This document shows, in pieces, positions 1 to 64,000 of a DNA stretch of 64,000 nt. The number at the start of each line of letters is the position of its first letter. Within the stretch, counting starts at the first letter, position 1. A program made the translations under genes and the position numbers. The notes beneath the pieces were generated by a model. That model was not told the DNA's origin. It did not search any database and saw only the letters and a list, made by a program, of their open reading frames with translations. This stretch comes from Roseomonas marmotae (GTDB taxonomy: Bacteria > Pseudomonadota > Alphaproteobacteria > Acetobacterales > Acetobacteraceae), in assembly GCF_017654485.1 (NCBI RefSeq), contig NZ_CP061091.1, forward strand, positions 586,501-650,500, in the 5' to 3' direction.

Positions 1-1
1 C

Positions 2-247
2 GGGCTGGGCCGCCCGGCGGCATGGCCTTTTATTCTCGGCCTGCTGCTGGCCGTGCTGCCGGCGCTGCTCCTGCTGCCGCCCGGTGCCGGCTTCCTGGCC
101 ATCCTGGCGGCCCTGGCCTGCGGCCTGCTGCTGGCGCGGCTGGCGCGGCGGCAGATCGGCGGCCAGACCGGCGACGTGCTGGGTGCCGGCGCCGGCCTGG
201 GGGAATGCGCCGCGCTCGTCGTGCTCTCCGCCGCGCTGACCGGCTGA
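2..247 (+). CDS. cobS: Adenosylcobinamide-GDP ribazoletransferase (cobalamin synthase), C-terminal part
   Basis: Only the last 81 codons are in the window; the gene runs in from the left edge. The visible part is strongly hydrophobic, with at least two membrane segments, and carries the segment GGQTGDVLGA followed by a last hydrophobic helix, which is the typical end of CobS. CobS is an integral membrane enzyme that joins adenosylcobinamide-GDP and alpha-ribazole in the last steps of vitamin B12 synthesis. The metal-binding acidic motifs of the family lie upstream and cannot be checked here. The next gene is convergent, 24 nt away. Confidence 0.85.
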   Translation, partial: GLGRPAAWPFILGLLLAVLPALLLLPPGAGFLAILAALACGLLLARLARRQIGGQTGDVLGAGAGLGECAALVVLSAALTG

Positions 248-271
248 GGAATGGCCGGGGCGCCTGGCGCC

Positions 272-1108
272 TCAGGTCAGGGAGAGCCGCAGCCCCAGCC
301 CCGCAGGGTCCTCCGCCCGCAGCATCCCCGGCGCTTCCTCCAGCACCGCCCCAGCCCGGCGCAGGGCCTCGGCCGCATGGTCGAAGCTGGCCTGGTCCGC
401 CGCGCGCAGCTCCATCTCCAGCAGCCCCGACAATCCGGCCGGCCGGCGCGGCGCGCCGCCGCTGGCCCAGGTATTGACGGCGACATGGTGGTGGTAGCCG
501 CCGGTGGCGAGGAAGCTGGCGCCCCGTATCCGCTGCGTCACCTCCAGGCCCAGCGCGGCATAGAAGGCTTCCGCCGCCGGCACGTCATGGGCACGCAGAT
601 GCACATGGCCGATGCGCAGGCCATCCGTGGGGCCACGCCCGGCCGCCGTCGCCATCAGCGCGGGCAGGTCCAGACGGCGCGTGAACATGCCGATGGCCTG
701 CCCGTCGCCCGGCGCGGGCCATGCGGCGCGGGGACGGTCGGCATAGACCTCGATGCCATTGCCCTCGGGGTCGGAGAAATAGATGGCCTCGCTGACGCCG
801 TGGTCCGAGGCGCCTTGCAGCGTCAGGCCCAGCTCCGCCGCGTGGTGCAGCCAGCCGGCCAGGGCCTTGCGGTCCGGCATGAGGAAGGCGGTGTGGAACA
901 GGCCGGGCTCCCGGCCGCTTTCCGGCCTGGCTTCGGGCGCGGCGCGCAGATGCAGCAGCGGCTGGCCGCCGGCGGCCAGGTTGAGCTGCCCCGCCGGGCC
1001 GGGCCGCGGGGTGAGGCCCAGCAGGCGCTGGTAGAAGCTCGCGACACCGGTCAGGTCGCGCACCGCCAGGGTGACGCTGCTGGCGGAGAGGGGGGTGGTC
1101 TCGGTCAT
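272..1108 (-). CDS. Two-domain VOC family protein (CatE-like extradiol dioxygenase/glyoxalase fold)
   Basis: A 278-residue protein made of two vicinal-oxygen-chelate halves. The first half contains FHTAFLMP and ends in DPEGNGIEVY; the second begins with GHVHLRA and has YHHHVAVNTW. This layout matches CatE-like catechol-2,3-dioxygenase relatives. The start at 1108 was chosen over an ATG three codons upstream because AAGGA lies 8 nt before it. In the second half the place where the acidic metal ligand is usual reads Arg (DPAGLGLRL), so classical ring-cleavage chemistry is not certain. Substrate unknown; an uncharacterised glyoxalase-fold enzyme is the alternative. Its 5' end is divergent to the hydrolase gene next door. 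Confidence 0.75.
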   Translation of the reverse strand: MTETTPLSASSVTLAVRDLTGVASFYQRLLGLTPRPGPAGQLNLAAGGQPLLHLRAAPEARPESGREPGLFHTAFLMPDRKALAGWLHHAAELGLTLQGASDHGVSEAIYFSDPEGNGIEVYADRPRAAWPAPGDGQAIGMFTRRLDLPALMATAAGRGPTDGLRIGHVHLRAHDVPAAEAFYAALGLEVTQRIRGASFLATGGYHHHVAVNTWASGGAPRRPAGLSGLLEMELRAADQASFDHAAEALRRAGAVLEEAPGMLRAEDPAGLGLRLSLT

Positions 1109-1235
1109 GGATGGCATCCTTCGCCGCCCAGATGGGGATGGCGCGGGGCAAAAGGGAAATGCCGGCTGGAAACGGTGGATATTGGCGGCATCAATGACAC
1201 CTGCGGGCTGGCTGCCCGCATCGCCCGCCCCTAGC

Positions 1236-2048
1236 ATGGCGCCATATGACCCGCCCTCCTCCCCGCTGATGCCGGACAGCCCACTCCCACGAGACAGGTC
1301 CGCGCGCGCGGCCGCATCGCCCGCCCTCCTCTTCCTGCATGGCGCCGCCTGTGGCGAATGGGTCTGGCAGCAGGGTTTCGCCGGGGCCTGCGCCGATGCG
1401 GGCTTCGCCGTCGAGGCCCTGCCCTTCCTGCGGCAGACGGAGGAGGGGCAGGCAGCCGGGCTGGGCGACTACGTGGCCCAGACGCGCGCGGCGGTCGATG
1501 CCCTTTCCGGCCCGGAGCGCCGGCCGGTGGTGCTGGTGGGGCATTCGCTGGGCGCGCTGGTGGCGCAGCGGCTGCTGCTGGAGCCCGCCATTCGCGGCGC
1601 GGCCCTGCTGTCGCCCGTGCCGCCCGAGGGGCTCTGGTTCTCCAGCACCCGCCTCGCCCTGACCGATCCCAGCCTCTGGACCGAGGCGGTGCGGATGGAA
1701 GCCCCCGCCGGGCAGGCCGATCCCGCGCTGGCCGGCAGCCTCTTCGGGCCGGAGATGCCGGCCGGGCAGGCACAGCGCTACCTGGCGCAGATGGGCGGCG
1801 AATCCCGTGCCGCGCTGCTGGAGGCGCAGGGGCCGCAGCCGGTGCCGCATGGCTGGCTGCATGGCCGCCCCGTGCTGGTGCTCGGTGCCGGGGAGGACCG
1901 GCTGATCCCGCCCGATGCGGTGCACCGCTGCGCGCTCTGGCATGGCACTACGGCCGAGTTCATGCCGGGCATGGGGCACCTGATGATGCTGGAACCCGGC
2001 TGGCCCCGGCTGGCCGCCCGGCTGCTGGACTGGTTGCGGCGCCTCTGA
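1236..2048 (+). CDS. Alpha/beta hydrolase
   Basis: About 270 residues with a full alpha/beta-hydrolase signature: oxyanion-side motif LFLHGAACGEW, nucleophile elbow GHSLGALV with Ser near residue 104, an acid in GEDRLIPP and the catalytic His in GMGHLMML. The substrate cannot be read from sequence. The start is uncertain: ATG at 1236 gives a 55-residue shorter protein than the longest reading and clears the divergent VOC promoter, while ATG at 1269 is also possible; neither has a clear ribosome binding site. It runs in the direction of the his operon, whose first gene starts 56 nt after its stop. Confidence 0.8.
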   Translation: MAPYDPPSSPLMPDSPLPRDRSARAAASPALLFLHGAACGEWVWQQGFAGACADAGFAVEALPFLRQTEEGQAAGLGDYVAQTRAAVDALSGPERRPVVLVGHSLGALVAQRLLLEPAIRGAALLSPVPPEGLWFSSTRLALTDPSLWTEAVRMEAPAGQADPALAGSLFGPEMPAGQAQRYLAQMGGESRAALLEAQGPQPVPHGWLHGRPVLVLGAGEDRLIPPDAVHRCALWHGTTAEFMPGMGHLMMLEPGWPRLAARLLDWLRRL

Positions 2049-2104
2049 CCGGGGGAAGGGCATACCCCCTGGCGATCCGCGGGGCCTGGGTCTAGGAAGC
2101 CCCC

Positions 2105-2722
2105 ATGCAGCCCGCCATCGCCCCTGCCCCCCGGACCGCCGAGATCGCCCGCAGCACCAGCGAGACCGAGATCCGCATCCGCATCGACCTGGATGGCAGC
2201 GGCGCGGCGCGGATCGCCACCGGCATCGGCTTCCTGGACCATATGCTGACGGCACTGAGCCGCCACAGCCTCATCGACATGGAGATCGAGGCGAAGGGCG
2301 ACCTGCATATCGACTTCCACCACACCACCGAGGATGTCGGCATCGTGCTTGGCCAGGCGGTGAAGCGCGCGCTGGGCGAGAAGCGCGGCATCCGCCGCTA
2401 CGGCCAGGCCCTGGTGCCAATGGACGAGGCCCTGGTGGAAGCGGCCATCGACATCTCCGGCCGGCCCTTTCTGGCCTGGAGCGCCACTTTCCCGCGTGAC
2501 AAGGTGGGCGAGATGGATACCGAGCTGTTCGAGGAATTCTTCCGGGCCTTCGCCATGAACGCTGGCATCACCCTGCACGTCACCCAGAAGGCCGGCAGCA
2601 ACGCGCATCACATCGCGGAAGGCTGCTTCAAGGCCCTGGCCCGCGCCCTGCGGATGGCGGTGGAGATGGACCCGCGCGCCGCCGGCGCCATCCCCTCCAC
2701 CAAGGGCGTGCTGGAGGCGTGA
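2105..2722 (+). CDS. hisB: Imidazoleglycerol-phosphate dehydratase
   Basis: 205 residues, the usual length of the monofunctional enzyme. Family metal-binding motifs are intact: FLDHML (43-48), FHHTTEDVG (71-79) and NAHHIAE (166-172). It dehydrates imidazole glycerol phosphate in step six of histidine synthesis, using Mn2+. GGAAGC lies just before the ATG. The stop codon overlaps the next gene's ATG by one base, so this is the first gene of a tightly coupled run hisB - small membrane protein - hisH - GNAT - hisA. Confidence 0.97.
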
Positions 2723-3111
2723 TGCGCCGCTTCACCCTGCACGCGCCGCCGCCCTCCTCCGTCCCCTCCACCCGTCCGGCCCGCCTGCCGGAGCTGGTGC
2801 CGGAGGGCTTTTCCCTCCTCGCCGCGCTGCTGCCGCCGGTCTGGTTCCTGGCGCATCGGCTCTGGCTGCCGCTGGCGATCTACATCGCCCTCTCCATCCT
2901 GGCGGCCTTCCTGCTGCCGGGCGATGTGCTGCCCTATGCCGCCGCCGCCGCGCAATTCCTGATCGGGCTGCAGGCGCAGGATATCCGCCGCTGGTCCCTG
3001 GCCAGGCGCGGCCTGCCCGTCAGCGGCGTGGTGGTCGCCCGCGATGCCGAGGCCGCGCTGCTGCGCGCCCTGCACGCCCGGCCCGATCTGGCGCGGAGCG
3101 CGATGGCATGA
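2722..3111 (+). CDS. Small membrane protein, DUF2628-like, in his operon
   Basis: 129 residues. The N-terminal third is Pro/Arg-rich and is followed by two hydrophobic stretches at about 33-66 and 68-84, then a soluble tail. It resembles DUF2628 proteins, which I recall sitting between hisB and hisH in many alphaproteobacteria; no function is established. Start at the ATG at 2722 (TGATG junction with hisB), because GGAGG at 2713-2717 is well spaced from it; a GTG three bases upstream is the alternative. The end overlaps hisH by 4 nt. Translational coupling on both sides suggests expression together with histidine enzymes. Confidence 0.7.
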   Translation: MRRFTLHAPPPSSVPSTRPARLPELVPEGFSLLAALLPPVWFLAHRLWLPLAIYIALSILAAFLLPGDVLPYAAAAAQFLIGLQAQDIRRWSLARRGLPVSGVVVARDAEAALLRALHARPDLARSAMA

Positions 3112-3761
3112 AGGTCGCGGTGGTCGATCCCGGCTCGGGCAACCTGGCCTCCGTCCTGCGCGCGCTGCGCCGCGCCGCCAGCGAGAGCGGCAGCGGGGCC
3201 GAGATCGCGGTGGAGACGCGGGCCGAGGCCGTGGCCGGAGCCGATGCCATCGTCATGCCCGGACAGGGCGCCTTCGCCGCCTGCCGGCGCGGGCTGGACC
3301 TGATGCCCGGCATGGTCGAGGCGGTGGACGAGGCCGTCACCCGGCGCGGCATCCCCTTCCTCGGCATCTGCGTCGGCATGCAGCTGATGGTGGAGCGCGG
3401 GCTGGAACACGGCACCACCCCCGGCCTCGGCTGGATCCGGGGCGAGATGGCGCCGATGGACCCTCGCGATGCCGGCGGCGCCCCGTTGCCGCTGCCGCAG
3501 ATGGGCTGGAACGCCCTGCGCTTCGTCCCCGGTAGTCACCCCGTGCTGGCGGGGCTGGAGCCGGGTGACCATGCCTATTTCGTGCACTCCTACGCCCTGG
3601 CCGGCGGCAGGCCTGAGGAAATCCTCGCAACTGCGGATTACGGCGGCCCTGTGGTCGCCGCCATCGGACGGGACAATATGTTCGGCACCCAGTTCCACGT
3701 CGAGAAAAGCCAGTTCGTCGGCCTGCGCATGCTCGCCAACTTCCTGGCCTGGCGGCCATGA
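3108..3761 (+). CDS. hisH: Imidazole glycerol phosphate synthase, glutamine amidotransferase subunit
   Basis: 217 residues, class I glutamine amidotransferase. The nucleophile Cys88 lies in GICVGMQLM and the His197/Glu199 pair in FHVEKSQ. HisH releases ammonia from glutamine and passes it to HisF, which closes the imidazole ring. Its obligate partner hisF is not next to it, unlike in most alphaproteobacterial his operons, and is not elsewhere in the window. The gene overlaps both neighbours by 4 nt (ATGA). Confidence 0.96.
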   Translation: MKVAVVDPGSGNLASVLRALRRAASESGSGAEIAVETRAEAVAGADAIVMPGQGAFAACRRGLDLMPGMVEAVDEAVTRRGIPFLGICVGMQLMVERGLEHGTTPGLGWIRGEMAPMDPRDAGGAPLPLPQMGWNALRFVPGSHPVLAGLEPGDHAYFVHSYALAGGRPEEILATADYGGPVVAAIGRDNMFGTQFHVEKSQFVGLRMLANFLAWRP

Positions 3762-4333
3762 GCGTCACCCACGCCCTGCTCGTCGAGCGCATCGAGTCCC
3801 TCCCCGACAGCGAGCTGGCCGATCTCTGCGAGGCCACCGATGCCGCCATCATCGAAGGGGGCGGCTTCGGTTGGGTGGAACCCCAGGGCCGGGAGGCACT
3901 GACACGCCATTTCCGTGGTGTGCTGCTGGTCCCGGCCATCGAGCTGTTCATCGCCAAGCTGGATGGCGTGCCGGTGGGCTCCGCCCAGCTGCTGCGCCCG
4001 CCGCGCAACAACGAGGCGCAGTCCTTCGCCGCCCAGCTGACCCATGCCTATATCGCGCCCTATGCGCGCGGCCACGGGCTGGCGCGGCTGCTGGTGCGGC
4101 GGGTGGAGGAACGCGCTTCTGCCCTCGGCCACCGCGTGCTGAACCTGGATGTGCGGGAGACGCAGACCACCGCCATCACCCTGTTCGAGGCGATGGGCTA
4201 TACCCGCTGGGGCACCCACCCCGCCTATGCCCGGGTGCGCGGCCAGACCGTCGCGGGCCACTACTACTACAAGCTGCTGGAACCGCTGCGCGGCCGCGCG
4301 CTGGATATCCGCGCCCCTAGCGAGAAGGGCTGA
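3758..4333 (+). CDS. GNAT family N-acetyltransferase embedded in his operon
   Basis: 191 residues with a GNAT core: strand and acetyl-CoA pyrophosphate loop in [10 protein letters not shown] (about 103-112), followed by [20 protein letters not shown], the usual distal half. The start overlaps the hisH stop by 4 nt and hisA begins 5 nt after its stop, so it is co-translated with histidine enzymes. The substrate is unknown. It could be a RimI-like protein acetyltransferase or act on a small molecule; the operon position hints at a link with histidine metabolism but does not prove it. Confidence 0.85.
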
Positions 4334-4338
4334 CCGAC

Positions 4339-5064
4339 TTGGCCTTCACCCTCTACCCCGCCATCGACCTGAAGGGCGGAAAGGTCGTCCGCCTGAAGCG
4401 CGGCGACATGGATCAGGCGACCACCTATGCCGAGGATCCCGGCGCCCAGGCCGCCGCCTTCGCGCAGCAGGGCTTCGAGTGGCTGCATGTGGTGGACCTG
4501 GACGGCGCCTTCGCCGGCAGGCCCGCCAATGCCGAGGCCGTCACGCGCATCCTGGCCAGCACGGCATGCCCGGTGCAGCTTGGCGGCGGCATCCGCGACA
4601 TGGCCACCGTCGAGGCCTGGCTGAAGCGCGGCATCGCCCGCGTCATCCTCGGCTCGGCGGCGGTGAAGAATCCGGAATTCGCCAGGGAGGCCTGCCGCGC
4701 CTTCCCCGGCCAGGTCGCGGTCGGCATCGACGCGCGCGACGGCATGGTGGCCACCGAGGGCTGGGCCGAGACCAGCACCACCTCCGCCCTCGACCTCGCC
4801 CTCTCCTTCGAGGATGCGGGGGCCGCGGCCATCATCCATACCGATATCGACCGCGACGGCATGCTGGGCGGCGTGAACGTGGCGGCCACCAGCGCGCTCG
4901 GCGCGCGGCTGACCACGCCGGTCATCGCCTCCGGCGGCGTCGCGGGGGTGGAGGATATCACGGCGCTGATGGCGGCGGGCAACGTGGCCGGCACCATCAT
5001 CGGGCGCGCCCTTTATGACGGGCGGCTGACGGCGGAAGCGGCCCTGGCGGCGTCCCGGGGCTGA
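4339..5064 (+). CDS. hisA: Phosphoribosylformimino-5-aminoimidazole carboxamide ribotide isomerase
   Basis: 241 residues, TIM-barrel sugar isomerase. Catalytic Asp10 is in PAIDLKGG, the second Asp131 in VGIDARDG, and phosphate-binding glycine loops are in LGGGIRD and TDIDRDG. It performs the Amadori rearrangement before HisHF. The start is a TTG: it is the only in-frame start that keeps the first strand, with GAAGGG about 9 nt upstream, 5 nt after the GNAT stop. A TTG start suggests moderated translation. The operon stops here; hisF and hisE, which commonly follow, are missing. Confidence 0.96.
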
Positions 5065-5071
5065 GCGCGAC

Positions 5072-5090
5072 GGAGGGGCGTTGCCCCTCC
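5072..5090 (+). terminator. GC-rich hairpin after hisA
   Basis: Perfect 8-bp stem GGAGGGGC / GCCCCTCC with a 3-nt loop, 7 nt after the hisA stop. No T-run follows, so it may be an mRNA 3'-end stabiliser or Rho-assisted terminator. It resembles the first hairpin (module a) of the dispersed intergenic element, best in copy F. Confidence 0.55.
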
Positions 5091-5125
5091 AGCCCGTCCC
5101 GTACCCCGATTCGCTGTTACGCGAG

Positions 5126-5149
5126 GCTTCGCGGCCCGGGCCGCGAAGC
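5126..5149. repeat. Perfect 24-bp palindrome
   Basis: Left arm GCTTCGCGGCCC, right arm its exact reverse complement, no loop. It lies between the two convergent genes hisA and the FYDLN protein gene, and is followed by an A-rich stretch (5157-5172). Uninterrupted palindromes suggest a protein site or cruciform rather than a terminator. Confidence 0.6.
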
Positions 5150-5194
5150 GCATCCGGAAAATCTGGAAAAAAACCGCGCAGGCTGAAGCCCGAG

Positions 5195-5222
5195 GCCAGG
5201 GGGCCGGGACCCCCTGGCTTTT
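5195..5222 (+). terminator. Rho-independent terminator between hisA and the FYDLN gene
   Basis: 9-bp perfect stem GCCAGGGGG / CCCCCTGGC with a 6-nt loop, followed on the plus strand by TTTT. It lies 4 nt beyond the stop of the convergent minus-strand gene, so it can serve both directions, but the T-run is only on the plus side. Confidence 0.75.
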
Positions 5223-5226
5223 CCGA

Positions 5227-5541
5227 TCAGTTCTCTTCGTCCCGATCGGTTTCGACCTCGACTTCCAGCTCGTCCTCGGCGTCGTCGAGTTCCTCGGCGT
5301 CTTCCAAGGCCTCGTCCGCGTCCACGTCCTCGATCTCGACATCGTCGGTATCGGCATCCACCGGGACAGGGCGCTTCTTCAGCTTCTCCTCCACCGGCAG
5401 GGCGGCGCGGCGCGGCCGGGGCTGCTCGGCCGGTTGTTCCGTGCCGCATTTCGGGCAGACGGCCGGCTGCTTCGTGAGGTCGTAGAACTTGGCGCCGCAG
5501 GCGACACAGGTACGCTTCATACCCAGTTCGGGCTTAGCCAT
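5227..5541 (-). CDS. FYDLN-type zinc-ribbon acidic protein (TIGR02300 family)
   Basis: 104 residues. An N-terminal zinc ribbon with Cys12, Cys15, Cys29 and Cys32 surrounds the family signature KFYDL; the last 40 residues are almost all Asp/Glu. This matches the small TIGR02300 family of alphaproteobacteria, usually found next to aroA-cmk, as here (divergent). Function unknown; a zinc-dependent adaptor or nucleic-acid-mimicking protein would fit the shape. The start was set at the ATG preceding AKPELGMKRTC, which begins family members; upstream in-frame codons lack homology. Confidence 0.88.
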   Translation of the reverse strand: MAKPELGMKRTCVACGAKFYDLTKQPAVCPKCGTEQPAEQPRPRRAALPVEEKLKKRPVPVDADTDDVEIEDVDADEALEDAEELDDAEDELEVEVETDRDEEN

Positions 5542-5660
5542 TGGCGTGGAATTCCCGCAGACGATGAAGGGGGCGGCCGCGTGGCCGCAGAAGTGCGGAC
5601 GGCCGCAAGGCAAGGCCGCGCATTGCCACGCACATGGGGCCATGTCAAACCCCGCAAGCC

Positions 5661-7031
5661 ATGTCGAACCCAGCCAGCGTGGAACACGCCAGCCCCGCCC
5701 TGCCGCTTCGTGCCACCCGACCCGCCCGGGGCCTGACCGGCCGCCTGCGCGTGGCGGGGGATAAATCCATCAGCCACCGCGCCCTGATGTTCGGGGCGCT
5801 GGCGGTCGGCCGCACCGAGATCACCGGCCTCCTGGAAGGCGAGGACGTGCTGCGGACAGCCGCCGCCATGCGCGCCCTGGGCGCCACGGTGGAGCGCCTG
5901 GGCGAAGGCCACTGGCAGGTCGCCGGCCGTGGCATCGGCGGGCTGCTGGAGCCGGCCGATGTGCTGGACATGGGCAATTCCGGCACCGGCGCGCGGCTGA
6001 TCGCCGGCCTGATCGCCGGCCATCCCATCTTCGCGGTGCTGACGGGCGATGCCTCGCTCCGCTCCCGCCCCATGAAGCGGGTGATGGACCCGCTCTCCGC
6101 CAGTGGGGCACGCTTCACCAGCCGCACTGGCGGTCGCCTGCCGCTGGCGATCGAGGGCGCGGCCGAGCCGCTGCCGCTGGACTACCGCCTGCCCGTGGCC
6201 TCCGCCCAGGTGAAATCCGCCGTGCTGCTGGCCGGGCTCTGCGCCCGCGGCACCACGCGGGTGGAGGAGCCGGAGGCCACCCGTGACCATACCGAGAATA
6301 TGCTGCGTCATTTCGGCGCGACCGTGCGGGTGGAGCATCAGGGCCATGGCCGTATCATCGAGCTGGAGGGCCAGCCGGAACTGACCGCCGCGCCGGTGCA
6401 TGTGCCGGCCGACCCCTCATCCGCCGCCTTCCCGCTGGCGGCGGCGCTGCTGGTGCCGGGCTCCTCGCTCACGGTCGAGGGCGTGGGGCTGAACCCGCTT
6501 CGCACCGGCCTCTTCACCACCCTGCGCGAGATGGGCGCCGATCTGGTCGTGACCAATGAGCGCCTGGAGGGCGGGGAGCTGGTGGGCGACATCACCGCCA
6601 CCCATGGCCCGCTGCGCGGCGTGGACGTGCCGGGCGAGCGCGCGCCTTCCATGATCGACGAATACCCGATCCTGGCGGTCGCCGCCGCCTTCGCCAGCGG
6701 CACCAGCCGCTTCCGCGGGCTGAAGGAACTGCGGGTGAAGGAGAGCGACCGCCTGGCCGCCACCGTCGCCCTGCTGGCCGCCAATGGCGTGACAGCCGAG
6801 GTGGAAGGCGACGACCTGATCCTGCGTCGCGATGGCCGGCCGCCTGCCGGCGGCGGCTTCGTCACCACCCATATGGACCACCGCATCGCCATGAGCGCAC
6901 TGGTGCTGGGCCTGGCCTCCGAGGCGCCGGTGACGGTGGATGACGGCCGCTTCATCGACACCTCCTTCCCCGGCTTCGCGGCGCTGATGAACGGCGCCGC
7001 CGGGGGCAGCCCCATCGGCCCGGTGGAGTGA
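5661..7031 (+). CDS. aroA: 3-phosphoshikimate 1-carboxyvinyltransferase (EPSP synthase), class II-like
   Basis: 456 residues. Substrate-binding motifs [10 protein letters not shown] (33-42), [21 protein letters not shown] and [10 protein letters not shown] are all present. It joins shikimate-3-phosphate and PEP in the chorismate pathway. RDHTEN, VPGSS and the [10 protein letters not shown] segment resemble class II (CP4-like) enzymes, yet the active-site loop reads GNSGTG with Gly108 where the CP4 enzyme has Ala. The start at 5661 was chosen because an ATG nine codons upstream adds only non-conserved residues. The stop overlaps the region of the cmk start, so the two genes form one unit. Confidence 0.96.
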
Positions 7032-7033
7032 GC

Positions 7034-7675
7034 ATGGCCACGCCTCCCGTCATCGCCGTCGACGGCCCCGCGGCCGCCGGCAAGGGCACGCTGGCCCGGC
7101 GGCTGGCCGCCTATCTGGGCCTGTCCTATCTCGATACCGGGCTGCTCTACCGCGCCACCGGCCGGCGCGTGCTGGATGCCGGGGCCGACCCGCGCGACCC
7201 CGCCGCCGCCGAGGCCGCCGCCCGTGGCCTGGACCACGCCGACCTGCAGCGCGGCGACCTGCGCGGCCCGGATGCCGACAAGGCCGCCAGCGCCGTCGCC
7301 GCCCAGCCCGCCGTGCGCGACGCCCTGCTGGACTGGCAGCGCGACTTCGGCCGCCGGAACGGCGCGGTGCTGGACGGGCGCGACATCGGCACCGTGGTCT
7401 TCCCCGATGCGCGCGTGAAGCTCTTCGTCACCGCCAGCGCCGAGGAACGCGCCCGCCGCCGCTGGCTGGAACTGGCCGCGCGCGGCATGGAAGCCGACCG
7501 GGCCCAGGTGCTGGCCGAGCTGCGCGCCCGCGACGAACAGGACGCCGCCCGCGCCGTGGCGCCCATGAAGCCGGCCGATGACGCCGTGCTGATCGACACC
7601 ACCGAACTGGATGCCGAGGCGGCCTTCGCGCGCGCCCTGGCAGTGGTGACGGAGAAGCTTGGGCAGTCCTTCTAA
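7034..7675 (+). CDS. cmk: Cytidylate kinase
   Basis: 213 residues. The P-loop GPAAAGKGT lies near the N-terminus and is followed by LDTGLLYRA, the acceptor-site signature, and DGRDIGTVVFPDA. It phosphorylates CMP and dCMP. ATG at 7034 is preferred over an in-frame GTG at 7028 because GGTGGAG precedes it at a normal distance. In most alphaproteobacteria rpsA follows cmk; here the gene is followed directly by repeat copy A and a convergent ubiE. Confidence 0.95.
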   Translation: MATPPVIAVDGPAAAGKGTLARRLAAYLGLSYLDTGLLYRATGRRVLDAGADPRDPAAAEAAARGLDHADLQRGDLRGPDADKAASAVAAQPAVRDALLDWQRDFGRRNGAVLDGRDIGTVVFPDARVKLFVTASAEERARRRWLELAARGMEADRAQVLAELRARDEQDAARAVAPMKPADDAVLIDTTELDAEAAFARALAVVTEKLGQSF

Positions 7676-7684
7676 AGGGGGGCG

Positions 7685-7955
7685 CCGGAGAGGGCGCTGC
7701 CCTCTCCGGACCTCTCCCGCCGGGGTGACAGTGTCACCCCGGACCCCACCATCCGTCTGGAACTTTTGGCGTGGTCGTTCCGCCGGAGGTCGATGACCTC
7801 CGGCGACTGACGTCTCGGGCCGTGTGGCCTTTTCAAAGATATTGAATGCGCTGGCGGCCGGCGCCGCGCCGGGGTGCCGAGGCGCCCGGCAAGCTCGAAG
7901 CGGGGTCCGGGGTGGACTTTCCACCCCGGCGGGGTTCCAGGGGCAGGGCCCCTGG
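7685..7955 (+). repeat. Dispersed five-hairpin intergenic element, copy A
   Basis: Fills the space between convergent cmk and ubiE. Five hairpins in order: a 7685-7709 (CCGGAGAGGGC arms), b 7720-7742 (CCGGGGTGAC arms), c 7781-7805 (CGCCGGAGGTC arms), d 7907-7929 (CCGGGGTGGA arms), e 7937-7955 (CCAGGGGC arms). All arms are perfect with 3-nt loops. Between c and d lies an AT-rich core TTTTCAAAGATATTGAATGC at 7830-7849. Between b and c is the text CCACCATCCGTCTGGAAC. Hairpins a and e can end the two flanking transcripts. Confidence 0.85.
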
Positions 7956-7966
7956 CCTTCACCCCG

Positions 7967-8704
7967 TCAGAACTTCCACCCCGTATGGATCGCCACGATC
8001 CCGCCGGAGAGGTTCTGCCACTTCACCCGCTCGAAGCCGGCGCGCTCCATCATGCCGGCCAGGGTCGGCTGGTCCGGGAACATGCGGATGCTCTCGGCCA
8101 GATACTGGTAGCTCTCGGCATCCTTGGCGATCTTTGCGCCGATGGCGGGCAGCACCTTGAAGGACCAGGTGTCGTAGAGCGGCTTCAGGGCCTCGACCTC
8201 AAGGCTGGAGAATTCCAGCACGCACATCCGCCCGCCCGGCCGCAGCACGCGGAAGCCCTCCCGCAGCACCGCGTCCTTGTCGGTGCAGTTGCGCAGGCCA
8301 AAGGCCATGGAGACGCGCTCGACGCTGCCCGAAGGCAGCGGAATCTTCTCGGCATCGCAGCAGACGAATTCCAGGCCCTCGGCCAGCCCCTTCTGCAAGG
8401 CGCGGCCCTGGCCGACGCTCAGCATGGAGGCGTTGATATCGGCCAGGATGACCTTGCCGGCGCCACGCTTCTTGGCCAGGAAGGCGACGTCGCCGGTGCC
8501 GGCCGCCAGGTCCAGCAGCGTGTCGCCGGGGCCGGCGCCAATGGCGGCGACGAAGGCATGCTTCCAGGCGCGGTGCAGCCCCAGCGACATCAGGTCGTTC
8601 ATCACGTCGTATTTGGGCGCGACGCTGTCAAAGACCTCGCGCACCATGGAGGCCTTGGCCTCACGGTCGACGGTGCGGAAGCCGAAATCGGTGGTCTGGG
8701 TCAT
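7967..8704 (-). CDS. ubiE: Ubiquinone biosynthesis C-methyltransferase
   Basis: 245 residues, class I SAM methyltransferase. The UbiE signatures YDVMNDLMSLGLHRAWK, LDLAAGTGDVAFL (SAM motif I) and RNCTDKDAVLREGFRVLRPGG are present. It methylates the 2-methoxy-6-polyprenyl-benzoquinol ring in ubiquinone synthesis. It is not beside ubiB here. ubiA, of the same pathway, lies at 61950. Confidence 0.95.
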   Translation of the reverse strand: MTQTTDFGFRTVDREAKASMVREVFDSVAPKYDVMNDLMSLGLHRAWKHAFVAAIGAGPGDTLLDLAAGTGDVAFLAKKRGAGKVILADINASMLSVGQGRALQKGLAEGLEFVCCDAEKIPLPSGSVERVSMAFGLRNCTDKDAVLREGFRVLRPGGRMCVLEFSSLEVEALKPLYDTWSFKVLPAIGAKIAKDAESYQYLAESIRMFPDQPTLAGMMERAGFERVKWQNLSGGIVAIHTGWKF

Positions 8705-8731
8705 GGCCCGATCCTAAGCCCGAACGCGCCG

Positions 8732-9217
8732 TCAGCCCAGCAGGCGCCGCAGCAGGCGGATCAACTGCCGGCGTTCCTCGGCGGTCAGGGGGGCCAGCAG
8801 ACGCTCATTGGCCTGGCTGCCCTGGCGCACCGCCTCGGCGAGCGCGGCATGCCCGACCTCGTTGAGGGAGAGCACGACGGTGCGGCGGTCCAGCGGGTCT
8901 CGCCCCGTATCCACCAGCCCCCGGTCGCGCAGCCGGGCGACGACCCCCTGGATGGTGGCGGGGTCCAGCGCCACGGCGCGGCCGAGCGCGTTCTGGGTGG
9001 CGGTGCGCAGTTCGGCCAGCCGCAGCAGGGTGGCGAATTGGGTGGGAGTCAGGCCGCTGACGGCGCCGCGGTCCTGGAACAGCGCGGCATGGCGCTGATG
9101 GGCGCGGCGCAGCAGGTGCCCGACCGATTCGTCCAGTCGGTAACCCGGGGGCATAGGGGCGCGCGGGCTGTCCTCCGCCTGTCCGGCGGGCATGATGGTG
9201 AGCTGCGAATGGCCCAT
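8732..9217 (-). CDS. MarR family transcriptional regulator
   Basis: 161 residues with a winged helix: recognition region DPATIQGVVARLRDRGLV and wing DPLDRRTVVLSL, followed by a C-terminal dimerisation helix rich in Glu/Arg. Start at 9217, preceded by GGAGG at 6-7 nt. The N-terminal 30 residues are variable. It lies just upstream of ubiE in the same direction and downstream of a small membrane protein gene. Its target and ligand are unknown. Confidence 0.88.
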   Translation of the reverse strand: MGHSQLTIMPAGQAEDSPRAPMPPGYRLDESVGHLLRRAHQRHAALFQDRGAVSGLTPTQFATLLRLAELRTATQNALGRAVALDPATIQGVVARLRDRGLVDTGRDPLDRRTVVLSLNEVGHAALAEAVRQGSQANERLLAPLTAEERRQLIRLLRRLLG

Positions 9218-9307
9218 GCTCTGCCTCCTCTGCCCTGGCTCACCTGCACCATCGGCAACGGGAGGGAATGCGTCAACCGGCCAGCGCGGACAATGCGCCC
9301 GCTCCAC

Positions 9308-9691
9308 TCAGCCGGGCAGGGAGCGGTAGCCGAAGATCGCCAGTGTCAATCCGCCCAGGCCCAGTGCCGCGAGGCCGGCGCGGTCGGCATGCCACATCAG
9401 CCGCTCGGCCAGAATCGCCGCCAGTTGCCGCCGGCCCTCGGGGTTACGCAGCCGGCGCGCGTTTTCCCCGGCCAGCACGGGCCAGAGCCGCGTGCCGCGC
9501 AGGTCCATCCGTGGCAGGCGCAGCGCCGCCGCCCACATGCCAAGCCACAGCGCCGCCGTCAGCAGGGCGCCGCTCTGCAGCGCCAGCAGTGGCCTTGCCG
9601 CCAGCATGAACATGACCATGGCGATGCCGAGTCCGGCGCAAGCCATGGCGCGCCGGATGGTGTAGTCGGCAAGATTGCGGAGCGTATCCAT
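9308..9691 (-). CDS. Small two-to-three-helix membrane protein, function unknown
   Basis: 127 residues. Hydrophobic segments lie at about 16-50, probably two helices with a short turn, and near the C-terminus at about 106-120. A basic, amphipathic middle contains NARRLRNPEGRRQLAAILAERL. I do not recognise a family. The start at 9691 has GAGGGG 8 nt upstream; in-frame codons further upstream look non-coding. It is followed 90 nt on by the MarR gene in the same direction. Confidence 0.6.
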   Translation of the reverse strand: MDTLRNLADYTIRRAMACAGLGIAMVMFMLAARPLLALQSGALLTAALWLGMWAAALRLPRMDLRGTRLWPVLAGENARRLRNPEGRRQLAAILAERLMWHADRAGLAALGLGGLTLAIFGYRSLPG

Positions 9692-10091
9692 CGCGGGCCC
9701 CTCTGCCGCCACCCCGCCGACCCGGTGGAGGCGCGACGGTCGCTCACCCCCACGCGCCGTGCGGCATGCGCGGGCGTTCTGTATCCTGATCATATGGGCC
9801 AACTTGCGGGCAGAGGAAGCGTTGCAGGCGCCCCTGGGGCGAAAATGCCTTTTGCCCGTTGCGGGCAGGCGTCCTTGTAATGGGGTCGGTATCACAAATT
9901 CGTGATAATTGGCCAGTTCCCGCTTCCATGATTCCACGGCCCCCCGAGCATTGCCACACTTGCTCCGGCCACCCGCCCGCGCTTCGGCAGAGGCGGCCCA
10001 GGACCCGCCGCAGATGCGGGCGATCAACGACCGTCAACAGCGCCCAGGGCCTCGTTGGCGCCCTGGGCAGGGCAGGGACATCGTTCAACCA
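9692..10091. other. Non-coding divergent region between the small membrane protein and the MHS transporter
   Basis: 400 bases with no convincing gene. It is less GC-rich around 9840-9935 than its neighbours and contains the near-perfect palindrome at 9890-9907. Short plus-strand readings here lack ribosome binding sites and homology. The transporter promoter should lie here. Confidence 0.6.
9890..9907. promoter_or_regulatory. Candidate operator palindrome upstream of the MHS transporter
   Basis: 18-bp inverted repeat, arms TATCAC and GTGATA around a centre AAATTC, with one mismatched pair. It sits in a locally AT-rich stretch 184 nt before the chosen transporter start. This is the size and symmetry of a dimeric repressor site, for example of GntR, MarR or IclR type; which protein binds is unknown. 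Confidence 0.45.
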
Positions 10092-11810
10092 ATGCCATCC
10101 GCGATCCCAACTTCAGGCGCCGCTAACCGGCCCATGACGCGGGAGGAGAGGAAGGTCATCCTGGCCTCCTCCCTCGGGACTGTCTTCGAGTGGTATGATT
10201 TCTATCTCTACGGGTCACTGGCGGTCATCATCGGCGCCAAGTTCTTCAGCCAGTTCCCCGAGGGCACCCGCAATATCTTCGCCCTCCTCGCCTTCGCGGC
10301 GGGCTTCCTGGTGCGCCCCTTCGGCGCGCTGGTCTTCGGCCGGCTGGGCGACCTGGTCGGGCGCAAATACACCTTCCTCGTCACCATCCTGATCATGGGT
10401 GTCTCGACCTTCCTGGTGGGTATCCTGCCGACCTCGGACCAGATCGGCATCACCGCGGCCATCATCCTGATCGTGCTGCGCTGCCTGCAGGGGCTGGCGC
10501 TGGGCGGCGAATATGGCGGCGCCGCCACCTATGTGGCCGAGCATGCGCCGCGTGGCCGCCGCGGCTTCTACACCAGCTTCATTCAGATCACCGCGACCGG
10601 CGGCCTCTTCCTCTCCCTTCTGATCATCCTCTTCACCCGCTCGGCACTGGGCGAGGAAGCCTTCCTCGACTGGGGCTGGCGCATACCCTTCCTGCTCTCC
10701 GTCCTGCTGCTGGGCATCTCCGTCTGGATCCGCATGCAGCTGCAGGAAAGCCCGGCCTTCAAGAAGATGAAGGAGGAAGGGACCCAGTCCAAGGCACCAC
10801 TGACGGAAGCCTTCGGCCAGTGGAAGAACGCCAGGGTCGCCATCCTGGCGCTGTTCGGCCTCGTCGCCGGGCAGGCTGTGGTCTGGTACACCGGCCAGTT
10901 CTACGCCCTGTTCTTCATCAACTCGATCCTGAAGGTGGATGGCTATACCTCCAACCTGCTGATCGCCTGGGCGCTGCTGCTGGGCTGCGGCGGCTTCGTG
11001 CTCTTCGGCTGGCTCTCGGACAAGATCGGCCGCAAGCCCATCATCCTGGGCGGCTGCCTGCTGGCGGCGCTGACCTATTTCCCGCTCTTCAAGCTGCTGA
11101 GCGCCGAGGCCAACCCGGCGCTGCACGCCGCGCACCGCGACATCACGGTGGTGGTGCAGGCCGACCCGGCCGACTGCTCGTTCCAGTTCAACCCGGTCGG
11201 GACCGCGCGCTTCACCAATAGCTGCGACATCGCCAAGGCGGCGCTGGCCCGGCTCTCGGTGAACTACTCGGTCGAGGACGCGGCCCCCGGCAGCGTCGCG
11301 ACGGTCCGCATCGGCCAGGCCAGCATCCCCGCCAATACACCGGACTTCACCCAGGCGCTGGGCGCGGCGGTGACGGCGGCGGGCTATCCGGCGGCCTCCA
11401 ACCCCTCCGTCGTGAAGATGTCGAGTCCCTTCGATATCTTCCGGGAACAGGTGGCCGTCAGCATCCTGGTCCTGACCCTGCTGGTGATCTACGTCACCAT
11501 GGTCTACGGCCCGATCGCGGCGGCGCTGGTCGAACTCTTCCCGACCCGCATCCGCTACACCTCCATGTCGCTGCCCTACCATATCGGCAACGGCTGGTTC
11601 GGCGGCCTGCTGCCGGCCACCTCCTTCGCCATGATCGCCCAGACGGGCGATGTCTATTACGGCCTCTGGTACCCGGTGGTGATCGCCCTGGCGACGGTGG
11701 TGATCGGCGCCTTCTTCGTGCCGGAAACCAAGGACCGCGACATCTTCGCGGAAGATACCAGCCAGGGTCTGGCGCATGCCACGGCGGCGGCACGGCCCTC
11801 GCGCCCATGA
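10092..11810 (+). CDS. MFS transporter, metabolite:H+ symporter (MHS) family
   Basis: About 572 residues, 12 predicted membrane helices. Family signatures are VFEWYDFYLYGSLA at the first helix, RLGDLVGRKYTF in loop 2-3 and GLALGGEYGGAATYVAEHAP in helix 4-5, as in ShiA/ProP/KgtP-like symporters. Unlike ShiA it has an insertion of about 115 residues between helices 8 and 10 (about residues 340-455) containing two Cys and no hydrophobic segments. Transported metabolite unknown. The start is uncertain: ATG at 10092 or 10134. A perfect 12-bp hairpin follows the stop. Confidence 0.85.
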   Translation: MPSAIPTSGAANRPMTREERKVILASSLGTVFEWYDFYLYGSLAVIIGAKFFSQFPEGTRNIFALLAFAAGFLVRPFGALVFGRLGDLVGRKYTFLVTILIMGVSTFLVGILPTSDQIGITAAIILIVLRCLQGLALGGEYGGAATYVAEHAPRGRRGFYTSFIQITATGGLFLSLLIILFTRSALGEEAFLDWGWRIPFLLSVLLLGISVWIRMQLQESPAFKKMKEEGTQSKAPLTEAFGQWKNARVAILALFGLVAGQAVVWYTGQFYALFFINSILKVDGYTSNLLIAWALLLGCGGFVLFGWLSDKIGRKPIILGGCLLAALTYFPLFKLLSAEANPALHAAHRDITVVVQADPADCSFQFNPVGTARFTNSCDIAKAALARLSVNYSVEDAAPGSVATVRIGQASIPANTPDFTQALGAAVTAAGYPAASNPSVVKMSSPFDIFREQVAVSILVLTLLVIYVTMVYGPIAAALVELFPTRIRYTSMSLPYHIGNGWFGGLLPATSFAMIAQTGDVYYGLWYPVVIALATVVIGAFFVPETKDRDIFAEDTSQGLAHATAAARPSRP

Positions 11811-11815
11811 CAGCG

Positions 11816-11842
11816 GGTCCAGGGAGCGGTGCTCCCTGGACC
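11816..11842 (+). terminator. Strong hairpin after the MHS transporter
   Basis: 12-bp perfect stem GGTCCAGGGAGC / GCTCCCTGGACC with a GGT loop, 5 nt after the stop codon. No T-run beyond TT. Confidence 0.7.
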
Positions 11843-11970
11843 TTCGCCACGGCGAGGCTGCCGGGACGGAGGAATGCCAGAACGGCTTCCGCCCGCCCCG
11901 GCGCGCTACAACCGTCCCGGCCCGTCATTCCGGCGGCGTCTTCACCCGATCAGGCGATCCGCCCCGATCG

Positions 11971-12000
11971 GGAGAGCCTGGAGAGGAAGCTGCCCTCTCC
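11971..12000 (-). terminator. Hairpin at the end of dnaQ, fragment of the dispersed element
   Basis: GGAGAGGAAGCTGCCCTCTCC differs at only two positions from module a of the intergenic element and abuts the dnaQ stop. It can end the minus-strand transcript. No other module is recognisable nearby. Confidence 0.45.
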
Positions 12001-12005
12001 CGGCC

Positions 12006-12701
12006 TCACTCCGCCAGCGTCGTCCAGAGCGGTTCCTTCACCTTCTTCAGGAAGGCCGCATGCGCGGCCAGTTCCTCCTCGCGGGGGAGGATGGGGCGCG
12101 GGGTGCGGTTGACCGGGGCGGCATCCAGCAGCACCGGGCCCGCGCTGCTGCCGCCGCGCGCCGCCGTGGCCAGTTCCAGCCCCGGCTGCTTGCCGCCCAT
12201 CAGTTCCAGATAGACCTGCGCCAGCAGCTGCACATCCAGCAGCGCGTTGTGCGAGGTGCGCATGGAATTGTCGATTCCATAGCGCCGGCAGAGCGCGTCC
12301 AGGCTGTTGGGCAGGCCGGGAAAGCGCTTCTTGGCCAGCACCAGCGTATCGACCATGCGGCTGCGCGGGATGGGCTGGGCGCCCGCGCGCCTGAACTCAT
12401 GGTCCAGGAAGTTGAAGTCGAAGACCGCGTTATGCGCCACCACCGGGTCGTCGCCCAGGAACTCCAGCAGCCCCGGCAGGATCTCGGGGAATTTGGGCTT
12501 GCCGATCAGCATCTCCCGCGTGAAGCCATGCACGCGGGCGGCTTCCTCCGGCACGTCGCGCTCGGGGTCGATCAGCACATGGAAATGACGGCCGGTGGGG
12601 ACGAGGTTGATCAGTTCCACCGCCGCCACTTCCAGCACGCGGTCGCCGGTCGCGGGGTCCAGGCCGGTGGTTTCGGTGTCCAGCACCAGGGCGCGGCTCA
12701 T
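12006..12701 (-). CDS. dnaQ: DNA polymerase III epsilon subunit (proofreading 3'-5' exonuclease)
   Basis: 231 residues, DEDDh exonuclease. ExoI is VLDTETTGLDP with Asp7 and Glu9, ExoII is HNAVFDFNFLDHE and ExoIII is HNALLDVQLLAQVYLEL. It proofreads during replication as part of the Pol III core. The ATG shares one base with the coaE stop (TGATG), giving the order aroE-coaE-dnaQ, which is also the order near the replication origin in Caulobacter-type genomes. Confidence 0.96.
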   Translation of the reverse strand: MSRALVLDTETTGLDPATGDRVLEVAAVELINLVPTGRHFHVLIDPERDVPEEAARVHGFTREMLIGKPKFPEILPGLLEFLGDDPVVAHNAVFDFNFLDHEFRRAGAQPIPRSRMVDTLVLAKKRFPGLPNSLDALCRRYGIDNSMRTSHNALLDVQLLAQVYLELMGGKQPGLELATAARGGSSAGPVLLDAAPVNRTPRPILPREEELAAHAAFLKKVKEPLWTTLAE

Positions 12702-13300
12702 CAGCGTGTCTCCGGAAAGGCGTGGTGGTCCAGCAGCGCCAGGATCTGCCGGCGGGTGTTATGGCGCGAGAGGCCGGTGCGTATCAGGTGATCCGCGCGG
12801 GCGCGGCGCAGCCGGTCCGGTGTCTGCCGCGCCAGGATGGCGGCCAGGCGCTCCGGCGTCATGCCCGGGCGCCGCAGCACGCGCTTGCGCTGCTCCGGCG
12901 CGGGGGCGGAGACGACCAGCACGGCATCGCAGCGCCGCTCGCCGCCCGTCTCGAACAGCAGGGGGATGTCCAGCACCGCCAGGGGGCGCCCCCGGCGGCG
13001 GGCGGCGGCCAGGAAGCGGCGCTCCTCGGCGCGGACCAGCGGATGGACGATGCGTTCCAGCCGGCGCAGGGCGGCGGGGTTGCCGAAGACGGCGCGGCGC
13101 AGCGCCTCTCGGTCCACCGCGCCGTCGCGGATACTGCCGGGAAAGGCATGGCCGATCGGCGCCACGGCGCGGCCGCCGCGCGCCTGCAGGGCATGCACGG
13201 TGGCATCGGCGTCAAAGACCGGGACGTTGCGGCGGCGCAGCACCAGGGCGGCGGTGGATTTGCCCATACCGATGCCGCCCGTCAGGCCCCAGATCCGCAT
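12701..13300 (-). CDS. coaE: Dephospho-CoA kinase
   Basis: 199 residues. The P-loop GLTGGIGMGKST is at residues 4-15, followed by FDADATVHAL, the acceptor-binding motif, and the lid region around HPLVRAEERRFL. It makes CoA from dephospho-CoA. The start follows the aroE stop by 4 nt; the stop overlaps dnaQ. Confidence 0.95.
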   Translation of the reverse strand: MRIWGLTGGIGMGKSTAALVLRRRNVPVFDADATVHALQARGGRAVAPIGHAFPGSIRDGAVDREALRRAVFGNPAALRRLERIVHPLVRAEERRFLAAARRRGRPLAVLDIPLLFETGGERRCDAVLVVSAPAPEQRKRVLRRPGMTPERLAAILARQTPDRLRRARADHLIRTGLSRHNTRRQILALLDHHAFPETR

Positions 13301-13304
13301 GTGC

Positions 13305-14147
13305 TCAGGCCGTCCTCGGGATATCGGCGGAGACGAAGTCCCGCAGTTCCGCATCCACCGCCGGCATGATGCCGAACCAGGCGGCGAAGCCCGGCCGTGC
13401 CTGGTGCAGCAGCATGCCCAGCCCATCCACCGCGCGCAGGCCACGGGCGCGGGCGGCGGCCAGCAGCGGCGTCTCCAGCGGCACATAGACGGCATCGGCC
13501 ACCACCGCCTGGGCTGGCAACGGCGAGAGGTCGATCTCCAGCGGTGGCTGGCCGGCCATGCCGAGGCTGGTGCTGTTGACCAGCAGCGCGGCGCCTTCCA
13601 GCGGCGGGGTGGTGGAGACCTCCACCGGGCCGCCCAGGGCCCGTGCCAGCGCCTCGGCGCGCGCCGGGCTGCGGTTGACGATGGTCAGGCGGGGGCAGCC
13701 CGCATCCAGCAGCGCGGCGGCGATGGCACGGGCCGCGCCCCCGGCCCCCACCAGCACGGCGGGGCCGTCGGTGGCCGCCCAGCCCGGCGCCTGCTCGGCC
13801 AGGCTTTCCAGGAAGCCGAAACCGTCGGTATTGCTGCCGAGAATGCGCCCTTCCCGGAAGACCAGCGTATTCACCGCGCCCATGCGGCGGGCGGCCTGGT
13901 CCACCTCGTCGCAGAGGGCGAAAGCGGCCTCCTTATGGGGGATGGTAACATTGGCGCCGCGGAAGCCCAGCTTCGCCAGCGCCCGCACGGCGTCCGGAAA
14001 ATCCCCGGATTCCACGGGCAGCGGCAGATAGGCGCCGTCGATCCCATGCCGTTGCAGCCAGAAGCCATGCAGGCGCGGGGAACGGGAATGGGAGACGGGC
14101 CAGCCAAGCACACCCGCCAGCTTGGCCTTGCCGGAGATCATCGTCAT
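13305..14147 (-). CDS. aroE: Shikimate dehydrogenase (NADP+)
   Basis: 280 residues. Shikimate-binding motif [11 protein letters not shown], catalytic Lys in [10 protein letters not shown], the Asp in GSNTDGFGF and the NADP fold GAGGAARA are present. It reduces dehydroshikimate. Either of two ATGs (14147 or 14141) may be used; upstream in-frame sequence overlaps the gshB leader and looks non-coding. Confidence 0.95.
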
Positions 14148-14304
14148 GCCGCCATCAATCCTGTGCGGCGGGCATTGGGTCAACCGGCCTGCCCCCGGAC
14201 TTCCGCCTGTCACGGCACCGGCCTGCCCCCATGCCTCCTCCCCTCTGGCAATCTGTCGCCCGCGATGCCACCACTGCATCCGACGAGAACTCACGAGGAC
14301 ACCC

Positions 14305-15252
14305 ATGACGCGTCCCCTTCAGGTCGCGGTCCAGATGGACCCGATCCACAGCATCAATATCGATGGCGACAGCACTTTCGTGCTCATGCTGGAGGCGCAG
14401 GCGCGGGGCCACACGCTCTGGCACTACCACGTCAAGGACCTGACCCTGGCGGCCGGGCGCGTGCTCGCCCGGATGCAGCCGGTCGAGGTGCGCCGGGAGA
14501 AGGGCAACCACTACACGCTGGGCGAGGCGCGGGAGGTCGACCTCTCCACCATGGACGTGGTGCTGATGCGCCAGGACCCGCCCTTCGACATGGCCTATAT
14601 CACGGCCACCCATATCCTGGAGATGATCCACCCGAAGACCCTGGTGGTGAACGACCCCGCCAGCGTGCGGAACGCGCCCGAAAAACTCTTCGTGATGCAG
14701 TTTCCGGAGCTGATGCCGGACACGATCATCACCCATGACCCGCTGGAAGTGCGCAAGTTCCGCCAGAAGCATGGCGACATCATCGTCAAGCCGCTCTTCG
14801 GCAATGGCGGCGCAGGCGTCTTCCACCTGCGGCCGGAGGACGGCAACCTCAACGCCCTGCTGGAACTCTACGCGGAGAAATCCCGTGAGCCTCTGATGAT
14901 CCAGCAATACGTCCCCGCCGTGCGGGAAGGCGACAAGCGCATCATCCTGGTGGACGGCGTGCCGATGGGCGCCATCAACCGCGTGCCGGCGGCGGGCGAG
15001 AGCCGCTCCAACATGCATGTGGGCGGACGGCCGGAACAGATCGCGCTGAGCGAGCGCGACAAGGAGATCTGCGCCCGCATCGGGCCGGAACTGAAGAAGC
15101 GCGGATTGATCTTCGTCGGCATCGACGTGATCGGTGACTACCTGACCGAGATCAACGTCACCTCCCCCACCGGGCTGCAGGAAATCGCGCGCTTCGATGG
15201 CGTGCACCTGGAGAAGGCCATCTGGGATGCGATCGAGGCCAAGCGCGCCTGA
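14305..15252 (+). CDS. gshB: Glutathione synthetase
   Basis: 315 residues, ATP-grasp ligase joining gamma-glutamylcysteine and glycine. Seen are [16 protein letters not shown] at the N-terminus, [24 protein letters not shown] in the ATP-binding loop and [15 protein letters not shown] text near the end ([15 protein letters not shown]). GAGGAC precedes the ATG at 14305. The partner gshA is at 59794, and both genes have a copy of the dispersed element at their 3' end. Confidence 0.96.
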
Positions 15253-15256
15253 TTGA

Positions 15257-15488
15257 CCGGAGAGGGCGCTGCCCCCTCCAGACCTCTCCCGCCGGGGTGA
15301 CAGTGTCACCCCGGACCGCGCCATCTGTTTTGTGCTGAGTGTCACGGTGGGGCGCGCCGGAGGTCGATGACCTCCGGCGACCGGCGCCGCACCTGGGCAC
15401 CGAAGCCCCGGCGGATTCGAAGCGGGGTCCGGGGTGGAGTTTCCACCCCGGCGGGGGGGCATCCAGAGGGGGCAGCGCCCCCTTTTGG
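15257..15488 (+). repeat. Dispersed five-hairpin intergenic element, copy B
   Basis: Fills the gap between convergent gshB and murJ. Modules: a 15259-15279 (one mismatch), b 15292-15314, c 15355-15379, d 15429-15451, e 15463-15488 (one bulge). The spacer between b and c (CATCTGTTTTGTGCTGAG) differs from copy A but matches copy D, defining a second subtype. The AT-rich core between c and d is missing; the segment GATTCGAAGCGGGGTCC before d is kept. Confidence 0.85.
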
Positions 15489-15491
15489 CCC

Positions 15492-17033
15492 TTACGCCGC
15501 CACCTTGCGCCGGCGCCGCCGCAGCAACTCGCGTGGGTCGAAGGCCCCCAGGGCGACGGTCACGCCGAAGTAGCTGACCAGGCCCATCGTCACCAGCACG
15601 CCCAGGCCCACGAAGCGCCAGAGCCCGCTGGCCGGAAAGATCAGGGCTTCCAGCGCCCAGAGGATCGCGCCCATGGCGATGGCCGCGCCCAGCAGCCGCC
15701 AGGCATTGCGGCGCAGCCGGCGGTCGGCCACCCACTGTCCGCGCCGCGCCAGCACCAGCGCCAGCAGCCCGGCATTGGCCCAGGAGGAGAGGGCCGTGGA
15801 CAGGGCGATGCCGACATGGTGCAGCGTCGGCGTCAGGGCGAGGTTGAGGCAGAGGTTCAGCACCACGGTCGCGATGCCGATCTTGACCGGGGTGGCAGTG
15901 TCGCCACGGGCGAAGAAGCCGGGGGCGAGGGACTTGATCAGCACGAAGGCGGGCAGGCCGAAGGCATAGGCGGCCAGGGCCGGCGCCGTCTGCGCCACCT
16001 TGTCGGCGGTGAAGGCGCCACGCTGGAACAGCACGGCGATGATGGGTTCGGCCGCCACGATCAGGGCGATGGCGGCGGGCAGGGTCAGGGCGAGGGAAAG
16101 TTCGATGCCCCGGTTCATGCTGCGGTGGGCGGACAGCGCCTGCCCCGCCCGCAGCTGGCGGGAGAGGAGGGGCAGCAGCGCCGTGCTCATCGCCGCCCCC
16201 ACCACGCCCAGCGGCAGCTGCGCCAGCCGGTCGGCATAGTTCAGGTAGCTGATGGCGCCGGCCGGCAGCCAGGAGGCGATGAACATGTCGATGGCGAGGT
16301 TCAGCTGCGTCACGCTGGCGCCCAGCACGCCCGGCACCATCCGCCGCAGCACCTGCCGCGTATCCTCGGTCAGCTTGGGGAAGGAGATGAGGCGGAAGCC
16401 CAGCCCCACCTTGTGGCAGGCCCAGACCACCAGGATCAGCTGCAGCACGCCGGAGATCGTGGTGCCCCAGGCCAGCGCATGCGCCGGCGTGGCCACGAAG
16501 GGCGACAGCGCGAAGAGGGAGACGATGGCGCAGAGGTTGAAGAGCAGCGGCGCCCCCGCAGCCAGGGCGAACTTGTCCGCCGCGTTCAGCACGCCGGAAA
16601 CCAGGGCGGTCAGGCAGATGAAGATCAGATAGGGGAAGGTGATGCGCGACAGTTCCACCACCAGGTTGAAGCGCAGCGGCTCATCCACCAGCCCGGGGGT
16701 CAGCACCGCCATCAGCTGGGGCATGAAGATCATGCCGATGACCACCAGCAGGGAGAGCCAGAGGGTCATCAGCGTGGACATCCGCTCGGCCAGCATGCGG
16801 GCCTTGGCGGGGCCGTCCAGCGTCAGCGCGGCGGTGAAGGCGGGGACGAAGGCGGCGTTGAAGGCACCCTCGCCGAAAAGGCGGCGGAACATGTTGGGCA
16901 GCCGCAGAGCCAGGAAGAAGGCATCGGCCACCGGGCCGGCGCCCAGGAAGGCGGCGATCAGCACGTCCCGCACGAAGCCCAGGATGCGGCTCGCAAAGGT
17001 CCAGCCGCCGATGGTCAGGATATTGCGGAACAT
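15492..17033 (-). CDS. murJ: Lipid II flippase MurJ (MviN)
   Basis: 513 residues with about 14 hydrophobic helices and the N-terminus NILTIGGWTFASRILGFVRD, typical of MviN/MurJ. The helix-7/8 region contains the usual GRDxxTPxK-like turn (FARGDTATPVKIGIA). It flips lipid-linked peptidoglycan precursor across the inner membrane. The C-terminus ends in a basic stretch of RRRRRK character. Upstream lies the degenerate element copy C. Confidence 0.94.
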   Translation of the reverse strand: MFRNILTIGGWTFASRILGFVRDVLIAAFLGAGPVADAFFLALRLPNMFRRLFGEGAFNAAFVPAFTAALTLDGPAKARMLAERMSTLMTLWLSLLVVIGMIFMPQLMAVLTPGLVDEPLRFNLVVELSRITFPYLIFICLTALVSGVLNAADKFALAAGAPLLFNLCAIVSLFALSPFVATPAHALAWGTTISGVLQLILVVWACHKVGLGFRLISFPKLTEDTRQVLRRMVPGVLGASVTQLNLAIDMFIASWLPAGAISYLNYADRLAQLPLGVVGAAMSTALLPLLSRQLRAGQALSAHRSMNRGIELSLALTLPAAIALIVAAEPIIAVLFQRGAFTADKVAQTAPALAAYAFGLPAFVLIKSLAPGFFARGDTATPVKIGIATVVLNLCLNLALTPTLHHVGIALSTALSSWANAGLLALVLARRGQWVADRRLRRNAWRLLGAAIAMGAILWALEALIFPASGLWRFVGLGVLVTMGLVSYFGVTVALGAFDPRELLRRRRRKVAA

Positions 17034-17064
17034 GCTGTCTCGATCTGCTGGTTGCCGCGCGCGG

Positions 17065-17305
17065 CCAAGGGGGCGCCGCCCCCCTTGGGGAACCCCGCCG
17101 GAGCGGACGGCCAGCCCGCCCCGGGTCCCCGCTTCGGGTTTTATGCCTCAGCCGTCAGGGCGGGCACCCGGACCTAAGGTTGCCAATGCCCGGAGGCAGC
17201 GCGGGCTGTGGCGTCAGTCGCCGGAGGTGCCGGAACGGATAACGGTGCCGGGGGTGACGCTGTTACCCCGCGGGCCATGTCCAGAGGGGGCGACGCCCCC
17301 CCTGG
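17065..17305. repeat. Degenerate copy C of the dispersed element
   Basis: Region between murJ and secB, both on the minus strand. Recognisable parts are an e-like hairpin at 17065-17088, a decayed c (GTCGCCGGAGGTGCCGG at 17217-17233), a b-like hairpin at 17248-17273 and a second e-like hairpin at 17281-17305. The order is rearranged and the arms carry mismatches. Confidence 0.55.
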
Positions 17306-17327
17306 TCCCTACCCTTGGTCCCTGCCC

Positions 17328-17834
17328 TCAGGCGTTCGCGGCCGGCGCGCCCGCCGTCTGCGCGCCACGGCGGCTCTGCCACAGTGCCACGAAGTCGATG
17401 GGGGAGAGCAGCACGGGCGGGAAGCCACCGTCGCGGGTGACATCGGCCAGGATGTTGCGGGCGAAGGGGAAGAGCAGGCGCGGGCATTCCACCAGCAGCA
17501 GCGGCTCCACCATCTGCGGCTCCACGTTCAGGGTGAAGATGCCGCAATAGACCAGCTCGGCGATGAAGGCGGTCTGGTCATGCGCCTTGGCATCGGCGCG
17601 GATCTGCAGCGCCACCTCGAAGACATTGCCGCCTTCCTGCAGCGGGCGTGCCTGCACGTCCAGCGACAGGTCGATGCGCGGCTGCTCCCGCAGGGTCGTG
17701 AAGATCTCCGGCGCGCCCGGCACCTCGAAGGAGAGATCCTTCGTATATTGCAGGTTCATCACCAGCGGGCCGGTGGGCTGCGCGGCGCCGCCGTTGGGAG
17801 CGCCGTTCGGGGTGGGGTTCTGGGTCTCGGACAT
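17328..17834 (-). CDS. secB: Protein-export chaperone SecB
   Basis: 168 residues, normal for alphaproteobacterial SecB. Core motifs are NLQYTKDLSFEVPGAP, VYCGIFTL, ECPRLLFPFARNI and GGFPPVLLSPIDF. It is a cytosolic tetramer that keeps preproteins unfolded and hands them to SecA. Start at 17834 with GAGG upstream; the first 20 residues are Asn/Pro/Gly-rich. Confidence 0.96.
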   Translation of the reverse strand: MSETQNPTPNGAPNGGAAQPTGPLVMNLQYTKDLSFEVPGAPEIFTTLREQPRIDLSLDVQARPLQEGGNVFEVALQIRADAKAHDQTAFIAELVYCGIFTLNVEPQMVEPLLLVECPRLLFPFARNILADVTRDGGFPPVLLSPIDFVALWQSRRGAQTAGAPAANA

Positions 17835-17897
17835 CGGGGCCTCGCAGGGATGCGGATGGAGCTCGGGGGCGCGGGGTAGCACGCGCCGCGCGTGCTG

Positions 17898-18464
17898 TCA
17901 GGAATGCTTCCAGTTGACCGCTTCAGGACCAGGCGCGGTGGGATCGCAGCGCAGCCACTGGCCGTTGGTGACGGATTGACCGGTCATGGAGAGGATAAAG
18001 CCCCAGTGGGAGACGACCACGGTCTGGTTCCAGTCCGGCAGCGCCGCCATCTCCTGCCGGAACAGCCGGGCACGGCCTTCCACCTGGTCGGCGGGTTCCT
18101 CGATGGCGGGCCACCAGACCTCGTCGATATGGGAGAGGTCGAGCTCCGGCCATTCCAGGGCAAGGGTGGTGCGGGGAGAGCCGATGTCGCAGGCGAAGGC
18201 GTATCGCTCCCGCACCAGGGGCTGGATGATCACGGGCAGGCCCAGACGGCGCGCCAGGGGGGCCGCCGTCTGCATGGCGCGGGTATAGGGGCTGGCGATG
18301 ATGCGGCGGATGCCGCCGCCGGTCTCTTCCAGCAGGGCCTCGGCGGCGTGCTCCGCCTGCTGGTGGCCCAGCTCGGTCAGCCGCGGGTCCTTGATGCCGG
18401 GGTCGCGCCGGGTGGCGGTGAAATGCAGGTTGAATTCGCTCTGGCCGTGGCGCAGCAGGATCAT
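17898..18464 (-). CDS. Histidine phosphatase family protein
   Basis: 188 residues. The phosphohistidine motif LLRHGQSEFN sits at the very N-terminus (His6), with ASPYTRAMQTA and the second catalytic His in VVVSHWGF. The fold covers phosphoglycerate mutases and many broad phosphatases; the substrate is not evident. GAGGAG precedes the start at 18464. Divergent from timA. Confidence 0.9.
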   Translation of the reverse strand: MILLRHGQSEFNLHFTATRRDPGIKDPRLTELGHQQAEHAAEALLEETGGGIRRIIASPYTRAMQTAAPLARRLGLPVIIQPLVRERYAFACDIGSPRTTLALEWPELDLSHIDEVWWPAIEEPADQVEGRARLFRQEMAALPDWNQTVVVSHWGFILSMTGQSVTNGQWLRCDPTAPGPEAVNWKHS

Positions 18465-18604
18465 GGCAACTCCTCGCTTGCCAAGGATAGAGCAGATCAG
18501 GCCCTCCGGGGCCAGTCCGGGCTGACGAATCGGGCCTGGCGGCGCGCGAAGCCGTTGCGGCGGAGGGGTGCGCGTCCTAAGTGACGAAAGATGAGGAGAT
18601 TGCA

Positions 18605-19261
18605 ATGTCCGGCGCCTTTCCGGTCGATCTGATCCTGTTCGCCATGGTCGCGGCCTTCCTGGTGCTGCGGCTGCGCAGCGTGCTGGGCCGCCGCCAGGGC
18701 TATGAGCGCCCGCCGCGCGAGGCCGGCGCTGCCGATGCGCCGCTGCCGGACCTGCGCCCGGTGCCCGAGGCCGTACCCGCCGCCCCCCCGCGGGGCGTGC
18801 CGGATGCGCGCAGCCCCGCCGGCCAGGGTCTGGCGCGTATCCAGGCCCAGGATGGCAGCTTCGACCCTGCTCTCTTCCTGGGCGGCGCCGAGGGCGCCTT
18901 CCGCATGATCGTCGAGGCCTTCGCCGCCGGCGACCGCGCGACGCTGCGCAACCTGCTCTCCGACGAGACCTATGCGGGCTTCGAGCAGGCCATCACGGCG
19001 CGCGAGACGGCCAATGAGCGGCAGCGCACCGAGATCCGCAACGTGCAGGACATGGTGATCGAGGCCGCCGACCTGCGCGGCTCCATCGCCGAGATCACGG
19101 TCCGCATCGTCTCCGACCAGGTCAACATGACCACGGCGGCGGATGGCTCCGTGGTGTCCGGCCATGACGGCGTGACGGAGATCGTCGACCTCTGGACCTT
19201 CCAGCGCGACCTCCGCAACAGCGACCCGTCCTGGAAGCTGGTGGGCACCGGCGCGGTTTGA
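18605..19261 (+). CDS. timA: Tim44/TimA-type membrane-anchored protein
   Basis: 218 residues: one N-terminal membrane helix (about 6-24), a Pro/Ala-rich linker (about 38-75) and a Tim44-like domain (about 80-218) with FDPALFLGGAEGAFRMIVEAF and the closing WTFQRDLRNSDPSWKLVGTG. Bacterial TimA proteins are related to the mitochondrial import component Tim44; their role is unsettled. Start at 18605 because GAGGAG precedes it; a GTG at 18581 is weaker. It overlaps mltA by 4 nt, a pairing usual in this class. Confidence 0.88.
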   Translation: MSGAFPVDLILFAMVAAFLVLRLRSVLGRRQGYERPPREAGAADAPLPDLRPVPEAVPAAPPRGVPDARSPAGQGLARIQAQDGSFDPALFLGGAEGAFRMIVEAFAAGDRATLRNLLSDETYAGFEQAITARETANERQRTEIRNVQDMVIEAADLRGSIAEITVRIVSDQVNMTTAADGSVVSGHDGVTEIVDLWTFQRDLRNSDPSWKLVGTGAV

Positions 19262-20310
19262 TCCGCCCGGCTCTGGCCGCCGCCCTGCTCTGGGGGCTGG
19301 CGGCCTGCACCCCTCCCCCGCCGCAGCACCCTGCCGAACTGCCCGGCTGGGCCGATGACAGGCTGGCCGAGGCCCTGCCGCCCTTCCTGGCCGGCTGCCG
19401 CCCGCCCGCCCTGCCCGCCGCCCTCTGTGCCGAGGCCGCCGGCCTGCCTCCGGGCGACCACGCCGCCGCCCGCGCCTTCTTCGAGCGGAACTTCACCCTC
19501 CGCCGGGCCGGCGAGGGGCTGATGACCGGCTATTACGAGCCGGAGATCCGCGGCGCCACCGCCCCTTCCGCCGCCTATCCTATCCCCCTGCATACCCGCC
19601 CCGCCGATCTGGTGGAGGTCGATCTCGGCCGCTTCGCGCCAGACCTGATGGGGCGCCGCATCGCCGGCCTCGTGCGGGGCGGCAGGCTGGAACCCTACCC
19701 CGACCGCGCGGCCATCGAGGCCCAGGACCGCCCCGCCCTGCTCTGGCTGGCCGATCCCGTGGACCGCTTCTTCCTGCAGATCCAGGGCTCCGGCCGCATC
19801 CTGCTGCCCGATGGCAGCATCAGCCGCGTGGGATTCGATGGGCAGAACGGACGGCCCTATGTCCCCATCGGCCGCGTGCTGGTGCAGAAGAACGAGATCC
19901 CCCGCGACAAGGTCTCGATGCAGAGCATCCGCGCCTGGCTGGAAGCCGCCGGGTCGGAACGCGCCCGGGCGGTGATGGACCAGAACCCTTCCTATGTCTT
20001 CTTCCGGGACGTGCCGGCCCGCGCCGATCAGGGCCCCACCGGCGCCCAGGGCGTGCCCCTGTCGCCCCTGCGCTCCATCGCCGTGGACCGGACGGAAATC
20101 CCGCTCGGCAGCCCGGTCTGGATCGTCACGCACCACCCGCTGACCCGCCAGCCCCTGCGCCGGCTGGTGCTGGCCCAGGATACTGGTGGTGCCATCCGGG
20201 GGCCCGCCCGCGCGGACCTGTTCTGGGGGTGGGGAGATGAGGCCGCGGCTGCCGCCGGGCCGATGCAGGAGAAGGCGGAACTCTTCGTGCTGGTGCCGCG
20301 CGCGGAATGA
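19258..20310 (+). CDS. mltA: Membrane-bound lytic murein transglycosylase A
   Basis: 350 residues. It starts with a TTG overlapping the timA stop (TTGA), the only start that keeps the lipoprotein signal LLWGLAAC (lipid-bearing Cys17). MltA core: MTGYYEPEIRG, FFLQIQGSGRILL and the C-terminal 3D domain LVLAQDTGGAIRGPARADLFWG with its aspartates. It cleaves peptidoglycan glycan strands at the outer membrane. The gene is followed by element copy D. Confidence 0.93.
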   Translation: MIRPALAAALLWGLAACTPPPPQHPAELPGWADDRLAEALPPFLAGCRPPALPAALCAEAAGLPPGDHAAARAFFERNFTLRRAGEGLMTGYYEPEIRGATAPSAAYPIPLHTRPADLVEVDLGRFAPDLMGRRIAGLVRGGRLEPYPDRAAIEAQDRPALLWLADPVDRFFLQIQGSGRILLPDGSISRVGFDGQNGRPYVPIGRVLVQKNEIPRDKVSMQSIRAWLEAAGSERARAVMDQNPSYVFFRDVPARADQGPTGAQGVPLSPLRSIAVDRTEIPLGSPVWIVTHHPLTRQPLRRLVLAQDTGGAIRGPARADLFWGWGDEAAAAAGPMQEKAELFVLVPRAE

Positions 20311-20322
20311 CGGGCTGCGGGC

Positions 20323-20582
20323 CAGAGGGGGCGCCGCCCCCTCTGCCCCCCCGCCGGGGTGGAGAGTCCACTCCGGGCCCCGCTTCGAATTCGCCGGGCG
20401 CTTCGGCACCCCAGCGCATGCAATATCTTTGAAAAGGCCACACGGGCCAGGGCGTCAGTCGCCGGAGGTCATCGACCTCCGGCACGCCCCATCGTGACAC
20501 TCAGCACAAAGCAGATGGCGGGGTCCGGGGTGACACTGTCACCCCGGCGGGAGAGGTCCGGAGAGGGCGGCGCCCTCTCCGG
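20323..20582 (-). repeat. Dispersed five-hairpin intergenic element, copy D (inverted)
   Basis: Lies between mltA and the tRNA gene. Read on the plus strand the order is e 20323-20345, d 20354-20376 (one mismatch), AT-rich core 20418-20437, c 20461-20483, b 20525-20547, a 20558-20582, i.e. inverted relative to copies A, B, E and F. The spacer between c and b matches copy B on the opposite strand (subtype II). Confidence 0.85.
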
Positions 20583-20626
20583 TCACGCCCCGACCACGAC
20601 CCCTGCAGATTTTTTCGCGCCGCCTG

Positions 20627-20653
20627 TTGACGGGCCGCCTCCGCCCCCATAAA
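20627..20653 (+). promoter_or_regulatory. Candidate promoter of tRNA-Leu
   Basis: TTGACG (20627-20632), 15-nt spacer, CATAAA (20648-20653), ending 36 nt before the tRNA 5' end. The spacer is short by one or two bases, so this is tentative. Confidence 0.45.
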
Positions 20654-20689
20654 AGCCCGCTCCACGCCACACGGCGTATTCGCCCCCTT

Positions 20690-20773
<84 letters not shown>

Positions 20774-20870
20774 TTTTCCCTCCCCCTCGTCAGGGTGGAT
20801 GGGCTGGAAGATCGGGAATGCGGGAATGGGACGCACCCTTTTCGCGCCACTTTCTTCCTTGGCTGGCACC

Positions 20871-21494
20871 ATGATCAAGCTGCACAGACATGACCTGCCG
20901 GATGGGCTGGACCTCGGTCCCGTCGTCGCGGTGGATACCGAGACCATGGGTCTCAACCCGCACCGGGACCGGCTCTGCCTCGTGCAGTTATCCGCTGGCG
21001 ACGGCACGGCGCATTGCGTGCAGATCGTGCCGGAAGCGCTGGGCGGGCGCGGGGCCGATTGCCCCAACCTGAAGCGGCTGCTGGCCAACCCCGACCAGAT
21101 CAAGCTTTTCCATTTCGCGCGCTTCGACGTGGCTATCCTGCGGCAGGCGCTGGGGGTGGAGGTGGCGCCGGTGCGCTGCACCAAGATTGCCGCCAAGCTG
21201 GTCCGCACCTTCACCGAGCGGCACGGGTTGAAGGACCTGCTGCGGGATCTGCTGGGAGTCGATATCTCCAAGCAGCAGCAGAGTTCCGACTGGGGCGCGG
21301 CGGAGCTGACGCCGGAACAGCTGACCTATGCGGCCTCGGACGTGTTGCATCTGCACGCGCTCTGGGCACGGCTGGAAGGGCTGCTGCGCCGCGAGGGCCG
21401 GCTGGAACTGGCCGAGGCCTGCTTCCGCTTCCTGCCCGCGCGGGGCCAGTTGGACCTGTTGGGCTATGACGACCCGGATATCTTCGCTCATTAA
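20871..21494 (+). CDS. rnd: Ribonuclease D, short form
   Basis: 207 residues, DEDDy 3'-5' exonuclease domain only: AVDTETMGL (Asp22, Glu24), FHFARFDVAIL, and YAASDVLHLHALW with the Tyr and last Asp. The C-terminal HRDC domains of E. coli RNase D are absent, as in many alphaproteobacteria. It trims RNA 3' ends; the tRNA gene lies about 100 nt upstream on the same strand. The start was chosen at the ATG right before IKLHRHDL. Confidence 0.9.
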   Translation: MIKLHRHDLPDGLDLGPVVAVDTETMGLNPHRDRLCLVQLSAGDGTAHCVQIVPEALGGRGADCPNLKRLLANPDQIKLFHFARFDVAILRQALGVEVAPVRCTKIAAKLVRTFTERHGLKDLLRDLLGVDISKQQQSSDWGAAELTPEQLTYAASDVLHLHALWARLEGLLRREGRLELAEACFRFLPARGQLDLLGYDDPDIFAH

Positions 21495-21569
21495 GATAAA
21501 TACCATACCACCCACGGAATTGTGGCGCAGGTCTGGCATGATTTTTGATAGGGCGGTTGACATCCTGCG

Positions 21570-21598
21570 TTGACCCGCCCGGGGTGCAACCCCATACA
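21570..21598 (+). promoter_or_regulatory. Candidate promoter of the lpt-rpoN operon
   Basis: TTGACC (21570-21575), 17-nt spacer, CATACA (21593-21598), in the 227-nt gap between rnd and lptC. A consensus-like TTGACA at 21557 lacks a matching -10. Prediction by eye only. Confidence 0.4.
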
Positions 21599-21721
21599 TG
21601 AGGGCGTGAGGTTCTTCCTTCTTCAGTCTGGCTTGCCATCCTGGCGTGCCTTTCCCTGGCTGTCCGACGCACCGGAGCAGGGCCTGGCGCGCCAGGCGGC
21701 GCAGCCCCATGGCCCTGCCGC

Positions 21722-22420
21722 ATGACATTGCCCTTCCCGCCACGCGATGCGCTGGCCGCTCCTGGTATCGAGCGTGGCGCCGCCACACGCCGGACGATGC
21801 TGCCCTCCCGCGCCCGGGTGCAGGTCAGCGCCGGCGCCATGATGCGCCGGCGGGTGGCCGTTCGCCTGGCGAAGCTGCTGCTGCCGCTCGGTGCGCTGGC
21901 CCTGCTTTCCGCCATCGCCCTCTGGCCGGAGATCGACGGCGCGGCCGATCGCGGCCGCATGGCTTTCCGCCGCGCGACGCAGACGGAGGCCGAGGCGATG
22001 CGGATCTCCGGCGCCCGCTACCAGGGCGTGGACGAACAGAACCGCCCCTATAACCTGACCGCCGATTCCGCCGTGCAACAGCAGGACCAGAGCGGGCTGA
22101 TCGACCTCACCAACCCGCGCGCCGACATCTTGCTGACCAATGGCGCCTGGATGCTGCTGGAATCCCGGGAGGGTGAGTATGACCGCCCCAAGAACCTGCT
22201 GGACCTTCAGGGCAATGTGACGCTCTGGCACGACAACGGCACCACCATGAAAACCGAGGCAGCCCATATCGACATCCATGCCGGCGAGGCGAAGAGCGAC
22301 AGCGCGACCGCCGCGCAGGGGCCCTTCGGCACGATCGAGAGCGAGGGTTTCCGCCTGCTGGAGCGGGGTCAGGTGATGATCTTCACCGGCCGCAGCCATG
22401 CCGTGCTGGAGGGCAAGTGA
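21722..22420 (+). CDS. lptC: LPS export protein LptC
   Basis: 232 residues: a long basic N-terminus (about 45 residues), one membrane helix near 48-68, then a periplasmic LptC/OstA-type beta domain with GARYQGVDEQNRPYNL and DLQGNVTLWHDNGTTM. LptC is part of the LptB2FGC complex and hands LPS to LptA. It is followed without gap by lptA. A later start (ATG at 21839, just before the helix) cannot be excluded. Confidence 0.88.
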   Translation: MTLPFPPRDALAAPGIERGAATRRTMLPSRARVQVSAGAMMRRRVAVRLAKLLLPLGALALLSAIALWPEIDGAADRGRMAFRRATQTEAEAMRISGARYQGVDEQNRPYNLTADSAVQQQDQSGLIDLTNPRADILLTNGAWMLLESREGEYDRPKNLLDLQGNVTLWHDNGTTMKTEAAHIDIHAGEAKSDSATAAQGPFGTIESEGFRLLERGQVMIFTGRSHAVLEGK

Positions 22421-23409
22421 TGATGCCGGGCTTCCATCGTCCATTAGCGCTGGCGCTGCTGGCCGGGCTGCTGGCGCTGCCGGCGGCCACGCCCCGCGCC
22501 CAGGGCCTGGACATGACCAAGGGTGGGCCGGTGGACATCACCTCCACCGACGGCATCGAGTGGCGGCAGAACGAGCAGGCGGTGATCGCCCGCGGCGATG
22601 CCCGCGCCATCCGCGAGGGGGTGACGCTGGAGGGCGACCGGCTGATCGCCCGTTACCGCCCCCGCGCCGGCCAGCCCGCGGCCCAGCCCGCCAACCCCGC
22701 TCCTTCAGGCTCGCTGGCCGAGGGGCCGAGCGGCGGCAACGAGATCTGGCGGATCGAGGCTGAGGGCAATGTCCGCATCAGCTCGGCCACCGACCGCGCC
22801 GTGGGCGACCGCGCCGTCTATGACATGGATCAGGGCGTGATGGTGCTGACCGGCCGCAACCTGAAGCTGACCACGCCCGGCGACACGCTGACGGCGCGGG
22901 ACAGCATGGAATACTGGCCGGCCAAGCGCATGGCGGTCGCGCGCGGCGCCGCCGTCGTGGAGACCGAGGACAACCGCCGCATCTCCGCCGACACGCTGGT
23001 GGGCTATTTTCTGCCGGAGGGCCAGACCGCCCCGCCGGCGCCGCAGCGCCAGGCCACGGCCACCACGCCCGGCGGCGCCCGCAACGTGCCCGGCGCCGAT
23101 AGCAAGCTGGAGCGGGTGGAAGCTTTCGGCAATGTCGAGATCCGCACGCCGCAGGAAGTCGTGCGCGGCGACCGCGGCGTCTACAGCACGCTCACCGGCA
23201 TGGCCCGGCTGCTGGGCGGCGTACGCATCACCCGGGGCGAGAATCAGTTGAACGGTCAGGAAGCCATCGTGAACATGCGGAGTGGGGTCGCTCGTCTGGT
23301 CGCCACGCCCGGGCAACGGGTGCAGGGCCTGATCATCCCCAACCAGCAGAGCCAGGACTCGCTGCGCGTGCCCGGCGCTCAGCCGCGCACAGGGGGGCAG
23401 CCCCGGTGA
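22420..23409 (+). CDS. lptA: LPS transport periplasmic protein LptA, long form
   Basis: 329 residues, well above the usual 180-200. A signal peptide ([20 protein letters not shown]) is followed by OstA-type repeats: [24 protein letters not shown] and later [23 protein letters not shown]. Two Pro/Ala/Gln-rich stretches at about 86-106 and 204-226 account for part of the extra length. LptA bridges LPS across the periplasm. The start overlaps the lptC stop (TGATG), with GGAGGG 6-7 nt upstream. Confidence 0.85.
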
Positions 23410-23450
23410 GCGCGGACCAGGTGAGCGCCGACCAGGTGAGCGCCGACCAG
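23406..23450 (+). repeat. Three tandem 15-bp repeats at the lptB start
   Basis: Units begin at 23406, 23421 and 23436, each GTGAGCGCSGACCAG (S is G in unit 1 and C in units 2 and 3), followed by ATG at 23451. Unit length is a multiple of three, so copy-number change keeps the frame but changes the number of possible start codons. Confidence 0.9.
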
Positions 23451-24224
23451 ATGACCGCCACGCCCGCGAGCACCACGCCCAGCCTGAAGGTGGTGCCGGG
23501 CGATGGCGGTCTGGTCGCCGTCGGCCTCGGCAAGCGCTTCAAGAAGCGGCCGGTGGTGCGCGGCGTCTCGCTCAGCGTGAAGCGGGGCGAGGCGGTGGGG
23601 CTGCTCGGCCCCAATGGCGCCGGCAAGACCACCAGCTTCTACATGATCACCGGCCTGGTGCGGCCGGATGAAGGCCGCGTCTTCATGGACGGGCACGATG
23701 TCACCACCCTGCCGATGTACCGGCGCGCCCGCATGGGCCTCGGCTACCTGCCGCAGGAGGCCTCCATCTTCCGGGGCCTCAGCCTGGAGGATAATATCCG
23801 TGCCGCGCTGGAGGTGGTGGAGCCGCAGCGCGCCCGGCGGGAGCAGATGCTGGACGAGCTGCTGACCGAATTCGGCATCTCCCATCTCCGCCGCGCGCCG
23901 GCGCTCGCGCTCTCGGGCGGTGAGCGGCGGCGCTGCGAGATCGCCCGCGCTCTCGCCACCCACCCCGCCTATATCCTGCTGGATGAGCCGCTGGCGGGCA
24001 TCGACCCCATCGCGGTGGGCGAGATCCGCGACTTGGTGAAGCATCTGAAGAACCGCGGCATCGGCGTGCTGATCACCGACCACAATGTGCGCGAGACGCT
24101 GGAGATCATCGACCGCGCCTACATCCTGCACGACGGGCAGGTGCTGATGGAAGGTACGCCGCAGGACATCGTGGCGCATGAGGGAGTTCGCCGTGTTTAT
24201 CTGGGCGAGCGTTTCAGCCTCTAA
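23406..24224 (+). CDS. lptB: LPS export ABC transporter ATP-binding protein
   Basis: 272 residues. Walker [10 protein letters not shown] (69-77), Q-loop LPQEASIF, signature [15 protein letters not shown], Walker [12 protein letters not shown] and H-loop TDHNV are intact. It powers LPS extraction. It starts with GTG overlapping the lptA stop by 4 nt, with AGGGGGG well placed upstream. The first 15 residues are three copies of Ser-Ala-Asp-Gln preceded by Met or Val, encoded by a 15-bp tandem repeat that offers two further GTG starts and then an ATG. Confidence 0.95.
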
Positions 24225-24284
24225 CGTGGGCCGGCCGCGCCTTTCGTCCGTGGCCCCCCGCAACTCCGTCCTCTAGGTCCCACC

Positions 24285-25772
24285 ATGGCCATCGGGCCCC
24301 GCCTCGACCTGCGTCACACCCAGTCGCTGGTGATGACGCCGCAACTGCGTCAGGCCATCAAGCTGCTGCAATCCTCCAACATGGAGGTCAGCGCCTTCGT
24401 CGAGGAGGAGCTGGAGCGGAACCCGCTGCTGGAACGCGACGAGGGGAATGGCCAGGTGCCGGAGGAGGCTCTGGCACCCGATCTGCCGCCGGCCGTCGCC
24501 CCGCCCCGCGACAGCTTCGAGAGCACCACCGCCGCCACCATGCCGCCGGAGGATTCCGCGCCGCTGGATATCGGCGACTGGAGCAATGTCTATGACAGCG
24601 AGGCACCCGCCCGCGGCGGCCGCGCCGATTTCGAGCTGGATGAGCGTGGCATCGAGGAACTGGCGGTCGAGCGCCCCCGCAACCTGCGTGAGGAACTGGC
24701 GGAACAGGTACGGCTGAGTTTCTCCGATCCCGCCGAGCGGCTGATCGCGGCGCAGCTGATCGCGCTGCTGGACGGCGCCGGGCGCCTGGCGGTGCCGGAT
24801 GAGAGCATCGCCGAGGCGCTGGGCTGCGAGGTGGCGCGCGTGGCTGCCATCCGCGCGCGCATGCAGCGCTTCGAACCGGTGGGCATGTTCTGCCGCGACC
24901 TGGCCGAATGCCTCGCCGTGCAGCTGGCGGAGCGCAACCGGCTGGACCCGGCCATGGCCGCGCTGCTGGAGAATCTGGAGATGCTGGCCCGGCGCGACAT
25001 GCGCGGCCTGATGCGCGCCTGCGGCGTCGATGCCGAGGACCTGGCGGATATGGTGGCCGAGCTGAAGCGGCTGGACCCCAAGCCCGGCGCCGGCTTCGAC
25101 CAGGACCCCACCCCCGCGCTGGTGCCGGATGTGCTGATGCGCCCCGCGCCGATCACCACCGAGGATGGCGAGAGCGACTGGATCCTGGAACTGAATCCGG
25201 AGACGCTGCCGCGCGTGCTGATCAACCGCGGCTTCCATGCCCGCGCGCAGGTCGGCGCCTCGCGGGAGTGCCGGGCCTTCCTGACCGAGCAGTTGCAGAG
25301 CGCAAACTGGCTGGTGAAGAGCCTGGAGCAGCGCGCACAGACCATCCTGAAGGTCTCGGCCGAGATCGTGCGGCGGCAGGACGGCTTCTTCCGCCACGGC
25401 ATCAGTTCCCTGCGCCCGCTGATCCTGCGCGACGTGGCGGAGGCTGTGGAGATGCACGAATCCACCGTCAGCCGCGTCACCGCCAACAAATACATCGCAA
25501 CGCCGCGCGGCAATTTTGAGCTTAAGTATTTTTTCACAACGGCGATCGGCGGAACGGATGGCGAAACTTTCAGCGCCGAAGCCATCCGCCATCGGATTCG
25601 TGCAATGGTTGATGCAGAATCCCCTGATGACATCCTTTCAGATGACGCGATCGTCGCCATGTTGAAGAGAGAAGGTGTGGACATCGCCCGTCGGACGGTG
25701 GCCAAATATCGCGAGGCGCTGCGCATCCCTTCCTCTGTGCAGCGCAAACGGGAGAAGGCCGTCCCGGCCTGA
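24285..25772 (+). CDS. rpoN: RNA polymerase sigma-54 factor
   Basis: 495 residues with the three sigma-54 regions: Gln/Leu-rich region I (RHTQSLVMTPQLRQAIKLLQ), acidic region II (about 55-115), and region III with core binding, a helix-turn-helix (VEMHESTVSRVTANKYI) and the RpoN box ARRTVAKYREAL (468-479). It directs transcription from -24/-12 promoters with enhancer-binding activators. The gene lies 60 nt after lptB and before hpf, the standard alphaproteobacterial order. Confidence 0.97.
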   Translation: MAIGPRLDLRHTQSLVMTPQLRQAIKLLQSSNMEVSAFVEEELERNPLLERDEGNGQVPEEALAPDLPPAVAPPRDSFESTTAATMPPEDSAPLDIGDWSNVYDSEAPARGGRADFELDERGIEELAVERPRNLREELAEQVRLSFSDPAERLIAAQLIALLDGAGRLAVPDESIAEALGCEVARVAAIRARMQRFEPVGMFCRDLAECLAVQLAERNRLDPAMAALLENLEMLARRDMRGLMRACGVDAEDLADMVAELKRLDPKPGAGFDQDPTPALVPDVLMRPAPITTEDGESDWILELNPETLPRVLINRGFHARAQVGASRECRAFLTEQLQSANWLVKSLEQRAQTILKVSAEIVRRQDGFFRHGISSLRPLILRDVAEAVEMHESTVSRVTANKYIATPRGNFELKYFFTTAIGGTDGETFSAEAIRHRIRAMVDAESPDDILSDDAIVAMLKREGVDIARRTVAKYREALRIPSSVQRKREKAVPA

Positions 25773-25895
25773 TCCGGAGCGGGTCGGCGCCAAGCCGCTG
25801 GCGGCCGCAGGCGCGAGCCTCGCGCCAGACGACAGCCCCCGCCCGCCGTCTTTTGGGACGGCCCCTCCCCGACACGGGAAAGGGAATGGCTCGCC

Positions 25896-26573
25896 ATGCA
25901 TATCACTGTCGCTGGGAAGCAGGTCGAGACGGGGGAGGCCCTGAAGGTGCATGCCACCGAGGGTCTGAAGAACGTCGCCCGCAAGTATTTCGACCATGCC
26001 CTGGACGCGCAGGTCATCTTCGCGCGTAACCGGTCCTTCTTTACCTGCGGCATCACGATTCATGCCGGCCGTGGCCTGACGGTCCGCGGTGAGGGTGAGG
26101 GCCCGGACGCCCACCGCGCTTTCGATGTGGCGGCCGAGCATATTGCCAAGCGCCTCCGCCGTTATCGCCGGCGGGTGAACGAGCATTCCCGACATCTGGC
26201 TGAGGAGCGCCTGCCCGCGGAGGCCGAAACCGCCCGCCAGGTGATCCTGGCCGGCCCGGTGGAGGAGCCGGAGGAAGAGGAGGAGGTGTCCAACCTGGTG
26301 GAGGCGCATCCCGAGGACGGCACCGTGGCCGATGGGCTGACGGCTAAGGAGCATGACGACCTGCTGGAAAAGCAGGATGGCGGCGGCGCCATCATCGCCG
26401 AGACGCCGACCGAAATCTCCCACCTGACGGTGAGCGAGGCGGTGATGCGGCTGGATCTCGGCCAGATGCCCGTGATGATGTTCCGCAACCGCGCCAGCGG
26501 TCAGCTGAACGTCGTCTACCGTCGCCCTGACGGGCATGTGGGCTGGATCGATACGGCCGCCGTGGCCGGGTGA
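25896..26573 (+). CDS. hpf: Ribosome hibernation promoting factor, long form
   Basis: 225 residues. N-terminal HPF/RaiA fold (1-105) with HITVAGKQVETGEALKVH, an acidic linker (EEPEEEEE, about 124-131), and a C-terminal dimerisation domain (about 172-225) with VMRLDLGQMPVMMFRNRASG and VVYRRPDGHVGWI. Long HPF forms 100S ribosome dimers in stationary phase. Downstream of rpoN as usual, but the expected ptsN is absent. A 16-bp terminator hairpin follows. Confidence 0.94.
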   Translation: MHITVAGKQVETGEALKVHATEGLKNVARKYFDHALDAQVIFARNRSFFTCGITIHAGRGLTVRGEGEGPDAHRAFDVAAEHIAKRLRRYRRRVNEHSRHLAEERLPAEAETARQVILAGPVEEPEEEEEVSNLVEAHPEDGTVADGLTAKEHDDLLEKQDGGGAIIAETPTEISHLTVSEAVMRLDLGQMPVMMFRNRASGQLNVVYRRPDGHVGWIDTAAVAG

Positions 26574-26583
26574 AGAACCCCGG

Positions 26584-26619
26584 CCCGCCCTGGCCTGACG
26601 GTGGTCAGGCCAGGGCGGG
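26584..26619 (+). terminator. Very strong hairpin after hpf
   Basis: 16-bp perfect stem CCCGCCCTGGCCTGAC and its complement, GGTG loop, 11 nt after the hpf stop and 27 nt before the end of the convergent stress-protein gene. Bidirectional by symmetry; no T-run. Confidence 0.75.
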
Positions 26620-26645
26620 TCCGGCCCCTCCGGGAGGAGTGTGCC

Positions 26646-27521
26646 TCAGCGGCACATCAGCACGGGGATGTCCGCGTTCTCCAGCACATGCCGGGTCACG
26701 CCGCCCAGGATCAGCTGGCGCAGGCGGGAATGGCTATAGGCGCCCATGCAGAGCAGGTCGGCCCCGAAATCCCGCGTCGCGCCCAGCAGGCCGGCGCCCA
26801 CCTCACGCGTCTGCGGCTTGAAGGGCGCGGCCTCGGCGGTGATCTCGTGCCAGCGCAGATAGGCCTGGATGCCCTCCACTGTAGGGCCACGCCGCTGGTA
26901 GTCGTCGGAATAGAGCAGCCGCACCTGCTCCGCGCGGTGCAGCCAGGGCAGCGCGGCATTGATGGCGGCGGCGCTTTCGGCGGTGCCGTTCCAGGCACAG
27001 CAGACGCGGGTGCCGATGGTGGCCGGCGGCAGGCGCGGCGCGATCAGCACCGGGCGGCCGGAGTCGAAGAGCACGGCATGCAGCGCGTCGGAGGAGGAGA
27101 CATCGTCATCCGCCTCGGGATGCGGCACCACCGCCATGTCGTAGAGGCGCGATTGCTGCGCCACCACATCCTCCTCCCGTCCCGCGATGCTCTCGAAGGA
27201 CAGGGTGGGGCCATCGGCCTTCAAGGCGCTTTCGGCGCTCAGCGCGATGGTGACGTCACGGCCCTGCACGAAGCGCTCGAACAGCGCGTGCACGCGATTG
27301 GCGCGCTCCCCGCTCTCGCGCTCGGTGGCCGCCATCATCTCCTCGATCATGGCGCCGGAAAGGCCTTCGCCCGCCAGCGGGGCCACGTCCCGCGCATCCA
27401 CGCGCACGTGCAGGCAATGCACATGCGCGTTCCAGATGCGCGCGACCATCAGCGCCGTGTGCAGGGCCGCCTCTCCGGCGGCGGTACCCGTCAGCGGCAG
27501 CAGCAACCGGCGATAAGCCAT
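26646..27521 (-). CDS. Universal stress protein, tandem UspA domains
   Basis: 291 residues. The N-terminal Usp domain starts YRRLLLPLTGTAAGEAAL; the second ends ILGGVTRHVLENADIPVLMC, matching the usual GSVxxxVlxxaxxPVLv end. The ATP-type G-2x-G-9x-G(S/T) loop is best seen in the second half (LGGVTRHVLEN). A stress-linked cytoplasmic protein. AGGAG precedes the start. Confidence 0.88.
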   Translation of the reverse strand: MAYRRLLLPLTGTAAGEAALHTALMVARIWNAHVHCLHVRVDARDVAPLAGEGLSGAMIEEMMAATERESGERANRVHALFERFVQGRDVTIALSAESALKADGPTLSFESIAGREEDVVAQQSRLYDMAVVPHPEADDDVSSSDALHAVLFDSGRPVLIAPRLPPATIGTRVCCAWNGTAESAAAINAALPWLHRAEQVRLLYSDDYQRRGPTVEGIQAYLRWHEITAEAAPFKPQTREVGAGLLGATRDFGADLLCMGAYSHSRLRQLILGGVTRHVLENADIPVLMCR

Positions 27522-27654
27522 GGCTTGGCTCTCCTAAACCCGAGGCATGGGCGCCGCGCAGGCGCCCTCGAAGCGGAAGCTATCACGGAAGTGCCGCCGC
27601 CGTCTGCATCCGCGCGCTTCAGCCCAAGCTGCTCCGCGCGGCGCAGGCCGGATG

Positions 27655-28284
27655 CTACCGCAGCACCGCCCCATGCTGGCGCAGGAAATCCAGCAGCGGC
27701 AGCATCGGCAGGCCCAGGATGGCCGCATGCTCACCCTGCACGGCGCGGAAGAGATGCATCCCCAGGCCCTCCAGCCGGTAGGCGCCGACGGAATAGGTGA
27801 TCTCCTCTCCCTCCGCCGCCAGATAGGCCTCCAGGAATTCATCGGAGAATTCCCGCATGGAGAGGCGGCAAGTGGCCGCGTGGTGCCAGATGCGCGCGCC
27901 ATGCCGCCAGCAGACAACGGCCGAGACCAGCTCATGCGTGCGGCCGCGCAGCGCCCGCAGCTGGGCACGGGCGCCCTCCAGCCCCTCGGGCTTGTCGAAC
28001 CAGCGGCCCTCGCAGACCAGCAAGGAATCGGCGCCGATCACCAGTGCCTCCGGCTCCTCCCGCAGCATGCGGCGGGCCAGGCGTTCGGCCTTGGCATCGG
28101 CCAGCAGGGTCGCGGCCTCGGCCGGCGGCAGGCCTTCCTCCAGCGCGGCTTCCTTCAGGCTGGCCTCGTCCACCGCGGCGGGCATGGCGGCGAAGGACAG
28201 CCCGGCCGCCCGCAGCAGCGCCGCCCGGGTGGCGGAGGAGGAGGCGAGCACCAGCGGCGGCGGGGCGGGGGTCATGACGCCCAT
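27655..28284 (-). CDS. maf: Maf family nucleoside triphosphate pyrophosphatase
   Basis: 209 residues. N-terminal motif LVLASSSATRAALLRAAGL, catalytic Asp in VIGADSLLVC and the C-terminal LFRAVQGEHAAILGLP. It hydrolyses non-canonical or modified NTPs; the subfamily (dTTP/UTP or m7GTP type) is not settled by eye. The start ATG shares a base with the ppsR stop. Together with ppsR this is the conserved gene pair on one side of the candidate origin. Confidence 0.93.
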   Translation of the reverse strand: MGVMTPAPPPLVLASSSATRAALLRAAGLSFAAMPAAVDEASLKEAALEEGLPPAEAATLLADAKAERLARRMLREEPEALVIGADSLLVCEGRWFDKPEGLEGARAQLRALRGRTHELVSAVVCWRHGARIWHHAATCRLSMREFSDEFLEAYLAAEGEEITYSVGAYRLEGLGMHLFRAVQGEHAAILGLPMLPLLDFLRQHGAVLR

Positions 28285-29150
28285 CAGGCGCCGATGCCCC
28301 TGGGGGCCGGGCCGACCGCGCCCCGCCGGGCATGCCAGGCTTCCATCAGCTGCAGCACGGTGGCCGCCGTTTCCTCTATCGAGCGCCGGGTGACATCGAT
28401 CACCGGCCAGCCCCGGCTGGTGCAGAGGCGGCGGGCGGCCAGGATCTCGGCCTTCACCGCTTCATGGTCGATGTAGTCATTGGTGTCCTGCCGTACTCCG
28501 CCGGCGCCGATGATCTTCAGCCGGTGCCGGCGGATATCGATCAGCGCCGGCACGTCGATGGTCAGCCCGATCACCGGGCAGGGCGGGTTGTCCAGTTCCG
28601 GCGGCAGGGGGGAGGTCGGCACGATCGGCACATTGGCCGCCTTGATGCCCCGGTTGGCGAGGTAGAAGCAGGTCGGTGTCTTGCTGCTGCGGGAGACGCC
28701 GACCAGCACGCAATCCGCCTCGGCGATGCCGGCGACCCCCTGGCCGTCGTCATGCGCCAGCACGTAGTGCATGGCGTCGATGCGGCGGAAGTAGTCGGCG
28801 TCCATCACATGCTGGGCGGCGCGCTTCTCCCGCGCCTGCTCGCCGATCTGCGCCTGGAGCAGGTCGATCACGGGGTCCAGCACGGACATGCAGGTCACGC
28901 CCATCTGCTTGCAGGCCTCCTCCAGCGAATGGCGGAGGGAGCGGTCGACCAGGGTGAAGAGCACCGGCCCGGGCTCGGCCTTGATGCCTTCCACCACCTG
29001 GTCCAGTTGGAAGCGCGAGCGCACCAGCGACCAGCGGTGATAGACCACATGCGGGTCCGGAAAGCGCGACAGCACCGCCCTCGCCATGGAGTTCAGTGTC
29101 TCTCCGGTACTGTCCGAGACGAGATGCAGGTTGAAGGAGCGGTTCGGCAT
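28284..29150 (-). CDS. ppsR: PEP synthase/PPDK regulatory kinase-pyrophosphorylase (DUF299)
   Basis: 288 residues. N-terminal [13 protein letters not shown], the P-loop [10 protein letters not shown] (151-160) and [15 protein letters not shown] identify the bifunctional family that phosphorylates (with ADP) and dephosphorylates a Thr of PEP synthase or pyruvate phosphate dikinase. The start at 29150 follows a G-run. It faces away from the candidate replication origin. In Rickettsia and Caulobacter a gene I believe to be of this family (RP001) flanks the chromosomal origin opposite hemE. Confidence 0.94.
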
Positions 29151-29371
29151 CGGCCCCCCAGGTCCGAAGGCGGTGGGAAGAGCGGGGATGGGTGTGGAAT
29201 TCGTGGACAACTGCAAGCCCTGATTAAGCCCCCTGGGGGAATCGGGGATAGCGGGTACAGTTTGGACCTCTCAGGGGCTTTTCATGGGAATGATCGGTTC
29301 GAATCACCGATAACCCACGCGACTCGCCGGAATCCCTGCGAGTCGCACCCGGCCCGTACGGTGGAGCGGGC

Positions 29372-29380
29372 TGTGGATAA
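29372..29380 (-). promoter_or_regulatory. DnaA box 1
   Basis: TGTGGATAA, the exact complement of TTATCCACA. Confidence 0.8.
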
Positions 29381-29404
29381 CGTGTACAGCCGCTTGCGTC
29401 CACA

Positions 29405-29413
29405 TTATCCACA
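29405..29413 (+). promoter_or_regulatory. DnaA box 2
   Basis: TTATCCACA, perfect consensus, 24 nt from box 1 and facing the opposite way, about 20 nt from the AT-rich stretch. Confidence 0.8.
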
Positions 29414-29469
29414 GGGCCTATCTACCCCACCAACTTTCTTAAAGACTCTTTTTCTATGAAAGAGGGCCC

Positions 29470-30513
29470 ATGGACACTGTGCAAAAACCCCTTCTGCGGG
29501 CCCTTTCCGGCGAGGCGCTCTGGCCCCCGCCCTTCTGGCTGATGCGTCAGGCCGGGCGGTACCTGCCCGAGTACCGGCAGCTGCGTGCCCAGGCCGGGGA
29601 TTTCATCGCCCTCTGCACCACCCCCGCCCTGGCGGCCGAGGTGACGCTGCAGCCGCTCCGCCGCTACGGCATGGACGGGGCCATCCTCTTCAGCGACATC
29701 CTGATGCTGCCCTGGGCCATGGGGCAGGCGCTGCGCTATGCCGAGGGTGAGGGCCCGCTGCTGGAGCCCATCCGCGATGCAGAGGGCCTGGCGCGGCTGG
29801 ACCCCGCCGCCATGCGCGCCCGCATCGCGCCGATCCTGGAGACCGTGGTGCGGGTCCGGGCCGGGCTGGCTCAGGAAGCGCCGGGTGCCGCGTTGATCGG
29901 TTTCGCCGGCAGCCCCTTCACGGTCGTCTGCTACATGGTGGAAGGCCGTGGCGGCGGCGAATTCGCCCAGGCCCGCCGCCTGGCCTATGCTGATCCCGCG
30001 CTCTTCGGCCGCCTCATCCGCCTGCTGGTGGACAGCACGGTGGACTACCTGCTGGCCCAGGCCGAGGCGGGGGCCGAGGCGCTGATGCTCTTCGACAGCT
30101 GGGCCGGGCTACTGCCGCCCAGCCAGTTCCGCCGCTGGTGCATCGACCCCACCGCCGCCATCGTCCGCGGCATCCGCAAGGTGCGGCCGGATATCCCGCT
30201 GATCGGCTTCCCGCGCCTGGCGGGGCCGCTGCTGCCGGAATACGCGGCGCGCACGGGCGTGAACACGGTGGGGATGGATACCGGCATGGACCCGCGCTGG
30301 GCCGCCGCCAACCTGCCTGCGGATCTCGCCTTGCAGGGCAACCTGGACCCGCAGGTGCTGGTGGCCGGCGGTGATGCGCTGGAAGCCGAGGCGCGCTCCA
30401 TCCTGGCGGCGATGCGCGGGCGGCCCTTCATCTTCAATCTGGGCCACGGAATCGTGCCGCCAACGCCGCCGGAGCATGTCGCTGCCCTGACGAGGGTGAT
30501 CCGCATGGGATGA
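29470..30513 (+). CDS. hemE: Uroporphyrinogen decarboxylase
   Basis: 347 residues. Family signatures LMRQAGRYLPEYR and GFAGSPFTVVCYMVEG are intact; the catalytic Asp lies in ILFSDILMLP. It converts uroporphyrinogen III to coproporphyrinogen III in heme synthesis. AGAGGG precedes the ATG. hemH and rho, which commonly follow in origin regions of this class, do not follow here. Confidence 0.97.
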   Translation: MDTVQKPLLRALSGEALWPPPFWLMRQAGRYLPEYRQLRAQAGDFIALCTTPALAAEVTLQPLRRYGMDGAILFSDILMLPWAMGQALRYAEGEGPLLEPIRDAEGLARLDPAAMRARIAPILETVVRVRAGLAQEAPGAALIGFAGSPFTVVCYMVEGRGGGEFAQARRLAYADPALFGRLIRLLVDSTVDYLLAQAEAGAEALMLFDSWAGLLPPSQFRRWCIDPTAAIVRGIRKVRPDIPLIGFPRLAGPLLPEYAARTGVNTVGMDTGMDPRWAAANLPADLALQGNLDPQVLVAGGDALEAEARSILAAMRGRPFIFNLGHGIVPPTPPEHVAALTRVIRMG

Positions 30514-30514
30514 C

Positions 30515-30540
30515 CTCAGGCGGCCTTCCAGCCGCCTGAG
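30515..30540 (+). terminator. Terminator-like hairpin after hemE
   Basis: 10-bp perfect stem CTCAGGCGGC / GCCGCCTGAG, 6-nt loop, 1 nt after the hemE stop; no T-run. Confidence 0.7.
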
Positions 30541-30616
30541 AGGGCCTGTGGCGGCGCGGGGGAGACCCCCGCCGCCTCTTCCCGCGCCACGGAGACGGGG
30601 CGCGGGCCGGGCAGCG

Positions 30617-33205
30617 CTATTTCGTGGCGGGCTTGGGCGTTATCTTGAGGCTGGGCAAGGGCACCGGCTCCGCCGCCTCGCTTCCCTTCGGCGGCGAGGC
30701 AGGGTCGGGGGTGGAGGACCTGGAGCGTTGGGCGGCGATGCGCTCCATCTGCTGGCGCAGCTCCGGCGCCTCGTGCAGCAGGCTCTGGAAATCGGCCTTA
30801 TCCAGTTCCAGCAGGTGGCAGAAGCTCGTGGCATGCGCGGAGGCACCGCGGCGGTGCCGGTTGGCCAGAAGCTCGGTCTCCCCGAAGATCTCGCCCGCCC
30901 CCAGCACCACCTCCTCCGTGCCCGAGGCATCCTCCTTCAGCGAAACCTCGCCACGGCTGATCAGGAAGGCCGAACGCGCCCATTGGCCCTTCCGGTAGAT
31001 GACTTCCTCCGGCACGGCGAAGCGGGTGGTCACCTTCATCGCCAGCTCATACAGCAGGGCTTCCGACAGGCCGGAGAAGGCCTTGAATTCCTTGAGGCGG
31101 AGTTCAATGCCGGACTGGATGTTAAACTGCAGCGGCCGCGCGATCTGGCGGCGCAACTGCTCCATCCCGCGCAGCAGATCGTCCTCCAGTTCCTGCCCGA
31201 TCAGAGATTCCTGGCGCAGGCTGGAATATTCCTCGGATTCCATCCGCAGGCCGATCTGCCGGAGCAGCCGGCTCTCCAGCGCTTCGGAATAGCCGGGATA
31301 CTGCAGGCGCAGCACATCCAGCGCGTCCTGCAGCATGTCCTGCCGCCGCGCCACGATGCCGGCCACCACCTCCGTCACGCGCTGGCCCAGCACCGGCTCC
31401 ATCCGCTGCCGCATGAAGCGGCTCATGGACATGGAGACGAGATGCGTCAGCAGCAGCGTCTCGAACCGCTCGGCCATGCTGTGGGTCAGCGGCCTGTCGA
31501 TGCGGAACCTGTGGTGCAGCCATCGTGCCAGGTTGAAGCGCAGCGTGGGCTGCAGCCGGCGGCGGGCCGCCTGTATATAGCCGTGCCGCCCTTCGTTGCG
31601 GGCGCCGTCAATCATGCTCTCGGCGGTCCGCAGCAGGTTCTCCATGACGCGGCGGGACAATGTCCGGTTCTCGAACATCTCCAGCAGCACGGAACGTTCC
31701 TGGCTGGCATAGGTGATCAGGCCCAACGTCACGCGCTCACGGTCGCCGATGGCGGTATCGAAGGTATTGGCGGCCGTCTCCTCCTTCACCCGCCGCTCGT
31801 AGCTCTCCAGCACATAGCCGGTGGCATGGGAGGAGATGCCGAGCTCGGCCGCCGTGTCGCGCAGCCTGTCCCGCACCTCCCCCAGGCCGATGGCGACGAC
31901 CTGGTTGCGCAGCGCGTCGTCGGAGGCGGAGAGCTGGTTGAGCTTCAGCCAGCGCACCAGGAAGCGCAGCGTGGTGCCGTTCACCAGCAGGGTGAAGAGC
32001 ACATAGCCGGTGGCGAGGATGGCGACGAAGCGCTGGATCTGCTCCGGCACCGCGTCATGCTCGGTGACGGAGAGCGCCATGGCGAGGGTGATGGCGCCGC
32101 GCAGCCCGCCCCAGAGCATGGTGACCTTGGCCGGGGTCGAGACGCGCTGGGAGAGATGGGTGTATTCCAGCACCGGCAACAGGCCGAAGAGCACGATGGC
32201 GCGCGCCACCAGCGCTGCCACCACCATCACCCCCACCAGCACCAGGTCCCATCCCGTGGCGCCCAGCAGCAGCTTGGGCACCAGCATCGAGGCGAGCACG
32301 AAAACCAGGGAGCTGGCCCAGAAGGAGAGCTGGTCCCAGACCTCCTGCAGGAAGTGCCAGCTCTGCGGCCGGAAGATGGAGGGGCCCTTGGCGCTGACCG
32401 TCAGCCCCGCCACGGCGGCGGCCACCACGCCCGAGACATCCAGGAATTGCTCGCAGACGATATAGGTCAGGTAGGGCAGCGCGAGGGTCAGCGTGACCTC
32501 GGCCGTCCGGTTGCCGCCGAGCCAGGGAATGGCGAGCAGCATCAGCCGGGCGGCGACGATGCCAGCCAGGATGCCGCCGAGGAAGGAGACGAAGAAGATC
32601 GAGACGGCATCGGACAGGGCGAGCGACTGCTGGCCGGTGATCTGCGCCAGCATGAGGGTGAAGATGGAGATGGCCGCCGCGTCGTTCAGCAGGCTCTCGC
32701 CTTCCACCAGCCGGGTGAGGCGGCTGTTGGCGCCGACCTCGTGGAAGATGCCGACCACGGCGGAAGGGTCGGTGGTGGCGACGATGGCGCCGAGCATCAG
32801 GCAGACGACGAGCGAGGCCCCGGAGATGGGCGCCAGGGCGAAGCCGATGGCCGCCGTCGTCACCACCACCGCCACCACCGCCATCATCAGGACCGGGGCC
32901 CAGTCCCGCGCCAGGCGGCGCACATCGATGGACAGCGAGCCCTGGAAGACCAGCAGGGGGAGGAAGATGTAGAGGAAGGCGTCCGAATCGATCGGGAAAT
33001 GCAGCAGCGACTGCGCCGCCTCGTCGATGAACGGATTGTTCGAGTTGTTCAGCACCACTGCGCCGCCGCCAGCCAGCAGCACGCCGACCCCGGCCAGCAG
33101 CACGGTGGAGGAGAGCTTCATCTTGCGCGCCAGGGGCTGGATGGCGCTGATGACGATCAGCATCAGCGCGGTGGCCAGGATGGTGTCGGGAAGGCGGTTC
33201 AGCAT
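30617..33205 (-). CDS. Na+(K+)/H+ antiporter (CPA1) with C-terminal cyclic-nucleotide-binding domain
   Basis: 862 residues. About 410 N-terminal residues form a CPA1 antiporter membrane domain with some 12 helices, including the cation-site text ATTDPSAVVGIF and GESLLNDAAAISIF. A long cytoplasmic region follows. The C-terminal domain (about 706-815) is a cyclic-nucleotide-binding fold with the phosphate cassette GEIFGETELL and RRGASAHA. The layout is like plant SOS1 exchangers. Ion exchange probably responds to cAMP or a related ligand. The tail (about 820-862) is disordered. Confidence 0.9.
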   Translation of the reverse strand: MLNRLPDTILATALMLIVISAIQPLARKMKLSSTVLLAGVGVLLAGGGAVVLNNSNNPFIDEAAQSLLHFPIDSDAFLYIFLPLLVFQGSLSIDVRRLARDWAPVLMMAVVAVVVTTAAIGFALAPISGASLVVCLMLGAIVATTDPSAVVGIFHEVGANSRLTRLVEGESLLNDAAAISIFTLMLAQITGQQSLALSDAVSIFFVSFLGGILAGIVAARLMLLAIPWLGGNRTAEVTLTLALPYLTYIVCEQFLDVSGVVAAAVAGLTVSAKGPSIFRPQSWHFLQEVWDQLSFWASSLVFVLASMLVPKLLLGATGWDLVLVGVMVVAALVARAIVLFGLLPVLEYTHLSQRVSTPAKVTMLWGGLRGAITLAMALSVTEHDAVPEQIQRFVAILATGYVLFTLLVNGTTLRFLVRWLKLNQLSASDDALRNQVVAIGLGEVRDRLRDTAAELGISSHATGYVLESYERRVKEETAANTFDTAIGDRERVTLGLITYASQERSVLLEMFENRTLSRRVMENLLRTAESMIDGARNEGRHGYIQAARRRLQPTLRFNLARWLHHRFRIDRPLTHSMAERFETLLLTHLVSMSMSRFMRQRMEPVLGQRVTEVVAGIVARRQDMLQDALDVLRLQYPGYSEALESRLLRQIGLRMESEEYSSLRQESLIGQELEDDLLRGMEQLRRQIARPLQFNIQSGIELRLKEFKAFSGLSEALLYELAMKVTTRFAVPEEVIYRKGQWARSAFLISRGEVSLKEDASGTEEVVLGAGEIFGETELLANRHRRGASAHATSFCHLLELDKADFQSLLHEAPELRQQMERIAAQRSRSSTPDPASPPKGSEAAEPVPLPSLKITPKPATK

Positions 33206-33260
33206 GGGCGGGTCCAGCCTTCTTCCAGGGCGCCGCGTGGCGCGTGATGTCGCCTAGCCT

Positions 33261-33908
33261 TCAGCCCGGGCGGGGCATGGCACCGCCATGCCGGCGCCGG
33301 GGCGCTTCCTCCGGCTCGGGGGATGCCGCCTCGGCCGGGAGGCCGGCGGGCGCTTCGGTCGGGGCCTCGCTCAGCCGCACCGGATCCTCCGGCAGTGGAG
33401 CCTCAGTCAGTGGCGGCGGGGTCTGTTCCTCCGCCATCTCGAGCCGGGGGGCGGCCGGGGCTTCCCCTGCCTCTGACCCAGGTTCTGGTTCTGGTTCGGG
33501 CTCGCGGTCGCCAACCGCCTGGGCCAGCAGCTTACGCAGATCGGCCTTGCCGAGATCCAGCGCAAAGCCCGGCACGCCGTCCGGGGCATTGTAGTCCCAG
33601 GCGTAATCCGCCGGGCCGGTGAAGTCGCGGATGCCGGGATCGCTGGCCCAGACCCGGCGCATGGCCGCTCGCCGCAGCAGCGCCGGCACCTTCGGGTGCA
33701 GGAAGGGCGAGAGATCTCCGCCGCGATCCAGGCTCTCCAGCGGCGGCAGGGTGGCGGGGTCGAATTCCGGCTCAGTTTCCGCCGGCCCGGCTTCCACTGG
33801 CCCGGCTTCCACCGATACGGCGGGCGCAGGCTCGGCCGGCTGCGGCTCCTGCTCCTGCTCCAGCCCGCGCTTGCGGCGGGACCAGCGGCCGAGGAAGCTG
33901 CCGCTCAC
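33261..33908 (-). CDS. DUF3306-like protein of the formate dehydrogenase cluster
   Basis: 215 residues. Conserved core at about 50-135 (LPPLESLDRGGDLSPFL, VPALLRRAAMRRVWASDPGIRDF, YAWDYN); both ends are Glu/Pro-rich and look disordered. Resembles DUF3306, known only from formate dehydrogenase gene neighbourhoods. It starts with GTG overlapping the upstream gene by 4 nt and is the last gene of the leftward five-gene chain. No function known. Confidence 0.75.
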   Translation of the reverse strand: MSGSFLGRWSRRKRGLEQEQEPQPAEPAPAVSVEAGPVEAGPAETEPEFDPATLPPLESLDRGGDLSPFLHPKVPALLRRAAMRRVWASDPGIRDFTGPADYAWDYNAPDGVPGFALDLGKADLRKLLAQAVGDREPEPEPEPGSEAGEAPAAPRLEMAEEQTPPPLTEAPLPEDPVRLSEAPTEAPAGLPAEAASPEPEEAPRRRHGGAMPRPG

Positions 33909-34426
33909 GGTTCTTCCCCACCCGGTGGACGGCGGGCCAGGGCCTCGGGGTCGGCGCGGTCGCGGCGGCGCTTGTGGAAGTCGCGCTCCCGGTGGTGGGT
34001 GGCGACATAGTCCTGGGCCGGCACACGCAGGAAGGCCGGCAGGGGCAGGCTTTCCATGGTGTCGTTGCCGACATCGGCATAGAGATGCGCCTCGCCCGGG
34101 TCCAGCGTCACCAGGTGCAGCGCCATGCCGGGCTCCCGCTCCACCGGACGCAGCACCACCCAGAGGCGCGGGTCGGCGCTTTCGAGGTTGTGTTTGTAGT
34201 TGCTGGTGTCGCTGGGATGCAGGGCGACATGGCTGCGGCCGGCGAAGAACAGGGTGCGCCTCTCCTCCTGCCGCAGCGGGGTCCAGTCCGGCAGGTCCGG
34301 GGCATCCTCCAGCACCTCCACCACGCGCCAGGACCAGTCGGCCCAGGGGCTGGCGGCCGGCCGCCGCTCGGCCAGCACGGCGACCGGGATGAGCATGGTG
34401 TGGGGAGTGGTGAAAGTATCGCTCAT
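33905..34426 (-). CDS. DUF3305-like protein of the formate dehydrogenase cluster
   Basis: 173 residues, soluble. LIPVAVLAERRPAASPWADWSWRVVEVL and DTSNYKHNLES are characteristic of DUF3305, which pairs with DUF3306 beside fdh genes. The C-terminus is basic (RERDFHKRRRDRAD). Overlaps both neighbours by 4 nt. No function known. Confidence 0.75.
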   Translation of the reverse strand: MSDTFTTPHTMLIPVAVLAERRPAASPWADWSWRVVEVLEDAPDLPDWTPLRQEERRTLFFAGRSHVALHPSDTSNYKHNLESADPRLWVVLRPVEREPGMALHLVTLDPGEAHLYADVGNDTMESLPLPAFLRVPAQDYVATHHRERDFHKRRRDRADPEALARRPPGGEEP

Positions 34427-35445
34427 GAGGCGGCCTCCGCTTCCAGCAGGGGCAGGCCGAGGAGCAGGTTCTGCGGCTTCACGCGCAGCCGCTGTGCCGC
34501 GTCCATGGCCAGCACGAGATAGACCGGGTGCCCGCTGGCGCGCGGCAGCACACGGCTGAATTCGGCGAATTCCAGCACGCCGAGCCAGATGATCCGCGCC
34601 AGCCGGGCCTGCGCCACCTCCTTCCCGTGCCAGAGGTCATTCGCAATGGCCGTGGCCTCGGTATCCAGGCCGACATGCCAGGACCAGTTGGGGTCCTCGA
34701 TGACGGCGGCGGGGCGGATGGCGACCTGCTCGCCCATCACATGGCCGATGAAGCGCTCCAGCGCCCGCGCCAGCGCATGCTGGCCGGGCCGGCCCTCGGC
34801 GATGTCGAGCGCGTAGTCATGCGCGTCGGAGCGCGCGGCATAGGCTTCCGGATCGGCATCGCCCAGCACGTCCAGCTCCACCGCGCGGGTGGGGGTGCCG
34901 GCCTCCTCCAGCAACCGGCCGAGGGTGCCGAAATCGCCTTCCCGTGCCGCCGCCTCCACAACCTCCTCATCGGCCAGCAGCAGCGCGCCCTGGTGGATGG
35001 CGGCCCGCTGCGGCCGGAACAGGCATTCCCCGGCACGGAGGATGAAGGCGTCTTCCACCCCCTCCAGCGCCGCGCGGGTGACGAGCTGCGTCAGCATCTG
35101 CAGGAAGAGCGGCGGCACGCCATGGACGCTGCCGCGATAGAGCGCGATCCAGGCGGCTTCCAGCGTCGGCTGCGCCATGACGCGGTCGCGGAAATGAAGG
35201 AAGACCTGCCAGTTCTCGGCGGCGTCCGGGTCGGCCAGGGCCGCCAGGCGCGCCGGCTCCACCGGCTGCAGCGGGTCGCGCAGCAGGGCGGCATGCAGGG
35301 CACGCTCGGCCTCGCAGGCTTCTTCCGGCGGCACCAGCTCGGGCCGGGCCAGGAAGGCGCGCCAGAGATCGGGCGTCGCCACCAGCCTTCCGCCGGCATC
35401 GCGGTCGCAGAGCTGGTGGCCCGAGGCGATCCAGAAATCCGTCAT
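34423..35445 (-). CDS. DUF6352-like protein of the formate dehydrogenase cluster
   Basis: 340 residues, soluble, mostly helical with a start MTDFWIASGHQLCDRD and later LVEEAGTPTRAVEL-like text. Resembles DUF6352 proteins found beside formate dehydrogenase genes. No catalytic motif is evident; only three Cys. Overlaps both neighbours by 4 nt, so stoichiometric expression with them is likely. Confidence 0.65.
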   Translation of the reverse strand: MTDFWIASGHQLCDRDAGGRLVATPDLWRAFLARPELVPPEEACEAERALHAALLRDPLQPVEPARLAALADPDAAENWQVFLHFRDRVMAQPTLEAAWIALYRGSVHGVPPLFLQMLTQLVTRAALEGVEDAFILRAGECLFRPQRAAIHQGALLLADEEVVEAAAREGDFGTLGRLLEEAGTPTRAVELDVLGDADPEAYAARSDAHDYALDIAEGRPGQHALARALERFIGHVMGEQVAIRPAAVIEDPNWSWHVGLDTEATAIANDLWHGKEVAQARLARIIWLGVLEFAEFSRVLPRASGHPVYLVLAMDAAQRLRVKPQNLLLGLPLLEAEAAS

Positions 35446-35984
35446 TCGCGCGTCATAGCCTTCAGGTCAGGGGTCTCCACCGGCTCGTCCTCGCCCTCCA
35501 CTTCCACAACGCCGAAGACGGGCAAACTGCCGAAATCACGATGTGGCGTCTCCCGCCGGTGCAGGGTGCGGAAGCGCTCCCGCTGCTTCCCGCCCTCCAG
35601 GCTGCGGGAGAGGGCGAGCACGGTGCCCGGAGGATGGTCGCAGAGGGATTCCGCGAAGCGGATCTCCTCCAGCGCCGCCGCCTCGGCACTGGCCTGGTCA
35701 GGCGCGCCATAGGCCTCGCGGATATGGGTGGCGAGGGCGGAGACCGCCTCCGCCCGCTGCGCCGGGCTGGCCTCGGCCACCTCCACCAGGGTTGACCAGC
35801 CGAAGCTGGACAGGCCGAGGAAGCCGGCGCGGAAGGCCTGCCGCCGCTTGCCGGACAGGGCCTCGATATCATCGTCCCAGAAGGCGAAGCCGCCGGGCAC
35901 GGCCCATTCGCCGGGTGCGGCCGCCGTCTCGAAGATCACGCCATCCGACGGGTCCAGCCGCAGGGTCCGGGGCAGGCGGATCAT
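35442..35984 (-). CDS. DUF6505-like protein of the formate dehydrogenase cluster
   Basis: 180 residues: MIRLPRTLRLDPSD start, then GEWAVPGGFAFWDDDI and a helical middle (LSGKRRQAFRAGFLGL). Resembles DUF6505, another protein seen only with fdh genes. The start overlaps the stop of the ligase-like gene by 4 nt. Function unknown. Confidence 0.65.
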   Translation of the reverse strand: MIRLPRTLRLDPSDGVIFETAAAPGEWAVPGGFAFWDDDIEALSGKRRQAFRAGFLGLSSFGWSTLVEVAEASPAQRAEAVSALATHIREAYGAPDQASAEAAALEEIRFAESLCDHPPGTVLALSRSLEGGKQRERFRTLHRRETPHRDFGSLPVFGVVEVEGEDEPVETPDLKAMTRE

Positions 35985-36667
35985 GGCGGGGGCTCCAGCG
36001 GATAGAGGCTGCGGTCCCCGTCGCGCTCCAGCACCAGGGCGCCGCTGCCGGGGTCCAGGCCACGGCGGGCTCCGACCATCCAGGCTTCCGTCTCCAGCCG
36101 TGACAGGCTGCGGTCGGCGAGGCGGCGGAAACCCTCCGCCTGCCATTCCGCGAGCCCGGCCATCAGGTGCCGCGCCCAGGCGGCCACCAGTTCCGGGATG
36201 TCGATGCCGCCGAAGCCTTCCTCGGCCAGGGTGGTGCGGTCGGGATGCAGGCCGGGCTCGGGGCTGTCGTCCCGCAGATCGAGCCGGATGCCGGCCACGA
36301 TCCAGTCCGGCACGGCATCCTCCGCCGCGCCGGGCAGCGTTGCGAGGCAGGCATGGCCGGCCAGCCCGCCATTCACCAGTAGCCCGGCCGGCCAGCGCAG
36401 CGTCACCGGGATTTCCGGCGGGCCGAGCACGCCCAGCGCATCGGCCATGGCATTCAGGGCAACCAGCAGGGCGGGGCGGGCTGCGGCCAGCGTGGTCTCC
36501 GGCTCCAGCACCACGGCCAGTTGCAGGACCCGCCCGTCCTCCCCCCAGACCAGCGTGCCGGCGCCATGGCTGCCGGCGATGGCGGCGGCATGAGCCAGCG
36601 CGTCGGCTCCGGCTGGCAGGAGGACGGGGGAGAAGACGCTCGGCAGGGGAGGCAGCAGATGCTGCAT
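35981..36667 (-). CDS. Biotin/lipoate A/B protein ligase-like protein in the fdh cluster
   Basis: 228 residues. The fold of a biotin/lipoate ligase is suggested by LRWPAGLLVNGGLAGHACL (the RWPNDVxxxxxKxxG-like segment of BirA) and a DUF4444-like tail. The ligase Lys of that motif is not evident: the segment reads WPAGLLVNGGLAG. So it may bind but not activate biotin or lipoate. First gene of the leftward chain; divergent from the Fe-S protein gene. Its role in formate oxidation is unknown. Confidence 0.7.
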   Translation of the reverse strand: MQHLLPPLPSVFSPVLLPAGADALAHAAAIAGSHGAGTLVWGEDGRVLQLAVVLEPETTLAAARPALLVALNAMADALGVLGPPEIPVTLRWPAGLLVNGGLAGHACLATLPGAAEDAVPDWIVAGIRLDLRDDSPEPGLHPDRTTLAEEGFGGIDIPELVAAWARHLMAGLAEWQAEGFRRLADRSLSRLETEAWMVGARRGLDPGSGALVLERDGDRSLYPLEPPP

Positions 36668-36704
36668 AGGGCAAGCCTTTCCTGGCAGTCGGGAGGCCAA
36701 GCCC

Positions 36705-36713
36705 ATATATACT
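36705..36713. promoter_or_regulatory. AT-rich -10-like core of the divergent fdh promoter region
   Basis: ATATATACT in the 95-nt space between the ligase-like gene and the Fe-S gene. TATACT fits a rightward -10 and TATATA a leftward one; no good -35 is visible, so an activator may be needed. Confidence 0.35.
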
Positions 36714-36762
36714 GGAGGGTCCGGCATCGCCACGCCGGGCCGAAGTGAGTGCGAGAGGCCTT

Positions 36763-38799
36763 ATGGACAAGACGCAGCGTCGCACGGTTTTCGCCTGCTC
36801 CTGCGAAGACACGATGTCTCTAGATACCGGCGCACTGGCCCAAGGTTGTGGTGGACGGCTGCGTACGGCCGAGCAGCTTTGCCGCAGCCAGCTGGATCGC
36901 TTCCTCGCCGCGCTGGGCGAGGACGCGGTCACGGTGGGCTGCACGCAGGAGGCCCCGCTCTTCCGCCAGGAGGCAGAGGCCGCCGGGCACCAGGGGTCGC
37001 TCGACTTCGTGAATATCCGTGAGCAGGCCGGCTGGTCCGACGAGGGTGCCAAGGCCGGGCCGAAGATGGCCGCGCTGCTGGCCGCCGCCGCCGTGCCCAT
37101 GCCATCCACGCCGCTGGTGCCGCTGGAGAGCCAGGGCGTGACGCTGATCCTGGGCCGCGATGCCACGGCGCTGCGGCTGGCGGAGAAGCTGAAGGGCAGC
37201 CTCGACCTCACCGTGCTGCTGACCGGCGAGGAGGAGGTGGAGCCGCTGGCCACCGCCGAATACCCGGTGCTGCGCGGCCGCGCCCGCGCCGCCAAGGGCT
37301 GGCTGGGCAATTTCGAGGTGGTGGTGGATGGCCATGCCGCCGCCGCCCCCTCCTCCCGCGGCGCCTATCGCTGGGGGCGGGCGCAGAATGGCGCGGTCAG
37401 CCGCTGCGACGTCATCCTGGACGTGACCGGCCATACGCCGCTCTTCTCCGCGCATGAGGTGCGGCTGGGCTATCTGCGCGCGGCACCCGGGGACGAGGCG
37501 GCGCTGGAGCGCCTGGCCAGCGAGGCCGCCGGCCTGTCCGGCCAGTTCGACAAGCCGCGCTTCGTCAGCTTCGAGGCCGGGCTCTGCGCCCATTCCCGCA
37601 ACCGCCGCACCGGCTGCACCCGCTGCCTGAATCTCTGCCCGACCGGCGCCATCACGCCTTCGGCCGCCGGGCATTGGGACAGTGTGGCGCTCAGCGCCGA
37701 GATCTGCGCCGGCTGCGGCGCCTGCGCCGCCGTCTGCCCCACCGGCGCCATCACCTATGCCCTGCCGCCGACCGATGCGCTGCTGCGGCGCATCCGCGCC
37801 CTGCTGCGTGCCTATCACGCGGCGGGCGGGCGGACGCCCACCCTGCTGCTGCATGGCGAGCAGGGGGAGGCGATGTTCGATGCCCTCTCCCGCCACGGTC
37901 CCGGCCTGCCGGCGGATGTGCTGCCGCTGCGCCTGGGGCAGGCGACGGCGGTGGACCTGGCCCTGCTGGTCGCCCCCTATGTCTGGGGCGCCGGGCGGGT
38001 GCGGGTGCTGCTGCCCGCGCATCGCCCGCATGGGGTGGAAGGGCTGCTGGGCAATATCGACACCGCCTCGGCGCTGCTGGAGGGCCTCGGCCTCCCGCAT
38101 GGGCCCGAGGCGATCGAGACCGACGACCCCTTCACCCTGCTGGAGGCGCTGCGGGCCGGCCCCCGCCCGGCGCCCTTGCCCGAGGAAGCCGACTTCCTGC
38201 CCCTCGGCACGCCGCGGGAGATGCTGAAGGCGTCGCTGGCGGCCCTGCGCGACGAGCTGGCGGTGCCGGCCACCAGCATCGCCCTGCCCGCCGGCGCCGC
38301 CTATGGCACGGCGCATGTGGCGGAGGGCTGCACCCTCTGCCTCGCCTGCACCATGGTCTGCCCGACCGGCGCCTTCGCCGCCAATCCGGACCGGCCGGAA
38401 CTCTCCTTCCTGGAGGATGCCTGCGTGCAATGCGGCCTCTGCGCCGCGACCTGCCCGGAGAAGGTGATCAGCCTGGAGCCGCGGCTGAACCTGCTGCCCG
38501 AGGCCGGCCAGCGCCAGATCCTGCGGCAGGAGGAGCCGGCCGCCTGCCCGTCCTGCCACAAGATCTTCGGCACCCGCTCCTCGATCGACCGGGTGAAGGC
38601 GCGGCTGCGGGCCAGCGGGCACTGGATGTTCGCCGACCCCGCCCGCCTCGACCTGCTGGATCTCTGCGAGGATTGCCGGGTCGAGGCCGCGACCGGCACA
38701 CAGGCAGGGGCGATCGATCCCTATGCCGGCCCTTCCCGGCCGCGTCCCCGCACGGCGGCGGATTACCTGCCGCTGGCCGATGATGTGCGGAAACCGTAA
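36763..38799 (+). CDS. Multi-cluster 4Fe-4S protein of the formate dehydrogenase cluster
   Basis: 678 residues. Cysteine-rich N-terminus (FACSCEDTM, EQLCRSQ, VGCTQE), then a domain without Cys. Ferredoxin motifs follow: one with an unusual 9-residue gap between first and second Cys ending in CTRCLNLCP, CAGCGACAAVCP, CTLCLACTMVCP and CVQCGLCAATCP, i.e. four likely [4Fe-4S] clusters. The end has CPSC and CEDC. It is probably a cytoplasmic electron carrier or maturation protein for FDH. ATG at 36763 is preceded by GAGAGG. Partners are unproven. Confidence 0.85.
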   Translation: MDKTQRRTVFACSCEDTMSLDTGALAQGCGGRLRTAEQLCRSQLDRFLAALGEDAVTVGCTQEAPLFRQEAEAAGHQGSLDFVNIREQAGWSDEGAKAGPKMAALLAAAAVPMPSTPLVPLESQGVTLILGRDATALRLAEKLKGSLDLTVLLTGEEEVEPLATAEYPVLRGRARAAKGWLGNFEVVVDGHAAAAPSSRGAYRWGRAQNGAVSRCDVILDVTGHTPLFSAHEVRLGYLRAAPGDEAALERLASEAAGLSGQFDKPRFVSFEAGLCAHSRNRRTGCTRCLNLCPTGAITPSAAGHWDSVALSAEICAGCGACAAVCPTGAITYALPPTDALLRRIRALLRAYHAAGGRTPTLLLHGEQGEAMFDALSRHGPGLPADVLPLRLGQATAVDLALLVAPYVWGAGRVRVLLPAHRPHGVEGLLGNIDTASALLEGLGLPHGPEAIETDDPFTLLEALRAGPRPAPLPEEADFLPLGTPREMLKASLAALRDELAVPATSIALPAGAAYGTAHVAEGCTLCLACTMVCPTGAFAANPDRPELSFLEDACVQCGLCAATCPEKVISLEPRLNLLPEAGQRQILRQEEPAACPSCHKIFGTRSSIDRVKARLRASGHWMFADPARLDLLDLCEDCRVEAATGTQAGAIDPYAGPSRPRPRTAADYLPLADDVRKP

Positions 38800-38944
38800 C
38801 GGCCTTGTTGATGATTGAGAATGGATTGCAATTCAACAGCTTCCGGCTGTCTGGCTTGCGATGGAAGGCCGGTTTGAGGCACAATCGGGTGAGGTGGAGA
38901 TTTTTCCATGCTTAGCCTCGTGAACGGATGATCGGCAGACAGGA
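38800..38944. other. Locally AT-rich gap between the Fe-S gene and the chaperone gene
   Basis: 145 bases, clearly poorer in G+C than its neighbours. A possible promoter is TTGCGA (38856-38861), 18 nt, CACAAT (38880-38885). The stretch GATTGAGAATGGATTGC loosely recalls metal-regulator boxes but is not symmetric. Confidence 0.35.
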
Positions 38945-39553
38945 ATGACGCAACCGGGGCAGCCTGAAGGAGGCATAGCCGACCCGCTGGACATGCAGCG
39001 GGCGCGGCTTTTCGCGCTTCTCGGCCGCTTGCTGCTCGCGCCGCCGGACGCGGCGCTGCTGCGCGGGCTGGCGTCGCTCGGCCCGCAGCCCGGCACGCCG
39101 CTGGGCCAGGCCTGCCTGGCCCTGGCCGAGGCCGCGGCGCATGCCGAGCTGGCCCGGGTCGGACGCGAGTATCATGAGCTTTTTATCGGCGTCGGGCGCG
39201 GCGAGCTGCTGCCCTTCGCCTCCTACTACCTGACCGGCTTCCTGCATGAGCGGCCGCTGGCCCTGGTGCGCGCGGACCTGCTGCGCCTGGGCATCGCGCG
39301 CAGCCCCGGCATGGCGGAGCCGGAGGACCATCTCGGCTTCCTCTGCGAGGCGATGGCCGGGCTGCTGAGCGGCGCTTTCCAGGCCCCGGCGCAGGATGTG
39401 GCGGAATTCTTCGATCGTCACCTGCGCCCCTGGGCCGGGCGTGCCTTCGCGGATCTGGAAAAGGCGCGGGACGGCGGCTTCTACTCTGCCGTCGGCGCGC
39501 TGGGCGTGGCGTTCATCGAGATTGAGACGGCGGCGGCAGCGCTGCCGGCATGA
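38945..39553 (+). CDS. TorD/DmsD family molecular chaperone
   Basis: 202 residues, all-helical. Signatures are YHELFIGVGRGELLPFASYYLTGFLHERPL, EPEDHLGFLCEAMAGLL and FFDRHLRPWAGRAFADLE, cited here in pieces of the TorD fold. Such chaperones bind the Tat signal of a molybdoenzyme and assist cofactor insertion; the client should be the FDH alpha subunit encoded 270 nt downstream. Confidence 0.88.
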   Translation: MTQPGQPEGGIADPLDMQRARLFALLGRLLLAPPDAALLRGLASLGPQPGTPLGQACLALAEAAAHAELARVGREYHELFIGVGRGELLPFASYYLTGFLHERPLALVRADLLRLGIARSPGMAEPEDHLGFLCEAMAGLLSGAFQAPAQDVAEFFDRHLRPWAGRAFADLEKARDGGFYSAVGALGVAFIEIETAAAALPA

Positions 39554-39570
39554 GACAGGAGAAGGCGGGC

Positions 39571-39792
39571 ATGAGCGAAGGCGAGAGCACGGGTCGGCGG
39601 CGCAGCTTCCTGAAGACGCTGGGGCTGGCGGGCGGCGCGGCCGTCGCGGCCACGGCCCCCGCCGCGGCCTTCAACATGGATGGCGGCCTGGATGGCGTCA
39701 GGCCTGACAAGGAAAAGCCGGAGGAGCGTGTGGCCACCCGCTACCGCGAGACGGAACACGTCAAGGCCTTCTACCGCACCAACCGCTACTGA
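39571..39792 (+). CDS. Small Tat-signal protein of the formate dehydrogenase region
   Basis: 73 residues. Twin-arginine signal RRRSFLKTLGLAGGAAVAA with a cleavage region APAAAF, then a short hydrophilic body ending HVKAFYRTNRY. It matches the small family annotated as formate dehydrogenase region TAT target. It probably escorts or is part of the exported FDH complex. ATG at 39571 was chosen since AGGAGAAGG precedes it; an ATG at 39550 overlapping the chaperone stop is the alternative. Confidence 0.82.
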   Translation: MSEGESTGRRRSFLKTLGLAGGAAVAATAPAAAFNMDGGLDGVRPDKEKPEERVATRYRETEHVKAFYRTNRY

Positions 39793-39817
39793 GCACGACG
39801 CCGGGAGATAAAGCGCC

Positions 39818-42712
39818 ATGTTGATCAAGCGCAGCGAAGGGGCGACGGCGCGGCAGAGGCTGTCCGCCGCCTATCAGGGCCTCTCTGCCGGCGGGCTGGA
39901 CCGCCGTGCCTTCCTGCGGCAGGCCGGCCTGGGGGCCACGGGGCTGGCGGCGCTCGGCACGCTGAACCTCTCCACCGCCCGCAAGGCGGAGGCGGGGCCG
40001 ATGGATTTCAGCCAGCCCATCAAGGTCGTGAAGAATATCTGCACCCACTGCTCGGTGGGCTGCACCGTCACGGCGGAGGTGCAGAACGGCGTCTGGGTCG
40101 GCCAGGAACCGTCCTGGGACAGCCCGATCAACCGTGGCACGCATTGCGCCAAGGGCGCCTCGGTGCGCGAGCTGACGCATGGCGACCGCCGCCTGAAATA
40201 CCCGATGAAGCTGGTGGACGGGCAGTGGCAGCGCCTGTCCTGGGACCAGGCGATCGACGAGATCGGCGACAAGCTGTTGGAGATCCGGCAGAAATCCGGG
40301 CCGGATTCCGTCTTCTGGCTGGGCAGCGCCAAGTTCTCGAACGAAGGCGCCTATCTGATGCGCAAGTTCGCGGCCTTCTGGGGCACCAATTCGGTGGACC
40401 ACCAGGCGCGCATCTGCCACTCCACCACCGTCGCCGGCGTCGCCAATGTCTTCGGCTATGGCGCGCAGACCAACAGCTACAACGACATCCGCAATGCCCG
40501 CACCATCATCATCATGGGCGGCAACCCGGCGGAAGCGCACCCCATCTCCATGCAGCATGTGCTGACGGGGAAGGAGCAGAACCGCGCGAACATGATCGTC
40601 ATCGATCCGCGCTTCACCCGCACGGCGGCGCATGCCACCGAATATGTGCGGCTGCGGCCCGGCACCGATATCCCGGTCATCTGGGGCATGCTCTGGCACA
40701 TCTTCGAGAATGGCTGGGAAGACAAGGAGTTCATCGAACAGCGCGTCTACGGCATCGATGACGTCCGCAAGGAAGTCGCCAAGTGGAACCCGGCCGAGGT
40801 GCAGCGCGTCTCCGGCGTGCCGCCGGAGCAGCTGAAGCGGGTCGCGCAGATCTTCGCGACGCAGAAGCCTTCCACCCTGGTCTGGTGCATGGGTGCCACC
40901 CAGAAGACGGTGGGCACGGCCAATGTGCGCGCCTATGCCACCCTGCTGATGGTCACCGGCAATCTCGGCAAACCCGGCACCGGCGCCAATATCTTCCGCG
41001 GCCATACCAATGTGCAGGGCGCGACCGATCTCGGCCTCGATACCACCACCCTGCCCGCCTATTACGGCATCGACGAGAACGCCTGGCGCCACTGGTGCCG
41101 CGTCTGGGACGTGCCCTACGACTGGATGGTCTCCCGCTTCGCCAGCAAGAAGCTGATGGAAACGCCGGGCATCCCGACCACCCGCTGGTTCGATGCCGTG
41201 CTGCTGCCCAAGGACCAGGTGGAGCAGCCCGATAACCTGAAGGCCATGATCGCCATCGGCCATGGCGGCAATACCGTCAGCCGCATGCCCGAGGCGATCC
41301 GGGGCATGGAGAAGCTGGAACTGCTGGTGGTGGCGGACCCGCATCCGACCAACCTCTCCAGCATGTCGAACCGCCGCGACAACACCTACCTGCTGCCGAT
41401 CTGCACGCAGTTCGAATGCGCCGGCAGCCGCACGGCCTCCAACCGGTCGCTGCAGTGGTACGAGCCGGTCGTGCAGCCGATCTTCGAGAGCAAGACCGAC
41501 TACGAGCTCTTCTACCGGCTGGCCAGCAAGCTCGGCTTCGGGCCGGAGATGTTCAAGACCATGGAGGTGCGCGGCAATGCGCCCGTGGCCGAGAGCATCC
41601 TGCGTGAGATCAACCGCGGCGCCATCTCGACCGGCTATTCCGGCCAGTCGCCGGAGCGGCTGAAGCTGCATATGCAGCACCAGGCCGATTTCGACGTGGT
41701 GACGCTGCGCGGCAAGCCCGGCACGCCCGTGGCGGGCGAGACCTATGGCCTGCCCTGGCCCTGCTGGGGCTCGCCGGAGATGAAGCATCCCGGCAGCCAC
41801 ATCCTCTACAACACCAACCTGCACGTGAAGGAAGGCGGCGGCGCCTTCCGCGCCCGCTTCGGCGTGGAGCGCAACGGCCAGACCCTGCTGGCCGAGAACT
41901 CCTATTCCAAGGGCTCGGAGATCACCGACGGCTATCCGGAATTCACCGTCGCCGTGCTGAAGCGGCTCGGCTGGTATGACGAGCTGACGCCGCGGGAGAA
42001 GGAGATCATCGCCCGCGTCGGCGAGGGGAACGAGGACCGCGTCTCCTGGTCCACCGACCTCTCCTTCGGCATCATCCGCGTGGCGATGGAGCATGGCTGC
42101 GTGCCCTACGGAAACGCCAAGGCGCGCGGCAATGCCTGGAACCTGCCGGACCCCGTGCCGGTGCACCGCGAGCCGATCTACACGCCGCGCACCGACCTGA
42201 TCGCCGAATACCCCACGCTTGACGACCGCCGTGGCTTCCGCATGCCGCATCTGGGCAAGTCGGTGCAGCAGCGCTCCTATCAGGCGGCGCAGCGCTTCCC
42301 GATCATCCTCACCTCCGGCCGCCTGGTCGAATACGAGGGCGGCGGCGAGGAGACGCGCTCCAACCGCTGGCTGGCCGAGCTGCAGCAGGACATGTTCGTC
42401 GAGATCAACCCCGAGGATGCCACCGCGCGCGGCATTCGCGACGGCCAGTTCGTCTGGGTGGATGGTGCCGAGAACCAGGCCAAGGTGCGGGTGAAGGCGC
42501 TGGTCACCGACCGCGTCGGCAAGGGCGTGGCCTTCATGCCCTTCCACTTCGGCGGCTGGTACCAGGGCGAGGACCGGCGCGGCCACTACCCGGCGGGCAC
42601 CGACCCCATCGTGCTGGGCGAAAGCGTGAATACCCTGACCACCTATGGCTATGACCCCGTGACCGCGATGCAGGAAACCAAGGTCACGCTCTGCCAGATC
42701 CGCGCGGCGTAA
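39818..42712 (+). CDS. fdhA: Formate dehydrogenase alpha subunit, molybdopterin type, Cys-dependent
   Basis: 964 residues. Tat signal with Arg29-Arg30 (DRRAFLRQAG). [4Fe-4S] ligands are Cys75, Cys78, Cys82 and Cys110, followed by Lys112. Active site is Cys200-His201 in QARICHSTT, so the metal ligand is Cys and not selenocysteine. MGD-binding text GGNPAEAHP and TSGRLVEYEGG is present. It oxidises formate to CO2 in the periplasm or at its face and passes electrons to the beta subunit. First of a tight alpha-beta-gamma set. Confidence 0.95.
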   Translation: MLIKRSEGATARQRLSAAYQGLSAGGLDRRAFLRQAGLGATGLAALGTLNLSTARKAEAGPMDFSQPIKVVKNICTHCSVGCTVTAEVQNGVWVGQEPSWDSPINRGTHCAKGASVRELTHGDRRLKYPMKLVDGQWQRLSWDQAIDEIGDKLLEIRQKSGPDSVFWLGSAKFSNEGAYLMRKFAAFWGTNSVDHQARICHSTTVAGVANVFGYGAQTNSYNDIRNARTIIIMGGNPAEAHPISMQHVLTGKEQNRANMIVIDPRFTRTAAHATEYVRLRPGTDIPVIWGMLWHIFENGWEDKEFIEQRVYGIDDVRKEVAKWNPAEVQRVSGVPPEQLKRVAQIFATQKPSTLVWCMGATQKTVGTANVRAYATLLMVTGNLGKPGTGANIFRGHTNVQGATDLGLDTTTLPAYYGIDENAWRHWCRVWDVPYDWMVSRFASKKLMETPGIPTTRWFDAVLLPKDQVEQPDNLKAMIAIGHGGNTVSRMPEAIRGMEKLELLVVADPHPTNLSSMSNRRDNTYLLPICTQFECAGSRTASNRSLQWYEPVVQPIFESKTDYELFYRLASKLGFGPEMFKTMEVRGNAPVAESILREINRGAISTGYSGQSPERLKLHMQHQADFDVVTLRGKPGTPVAGETYGLPWPCWGSPEMKHPGSHILYNTNLHVKEGGGAFRARFGVERNGQTLLAENSYSKGSEITDGYPEFTVAVLKRLGWYDELTPREKEIIARVGEGNEDRVSWSTDLSFGIIRVAMEHGCVPYGNAKARGNAWNLPDPVPVHREPIYTPRTDLIAEYPTLDDRRGFRMPHLGKSVQQRSYQAAQRFPIILTSGRLVEYEGGGEETRSNRWLAELQQDMFVEINPEDATARGIRDGQFVWVDGAENQAKVRVKALVTDRVGKGVAFMPFHFGGWYQGEDRRGHYPAGTDPIVLGESVNTLTTYGYDPVTAMQETKVTLCQIRAA

Positions 42713-42727
42713 GGAGGGACCGAAGAT

Positions 42728-43324
42728 ATGGCCCGCATGAAGTTCCTCTGTGACAGCGACCGTTGCATCGAGTGCAACGCCTGCGTCACCGCCTGCAAGA
42801 ACGAGCACGAGGTGCCCTGGGGCATCAACCGCCGGCGCGTCATCACGCTCAATGACGGCAAGCCGGGGGAGCGCTCGATCTCCATGGCCTGCATGCATTG
42901 CACCGACGCGCCCTGTCAGGCGGTCTGCCCGGTGAACTGCTTCTACACCACGGCCGATGCCATCGTGCTGCACGACAAGGACCTGTGCATCGGCTGCGGC
43001 TACTGCTTCTACGCCTGCCCCTTCGGCGCGCCGCAGTATCCGCGCGTCGGCAATTTCGGCGGCCGTGGCAAGATGGATAAGTGCACCTACTGCGCCGGCG
43101 GCCCGCAGGCCGACAACTCGGCGGCGGAATACGCCCAGTACGGCGCCAACCGCATCGCCGAGGGCAAGCTGCCGCTCTGCGCGGAGATGTGCTCCACCAA
43201 GGCGCTGCTGGCGGGCGATGGCGACATCATCGCCAGCATCTACAAGGAACGGGTGCAGGTGCGCGGCTATGGTGCCGGCGCCTGGGGCTGGCGCACCGCC
43301 TACCGCGAGACGGTGGGCGTGTGA
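42728..43324 (+). CDS. fdhB: Formate dehydrogenase beta subunit (four [4Fe-4S] clusters)
   Basis: 198 residues. Four-cluster ferredoxin: CIECNACVTACKNEH, CMHCTDAPCQAVCPVNC, CIGCGYCFYACPFGAP and CTYC with a later CAEMCSTKA. It relays electrons from the alpha subunit to the cytochrome b subunit. AAGGAGG about 10 nt before the ATG. The stop overlaps the gamma gene by one base. Confidence 0.95.
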   Translation: MARMKFLCDSDRCIECNACVTACKNEHEVPWGINRRRVITLNDGKPGERSISMACMHCTDAPCQAVCPVNCFYTTADAIVLHDKDLCIGCGYCFYACPFGAPQYPRVGNFGGRGKMDKCTYCAGGPQADNSAAEYAQYGANRIAEGKLPLCAEMCSTKALLAGDGDIIASIYKERVQVRGYGAGAWGWRTAYRETVGV

Positions 43325-44589
43325 TGCGGCGCGCAGCCCTCACCCTCGCGCTCGCGCTGCCGCTGCTGGCTGGCACTGCCCAGGCACAGCAGCAGCAGGC
43401 CCCGCAGAGCCCCGAGACGCAGCAGACCCTGCCGCAATCGGCGCAGCCCGCCCAGCAGCAGTCGCAGGAAAACGGCGCCGGCCCGCCGGCCGGGTCGCCG
43501 GACGTGCAGAACGCGACGCCGGAAAGCCAGTCCGCCGGGCAGAACCAGCAGCGGCAGGTGCCCGAGACCACCGATACCTCGGCCCCCACCGGCGCGCCCG
43601 CCGCGCCGCAGCCCGAGGCCGCGCCCACGCCCGTGGCACCCGTGACGGCGCCTCCGCCCGAAGGCACGCGCGGCCCCACGGCCGAGGAGCGGGAGCTGGA
43701 AGCGGCGCTGAAGGGCGAGCGCATCGAGGGCCGCATCTCCATCCCCAACCAGAGTGCCGGCGTGCTGGTGCAGCCGGAAGGGCGGGACTGGCGCGTCTTC
43801 CACAACCGCACCCTGCCCTGGGTGGCCGGCACGGCCGTGGTCGGCACCGTGGTGCTGCTGGCGCTGTTCTTCCTGCTCCGCGGCCGCGTGCGGATCCGCG
43901 AGGGCTTCTCCGGCCGCACCATGCTGCGCTTCAACTTCTTCGAGCGCGCGGTGCATTGGATGACGGCCAGCTGCTTCATCGTGCTGGCGCTGTCGGGCCT
44001 CAACCTGATCTTCGGGCGGGAGCTGATCCGGCCGCTGATCGGGCCGGAAGCCTTCACCACCCTCTCCTACTGGGGGAAGGCGGCGCATAACTTCCTGGCC
44101 TTCCCCTTCACGCTGGGCATCCTGCTGCTCTTCATCATGTGGGTGGGCGGCAACCTGCCGACGCGGGGCGACATGGTCTGGCTGATGCAGGGCGGTGGCA
44201 TGGTGGGCAGCCACCATCCCAAGGCCGACCGCTTCAATGCCGGCCAGAAGGGCATCTTCTGGATCACGGTGCTGGGCGGCGCGGCGGTCTCGGTCTCCGG
44301 CTACCTGCTGGTCTTTCCCTTCACGCTTCTGGACGTGAATGGCCAGCAATGGGCCCACATGACCCATGGCATCGTCTCCGCCGTCATGATGGCCGCCATC
44401 CTGGCCCATATCTATATCGGCACCCTGGGCATGGAGGGCGCCTTCTCCGCCATGGGCAGCGGAAAGGTGGACTACAACTGGGCGCGCGAGCATCACGAGC
44501 TCTGGGTGGAGCAGGAACTCGCCAAGGCGCATGAGACGATCCGGCCCGGAAGCGGCGGGCCCAGCCCGCGACCGGCGGGCGCGGACTGA
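43324..44589 (+). CDS. fdhC: Formate dehydrogenase gamma subunit (cytochrome b556) with Gln/Pro-rich extension
   Basis: 421 residues. A signal peptide (about 1-22) is followed by about 100 residues of Gln/Pro/Ala-rich low complexity. After a short domain and a helix near 158-180 comes the cytochrome b561/FdhI-like membrane domain: FNFFERAVHWMTA, WGKAAHNFLAFP, MTHGIVSAVMMAAILAHIYIG with heme-ligand His. It passes electrons to quinone. Start at ATG 43324 (TGATG with beta). A perfect terminator follows. Confidence 0.93.
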   Translation: MRRAALTLALALPLLAGTAQAQQQQAPQSPETQQTLPQSAQPAQQQSQENGAGPPAGSPDVQNATPESQSAGQNQQRQVPETTDTSAPTGAPAAPQPEAAPTPVAPVTAPPPEGTRGPTAEERELEAALKGERIEGRISIPNQSAGVLVQPEGRDWRVFHNRTLPWVAGTAVVGTVVLLALFFLLRGRVRIREGFSGRTMLRFNFFERAVHWMTASCFIVLALSGLNLIFGRELIRPLIGPEAFTTLSYWGKAAHNFLAFPFTLGILLLFIMWVGGNLPTRGDMVWLMQGGGMVGSHHPKADRFNAGQKGIFWITVLGGAAVSVSGYLLVFPFTLLDVNGQQWAHMTHGIVSAVMMAAILAHIYIGTLGMEGAFSAMGSGKVDYNWAREHHELWVEQELAKAHETIRPGSGGPSPRPAGAD

Positions 44590-44599
44590 GCAGAAGACA

Positions 44600-44634
44600 G
44601 GGCCGGGGGGCATCCTCCCGGCCCTTTCCTTTTT
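44600..44634 (+). terminator. Rho-independent terminator after the fdh subunit genes
   Basis: Stem GGGCCGGG / CCCGGCCC with a 9-nt loop followed by TTTCCTTTTT, 10 nt after the gamma stop. The clearest classical terminator in the window; it separates the subunit genes from mobB-moeA. Confidence 0.85.
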
Positions 44635-44688
44635 GCCGTGCCGCCACATGGCTTGCGGCATCGGGGACAGGGGGCTAAGCCGGTCCTC

Positions 44689-45189
44689 ATGCGCCTGATC
44701 GGACTGGCCGGCTGGAGCGGCGCCGGCAAGACCACCCTGCTGGCCCGGCTGATCCCCCTGCTGAACGCGCGGGGGCTGGTCGTCTCGACCGTCAAGCACG
44801 CCCACCACGCCTTCGACATCGACCAGCCCGGCAAGGACAGCCATACCCACCGGCAGGCGGGCGCGCGGCAGGTGCTGGTCTCCTCCGCCAACCGCTGGGC
44901 CCTGATGACCGAGCTGCGCGGCGCGCCTGAGCCGCCGCTGGCTGATCTGCTCTCGAAGCTCGACCCCGTGGATCTCGTCATCGTCGAGGGCTTCAAGCGC
45001 GACGCCCATCCGAAGATCGAGGTGCACCGCGCCGCCAATGGCAAGCCCTGGCTGCATCTGGAGGACCCGACCATCCGCGCCGTCGCCAGCGATACGCCGC
45101 CCCCCGGTCCCATCCCCCTGGCCGGGCTGGAGGAGGTGGAGCGGGTGGCTGACCTCATGCTCGCCCATGCCGTGCCATGGCCCAGCTGA
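44689..45189 (+). CDS. mobB: Molybdopterin-guanine dinucleotide biosynthesis protein B
   Basis: 166 residues. P-loop GWSGAGKTTL near the N-terminus, then VSTVKHAHHAFDIDQPGKDS and VIVEGFKRDAHPKIEV, both typical of MobB, a GTP-binding helper of MobA that makes the MGD cofactor FDH needs. It overlaps moeA by 13 nt. Confidence 0.94.
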   Translation: MRLIGLAGWSGAGKTTLLARLIPLLNARGLVVSTVKHAHHAFDIDQPGKDSHTHRQAGARQVLVSSANRWALMTELRGAPEPPLADLLSKLDPVDLVIVEGFKRDAHPKIEVHRAANGKPWLHLEDPTIRAVASDTPPPGPIPLAGLEEVERVADLMLAHAVPWPS

Positions 45190-46427
45190 GCGACGACTGC
45201 TTCGCCCATGGCGGCGCGCTGCTCTCCGTGGAGGATGCAGCGGCGCTGGTCGTCGCCCGTGTTCCGGCGCTGGCGGGGGTCGAGACGCTCGCCCTCACCG
45301 CCGCGCGGGGCCGTGTCCTGGCGGAGGATCTGCGCGCGCCGCGGCCGCTGCCGCCCTTCTTCAACAGCGCGGTGGATGGCTATGCCTTCCGTCATGCCGA
45401 CCTGGGGCCGGAGGGCGAGAGCCGCCTGCGGCTGGAAGGCCGCCTGGCTGCCGGGGAGGCCGCGGCGGCGCCGCTGCCCGCCGGCACCGCGCTCCGCATC
45501 CTGACCGGCGCCCCCATGCCGCCGGGCGCCGATACCGTGATGATGCAGGAGGATACGCGGCTGGAGGATGGCCATATCCTGCTGCCCCCCGGCCTGAAGC
45601 GCGGCGCCAATTGCCGCCCGGCCGGAGAGGATGTGGCACTGGGCGAGGTGGCGCTGCCCGCCGGCACCCGGCTCGGCCCGGCCGAGATCGGGCTGGCCGC
45701 CGCGCTTGGCTTTGCCAGCCTGCCCGTCACCCGCCGGCCGCGCATCGGCGTCTTCAGCACCGGCAATGAGCTGGCGCCGCCGGGCGGGCCGCTGGGGCCC
45801 GCGCAGACCTATGACAGCAACCGCTTCTCCCTGCTCGCCCTGCTGGAAGGGCTACCGGTGGAGGCATGCGACCTCGGCATCCTGCCCGACCAGGCCGAGG
45901 CCACGGCCCGGGCGCTGCGCGAGGCCGCAGCCGGCCATGACATGCTGCTGACCTCCGGCGGCGTCTCGACGGGGGAGGAGGACCATGTCCGCACTGCCAT
46001 CGAGGCCGGCGGCAGCCTGGTCTTCTGGCGGCTGGCGCTGAAGCCGGGACGGCCGGCGGCCATGGGGGCGGTGGGCGGCACGCCCGTGCTGGGCCTGCCC
46101 GGCAATCCCGTCGCCGCCATCGTCACCTTCCTGCATCTGGCGCGGCCCCTGGCGCTGCGGCTGGCCGGCGCCACCCCCGCGCCGCTGCCGCGCTTCGCCG
46201 CCGTCGCGGGCTTCGCCTACCGCAAGAAGGCCGGGCGGCGGGAATATGTGCGGGTCTCCCTCCAGCCCGGCACGCTGCCGCCGGAGGCGCGGAAATACCC
46301 GCGCGAGGGGGCGGGGCTGCTGACCTCCCTCACCCGCTGCGATGCCTTCGCCGAGCTGGGCGAGGAGATCACGGAAGTCCGCCCCGGCGACAGCCTGCCG
46401 GTGCTGCCCTTCAGCGCCATCTTCTGA
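45177..46427 (+). CDS. moeA: Molybdopterin molybdenumtransferase
   Basis: 416 residues. MoeA domains in order: PPFFNSAVDGYAF, GAPMPPGADTVMMQED, the MoaB-like domain with GVFSTGNELAPPG, YDSNRF, LTSGGVSTGEEDHV and the closing VLGLPGNPVAAIVTF, then the beta-barrel domain. It inserts molybdate into adenylylated molybdopterin. It is convergent with azlD, 7 nt apart, with no hairpin between. Confidence 0.95.
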   Translation: MAQLSDDCFAHGGALLSVEDAAALVVARVPALAGVETLALTAARGRVLAEDLRAPRPLPPFFNSAVDGYAFRHADLGPEGESRLRLEGRLAAGEAAAAPLPAGTALRILTGAPMPPGADTVMMQEDTRLEDGHILLPPGLKRGANCRPAGEDVALGEVALPAGTRLGPAEIGLAAALGFASLPVTRRPRIGVFSTGNELAPPGGPLGPAQTYDSNRFSLLALLEGLPVEACDLGILPDQAEATARALREAAAGHDMLLTSGGVSTGEEDHVRTAIEAGGSLVFWRLALKPGRPAAMGAVGGTPVLGLPGNPVAAIVTFLHLARPLALRLAGATPAPLPRFAAVAGFAYRKKAGRREYVRVSLQPGTLPPEARKYPREGAGLLTSLTRCDAFAELGEEITEVRPGDSLPVLPFSAIF

Positions 46428-46434
46428 CGCGGCG

Positions 46435-46737
46435 CTAGCCCAGCACCGGGCGCAGCAGGGCCACCGCCCCCACGCCCACCAGGATCGACAGGCCGACGCT
46501 GCCGCTCTTCCACTGCGTCAGCACCACCAGCGCCGCCGCCACCCAGGCCGCCGGCCCCATGTTCGACAGCGCCAGCGCCACATAGGCCGCGAAGAGCGGG
46601 CCGGGGATGTTGCGCAGCATGGCATCCACGAAGGGCGAGGGCCGCACCACCCGCAGCACCGCGTAGCCGCCCGCGCGGCAGGCGAAGGTGACGATGGCCA
46701 TCCCGATGATGACCAGCAGGACATCGAGCCGCAGCAT
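46435..46737 (-). CDS. azlD: AzlD family branched-chain amino acid exporter small subunit
   Basis: 100 residues with about four hydrophobic helices; RAGGYAVLRVVRPSPFVDAMLRNIPGPLFAAYVAL is typical of AzlD (quoted in order, positions about 22-56). It works with AzlC to export branched-chain amino acids or related compounds. Its ATG shares a base with the azlC stop. Confidence 0.88.
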   Translation of the reverse strand: MLRLDVLLVIIGMAIVTFACRAGGYAVLRVVRPSPFVDAMLRNIPGPLFAAYVALALSNMGPAAWVAAALVVLTQWKSGSVGLSILVGVGAVALLRPVLG

Positions 46738-47444
46738 CAGGCGCCCCGCTGCTCCCGCCAGGCGGCCAGGGCCGCGCCGGAGAGGGCGCCGGCCAGCAGC
46801 GGCACCGGCTGCGGCAGGCCGAGCCGCGCCGCCGCCACGGCCAGCAGCGCCGCCGTGGCCCAGGGCAGCAGCTCCCGCCGCGGCCCGCGCCAGAGCGGCA
46901 CCAGCAGCGCAACGAAGGTCGCCGTGGCGGCATAGAAGAGGGGGTGCCCCGGCGCCAGCTGCACGGCGCTGCCCAGCAGATGCCCGGCGGCCACCACCAC
47001 CATCCAGGTCAGCCAGAGCACCACACCGATGCCCAGCAGATAGCCGGCATCCCGCCCGCCCGCGCGCATATCGGCCACGCCCATGGCGAAGGAATGGTCG
47101 ACGATGGTGCCCAGCGTGAACCAGAGCCGCCAGCCGCGCAGCCGGTCCATCCAGGGCGCCAGCGCCGCGCCCATGGGCGCCATGCGGATATTCACCGCGA
47201 AGGCCGCCAGACAGGCCGCCAGCAGCGGCGCCGGCTCCGCCCAGAGCTCCAGCGCCAGCAGCTGCGAGGCGCCGGCATAGACCAGCCCGGACATCAGCAG
47301 GGCCTCCAGCAGGCTCAGCCCCTTGCCCTGGGACATCACGCCGACCACCGCGCCGAAGGGCGCAAGCCCGATCATCAGCGGCGCGGCCGCCCGTATCCCG
47401 CGCCGCATGCCGGCGCCGGTGAAGACCACGCGCGGCTCAGCCAC
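46737..47444 (-). CDS. azlC: AzlC family branched-chain amino acid exporter large subunit
   Basis: 235 residues, about seven helices, with IGLAPFGAVVGVMSQGKGLS, MSGLVYAGASQLLALELW and NIRMAPMGAAL, as in AzlC/YgaZ. Start taken as GTG at 47444, inside the end of recX, because the AEPRVVFTGAG segment matches how relatives begin; ATG at 47408 is the alternative. Transported amino acid not determined. Confidence 0.88.
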   Translation of the reverse strand: MAEPRVVFTGAGMRRGIRAAAPLMIGLAPFGAVVGVMSQGKGLSLLEALLMSGLVYAGASQLLALELWAEPAPLLAACLAAFAVNIRMAPMGAALAPWMDRLRGWRLWFTLGTIVDHSFAMGVADMRAGGRDAGYLLGIGVVLWLTWMVVVAAGHLLGSAVQLAPGHPLFYAATATFVALLVPLWRGPRRELLPWATAALLAVAAARLGLPQPVPLLAGALSGAALAAWREQRGA

Positions 47445-48054
47445 GGCGGGCGGCCAGCAGGCGGTCGGTCGCGGCCTCGGGCTCCATGTCCAGCGCCCGC
47501 TCGGCCAGATCACGCGAGAAGCCGGCCCGGGCCAGCGCGCCCAGCGCCTTCAGCCGCGCCTCCGGCGATGGCGGCTGCTCGATGGCGAAAGGCCCGGCGC
47601 GGCGGCGGCGCAGATGCCCCAGCGCGGCGGCCAGCTCATCCGCCTCCTCCAGCAGGCTGGCGGCGGTCTCGCCCGGCACGCCCTTGGCGGCCAGATGCGC
47701 GGCAATGGCGCGGCGGGAACGGCCCGCCTGGTTCAGCCGGCGCATCCGCGCGGCGGCGAAGGCGGTGTCATCCACCGCCCCCGCCCTGGCCAGCGCCTGC
47801 GCCACCTCGGCCGCGGCGGCCTTGGCCCGCGCGGCGGCCGGCGCGACCACCTCGGCCAGCTGCCCCTCCGCCTCGGCGCGCCGGGCCCAGCGGTCCACCC
47901 GGCGCTGCAGGACACGGCGCAACCCGGCCTCAGTGGTGCCGAAGCGCGCCAGATGCGCCAGTGCCGCCTCCCGCAGCCTTTCGGCGGTGGGGGCAGGGCC
48001 GGCCGGAATGTCGCGCCGGGGGCGCGCGGGACTCTTGCCCGGAGGCGTTTCCAT
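47437..48054 (-). CDS. recX: Recombination regulator RecX
   Basis: 205 residues, helical triplet repeats: LREAALAHLARFGTTEAGLRRVL, DDTAFAAARMRRLNQAGRSRRAIAAHLAAKGV in order, the RecX pattern with the basic helices conserved. RecX binds RecA filaments and moderates them. recA is not in the window. The N-terminus (ETPPGKSPARPRRD) is disordered. Confidence 0.85.
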   Translation of the reverse strand: METPPGKSPARPRRDIPAGPAPTAERLREAALAHLARFGTTEAGLRRVLQRRVDRWARRAEAEGQLAEVVAPAAARAKAAAAEVAQALARAGAVDDTAFAAARMRRLNQAGRSRRAIAAHLAAKGVPGETAASLLEEADELAAALGHLRRRRAGPFAIEQPPSPEARLKALGALARAGFSRDLAERALDMEPEAATDRLLAARRG

Positions 48055-48106
48055 GATGAGGCGGAATGTGCCACGAGCTCAGGCCGGCCGGAAGGCGTGG
48101 AAGCGC

Positions 48107-48337
48107 CAGGGGGCGCTGCCCCCTGTGACCCCCGCTGGGGTGACAGTGTCACCCCAGACCCCGCCATCTGTCTGAAACCCGTGGCGCGGTGGTTCCGCCG
48201 GAGGTCGGTGACCTCCGGCGACTGCGGCCTTAACCTGCATCGCTTTAAGATTTTGAATGCGTCGGGGCACCGAAGCGGGGGCCGGGATGGACTTTCCACC
48301 CGGGCGGGGGTGTCCAGAGGGGGCGGCGCCCCCTCTG
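48107..48337 (+). repeat. Dispersed five-hairpin intergenic element, copy E
   Basis: Lies between recX (its 5' side) and the thioredoxin-like gene (its 3' side). Modules: a 48107-48125 (CAGGGGGC arms), b 48135-48157 (CTGGGGTGAC arms, a compensatory pair relative to copy A), c 48196-48220, AT-rich core 48243-48260, d 48282-48304 (imperfect), e 48315-48337. The spacer between b and c is subtype I, like copies A and F. The changed but still paired bases in b support selection on the hairpin. Confidence 0.85.
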
Positions 48338-48354
48338 TCCCCAGCCAAAATCCC

Positions 48355-48993
48355 TCAGACCGCCGGGGCGTATTTGATCGCGCAGCCGTAGTTGCGCGTC
48401 ACCGGCTGTTCCACCCGCCGGCCTTCCGCCACGGCCAGCATGGCGTCACGCGCCAGGGGCTTCGCGCGGGCGATATCCTCCACGCGGGCGGAGGGGATGC
48501 TGTCGATGCCGCCCATGTAGCGCAGCAGCCCCTCGGCATCGATGACATACAGATGCGGCGTGGTGGTGGCGCCATAGGCGCGGGCCACCTGGCTGCGGGG
48601 GTCCAGCAGCACGGCGGCGGGGCTGGCCTCGCGCTCGGCCGTCAGGGCGCGGGCTTCCTCGGGCGTGACATGGCCCTGTTCACCGGGTGGGGAGGAGACG
48701 ATGGAGAGCCAGACGATGCCGCGCTCCGTCGCCTCCTTCTGGAAGCGCTGCATATTGCCGCTGGAATAGTGTTTCCGCACGAAGGGGCATTCGTGGTTGG
48801 TCCATTCCAGCACCACGGTCTTGCCCCGGTAGTCGGCCAGGCTGTGCGTCCGGCCGTCCTGGTCGGGCAGGGAAAAGGCGGGCGCGGGCGCGTCGATCCT
48901 GGGCGCCACGGCCCAGGCGGCACGGGGCAGCAGGGGCAGGCTGCCGGCGGCGGCCAGCAGGGCACGGCGGCGGAGGGGGAAGGGCATGGACAT
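48355..48993 (-). CDS. Exported thioredoxin/peroxiredoxin-fold protein
   Basis: 212 residues. A signal sequence with paired arginines (PLRRRALLAAAG) ends near AWAVAP. The thioredoxin fold has VVLEWTNHECPFVRKHY and LLDPRSQVARAYGATTTPHLYVID, similar to AhpC/TSA-like redoxins with a single Cys where CxxC is usual; a second Cys is near the C-terminus (YGCAIKY). ATG at 48993 has GAGG upstream. It follows the DsbD-type gene in the same direction, 32 nt away, so a redox partnership is plausible. Confidence 0.85.
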   Translation of the reverse strand: MSMPFPLRRRALLAAAGSLPLLPRAAWAVAPRIDAPAPAFSLPDQDGRTHSLADYRGKTVVLEWTNHECPFVRKHYSSGNMQRFQKEATERGIVWLSIVSSPPGEQGHVTPEEARALTAEREASPAAVLLDPRSQVARAYGATTTPHLYVIDAEGLLRYMGGIDSIPSARVEDIARAKPLARDAMLAVAEGRRVEQPVTRNYGCAIKYAPAV

Positions 48994-49025
48994 GGTTTCC
49001 TCTCTCAACGGCGTAGCACAGGGGG

Positions 49026-51140
49026 TCAGCCCGGCTGGCTGGTCCGGGCGGCGGCCTTTTGCGGCGCCTGGGATTCCAGGGCGCGCAGCACGATGGATTC
49101 GGTCAGGATCTGCGGCAGCACCTCCGGCGTCCCGGTGCCGGGGGCATAGACGAGGTAGAGGGGCACGCCCTCCCGCCCATGGGCGCGCAGCAGGGCGGCG
49201 ATCTCCTCGCCGCCCCGGGTCCAGTCGCCGGTCAGATAGGCGACATCGCGGGCCGCGAAGGCCTCCCGCACAGCGGGGGTGTCGAGCGCCACGCGCTCAT
49301 TCACCTTGCAGGTGATGCACCAGGCGGCGGTGAGGTTGACGAAGACTGGCCGGCCCTCGGCGCGGGCGGCGGCGACGCGTGCCTCGGACCAGGGTTCCGC
49401 GCCCCCCTCGGCGGCCTGGGCGGCGGCGGGGGGCGGGGCCTCGGCCAGGCGCGGCAGGGTGGCGGCGGCCAGCAGCAGGGCTAGCACGGCGCCGCCCCGC
49501 CCGAGGAGGCGCCAGCGGCCGCGTGCGCCCTGCGCGCTGCCGAGCGCCCAGGCGCCGAAGCCGATGGCGAGGCCACCGGCCAGGGCCGCCGCCAGCCCCT
49601 CGGGCCCGGTCAGCTGCGCCAGAACCCAGAGCAGCCAGAGGGCCGCCGCATACATCGGGAAGGCCAGGGCCTGCTTCAGCCGCTCCATCCAGGCGCCGGG
49701 GCGCGGCAGCAGGCGCGCCAGGCCGGGGGCCAGCGCCAGCAGCGCATAAGGCGCGGCCATGCCGAGGCCGAGGGCACCGAAGACCGCCAGGGTGCCGGCG
49801 GGCGGCAGGGCCATGGCGGCACCGATGGCGGCGGCCATGAAGGGGGCGGTGCAGGGCGTGGCCACCAGCACCGCCAGCGCGCCCGTGGCGAAGCTGCCGA
49901 GATGCCCGCCGCGCGCGGTCAGACCCCCGCCCGCGCCCACCGGCCCGCCGGTCTGGAAGACGCCGGATAGGTTCAGCCCGACCGCCAGCATCAGCCAGCC
50001 CGTCAGCGCGACGAAGAGGGGGGAGGTGAACTGGAAGCCCCAGCCCGCCGTCTGCCCGGCCAGCCGCAGCGCCATCAGCGCCCCGCCCAGCGCCAGGAAG
50101 CAGAGCACGACGCCCGCCGTGTAGCTGGCGCCATGCGCCCGCACCGTGGCGCGCGCGGCGCCGGAGAGGCGGGCGATGCCCAGCGCCTTCATCGCCAGGA
50201 TGGGGAAGACGCAGGGCATGAGGTTCAGGATCAGCCCGCCCAGCGCGGCCCAGAGCAGCGCCTGGCCCAGGGGCAGGCTGCCGGTGCCACCGCCCGGCAA
50301 GGCCGCCGGCACCGGGCCGGGGGTGGCGGAAAGGCTATAGGCGCTGCGGAGCCCCGCGCCGTCGGTGATGGCCACCACGCCGGCCAGCCGGGCCGGCAGC
50401 TCCGCGCTGCCGCGCGGCAGGCCTAGGCGCAGCGCGCCCTGCGTCACCTCCAGCGGCTGCGCCCCGGCATGGTCCAGCACGCCCCATTCCAGGGGGAAGA
50501 AAAAGGCCTCCCTGACCGTGGCGGGCGAGAGGTCCTCGCCCGTCAGCAGCAGCGCCCCCTGCGGGCCCTGGAAGCCGAGGCTGGCCTGCCAGGGTGAGGG
50601 GCGCGGCAATTCGGCTTCCGCCCGCTGGAACAGCACCGCCATGGCGGGATCCGGGCGCGGGCTGGCCTCCACCGGGAGCGTCAGGGTGAAGCGGCCTTCC
50701 TCGGGGATGCAGACCTGCTCGCAGACCAGCCAGCTCGCCTGGGCCTCGATGGTGAAGCTCTGGCCGGGGGCGAGGGTGGCGGGCGGCGTCACCTCCAGCG
50801 GCAGCAGGGTGGCGCCCTCGTAGCCGTAATTGACCAGCGGGCCATAGGGGATGCGCTGCGGCGCCGGCCACTGGATGGCGCCGGCGCTGGCGCCTTCAGG
50901 CAGGGCGAGGGCGATCTCGGGCGGGGTGCCGGCATCGCCGGGGTTCTGCCAGTAGGTGTGCCAGCCCGGCGCCAGCCGCTGCCGCAGCCCGATGCGGAAG
51001 GGCTCGCCGGGGGCGATGGCCGCCACCTCCGCCGCCAGGGTCATGGTCGCGCGCTCCGACCGCACCGGCGCGCTTTCCCCCGCCCAGGCGGGGGTGGCGG
51101 CTGCCAGCAGCACGGCGGTCAGGAGGGTCGTGCGTAACAT
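49026..51140 (-). CDS. DsbD/ScsB-type thiol:disulfide interchange reductase
   Basis: 704 residues in three parts. Signal peptide (1-20) and an N-terminal periplasmic beta domain with WLVCEQVCIPEEG; a central membrane domain of about eight helices with the paired cysteines in LMPCVFPILAMKALG and ATPCTAPFMAAAIG; a C-terminal thioredoxin domain with TAAWCITCKVNE. It carries electrons from cytosolic thioredoxin to periplasmic substrates. The long N-terminal domain is more like ScsB than E. coli DsbD. Confidence 0.9.
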   Translation of the reverse strand: MLRTTLLTAVLLAAATPAWAGESAPVRSERATMTLAAEVAAIAPGEPFRIGLRQRLAPGWHTYWQNPGDAGTPPEIALALPEGASAGAIQWPAPQRIPYGPLVNYGYEGATLLPLEVTPPATLAPGQSFTIEAQASWLVCEQVCIPEEGRFTLTLPVEASPRPDPAMAVLFQRAEAELPRPSPWQASLGFQGPQGALLLTGEDLSPATVREAFFFPLEWGVLDHAGAQPLEVTQGALRLGLPRGSAELPARLAGVVAITDGAGLRSAYSLSATPGPVPAALPGGGTGSLPLGQALLWAALGGLILNLMPCVFPILAMKALGIARLSGAARATVRAHGASYTAGVVLCFLALGGALMALRLAGQTAGWGFQFTSPLFVALTGWLMLAVGLNLSGVFQTGGPVGAGGGLTARGGHLGSFATGALAVLVATPCTAPFMAAAIGAAMALPPAGTLAVFGALGLGMAAPYALLALAPGLARLLPRPGAWMERLKQALAFPMYAAALWLLWVLAQLTGPEGLAAALAGGLAIGFGAWALGSAQGARGRWRLLGRGGAVLALLLAAATLPRLAEAPPPAAAQAAEGGAEPWSEARVAAARAEGRPVFVNLTAAWCITCKVNERVALDTPAVREAFAARDVAYLTGDWTRGGEEIAALLRAHGREGVPLYLVYAPGTGTPEVLPQILTESIVLRALESQAPQKAAARTSQPG

Positions 51141-51237
51141 GGACGGAGAGAAACCTTTCTGCGGCACCGGGCCAAGCGCTTCCGGGTGACAAATCGTGTC
51201 GCGCCGCAGGGAATACCACCGGCGGCACCCGCGCGCC

Positions 51238-52062
51238 TCAGCCGCGTGGCGCCATGAAGGCAGCAGCCTCGGCGCCGCTGAGGGCCTGTCCGGCGAAGCC
51301 GAAATGCCCGTCACGCAGGATCTCCCGCCCCGCCCGCGCCAGCGCGCCCAGCGCCGCGCGGGCCAGGGAGCCGCCGAGGCTGATGCGCTTCACCCCGGCT
51401 TCCGCCAGCTCCGCCACGGTGAAGGGCTTTCCCGCCAGCCCCATCACCACATTCACCGGCTTGTCCAGGGCGGCGCAGAGGGTGCGGATATCCTCCAGCC
51501 GCGTCAGGCCGGGGGCATAGAGCACTTCCGCTCCCGCCGCCGAGAAGGCCTGGAGGCGGCGGATGGTGTCGTCCAGCTCCGGCCTTCCATGCAGGAAGTT
51601 CTCGGCGCGGGCGGTCAGCACGAAGGGCAGGCCGCGCGCCGCCTCGGCGGCGGCGGCCACGCGCTCCACCGCATGGGCGAAGTCATAGATCGGGCGCGCG
51701 GGGTCGCCGCTGGCATCCTCGATGGAGCCGCCGACCAGGCCGGTCGCGGCGGCGGCGCGGATGGTCGCGGCGCAATCCTCCGGCGCGTCGCCGAAGCCGT
51801 TCTCCAGGTCGGCCGAGACTGGCAGTGGCGTGGCGGCGACGATGGCGGCGGCATTGGCCAGGATCTCCTCCCGCGTCAGGGCGCCTTCCCCGTCCCGCCG
51901 TCCCAGGGAGAAGGCGAGGCCGGCGCTGGTGGTGGCCAGGGCCTCGAAGCCCAGCGCGGCGAGGATGCGGGCGCTGCCGGCATCCCAGGGATTGGGGATG
52001 ACGAAGGCACCGGGCCGGGCATGCAGGGCACGGAAGCGGGCGGCGCGTTCATTCTGGTCCAT
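51238..52062 (-). CDS. Isocitrate lyase/PEP mutase family protein
   Basis: 274 residues, TIM barrel. PNPWDAGSARILAALGFEALATTS, VSADLENGFGDAPEDC and the Glu of GGSIEDASGD are shared with PEP mutase/oxaloacetase-like proteins; the isocitrate-lyase Cys motif (KKCGH) is absent. Reaction unknown; a C-C or P-C bond lyase on a 2-oxoacid-like substrate is likely. GGAGGAG precedes the start. Divergent from hrpB. Confidence 0.85.
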   Translation of the reverse strand: MDQNERAARFRALHARPGAFVIPNPWDAGSARILAALGFEALATTSAGLAFSLGRRDGEGALTREEILANAAAIVAATPLPVSADLENGFGDAPEDCAATIRAAAATGLVGGSIEDASGDPARPIYDFAHAVERVAAAAEAARGLPFVLTARAENFLHGRPELDDTIRRLQAFSAAGAEVLYAPGLTRLEDIRTLCAALDKPVNVVMGLAGKPFTVAELAEAGVKRISLGGSLARAALGALARAGREILRDGHFGFAGQALSGAEAAAFMAPRG

Positions 52063-52141
52063 GGGTCGCTCCTCCGGGTTTGGTCGTGAACAGATCAGGA
52101 ACCAGGCTGCGCCGCAAGCCGCGCTGCTGTAGAGGGGGCGC

Positions 52142-54595
52142 ATGTCCTCTGCCCTCGCCCTGCCTGAACTGCCCGTCACCGAGGCCCTGCCGCGCCTGGC
52201 GGAAGCCCTGCGCGCCGGCTCCAATGCCGTGCTGGTGGCGCCGCCGGGCGCGGGCAAGACGACGCTGGTCCCCCTGGTGCTGCGCGACGAGCCCTGGGCG
52301 GGCGGGCAGAAGATCCTGGTGCTGGAGCCGCGCCGGGTCGCCGCCCGTGCCGCCGCCCGCCGCATGGCGAGCCTGCTGGGCGAGGAACTCGGCCAGACCG
52401 TCGGGCTGGTGACGCGGCTGGAGCGCGCGACCTCGGCGGCCACGCGGATCGAAGTCATCACCGAGGGCCTGCTGGTCCGCCGCCTGCAATCCGACCCCGG
52501 GCTGGAAGGGGTGGCGGCGGTGCTCTTCGACGAGGCGCATGAGCGAAACCTCGATACCGACCTGGCGCTGGCCTTCTGCCTGGACCTGCAACGCGCCCTG
52601 CGGCCGGAGCTGCGGCTGCTGGCCATGTCCGCGACGCTGGAGGCCGAGGGTTTTTCGACCCTGCTGGGCGATGCCCCCGTGGTGGAGAGCCTCGGCCGCG
52701 CCTTTCCGGTGGCGGTGCAGTATCGGCAGCGGGAGCTGAAGGACGCGCGCGAACTGCCCGAGGCCATGGCCAGCGCCATCCGTGAGGCGTTGCGCGCCCA
52801 TCCCGGCGACGTGCTGGCCTTCCTGCCGGGCTGGGGCGAGATCCGCCGCACCGCCGACCGGCTGGGCGGCCTGGACGCCGACGTGCTGCCCCTGCATGGC
52901 GAGATGCCGCCGGCCGAGCAGGACCGCGCCCTCAACCCCGGCCCGCGCCGCAAGGTGGTGCTGGCCACCTCCATCGCCGAAACCTCGCTGACCGTGCCGG
53001 GGGTGCGGATCGTGGTGGATGGCGGCTTCCGCCGCGCGCCGCGCCTGGACCCCGCCACGGGCCTCTCCCGCCTCGCCACGCTCCGCATCTCCCGCGCCGC
53101 CGCCGAGCAGCGCGCGGGCCGCGCCGGCCGCACCGAGAGCGGCGTCGCGATCCGCCTCTGGACCGAGGCGCTGCACCGGGGCCTGCCGCTCTCCGACCGG
53201 CCGGAGATCCTGGAGAGCGAACTCTCCGGCCTCGCGCTCGACTGCGCCGCCTGGGGGGCGGAGCCGGATGCGCTGCCCTTCCTGGATCCGCCCCCCGCCG
53301 GCACCCTGGCCGCCGCACGCGCCCTGCTGCGGGACCTGGACGCGCTGGATGCCGAAGGACGCGTCACCGCCACCGGGCGGCGCATGGCGCGCCTCGGCAC
53401 GCATCCGCGCCTCGCGCGCATGATGACGGCGGCGGAGAGCGCGGAGGAAGCCGCCCTGGCCGCCGAGCTGGCCGCGTTGCTGGAGGAGCGCGACCCCATC
53501 CGGGGGCGGGAGGCGCCGTCCGATATCCAGCTACGGCTCGACCTGCTGCACGGCGCCGACGACCCCAATGTCGACCGCGCCGCGCTGGGGCGCATCCGCC
53601 GCGCCGTGACGCTGCACCGCCGCCGCCTGGGCGTGCCCGGCGGCACGGAGGCCGCGGGCGACCCCGGCCTGCTGCTGGCCGCCGGCTTCCCCGACCGCAT
53701 CGCCGCCAAGCGCGGGGTGATGGATGGCGCCTTCCGGCTGGCCTCCGGCCAGGGCGCCCGCCTGCCCCCCACCGACAAGCTGGCCAAGGCGCCGCTGCTG
53801 GCGGTGGCCGACCTGGAGCTGGCGGGCACGGAGGCCCGCATCCGCATGGCCGCGCCGCTGGAGCGCGCGGTGCTGGAGAGCCGATTCCCCGAGCGCCTGG
53901 TGCGGGAGGAAGGCGCCGCCTTCGATGCCCGTGCCGGCGCCGTGGTGGCGCGCCGCCGTCTGCGCTTCGGGCCGCTGGTGCTGGAGGAAGCCACCCTGGC
54001 CCATGCCGACCCCGCCGCCGTGGCGGTGGAGCTGGCCAGGGCCGCCGCCGGGCGCGGCTTCCGCGACCTCGACTGGAGCGAGGCGGCGAAGCAGACCCGC
54101 GCCCGCCTGGGCTGGATGCACAGGCTGGCGCCCGGGGAATGGCCGGATGTCTCCGACGCCGCGCTGGCGGCGGATGGTGGCGCCTGGCTCGCCCCCTGGC
54201 TCTCAGGGCTGACGAAACTGTCGGAGCTGAAGGGGCTGGAGGCCACGGGCATCCTGCGCTCGCTGGTGCCGCATGCCCGGGCGCGCGCGCTGGATGCCGC
54301 CCTGCCGCCGCGCCTGGACCTGCCCAGGGGCCGCTCCGCCGCCATCGACTATACCGGCGAGGTGCCGAGGCTGGAGGCGCGGGCGCAATGGCTCTTCGGG
54401 CTGGCCACGCTGCCGCCCCTGGCGCAGGGGCGCATTCCCCTGCAGGTGGCGCTGCTCTCCCCGGCCGGGCGGCCCGTCGCCGTCACCGCGGACCTGCCGG
54501 GCTTCTGGCGCGGGGCCTGGGCGGATGTGCGGAAGGAGATGCGCGGACGCTATCCGAAGCATGACTGGCCAGAGGACCCTTCCCGCCCCATCTGA
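52142..54595 (+). CDS. hrpB: ATP-dependent helicase HrpB
   Basis: 817 residues. DEAH/RHA helicase: Walker A APPGAGKTTLVP, DEAHERNLDTD, motif III MSATLEAEG, motif VI AEQRAGRAGRTESG. The HrpB-specific C-terminal domain ends in GRYPKHDWPEDP. Role in the cell poorly known; RNA helicase activity is assumed from family. Confidence 0.94.
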   Translation: MSSALALPELPVTEALPRLAEALRAGSNAVLVAPPGAGKTTLVPLVLRDEPWAGGQKILVLEPRRVAARAAARRMASLLGEELGQTVGLVTRLERATSAATRIEVITEGLLVRRLQSDPGLEGVAAVLFDEAHERNLDTDLALAFCLDLQRALRPELRLLAMSATLEAEGFSTLLGDAPVVESLGRAFPVAVQYRQRELKDARELPEAMASAIREALRAHPGDVLAFLPGWGEIRRTADRLGGLDADVLPLHGEMPPAEQDRALNPGPRRKVVLATSIAETSLTVPGVRIVVDGGFRRAPRLDPATGLSRLATLRISRAAAEQRAGRAGRTESGVAIRLWTEALHRGLPLSDRPEILESELSGLALDCAAWGAEPDALPFLDPPPAGTLAAARALLRDLDALDAEGRVTATGRRMARLGTHPRLARMMTAAESAEEAALAAELAALLEERDPIRGREAPSDIQLRLDLLHGADDPNVDRAALGRIRRAVTLHRRRLGVPGGTEAAGDPGLLLAAGFPDRIAAKRGVMDGAFRLASGQGARLPPTDKLAKAPLLAVADLELAGTEARIRMAAPLERAVLESRFPERLVREEGAAFDARAGAVVARRRLRFGPLVLEEATLAHADPAAVAVELARAAAGRGFRDLDWSEAAKQTRARLGWMHRLAPGEWPDVSDAALAADGGAWLAPWLSGLTKLSELKGLEATGILRSLVPHARARALDAALPPRLDLPRGRSAAIDYTGEVPRLEARAQWLFGLATLPPLAQGRIPLQVALLSPAGRPVAVTADLPGFWRGAWADVRKEMRGRYPKHDWPEDPSRPI

Positions 54596-54679
54596 GGACC
54601 ACCCAGGCCTTGAGCGCCCCCGTTGAAGCCAGGACCACTCCGGCGCCAGAGTAACGCCATCGTCAGGATTCCCCCCGCC

Positions 54680-55771
54680 ATGCCGTCGATTCGCCCCCCG
54701 TCTTCCCCCGCTTCACGCCGCTTCTTCCTGGGTGGCCTCACCGCCCTGGCCGCGTTGCCGCTGATTTCCTGCGGCTCCGTGCCTGCCCAGGCGCAGCGCG
54801 GCATGCTGCCCGATTTCGCCGACCTGGCGGAGCGCGTGATGCCCGCCGTGGTCAATATCGCCGTGCTGAGCGAGCAGACCACGACCCAGGTGCCGCCGGA
54901 GCTGCGCGGCACGCCGTTCGAGCGTTATTTCCGGGAGCGGCGCGGCCGCCAGCAGGTGCAGGGCGCGGGCTCGGGCTTCATCATCGACCCCGCCGGCTTC
55001 ATCGTCACCAACAACCACGTGGTCGGCAATGCCTCCCGCGTCGTCGTCTCGCTGCAGGATGGGACGGAGCTGCCGGCCCGCGTGGTCGGCACGGATGAGC
55101 TGACGGACCTCGCCCTGCTGCGGGTGGAGGCCAAGACCAGCCTGCCCTCCGTCCCCTGGGGCAGCAGCGCCGGCACGCGCGTCGGCCAGTGGGTTCTGGC
55201 CTGCGGCAATCCCTTCGGCCTGGGCGGCACCGTCACCTCCGGCATCGTCTCCGCCCGCGGGCGGGAGATCGGCGCCGGGCCCTTCGACGATTTCATCCAG
55301 ACTGATGCGGCCATCAACCCCGGCAATTCCGGCGGCCCGCTCTTCAACGCGGCGGGGGAGGTGATCGGCATCAACACCGCCATCTTCTCCCCCACCAATG
55401 CCTCCGCCGGCATCGGCTTCGCCACGCCGTCCGACCTGGCGCGCGGCGTGATCGAGCAGCTGCGCCGCGACGGCAAGGTGGAGCGGGGCTGGCTGGGCAT
55501 CGCCGTGCAGGATTTCGGGCCGGAGCCCGGCGGACGCCGTGGCGCGCAGGTGCAGGGGGTGGAGCGTGGCAGCCCCGCCGCCCGCGCCGGGCTGCGCAAC
55601 AGTGATATCCTGGTGGCGCTGAACGGGGAGCGGATCGACAGTTCCCGCAGCCTCATCCGCAATGTCGCGGGCACGCCGCCCGGGCAGACCATCCGGCTGA
55701 CGCTGCTCCGCGACGGGCGGCAGCAGGAGATCGCGGTGCAGGTGGGCCGGCGGCCACCCTCCGCCTCCTGA
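54680..55771 (+). CDS. DegS/DegQ-like trypsin-type serine protease with one PDZ domain, Tat/lipoprotein-type signal
   Basis: 363 residues. The N-terminus has SRRFFLGGLTALAALPLISCG: a twin-arginine region followed by a lipobox-like LISC. The triad is His in NNHVVG, Asp in ELTDLALL and Ser in NPGNSGGPLF. One PDZ domain (about 265-355) contains GWLGIAVQDFG. Quality-control protease of the cell envelope; a single PDZ suggests a DegS-like regulator, but the anchor here is lipoprotein-like instead of a helix. A hairpin follows the stop. Confidence 0.88.
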   Translation: MPSIRPPSSPASRRFFLGGLTALAALPLISCGSVPAQAQRGMLPDFADLAERVMPAVVNIAVLSEQTTTQVPPELRGTPFERYFRERRGRQQVQGAGSGFIIDPAGFIVTNNHVVGNASRVVVSLQDGTELPARVVGTDELTDLALLRVEAKTSLPSVPWGSSAGTRVGQWVLACGNPFGLGGTVTSGIVSARGREIGAGPFDDFIQTDAAINPGNSGGPLFNAAGEVIGINTAIFSPTNASAGIGFATPSDLARGVIEQLRRDGKVERGWLGIAVQDFGPEPGGRRGAQVQGVERGSPAARAGLRNSDILVALNGERIDSSRSLIRNVAGTPPGQTIRLTLLRDGRQQEIAVQVGRRPPSAS

Positions 55772-55775
55772 CCGG

Positions 55776-55799
55776 CGCGGGGGAGGCCCCTCCCCCGCG
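55776..55799 (+). terminator. Hairpin after the serine protease
   Basis: 9-bp perfect stem CGCGGGGGA / TCCCCCGCG with a 6-nt loop, 5 nt after the stop; no T-run. Confidence 0.65.
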
Positions 55800-55963
55800 G
55801 CCCTGCCGCCAGAGCCGTTTATGGGCCGGGCCGGCGGGAGGAAGCCCGGCGGCGCGATCCCGGCCGGACGCGCTGCCCGGATGCCGCGCCTCCATGGTGG
55901 GCGAGGACAGGCGATGCCGCTTCTGCGGAGCGGCCCGAGGTCAGGAAATGCCCCGCCCCGCCC

Positions 55964-57346
55964 TTACCATTCCGGCGCATCCGTCCCCAGTGGCACCGAG
56001 GGGCGGGCGAAGAAGGCCGGCGTCGCCTCCATCCGCGCCGCGTGGCGGACGGCGCTGAGCCGCCCGAAGCCGGAATCGGATTCCTCCAGCAGGTCGGCCA
56101 GCTCCGCGCGCGTGGGATCGGGGGCCGCGAAGCCGCCTTCCAGCCGCCCCAGCCCACGCAGCCAGCGCCCGGTGCCGGCCAGGGAGACGCTGACCTGCCA
56201 GGAGCCCCCCTCCACCGCGCGCCGGTGCAGCGCCGCCAGGATGCCGAAGGCCAGCAGATAGCCGGAGGCATGGTCCAGCGCCTGGGCCGGCAGGGGGCGG
56301 GGCTTCCGCTCGCCCGCCGCCTCGGCCTCCGCGGCATTGAAGCCGCTGGCGGTCTGCACCAGGGAGTCGAAGCCGCGCCGGTCCCGCCAGGGGCCTTCCG
56401 TGCCATAGGCGGAGAGGCTGGCGCAGACGATGCCCGGCCGCAGCGCCGCCAGCCTCTGCGCGCCAAGGCCGCGCGCAGCCAGGGCGCCGGGGCGGTAGGA
56501 TTGCAGGAAGACATCGGCCTGCCGCAGCAGATCCTCCAGCCGCGCGAGGTCGGCCGGCACGCGCAGGTCGAGCTGCGCGGAACGCTTGCCGCGCCCGGTA
56601 TCGATGACCAGCGGCGCCACGGCGGGCAGGTGCGGCCCCGTCACCAGAAGCACATCGGCCCCGTGCGCCGCCAGCGCCCGCCCGGCCACGGGGCCCGCGA
56701 TGATGCGCGTCATCTCCAGCACGCGGATGCCCTCCAGCGGCCGGGTGCCGGCGGGCAGCGGCTGCGGCGGCGCATCGCCGATCCGCTCGATCCGCAGCGG
56801 CCAGTCCGGGATGGCCCGGCCCTGCGGATGCGCGTCCCATTCCGCGAAGCTGCGCAGCGCGGCGACGCAGAGGCCCGCGGCGGCCGCCGCATCCTCGAAG
56901 GCCAGGGCCTGCCGGCCCAGCAGGGCGCGGGCGACCTCCGCGCGGTCATTCCCCACGCCCAGCAGGCGCAGCACGCCGTCGCGGTGATGCGGGAAGTTGG
57001 TATGCAGCCGCACCCAGCCATCCGCCGTGGGATAGAGGCCGGCGATGGCGTCCCAGAGCTCCGGCGCCTCATGCCCGTCGATCCGCAGCAGGCGCTCGGA
57101 GCGGAACTCGGCGGCGGCATGGCGCATCTCCACCGCCACGCGTTGCGCCGGGCCGCCGCGTTGGCGGTGCAGCGCCGCCGCCGCCAGCGCCATGGCGGCG
57201 ATGCTGGCCTGGGCCGCCGTGCCGACGCGGAAGGAGGAGGGCAGCGCCGGCTCCGCGCCGGCCAGGTCCAGCCATCCCAGCGCCTCCCGCGGCAGGCCCG
57301 CGCGGTGCCAGAGGGCGGCGGTGGCTTCGGCCGGCGTCGTCGTCAT
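55964..57346 (-). CDS. CoA transferase family III (CaiB/BaiF type)
   Basis: 460 residues. The CaiB/BaiF core starts only at about residue 205 (RVLEMTRIIAGPVAGRALAAHGADVLLV), with GTEGPWRDRRGFDSLVQ and the catalytic-Asp region QALDHASGYLLAFGILAAL. The first 200 residues resemble the small domain normally found after the core (TADGWVRLHTNFPHHRDGVLRLL). It moves CoA between acids. The start overlaps the stop of the hydrolase-like gene by 4 nt, so the pair probably serves one acyl-CoA route. Confidence 0.85.
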   Translation of the reverse strand: MTTTPAEATAALWHRAGLPREALGWLDLAGAEPALPSSFRVGTAAQASIAAMALAAAALHRQRGGPAQRVAVEMRHAAAEFRSERLLRIDGHEAPELWDAIAGLYPTADGWVRLHTNFPHHRDGVLRLLGVGNDRAEVARALLGRQALAFEDAAAAAGLCVAALRSFAEWDAHPQGRAIPDWPLRIERIGDAPPQPLPAGTRPLEGIRVLEMTRIIAGPVAGRALAAHGADVLLVTGPHLPAVAPLVIDTGRGKRSAQLDLRVPADLARLEDLLRQADVFLQSYRPGALAARGLGAQRLAALRPGIVCASLSAYGTEGPWRDRRGFDSLVQTASGFNAAEAEAAGERKPRPLPAQALDHASGYLLAFGILAALHRRAVEGGSWQVSVSLAGTGRWLRGLGRLEGGFAAPDPTRAELADLLEESDSGFGRLSAVRHAARMEATPAFFARPSVPLGTDAPEW

Positions 57347-58350
57347 CCGAACATGGCCTCGATGCGGGCTGGGTCCGCCTCCTCGATGGAGGCGGGGGTC
57401 CAGCGGGGGTTGTTGTCCTTGTCCACCAGCAGGGCGCGCACGCCCTCGGCGAAGTCCGGATAGGGGGTGACGCTGCGGGCCAGGGTCACGTCCATGGCCA
57501 GGCAGCCCGGCAGGTCCATGTGCCGGGCGCGGCGCAGCATCTCATGCGTCACGAAGAGGCTGGTGGGGGAGACGCGGCGCAGCACCGCCAGCTGCTCCCG
57601 CGCCCAGTCCGTGTCTTCCGCCTCCAGCGCCGCGACAATGGCCGGCACGCTGCCGGCGCCGAAGCAGCGGTCCACCACCGGCTGCAGTTCGGCCACGCGC
57701 CCCGGCGGTACCGGCCGGGCGAAGCGGCCGATGGCATCCAGCTCCCCGGCCAGCAGCGCCTCCCGCAGCCGGGCCAGGCTCTCGCGCGGCACGAAATGGG
57801 TGGCGAAGCCGCATTCCACCGCCTCCGTCCCCTGCATCCGCGCGCCGGTCAGCCCGAGCCAGAGGCCCAGTGCCCCGGGCATGCGGGAGAGGACGTAGCT
57901 CGCGCCGATATCCGGGAAGAGGCCGATCGTGGTCTCCGGCATGGCCATCACCGCCGCCTCGGTGACGATGCGGTGGCTGCCATGGACGGAGACGCCGATG
58001 CCACCCCCCATGCAGATGCCGTCGATCAGGCTGATCCAGGGCTTCCGCAGCGCGCCGATGGCGCCGTTCATGGCATATTCCTCGGCCAGGAAGCGGACCA
58101 GCCCCTCGGGATTCCCGTCCAGCAGCATCTGCCGGGCCATCCGCACATCGCCGCCGGCGCAGAAGGCGCGGCCGCCCTCCCCCTCCACCAGCACCATGCG
58201 GATGGTGGGGTCCTCCCGCCATCCGGCCAGGGCGCGGGCGATGCCGGTGATCATGGCCATATCCAGCGCATTCAGCGCGCGCACCCGGTTCAGCCGCAGA
58301 TGCGCCACGCCGCCCACACGCTCCATGATCAGGCTCTCGGCCACGTCCAT
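57343..58350 (-). CDS. Enoyl-CoA hydratase/isomerase family, 3-hydroxyisobutyryl-CoA hydrolase-like
   Basis: 335 residues. Crotonase core with LNRVRALNALDMAMI, AFCAGGDVRM and MGGGIGVSVHG; ETTIGLFPDIGASYVLSRMPG and a C-terminal extension with RWTPASIEEADPARIEAMF are typical of 3-hydroxyisobutyryl-CoA hydrolases (valine breakdown). The start at 58350 has AGGGG at 8 nt; an ATG two codons earlier is too close to it. Confidence 0.88.
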   Translation of the reverse strand: MDVAESLIMERVGGVAHLRLNRVRALNALDMAMITGIARALAGWREDPTIRMVLVEGEGGRAFCAGGDVRMARQMLLDGNPEGLVRFLAEEYAMNGAIGALRKPWISLIDGICMGGGIGVSVHGSHRIVTEAAVMAMPETTIGLFPDIGASYVLSRMPGALGLWLGLTGARMQGTEAVECGFATHFVPRESLARLREALLAGELDAIGRFARPVPPGRVAELQPVVDRCFGAGSVPAIVAALEAEDTDWAREQLAVLRRVSPTSLFVTHEMLRRARHMDLPGCLAMDVTLARSVTPYPDFAEGVRALLVDKDNNPRWTPASIEEADPARIEAMFG

Positions 58351-58456
58351 GCTCATTTCCCCTGGTTTGTCTGAGCCGGTAGCCTCGACGCCCCCGGCGC
58401 GGTTGACAAGAGGCCGGCCATGCCCGCTACCTCCGGCAGCGGGAGCTGGAGGGAGC

Positions 58457-59554
58457 ATGGCCGAGGCGCTGGTGCGGTTCGAGGGCGTACGGAAGGCCTA
58501 TGGCGGCGCGGCCGGGGGCTACGCGGTGCAGCACCTGGACCTGGATGTATTCCGCGGGGAATTGCTGACCCTGCTCGGCCCCAGCGGCTCCGGCAAGACC
58601 ACCACGCTGATGATGCTGGCGGGGTTCGAGCAGCCGACCGAGGGCCGCATCCTGCTGGCCGGCCAGGACATCGCCCGCCTGCCGCCGCATAAGCGAGGCA
58701 TCGGCGTGGTCTTCCAGTCCTATGCGCTCTTCCCGCATATGTCGGTGGCCGAGAATGTCGCCTTCCCGCTGGAGGTGCGCGGCGTCTCCAGGGCCGATCG
58801 CGCCGCCCGCGTGGCCCGCGCCCTCTCCGCGGTGCGGCTGGAAGGCTATGGCGACCGCCGCCCGGCGCAGCTCTCCGGCGGCCAGCAGCAGCGCGTGGCC
58901 CTGGCCCGCGCCCTGGTCTTCGAGCCGCCCATCGTCCTGCTGGACGAGCCCCTTGGCGCGCTGGACAAGGCGCTGCGGGAGGAGATGCAGTTCGAGATCC
59001 GCGACATCCATCAGCGCCTGGGCGTGACGATGATGTATGTCACCCACGACCAGCAGGAGGCGCTGACCCTCTCCGACCGCATCGCCGTCTTCGAGGGCGG
59101 GCTGATCCGCCAGCTGGCCCCGCCGCGCGCCATCTATGACAACCCCGCCAGCGCCTTCGTCGCGGGCTTCGTGGGCGAGAACAACCGCCTGCCCGGCAAG
59201 GTCCTGGCGCGGGAGGACGGCGAGGCGCGCATCGCCCTGGATTGCGGCCCGGAAGTGATGGCCCGCGCCGCCGAGGCCCTGCCCGCCGGCAGCCGCTGCA
59301 TCGTCACCATCCGGCCGGAACGCGTGGCGGTCGCCGCCGTGGCGGCCGCCGAGCTGGGCGAGGGCGCCATGCCCGCGATGCTGCGCGAGGCGATCTTCCA
59401 GGGCGACCATGTGCGGCTGAAGCTGGCGCTGGGCGATGGCGGCGAGGTGCTGGCCAAGCGCCCGGTGGGCGGCGGCGCCCTGCCGGAACCGGGTACCGTG
59501 GCGGCGGTGGCCTGGGAGCCGGGGCACGCGCTGGCCTTCGCGGCGGCGTCCTAG
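58457..59554 (+). CDS. ABC transporter ATP-binding protein, PotA/CysA type, without neighbouring permease
   Basis: 365 residues. Walker A GPSGSGKTTT, Q-loop FQSYALFPHM, signature LSGGQQQRVALARAL, Walker B LLDEPLGALD, then a TOBE domain (about 240-365). Closest in look to spermidine/putrescine importers. No permease or binding-protein gene is near in the window, so its partners must lie elsewhere. GGAGGGAGC precedes the ATG. Confidence 0.9.
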   Translation: MAEALVRFEGVRKAYGGAAGGYAVQHLDLDVFRGELLTLLGPSGSGKTTTLMMLAGFEQPTEGRILLAGQDIARLPPHKRGIGVVFQSYALFPHMSVAENVAFPLEVRGVSRADRAARVARALSAVRLEGYGDRRPAQLSGGQQQRVALARALVFEPPIVLLDEPLGALDKALREEMQFEIRDIHQRLGVTMMYVTHDQQEALTLSDRIAVFEGGLIRQLAPPRAIYDNPASAFVAGFVGENNRLPGKVLAREDGEARIALDCGPEVMARAAEALPAGSRCIVTIRPERVAVAAVAAAELGEGAMPAMLREAIFQGDHVRLKLALGDGGEVLAKRPVGGGALPEPGTVAAVAWEPGHALAFAAAS

Positions 59555-59558
59555 CAAC

Positions 59559-59764
59559 CGGAGGGGCGCTGCCCCTCCGAACCACCTCAGGCCCCGCCAT
59601 CCGTCTGGCGCTTGCGGCACGGTGGTTCCGCCGGAGGTTATCGACCTCCGGCGACTTCGGCCTCAGCCCGCGTGGCCCTTTTCAAGAATTTTGAATGCAC
59701 TGGCGGCGGCACCGTAGCGGCACGCAAATGCGAAACGGGGTCCGGGGTGGAGTTTCCACCCCGG
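59559..59764 (+). repeat. Dispersed intergenic element, copy F (modules b and e missing)
   Basis: Between convergent ABC ATPase and gshA genes. Modules: a 59559-59579, c 59629-59653 (one mismatched pair), AT-rich core TTTTCAAGAATTTTGAATGC at 59679-59698, d 59742-59764 (perfect). Hairpin b is cleanly absent and e is replaced by an unrelated CTGAGGC / GCCTCAG stem overlapping the gshA end. Spacer before c is subtype I. Confidence 0.8.
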
Positions 59765-59793
59765 CGGGTCTGAGGCGGAGCCCCAGCCTTGCC

Positions 59794-61155
59794 TCAGGCC
59801 GCGGCGGCCTCCGGGAAGATGCGGGAGACATCGCCGCCCCATTCCTCGGCGCAGCGGCGCAGCCAACGGTCGGCCTGGGTCTCGCCCGTCGCCACGATCT
59901 CTTCCAGCGGCGCCAGATACACCTCTTCCCCCAGCCCGCGCGCGCGCAGCCCGTCGCGGGAGATGGCCAGGGCATCCGCCGCCACCTCCCGCAGGCCGCG
60001 GCCACGGAAGGGGGTGGTCAGCCCGCCCGCCGGCACGGCCAGGCGCAACGCCTGGAGGTCCACCACCGGCCAGTCCCGCACCAGGGCGGCGGCCGCCTTC
60101 TGGGCAGCGGCGTCGTAGAGCAGCCCGGTCCAGAAGGCGGGCAGGGCGTGCAGCATCTCGGGGCTGCCGGCATCGGCGCCGCGCATCTCCAGGAAGCGCT
60201 TGAGGCGGACATCGGTGAAGACGGTGGTGACGTGGTCGGCCCAGTCGCCCATGGTCGCCTGGATATCCGGCCGGTCCGGCAGGCCGCGCGCGATGAACTG
60301 GCGGAAGCTGGCGCCGGCGCAGTCGATCCAGCGCCCCTCCCGCATGATGAAATACATGGGCACGTCGAGCACATGCTCCGCGAAGCGCTCGAAGCCGAAG
60401 CCCTGTTCGAAGGCCACGGCGGGGATGCCGGTGCGGTCCGGGTCGGTCTCGGTCCAGACGCGGCCGCGAAGCGTGCGGAAGCCGTTCGGCTTGCCCTCGG
60501 CGAAGGGGGAATTGGCGAAGAGCGCGGTGGCCAGCGGCTGCAGCGCCAGGCTGACGCGCAGCTTCTCCACCATGTCGGCCTCATCGCCGAAGTCGAGATT
60601 CACCTGCACGGTGCAGGTGCGCAGCATCATGTCCAGCCCCATGGCGCCGACGCGGGGCATGTATTGCCGCATGATGGCGTAGCGGCCCTTGGGCATCCAG
60701 GGCATCTCGTCGCGCGTCGCCAGCGGGTGGAACCCCAGCGGCGCGAAGCCCATGCCGAGCGGGCCGGCGACCTCCCGCGTCTCCTCCAGGTGGTTCTGCA
60801 GCTCGGCCCAGCCGGCATGCAGGTCCGGCAGCGGCGCGCCGGAAAGCTCGAACTGCCCGCCCGGCTCCAGGCTGATGCTGGCCTGGCCGCGCGTCAGGCC
60901 GATCGGGTTGCCATTGTCCAGGATGGGCGCCCAGCCCTTGGCCTGGAGCCCCTCCAGCAGGGCGCGGATGCCGCCCTTCCGTTCCGGCCCCGGCGCATAG
61001 GGCGGGGGCGAGAGGTCGCCGTGGTAGAAGCCGAACTTCTCGTGCTCCGTGCCGATGCGCCATTCCGAGGGCGGCTTGGAGCCCTTGGAGAACCATTCGG
61101 CGGGCTGCCGCACGGAGGTAATCGGCGTGAGATCGGCCTCGCCGGGATTGGACAT
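59794..61155 (-). CDS. gshA: Glutamate-cysteine ligase (plant/alphaproteobacterial type)
   Basis: 453 residues. RIGTEHEKFGFYH, LEPGGQFELSGAPL, MLRTCTVQVNLDFGDEADMVEKLR and the closing APLEEIVATGETQADRWL identify the class II-like GCS2 family typical of alphaproteobacteria. It makes gamma-glutamylcysteine, the first step to glutathione (gshB at 14305). The start at 61155 is followed by SNPGEADLTP; in-frame codons upstream are antisense-like to rsmE. Confidence 0.93.
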   Translation of the reverse strand: MSNPGEADLTPITSVRQPAEWFSKGSKPPSEWRIGTEHEKFGFYHGDLSPPPYAPGPERKGGIRALLEGLQAKGWAPILDNGNPIGLTRGQASISLEPGGQFELSGAPLPDLHAGWAELQNHLEETREVAGPLGMGFAPLGFHPLATRDEMPWMPKGRYAIMRQYMPRVGAMGLDMMLRTCTVQVNLDFGDEADMVEKLRVSLALQPLATALFANSPFAEGKPNGFRTLRGRVWTETDPDRTGIPAVAFEQGFGFERFAEHVLDVPMYFIMREGRWIDCAGASFRQFIARGLPDRPDIQATMGDWADHVTTVFTDVRLKRFLEMRGADAGSPEMLHALPAFWTGLLYDAAAQKAAAALVRDWPVVDLQALRLAVPAGGLTTPFRGRGLREVAADALAISRDGLRARGLGEEVYLAPLEEIVATGETQADRWLRRCAEEWGGDVSRIFPEAAAA

Positions 61156-61222
61156 TCTGGAAACCTGCGATCCGTTCGAGCGTGGGCCGGAAAAGCCCGT
61201 CCTGGGAACGGGGTTTGCCGTA

Positions 61223-61951
61223 TCAGGAGGGAACGGTCCAGTCACCGGCCAGTGCTTGCAGCACCGCCAGCCCCGCGACCGCCGCCGTCTCCGCCCGCAG
61301 GATACGGGGGCCGAGCCCGACCGGGAAAACAAAGTGTCGCCGCGTAACGGCGTCAAGCTCCGGCCGGGTGAAACCGCCCTCCGGCCCCACCAGAAGGGCC
61401 AGGGGCGGGGTGCGGCCGGGCAGCCGGGCGGCCAGCGGCGGCGGCGCGCCCCGCTCCTGCCCGATGAAGACGGGCGTGCCGTCCCAGGCATCCAGCGCCG
61501 CGTGCAGGTCCTGCGCGGGGGCGATGCGGGGCAGGTCCAGCCGTTCACATTGCTCGGCGGCCTCCCGCGCGATGGTGGCGAGCCGCGCCTCGTTCACCCG
61601 CCCCACCACGCCACGCGCCGTCAGCACGGGGTGGATGCTGGCCACGCCCAGCTCTGTCGCCTTCTCCACCACCCATTCCATGGCGTCGCGCTTCAGGGGC
61701 GCCAGCAGCAGGCGGATATCCGGGCCCGCGGCCTGCGGGCGCAGGCACCGCTCCGGCACCAGCACGGCGCGGTCCTTGCGGATGGAGGCGATGCGCGCCA
61801 GCCATTCCCCGTCCCGCCCGTTGAAGAGATGGACGGAATCCCCCTCCCCCTTCCGCATCACCTGGCCCAGGTAGTGGCCCTGGCCGGGCAAAGCGGGCAC
61901 ATCCATCCCTTCCGCGAGTTCGGCTTCGACATAGAGACGGGGGACAGACAT
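61223..61951 (-). CDS. rsmE: 16S rRNA (uracil1498-N3)-methyltransferase
   Basis: 242 residues, SPOUT methyltransferase. N-terminal PUA-like part (RLYVEAEL, YLGQVMRKGEGDSVHLFNG) and C-terminal knot LLVGPEGGFTRPEL with LGPRILRAETAAV. It methylates U1498 of 16S rRNA. Its start codon overlaps that of ubiA on the other strand. Confidence 0.94.
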   Translation of the reverse strand: MSVPRLYVEAELAEGMDVPALPGQGHYLGQVMRKGEGDSVHLFNGRDGEWLARIASIRKDRAVLVPERCLRPQAAGPDIRLLLAPLKRDAMEWVVEKATELGVASIHPVLTARGVVGRVNEARLATIAREAAEQCERLDLPRIAPAQDLHAALDAWDGTPVFIGQERGAPPPLAARLPGRTPPLALLVGPEGGFTRPELDAVTRRHFVFPVGLGPRILRAETAAVAGLAVLQALAGDWTVPS

Positions 61952-62879
61952 GGGCGGCTCCACAGGAACGGGCACAGGCGCGGCTCCTCATACCGATATC
62001 CGCGCCCGTGGCTGGGTGGCGCAACTGCCTGCCGCCTGGCAACCCTATGCGCTGCTGATGCGGCTGGACCGGCCCATCGGCGTCTGGCTGCTGCTGCTGC
62101 CGGGGCTCTGGGCCTTTGCCCTGGCGGCGCCGGGCTGGGGCACCGGACTCTGGCTGACGCTGCTGTTTGCACTCGGCGCTACCATCATGCGCGGCGCCGG
62201 CTGCGTGGTGAACGACCTCTGGGACCGGGAGCTGGACAGGAAGGTCAGCCGCACCGCCGCCCGCCCCCTGGCCTCGGGCGCCGTCAGCATCCGGCGGGCC
62301 GTCATCTTCCTGGGCGTGCTGCTGATGCTGGGGCTGGCCATCCTGCTGATGCTGAACCCGCTCTCCATTGGGCTCGGCGTGCTCTCCCTGGTGCCGGTCG
62401 CGCTCTACCCGGCGGCCAAGCGCGTGACGGATTTCCCGCAGGCGGTGCTGGGCCTCACCTTCTCCTGGGCCGCACCGCTGGGCTACGCGGCCGCGACCGG
62501 CCGGCTGGATGGCGCCGGCCTGTCCCTCTACGCCGCCGCCTTCCTCTGGATCCTGGCCTACGACACCATCTACGCCCACCAGGACCGGGAGGACGACATC
62601 CTCGTCGGCATCCGCAGCACCGCCCGCTACTTCGGGGAGCGCACCAAGCCCTTCCTGGCCGCCTGCTATGCCGGCGCCGTGCTGCTGCTGGCCCTGGCGG
62701 GCTGGCTGGGCGGCGCTGGCCCCTGGTTCTGGCCGGCGCTGCTGCTCCCCGCCGCCATGCTGGCGCGGCAGGTGGTCATGCTCGATATCCACAATCCCGT
62801 GCTCTGCCTGCGGCTGTTCCAGAGCAACCGTGATGTCGGACTGCTGATCGTCCTCGCCTTCCTGGCGGGACGGCTGTGA
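61950..62879 (+). CDS. ubiA: 4-hydroxybenzoate polyprenyltransferase
   Basis: 309 residues, about nine helices. Prenyl-diphosphate motifs NDLWDRELDRKVSRTAARPLASG region (first Asp-rich motif NDLWDRELD) and DTIYAHQDREDD (second motif) are intact. It attaches the polyprenyl tail in ubiquinone synthesis. Start at ATG 61950 inside the rsmE start; no other in-frame ATG precedes the first helix. The stop overlaps the GTG of the methyltransferase by 4 nt. Confidence 0.95.
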   Translation: MGGSTGTGTGAAPHTDIRARGWVAQLPAAWQPYALLMRLDRPIGVWLLLLPGLWAFALAAPGWGTGLWLTLLFALGATIMRGAGCVVNDLWDRELDRKVSRTAARPLASGAVSIRRAVIFLGVLLMLGLAILLMLNPLSIGLGVLSLVPVALYPAAKRVTDFPQAVLGLTFSWAAPLGYAAATGRLDGAGLSLYAAAFLWILAYDTIYAHQDREDDILVGIRSTARYFGERTKPFLAACYAGAVLLLALAGWLGGAGPWFWPALLLPAAMLARQVVMLDIHNPVLCLRLFQSNRDVGLLIVLAFLAGRL

Positions 62880-63520
62880 GGGACGCGGAGGGCTTCATCG
62901 CCGCCCATACGGCCCTGGGCCGCCCGGCTCTGGTGCCGGAGGTGGAACTCCATCTGGCCACCGCCATCACCCCCATCTGGCAGGCCACCGAGGAATGGCT
63001 GGCCGCGCGCGACCTCGAACCACCCTTCTGGGCCTTCGCCTGGCCGGGCAGCCAGGCCCTGGCCCGGCTGATGCTGGACGGCACCGTGGCCGTGCGGGGC
63101 CGCCGGGTGCTGGATTTCGCCGCGGGTGGCGGGCTGGCCGCCATCGCCGCCATGCTGGCCGGCGCCACCAGCGCCGAGGCTGCCGAGATCGACCCCCTCG
63201 CCCTGGCCGCCACCCGCCTGAATGCCCGCCACAACGGCGTGGCCGTCACGGCCGCGGAAGGCGATGTGGTCGGCCAGCCCCGCCGCTGGGACACGGTCCT
63301 GGCCGGCGATGTCTGCTACGAAGCCCCCATGACCGGCCATATCATGCCCTGGCTGCGGCGGATGGCCGCCGATGGCGCCGAAGTCCTGCTGGCGGACCCC
63401 GGCCGCGCCTATCTGCCGAAGGACGGCCTCGCCGCGCTGTCCACCTTTTCCGTGCCGACGACGCGGGAACTGGAGGACCGGGACAGCCGGGAGGTGACGA
63501 TCTACCGCGTCCTGGCCTGA
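62876..63520 (+). CDS. Class I SAM methyltransferase, ETFB lysine methyltransferase-like
   Basis: 214 residues, starting with GTG overlapping the ubiA stop. VLDFAAGGGLAAIAA is SAM motif I; PPFWAFAWPGSQALARLML before it and AGDVCYEAPM after it match the METTL20/ETFB-KMT and nicotinamide N-methylase-like group. In bacteria such enzymes methylate the electron-transfer flavoprotein beta subunit; that role here is inference. Confidence 0.83.
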   Translation: MRDAEGFIAAHTALGRPALVPEVELHLATAITPIWQATEEWLAARDLEPPFWAFAWPGSQALARLMLDGTVAVRGRRVLDFAAGGGLAAIAAMLAGATSAEAAEIDPLALAATRLNARHNGVAVTAAEGDVVGQPRRWDTVLAGDVCYEAPMTGHIMPWLRRMAADGAEVLLADPGRAYLPKDGLAALSTFSVPTTRELEDRDSREVTIYRVLA

Positions 63521-63678
63521 ATGGCGCGGCGGCTGGTAGCGCCGTGACGCGGAGATCATCATCCATGGCTTTGCCCCGGGCTGCCGCCGGATGCCGCGAC
63601 CGGATTCCCTGCGTGAGTGACAGGCGAATCCCGCATGGTGCCGAAGGGAATGCGGCGGCTCCCCGCATGCTGCGCTTA

Positions 63679-64000
63679 GAGCCCGTTTGAGAATGGTCAT
63701 GGGTGAGCAATGCGCCGGACGAGGAGCGCGCCCATGCTGACGTGGATCATGGCTTCGGAGACGTCGCAGCGGCGTTCATAGTCGCGGACCAGGCGGCGCC
63801 AGCGGGTCATCCAGCCAAAGGTTCTCTCCACCACCCAGCGGCGTGGCAGCACCTGGAAGCCTTGCTGGTCCGTCAGCTTGCGCACACCTCGATGACGAAG
63901 TCATGGAAGGCGGCAGCGCTCATCAGCTTGCCGCGGTCATAGGCGCCGTCGGCAAAGAGGTGCTTCAACCAGGGCCAGCGCTTGCGGATCGCCTTGACGA
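63679..64000 (-). mobile_element. IS5-type insertion sequence, right part only
   Basis: Begins at a terminal repeat reading GAGCCCGTTTGAGAATGGTC (63679-63698), typical of IS5-group (IS427-like) ends, after a CTTA target-like sequence. It contains the C-terminal half of a DDE transposase and continues beyond the window end. The other inverted repeat is not visible. Confidence 0.8.
63697..64000 (-). pseudogene. IS5 family transposase C-terminal part, frameshifted
   Basis: Translated on the minus strand in two frames. From the window edge: RKRWPWLKHLFADGAYDRGK with the second catalytic Asp of the DDE triad (DGAYD) down to FHDFVIEV. Then reading continues only after a shift into VRKLTDQQGFQVLPRRWVV, with the Glu in VVERTFGW and RDYERR. 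At 63881-63890 one G appears to be missing relative to the expected GAGGTGGTGCGC. The shift falls late in the gene, unlike the programmed frameshift of this group, so it is probably inactive. Confidence 0.75.

Follow-up and report, generated by a model that had tools for sequence, protein, structure and literature searches.

The chromosomal replication origin (oriC) of this bacterium, a Roseomonas-like representative of the Acetobacteraceae, very probably lies in the intergenic junction between ppsR and hemE, where DnaA would bind an inverted pair of DnaA boxes, the neighbouring T-rich stretch immediately upstream of hemE would be opened by DnaA, and replication forks would depart in both directions. 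This reading agrees with the initial annotation, which had placed the origin at hemE and the window astride it, and it is supported by the conservation of the junction, its enrichment in DnaA boxes, an unstable stretch and a genome-scale switch of strand polarity. Comparison supports the location well, skew only roughly, and the location is unproven. The origin of a Roseomonas-like chromosome would thereby be put at a distance of 616 kb from the start of the record. The location is as expected for an alphaproteobacterial origin, and the make-up of its control sites is unusual.

The ppsR/hemE junction and its conservation

The window, i.e., the whole 64-kb stretch of DNA that was analyzed (C1:586501-650500), belongs to a genome of 4,833,053 bp in 10 contigs, with contig C1 accounting for 3,565,232 bp. 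Since ppsR starts at 29150 on the minus strand and hemE at 29470 on the plus strand, the strandless junction comprises positions 29151..29469 (319 bp; C1:615651-615969). The two divergent flanking genes, assigned from their open reading frames and Pfam, are ppsR (28284..29150, minus strand), encoding a kinase-pyrophosphorylase of COG1806/DUF299, and hemE (29470..30513, plus strand), encoding uroporphyrinogen decarboxylase; this divergent pair is a feature of the hemE-COG1806 type of alphaproteobacterial origin. The closest hemE matches, among those listed, come from Roseomonas or Pseudoroseomonas. The GC content of the junction is 0.586, compared with 0.713 for the window. A search of positions 27500-31000 for known RNAs yielded no Rfam match at gathering thresholds. 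That maf, aroE, coaE, dnaQ, secB and mltA also lie in the window, as had been stated from the sequence, was confirmed by Pfam for all of them (dnaQ as a DnaQ-type exonuclease).

According to an excerpt of PMC1914354, Caulobacter has its mapped origin at the hemE-COG1806 junction, and Rickettsia its assigned one, in agreement with what the initial annotation had stated about these genera. The Caulobacter crescentus origin (Cori) and the Rickettsia origin share with the junction their flanking genes, DnaA boxes and an AT-rich stretch (PMC1914354). No open-access paper was found that describes a Roseomonas origin with a DnaA box.

A sequence scan located two perfect DnaA boxes in the junction, TGTGGATAA at 29372-29380 on the minus strand and TTATCCACA at 29405-29413 on the plus strand, which are the inverted pair with 24 nt between them noticed previously. 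The weaker third box reported alongside them corresponds to CGTGGACAA at 29202-29210 on the minus strand, with two mismatches, so that the junction holds a DnaA-box cluster as known from hemE-COG1806 origins. In the whole 4.83-Mb genome there are only 11 perfect boxes, two of them in the junction; with 11 such boxes, some pair would fall within 33 bp by chance with a probability of about 7.5e-4 (our own arithmetic). When the junction was shuffled 20,000 times at the mononucleotide level, two perfect boxes never occurred together, and boxes with at most one mismatch number three in the 64-kb window, including the junction pair. Next to the pair lies the 40-bp stretch with the lowest nearest-neighbour stability of the window (29418..29457, no strand), the least stable 60-bp stretch being found at 29404. 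This is the AT-rich stretch between ppsR and hemE that had been pointed out before; it matches the AT-rich element of hemE-COG1806 origins and is a candidate unwinding element. Its core CTTAAAGACTCTTTTTC is invariant in the window and the 10 nearest listed relatives, and in the alignment with these 10 relatives the box at 29405-29413 occupies the same position with near-identical letters (one mismatch in L103). The boxes, the stability minimum, the conservation of both and the polarity switch in the neighbourhood can be regarded as established from the sequence; from them we infer DnaA binding, opening and initiation at the junction.

The junction was further compared across 80 hemE loci, taken from the matches listed (more exist). 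A divergent ppsR is present at 69 and absent at 11 of them. Boxes with at most one mismatch occur 123 times in the 23,638 bp of the 69 listed junctions, versus 43 times in 433,067 bp of flanking DNA, and perfect boxes 33 times versus not at all, although these loci are related by kinship and thus not independent. The relatives' junctions were measured about 3 bp short because the ppsR query was one codon too long. At least one box with at most one mismatch was found in 62 of the 69 listed junctions, at least two in 40, and at least one perfect box in 30. The seven listed junctions without any such box, which like the 11 loci lacking divergent ppsR speak against the reading, include three from Belnapia, among them the Belnapia locus used for synteny.

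The 11 listed loci without divergent ppsR include four from Rhodopila, as well as L169 with only about 260 bp upstream. At ten hemE loci without divergent ppsR upstream (L138, L140, L142, L145, L146, L148, L151, L152, L154, and L170), a near-consensus box within 600 bp was seen in L154 only, and the origins of these ten may be located elsewhere.

A gene-blind search for the pattern TGTGGATAA-N(5-35)-TTATCCACA in 299 genomes of the order recovered the inverted pair in 13 of them, the window's own genome included; it lies beside hemE in 12 of the 13, and in 11 also beside ppsR. At the class level, 50 of 57 genomes yielded hemE; a divergent ppsR is present at 22 of the 29 non-own loci examined, and 19 of these 22 junctions contain a box deviating by at most one mismatch. 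As separate observations, genome G162 (L183) is the sole one of the 13 in which the inverted perfect pair is situated away from hemE, ppsR and dnaA within the 3-kb locus, and a 2.0-Mb Acetobacteraceae genome, G003 (L178/L188/L189), carries 14 perfect boxes packed into about 270 bp on the upstream side of hemE, its 3-kb hemE locus showing no ppsR.

Strand polarity and alternative origin locations

Strand polarity was sampled in 83 stretches of 20 kb from C1, amounting with later additions to 1.775 Mb (about half of the contig). In this sample the cumulative GC skew reaches its maximum near 2.37 Mb and runs through a broad trough at about 566-681 kb, and the chromosome-wide polarity flips within 612-695 kb and again near 2.37 Mb, with the junction located at 616 kb. 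A search of four stretches sampled around the terminus for a dif motif gave no hit (2,370-2,400 kb lying outside the sample).

Four finer estimates were obtained. Leading-strand octamers were learned from the distal arms, for example GGGCAGGG (235 to 54) and GGGGAGGG (93 to 6); they resemble AIMS octamers given for Acetobacter pasteurianus 386B in an excerpt of PMC3751514. With 40 octamers the minimum falls at 612,363, a point near 650 kb being about 3 units worse, and since the octamer scores overlap, these log units are overconfident. The raw local GC-skew minimum is at C1:680,824. The motif GGGNAGGG switches at 656-659 kb, and by our own arithmetic the junction fits less well by about 11.5 log units. 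Third-position skew of 1,107 predicted genes, after correction for gene strand, has its optimum at 695 kb, with 675-700 kb within 3 units and 610-620 kb, where the junction lies, 6.7 log units worse. Relative to the junction, three of the four estimates are thus displaced rightwards by 40-79 kb (1-2% of the chromosome), and as all four span 612-695 kb, they agree with the neighbourhood to an accuracy of about 2% of the chromosome. In place of the GC-skew minimum that had been expected at the junction, a broad trough spans its neighbourhood.

An active origin situated 40-79 kb rightwards, at C1:650-700 kb in the direction of mnmE-gidA-parAB, with the hemE junction as an ancestral remnant or helper site, would account for these three estimates and for the presence of parS at 705 kb. 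It is nevertheless improbable, since the interval from 616 to 727 kb holds just one box of at most one mismatch, at 649,285, since the boxes of the junction are conserved among relatives, and since the segment between hemE and mnmE is out of its ancestral arrangement. In Belnapia sp. F-4-1, hemE-hemH-HAD-hemJ-rho-ferredoxin-mnmE-gidA-gidB-parA-parB-holA are found within about 20 kb (names from open reading frames). In the window's genome, this ancestral hemE-mnmE cluster is, judging from the gene positions, broken up: hemE lies at 616 kb, hemH, HAD and hemJ at 302.5-304.7 kb, rho at 309.3 kb, ferredoxin-mnmE at 701.5-703.3 kb, parS at 705 kb and parB at 707 kb, so that parS and parB are 89-91 kb from the junction, which counts in its favour. 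In the same-genus genome G233, mnmE-gidA lies about 30 kb to the other side of hemE and is inverted; its polarity sample (64 kb in 8 stretches) contained too few motifs for a decision. Such reshuffling of neighbouring genes may blur the local skew and account for the offset. Against this, and against the junction as origin, speaks the polarity of Belnapia, which in a coarse sample likewise switches on the right-hand side of hemE. As the ppsR/hemE junction was kept while its surroundings were reshuffled, skew alone would misplace the origin. Directly downstream of hemE, at the synteny break, the window carries a gene for a Na/H exchanger with a cyclic-nucleotide-binding domain (30617-33205, minus strand), which had no match in the loci of the 80 listed relatives, of which up to 3 kb downstream was covered each.

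The position of the boxes and the T-rich stretch directly upstream of hemE would also fit a role in DnaA-dependent transcription of hemE or ppsR only, with the origin at some unrecognised place. This is very improbable, because the chromosome-wide polarity switch falls in the neighbourhood of the junction, and the same junction serves as the mapped origin in Caulobacter (excerpt of PMC1914354). The least probable alternative, an origin beside dnaA at the start of the record, was rejected: the record does start 283 bp ahead of dnaA, and Ori-Finder put the oriC of Acetobacter pasteurianus 386B near dnaA (excerpt of PMC3751514), but this place, 616 kb from the junction, has no box cluster (with one mismatch allowed, the first 6 kb contain no box and the last 7 kb two isolated ones, the final 232 bp being outside the sample) and no polarity switch, the polarity being the same on both sides.

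GANTC, CtrA and IHF sites at the junction

The junction contains six GANTC sites, the target of CcrM. One of them (29444..29448, no strand) lies, in the alignment, inside the candidate unwinding element, and five more start at 29239, 29301, 29321, 29330, and 29340 (span 29239..29344, no strand; sequence scan). An inverted repeat with 9-bp arms (29319-29327 and 29338-29346; 29319..29346), read by eye, has a GANTC in each arm. Six sites were reached by 18 of 20,000 shuffles, and three further places in the sampled part of the same genome equal the density of 6 per 319 bp.

Over the 69 listed junctions, GANTC amounts to 15.1 per kb compared with 1.02 per kb in the flanks and therefore forms a methylation-site cluster above background, the background being the flanks as a whole, genes and intergenic DNA together; GANTC is generally enriched in intergenic DNA of alphaproteobacteria, as stated in an excerpt of PMC8116508. 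At least nine sites are present in 14 of the 69 listed junctions, two of which are longer (L127, 874 bp; L155, 626 bp), and eight listed Roseomonas/Pararoseomonas junctions hold 11-14, the maximum being 14 in about 330 bp; two of the 69 have none. In 400-kb samples of two GANTC-rich genomes, taken without the junctions, at most five sites were found per junction-sized window, versus 14 and 10 at the junctions. At the class level, GANTC reaches 6.1 per kb over 22 junctions. In 49 of the 69 listed junctions the 40 bp of lowest stability include a site, versus 27.9 expected from uniform placement, a difference that carries weaker weight because of relatedness and composition. Conservation of the GANTC columns is no more than suggestive, since the columns were chosen for being GANTC.

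Full CtrA sites (TTAA-N7-TTAA) were found in none of the 69 listed junctions; in the window junction no site occurs with at most one mismatch and two occur with at most two. Cori, in contrast, has five CtrA sites, and some Anaplasmataceae origins are likewise described without them (excerpt of PMC1914354). Sites with one mismatch were found four times in the listed junctions, in 4 of the 69, and three times in all flanks, so that degenerate CtrA sites may be present. For IHF, the window junction did not match a strict pattern, which degenerate sites would escape.

By its motif content, the control-site make-up is thus unusual in being GANTC-rich and devoid of full CtrA sites. It might be speculated that CcrM methylation, instead of full CtrA sites, controls the Acetobacteraceae hemE origin, a GANTC array left half-methylated by the passing fork delaying re-initiation; such methylation control of initiation is a guess, which we consider rather unlikely to be correct. 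The array would be dense and usually have one site within the unwinding element, with the 9-14-site arrays of Belnapia and Roseomonas relatives as its fullest form and the six-site origin of the window as a milder one. CcrM (with a RAMA domain) and GcrA are encoded in the window's genome, and a CcrM-like protein was found in 48 of 48 relatives searched (drawn from 50 of the 80 loci, with L102 and L103 outside this set), so that its presence is uninformative on GANTC density. At the E. coli oriC, the Dam/SeqA system acts on numerous methylation sites, of which one lies in the unwinding element. By analogy, the GANTC array would work like this system while having evolved separately; the likeness would be one of working only (many methylation sites, one in the unwinding element), as the E. 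coli oriC differs from the junction in its methylase and its flanking genes. An excerpt of PMC3973325 reports several GANTC motifs for Cori and close relatives, compared with which several of the Acetobacteraceae relatives studied here are much denser, and a normal DNA content for Caulobacter without CcrM in minimal medium. No GANTC array at Acetobacteraceae origins was found in the open-access literature, which was surveyed mostly by title. An origin that is GANTC-rich and without full CtrA sites lets CcrM control of initiation be tested outside Caulobacter, in which CcrM proved dispensable.

DnaA-box clusters elsewhere on the chromosome

A count of boxes per window, as proposed in the initial annotation, puts the junction among the top places of the sampled half but not alone: with two boxes of at most one mismatch per 319 bp, it ties with C1:1,967,612, 311,773, and 178,559. 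When degenerate boxes are scored in the same half, the region at 1,967 kb, upstream of uvrC, reaches 11, the junction 8 and the region at 312 kb 7. The denser cluster named beforehand as evidence against the junction is thus absent beside dnaA but does exist, to the letter, at the uvrC site, where polarity does not switch.

The uvrC site (G000 C1:1967281-1968115; L055:12281-13115) is an 835-bp intergenic region outside the window with two perfect, one one-mismatch and eight two-mismatch boxes in about 570 bp and one GANTC. As an origin it was rejected, since GGGNAGGG counts there are 7:0 and polarity is unchanged. In 9 of 17 genus genomes the site recurs next to uvrC, with 1-6 boxes that deviate by at most one mismatch; in this comparison the second query contained stops because of a wrong reading frame, and the name folB is an open-reading-frame reading only. 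Possibly, it is a DnaA titration or reactivation site.

The plsC site (G000 C1:311640-312005; L019:11640-12005), also outside the window, carries boxes (one perfect, at 311987) and GANTC sites, and is flanked by plsC-like and DUF2125-like genes near rho. It was likewise rejected as an origin, as it has boxes but is minus-rich on both sides, with unchanged polarity. It was matched in 12 of 17 genus genomes, with the boxes kept beside plsC and direct boxes about 214-250 bp apart. In E. coli, datA and DARS are DnaA-box clusters away from the origin. The uvrC and plsC clusters would resemble them as conserved DnaA-box clusters of this kind, a likeness by analogy for which no homology is claimed.
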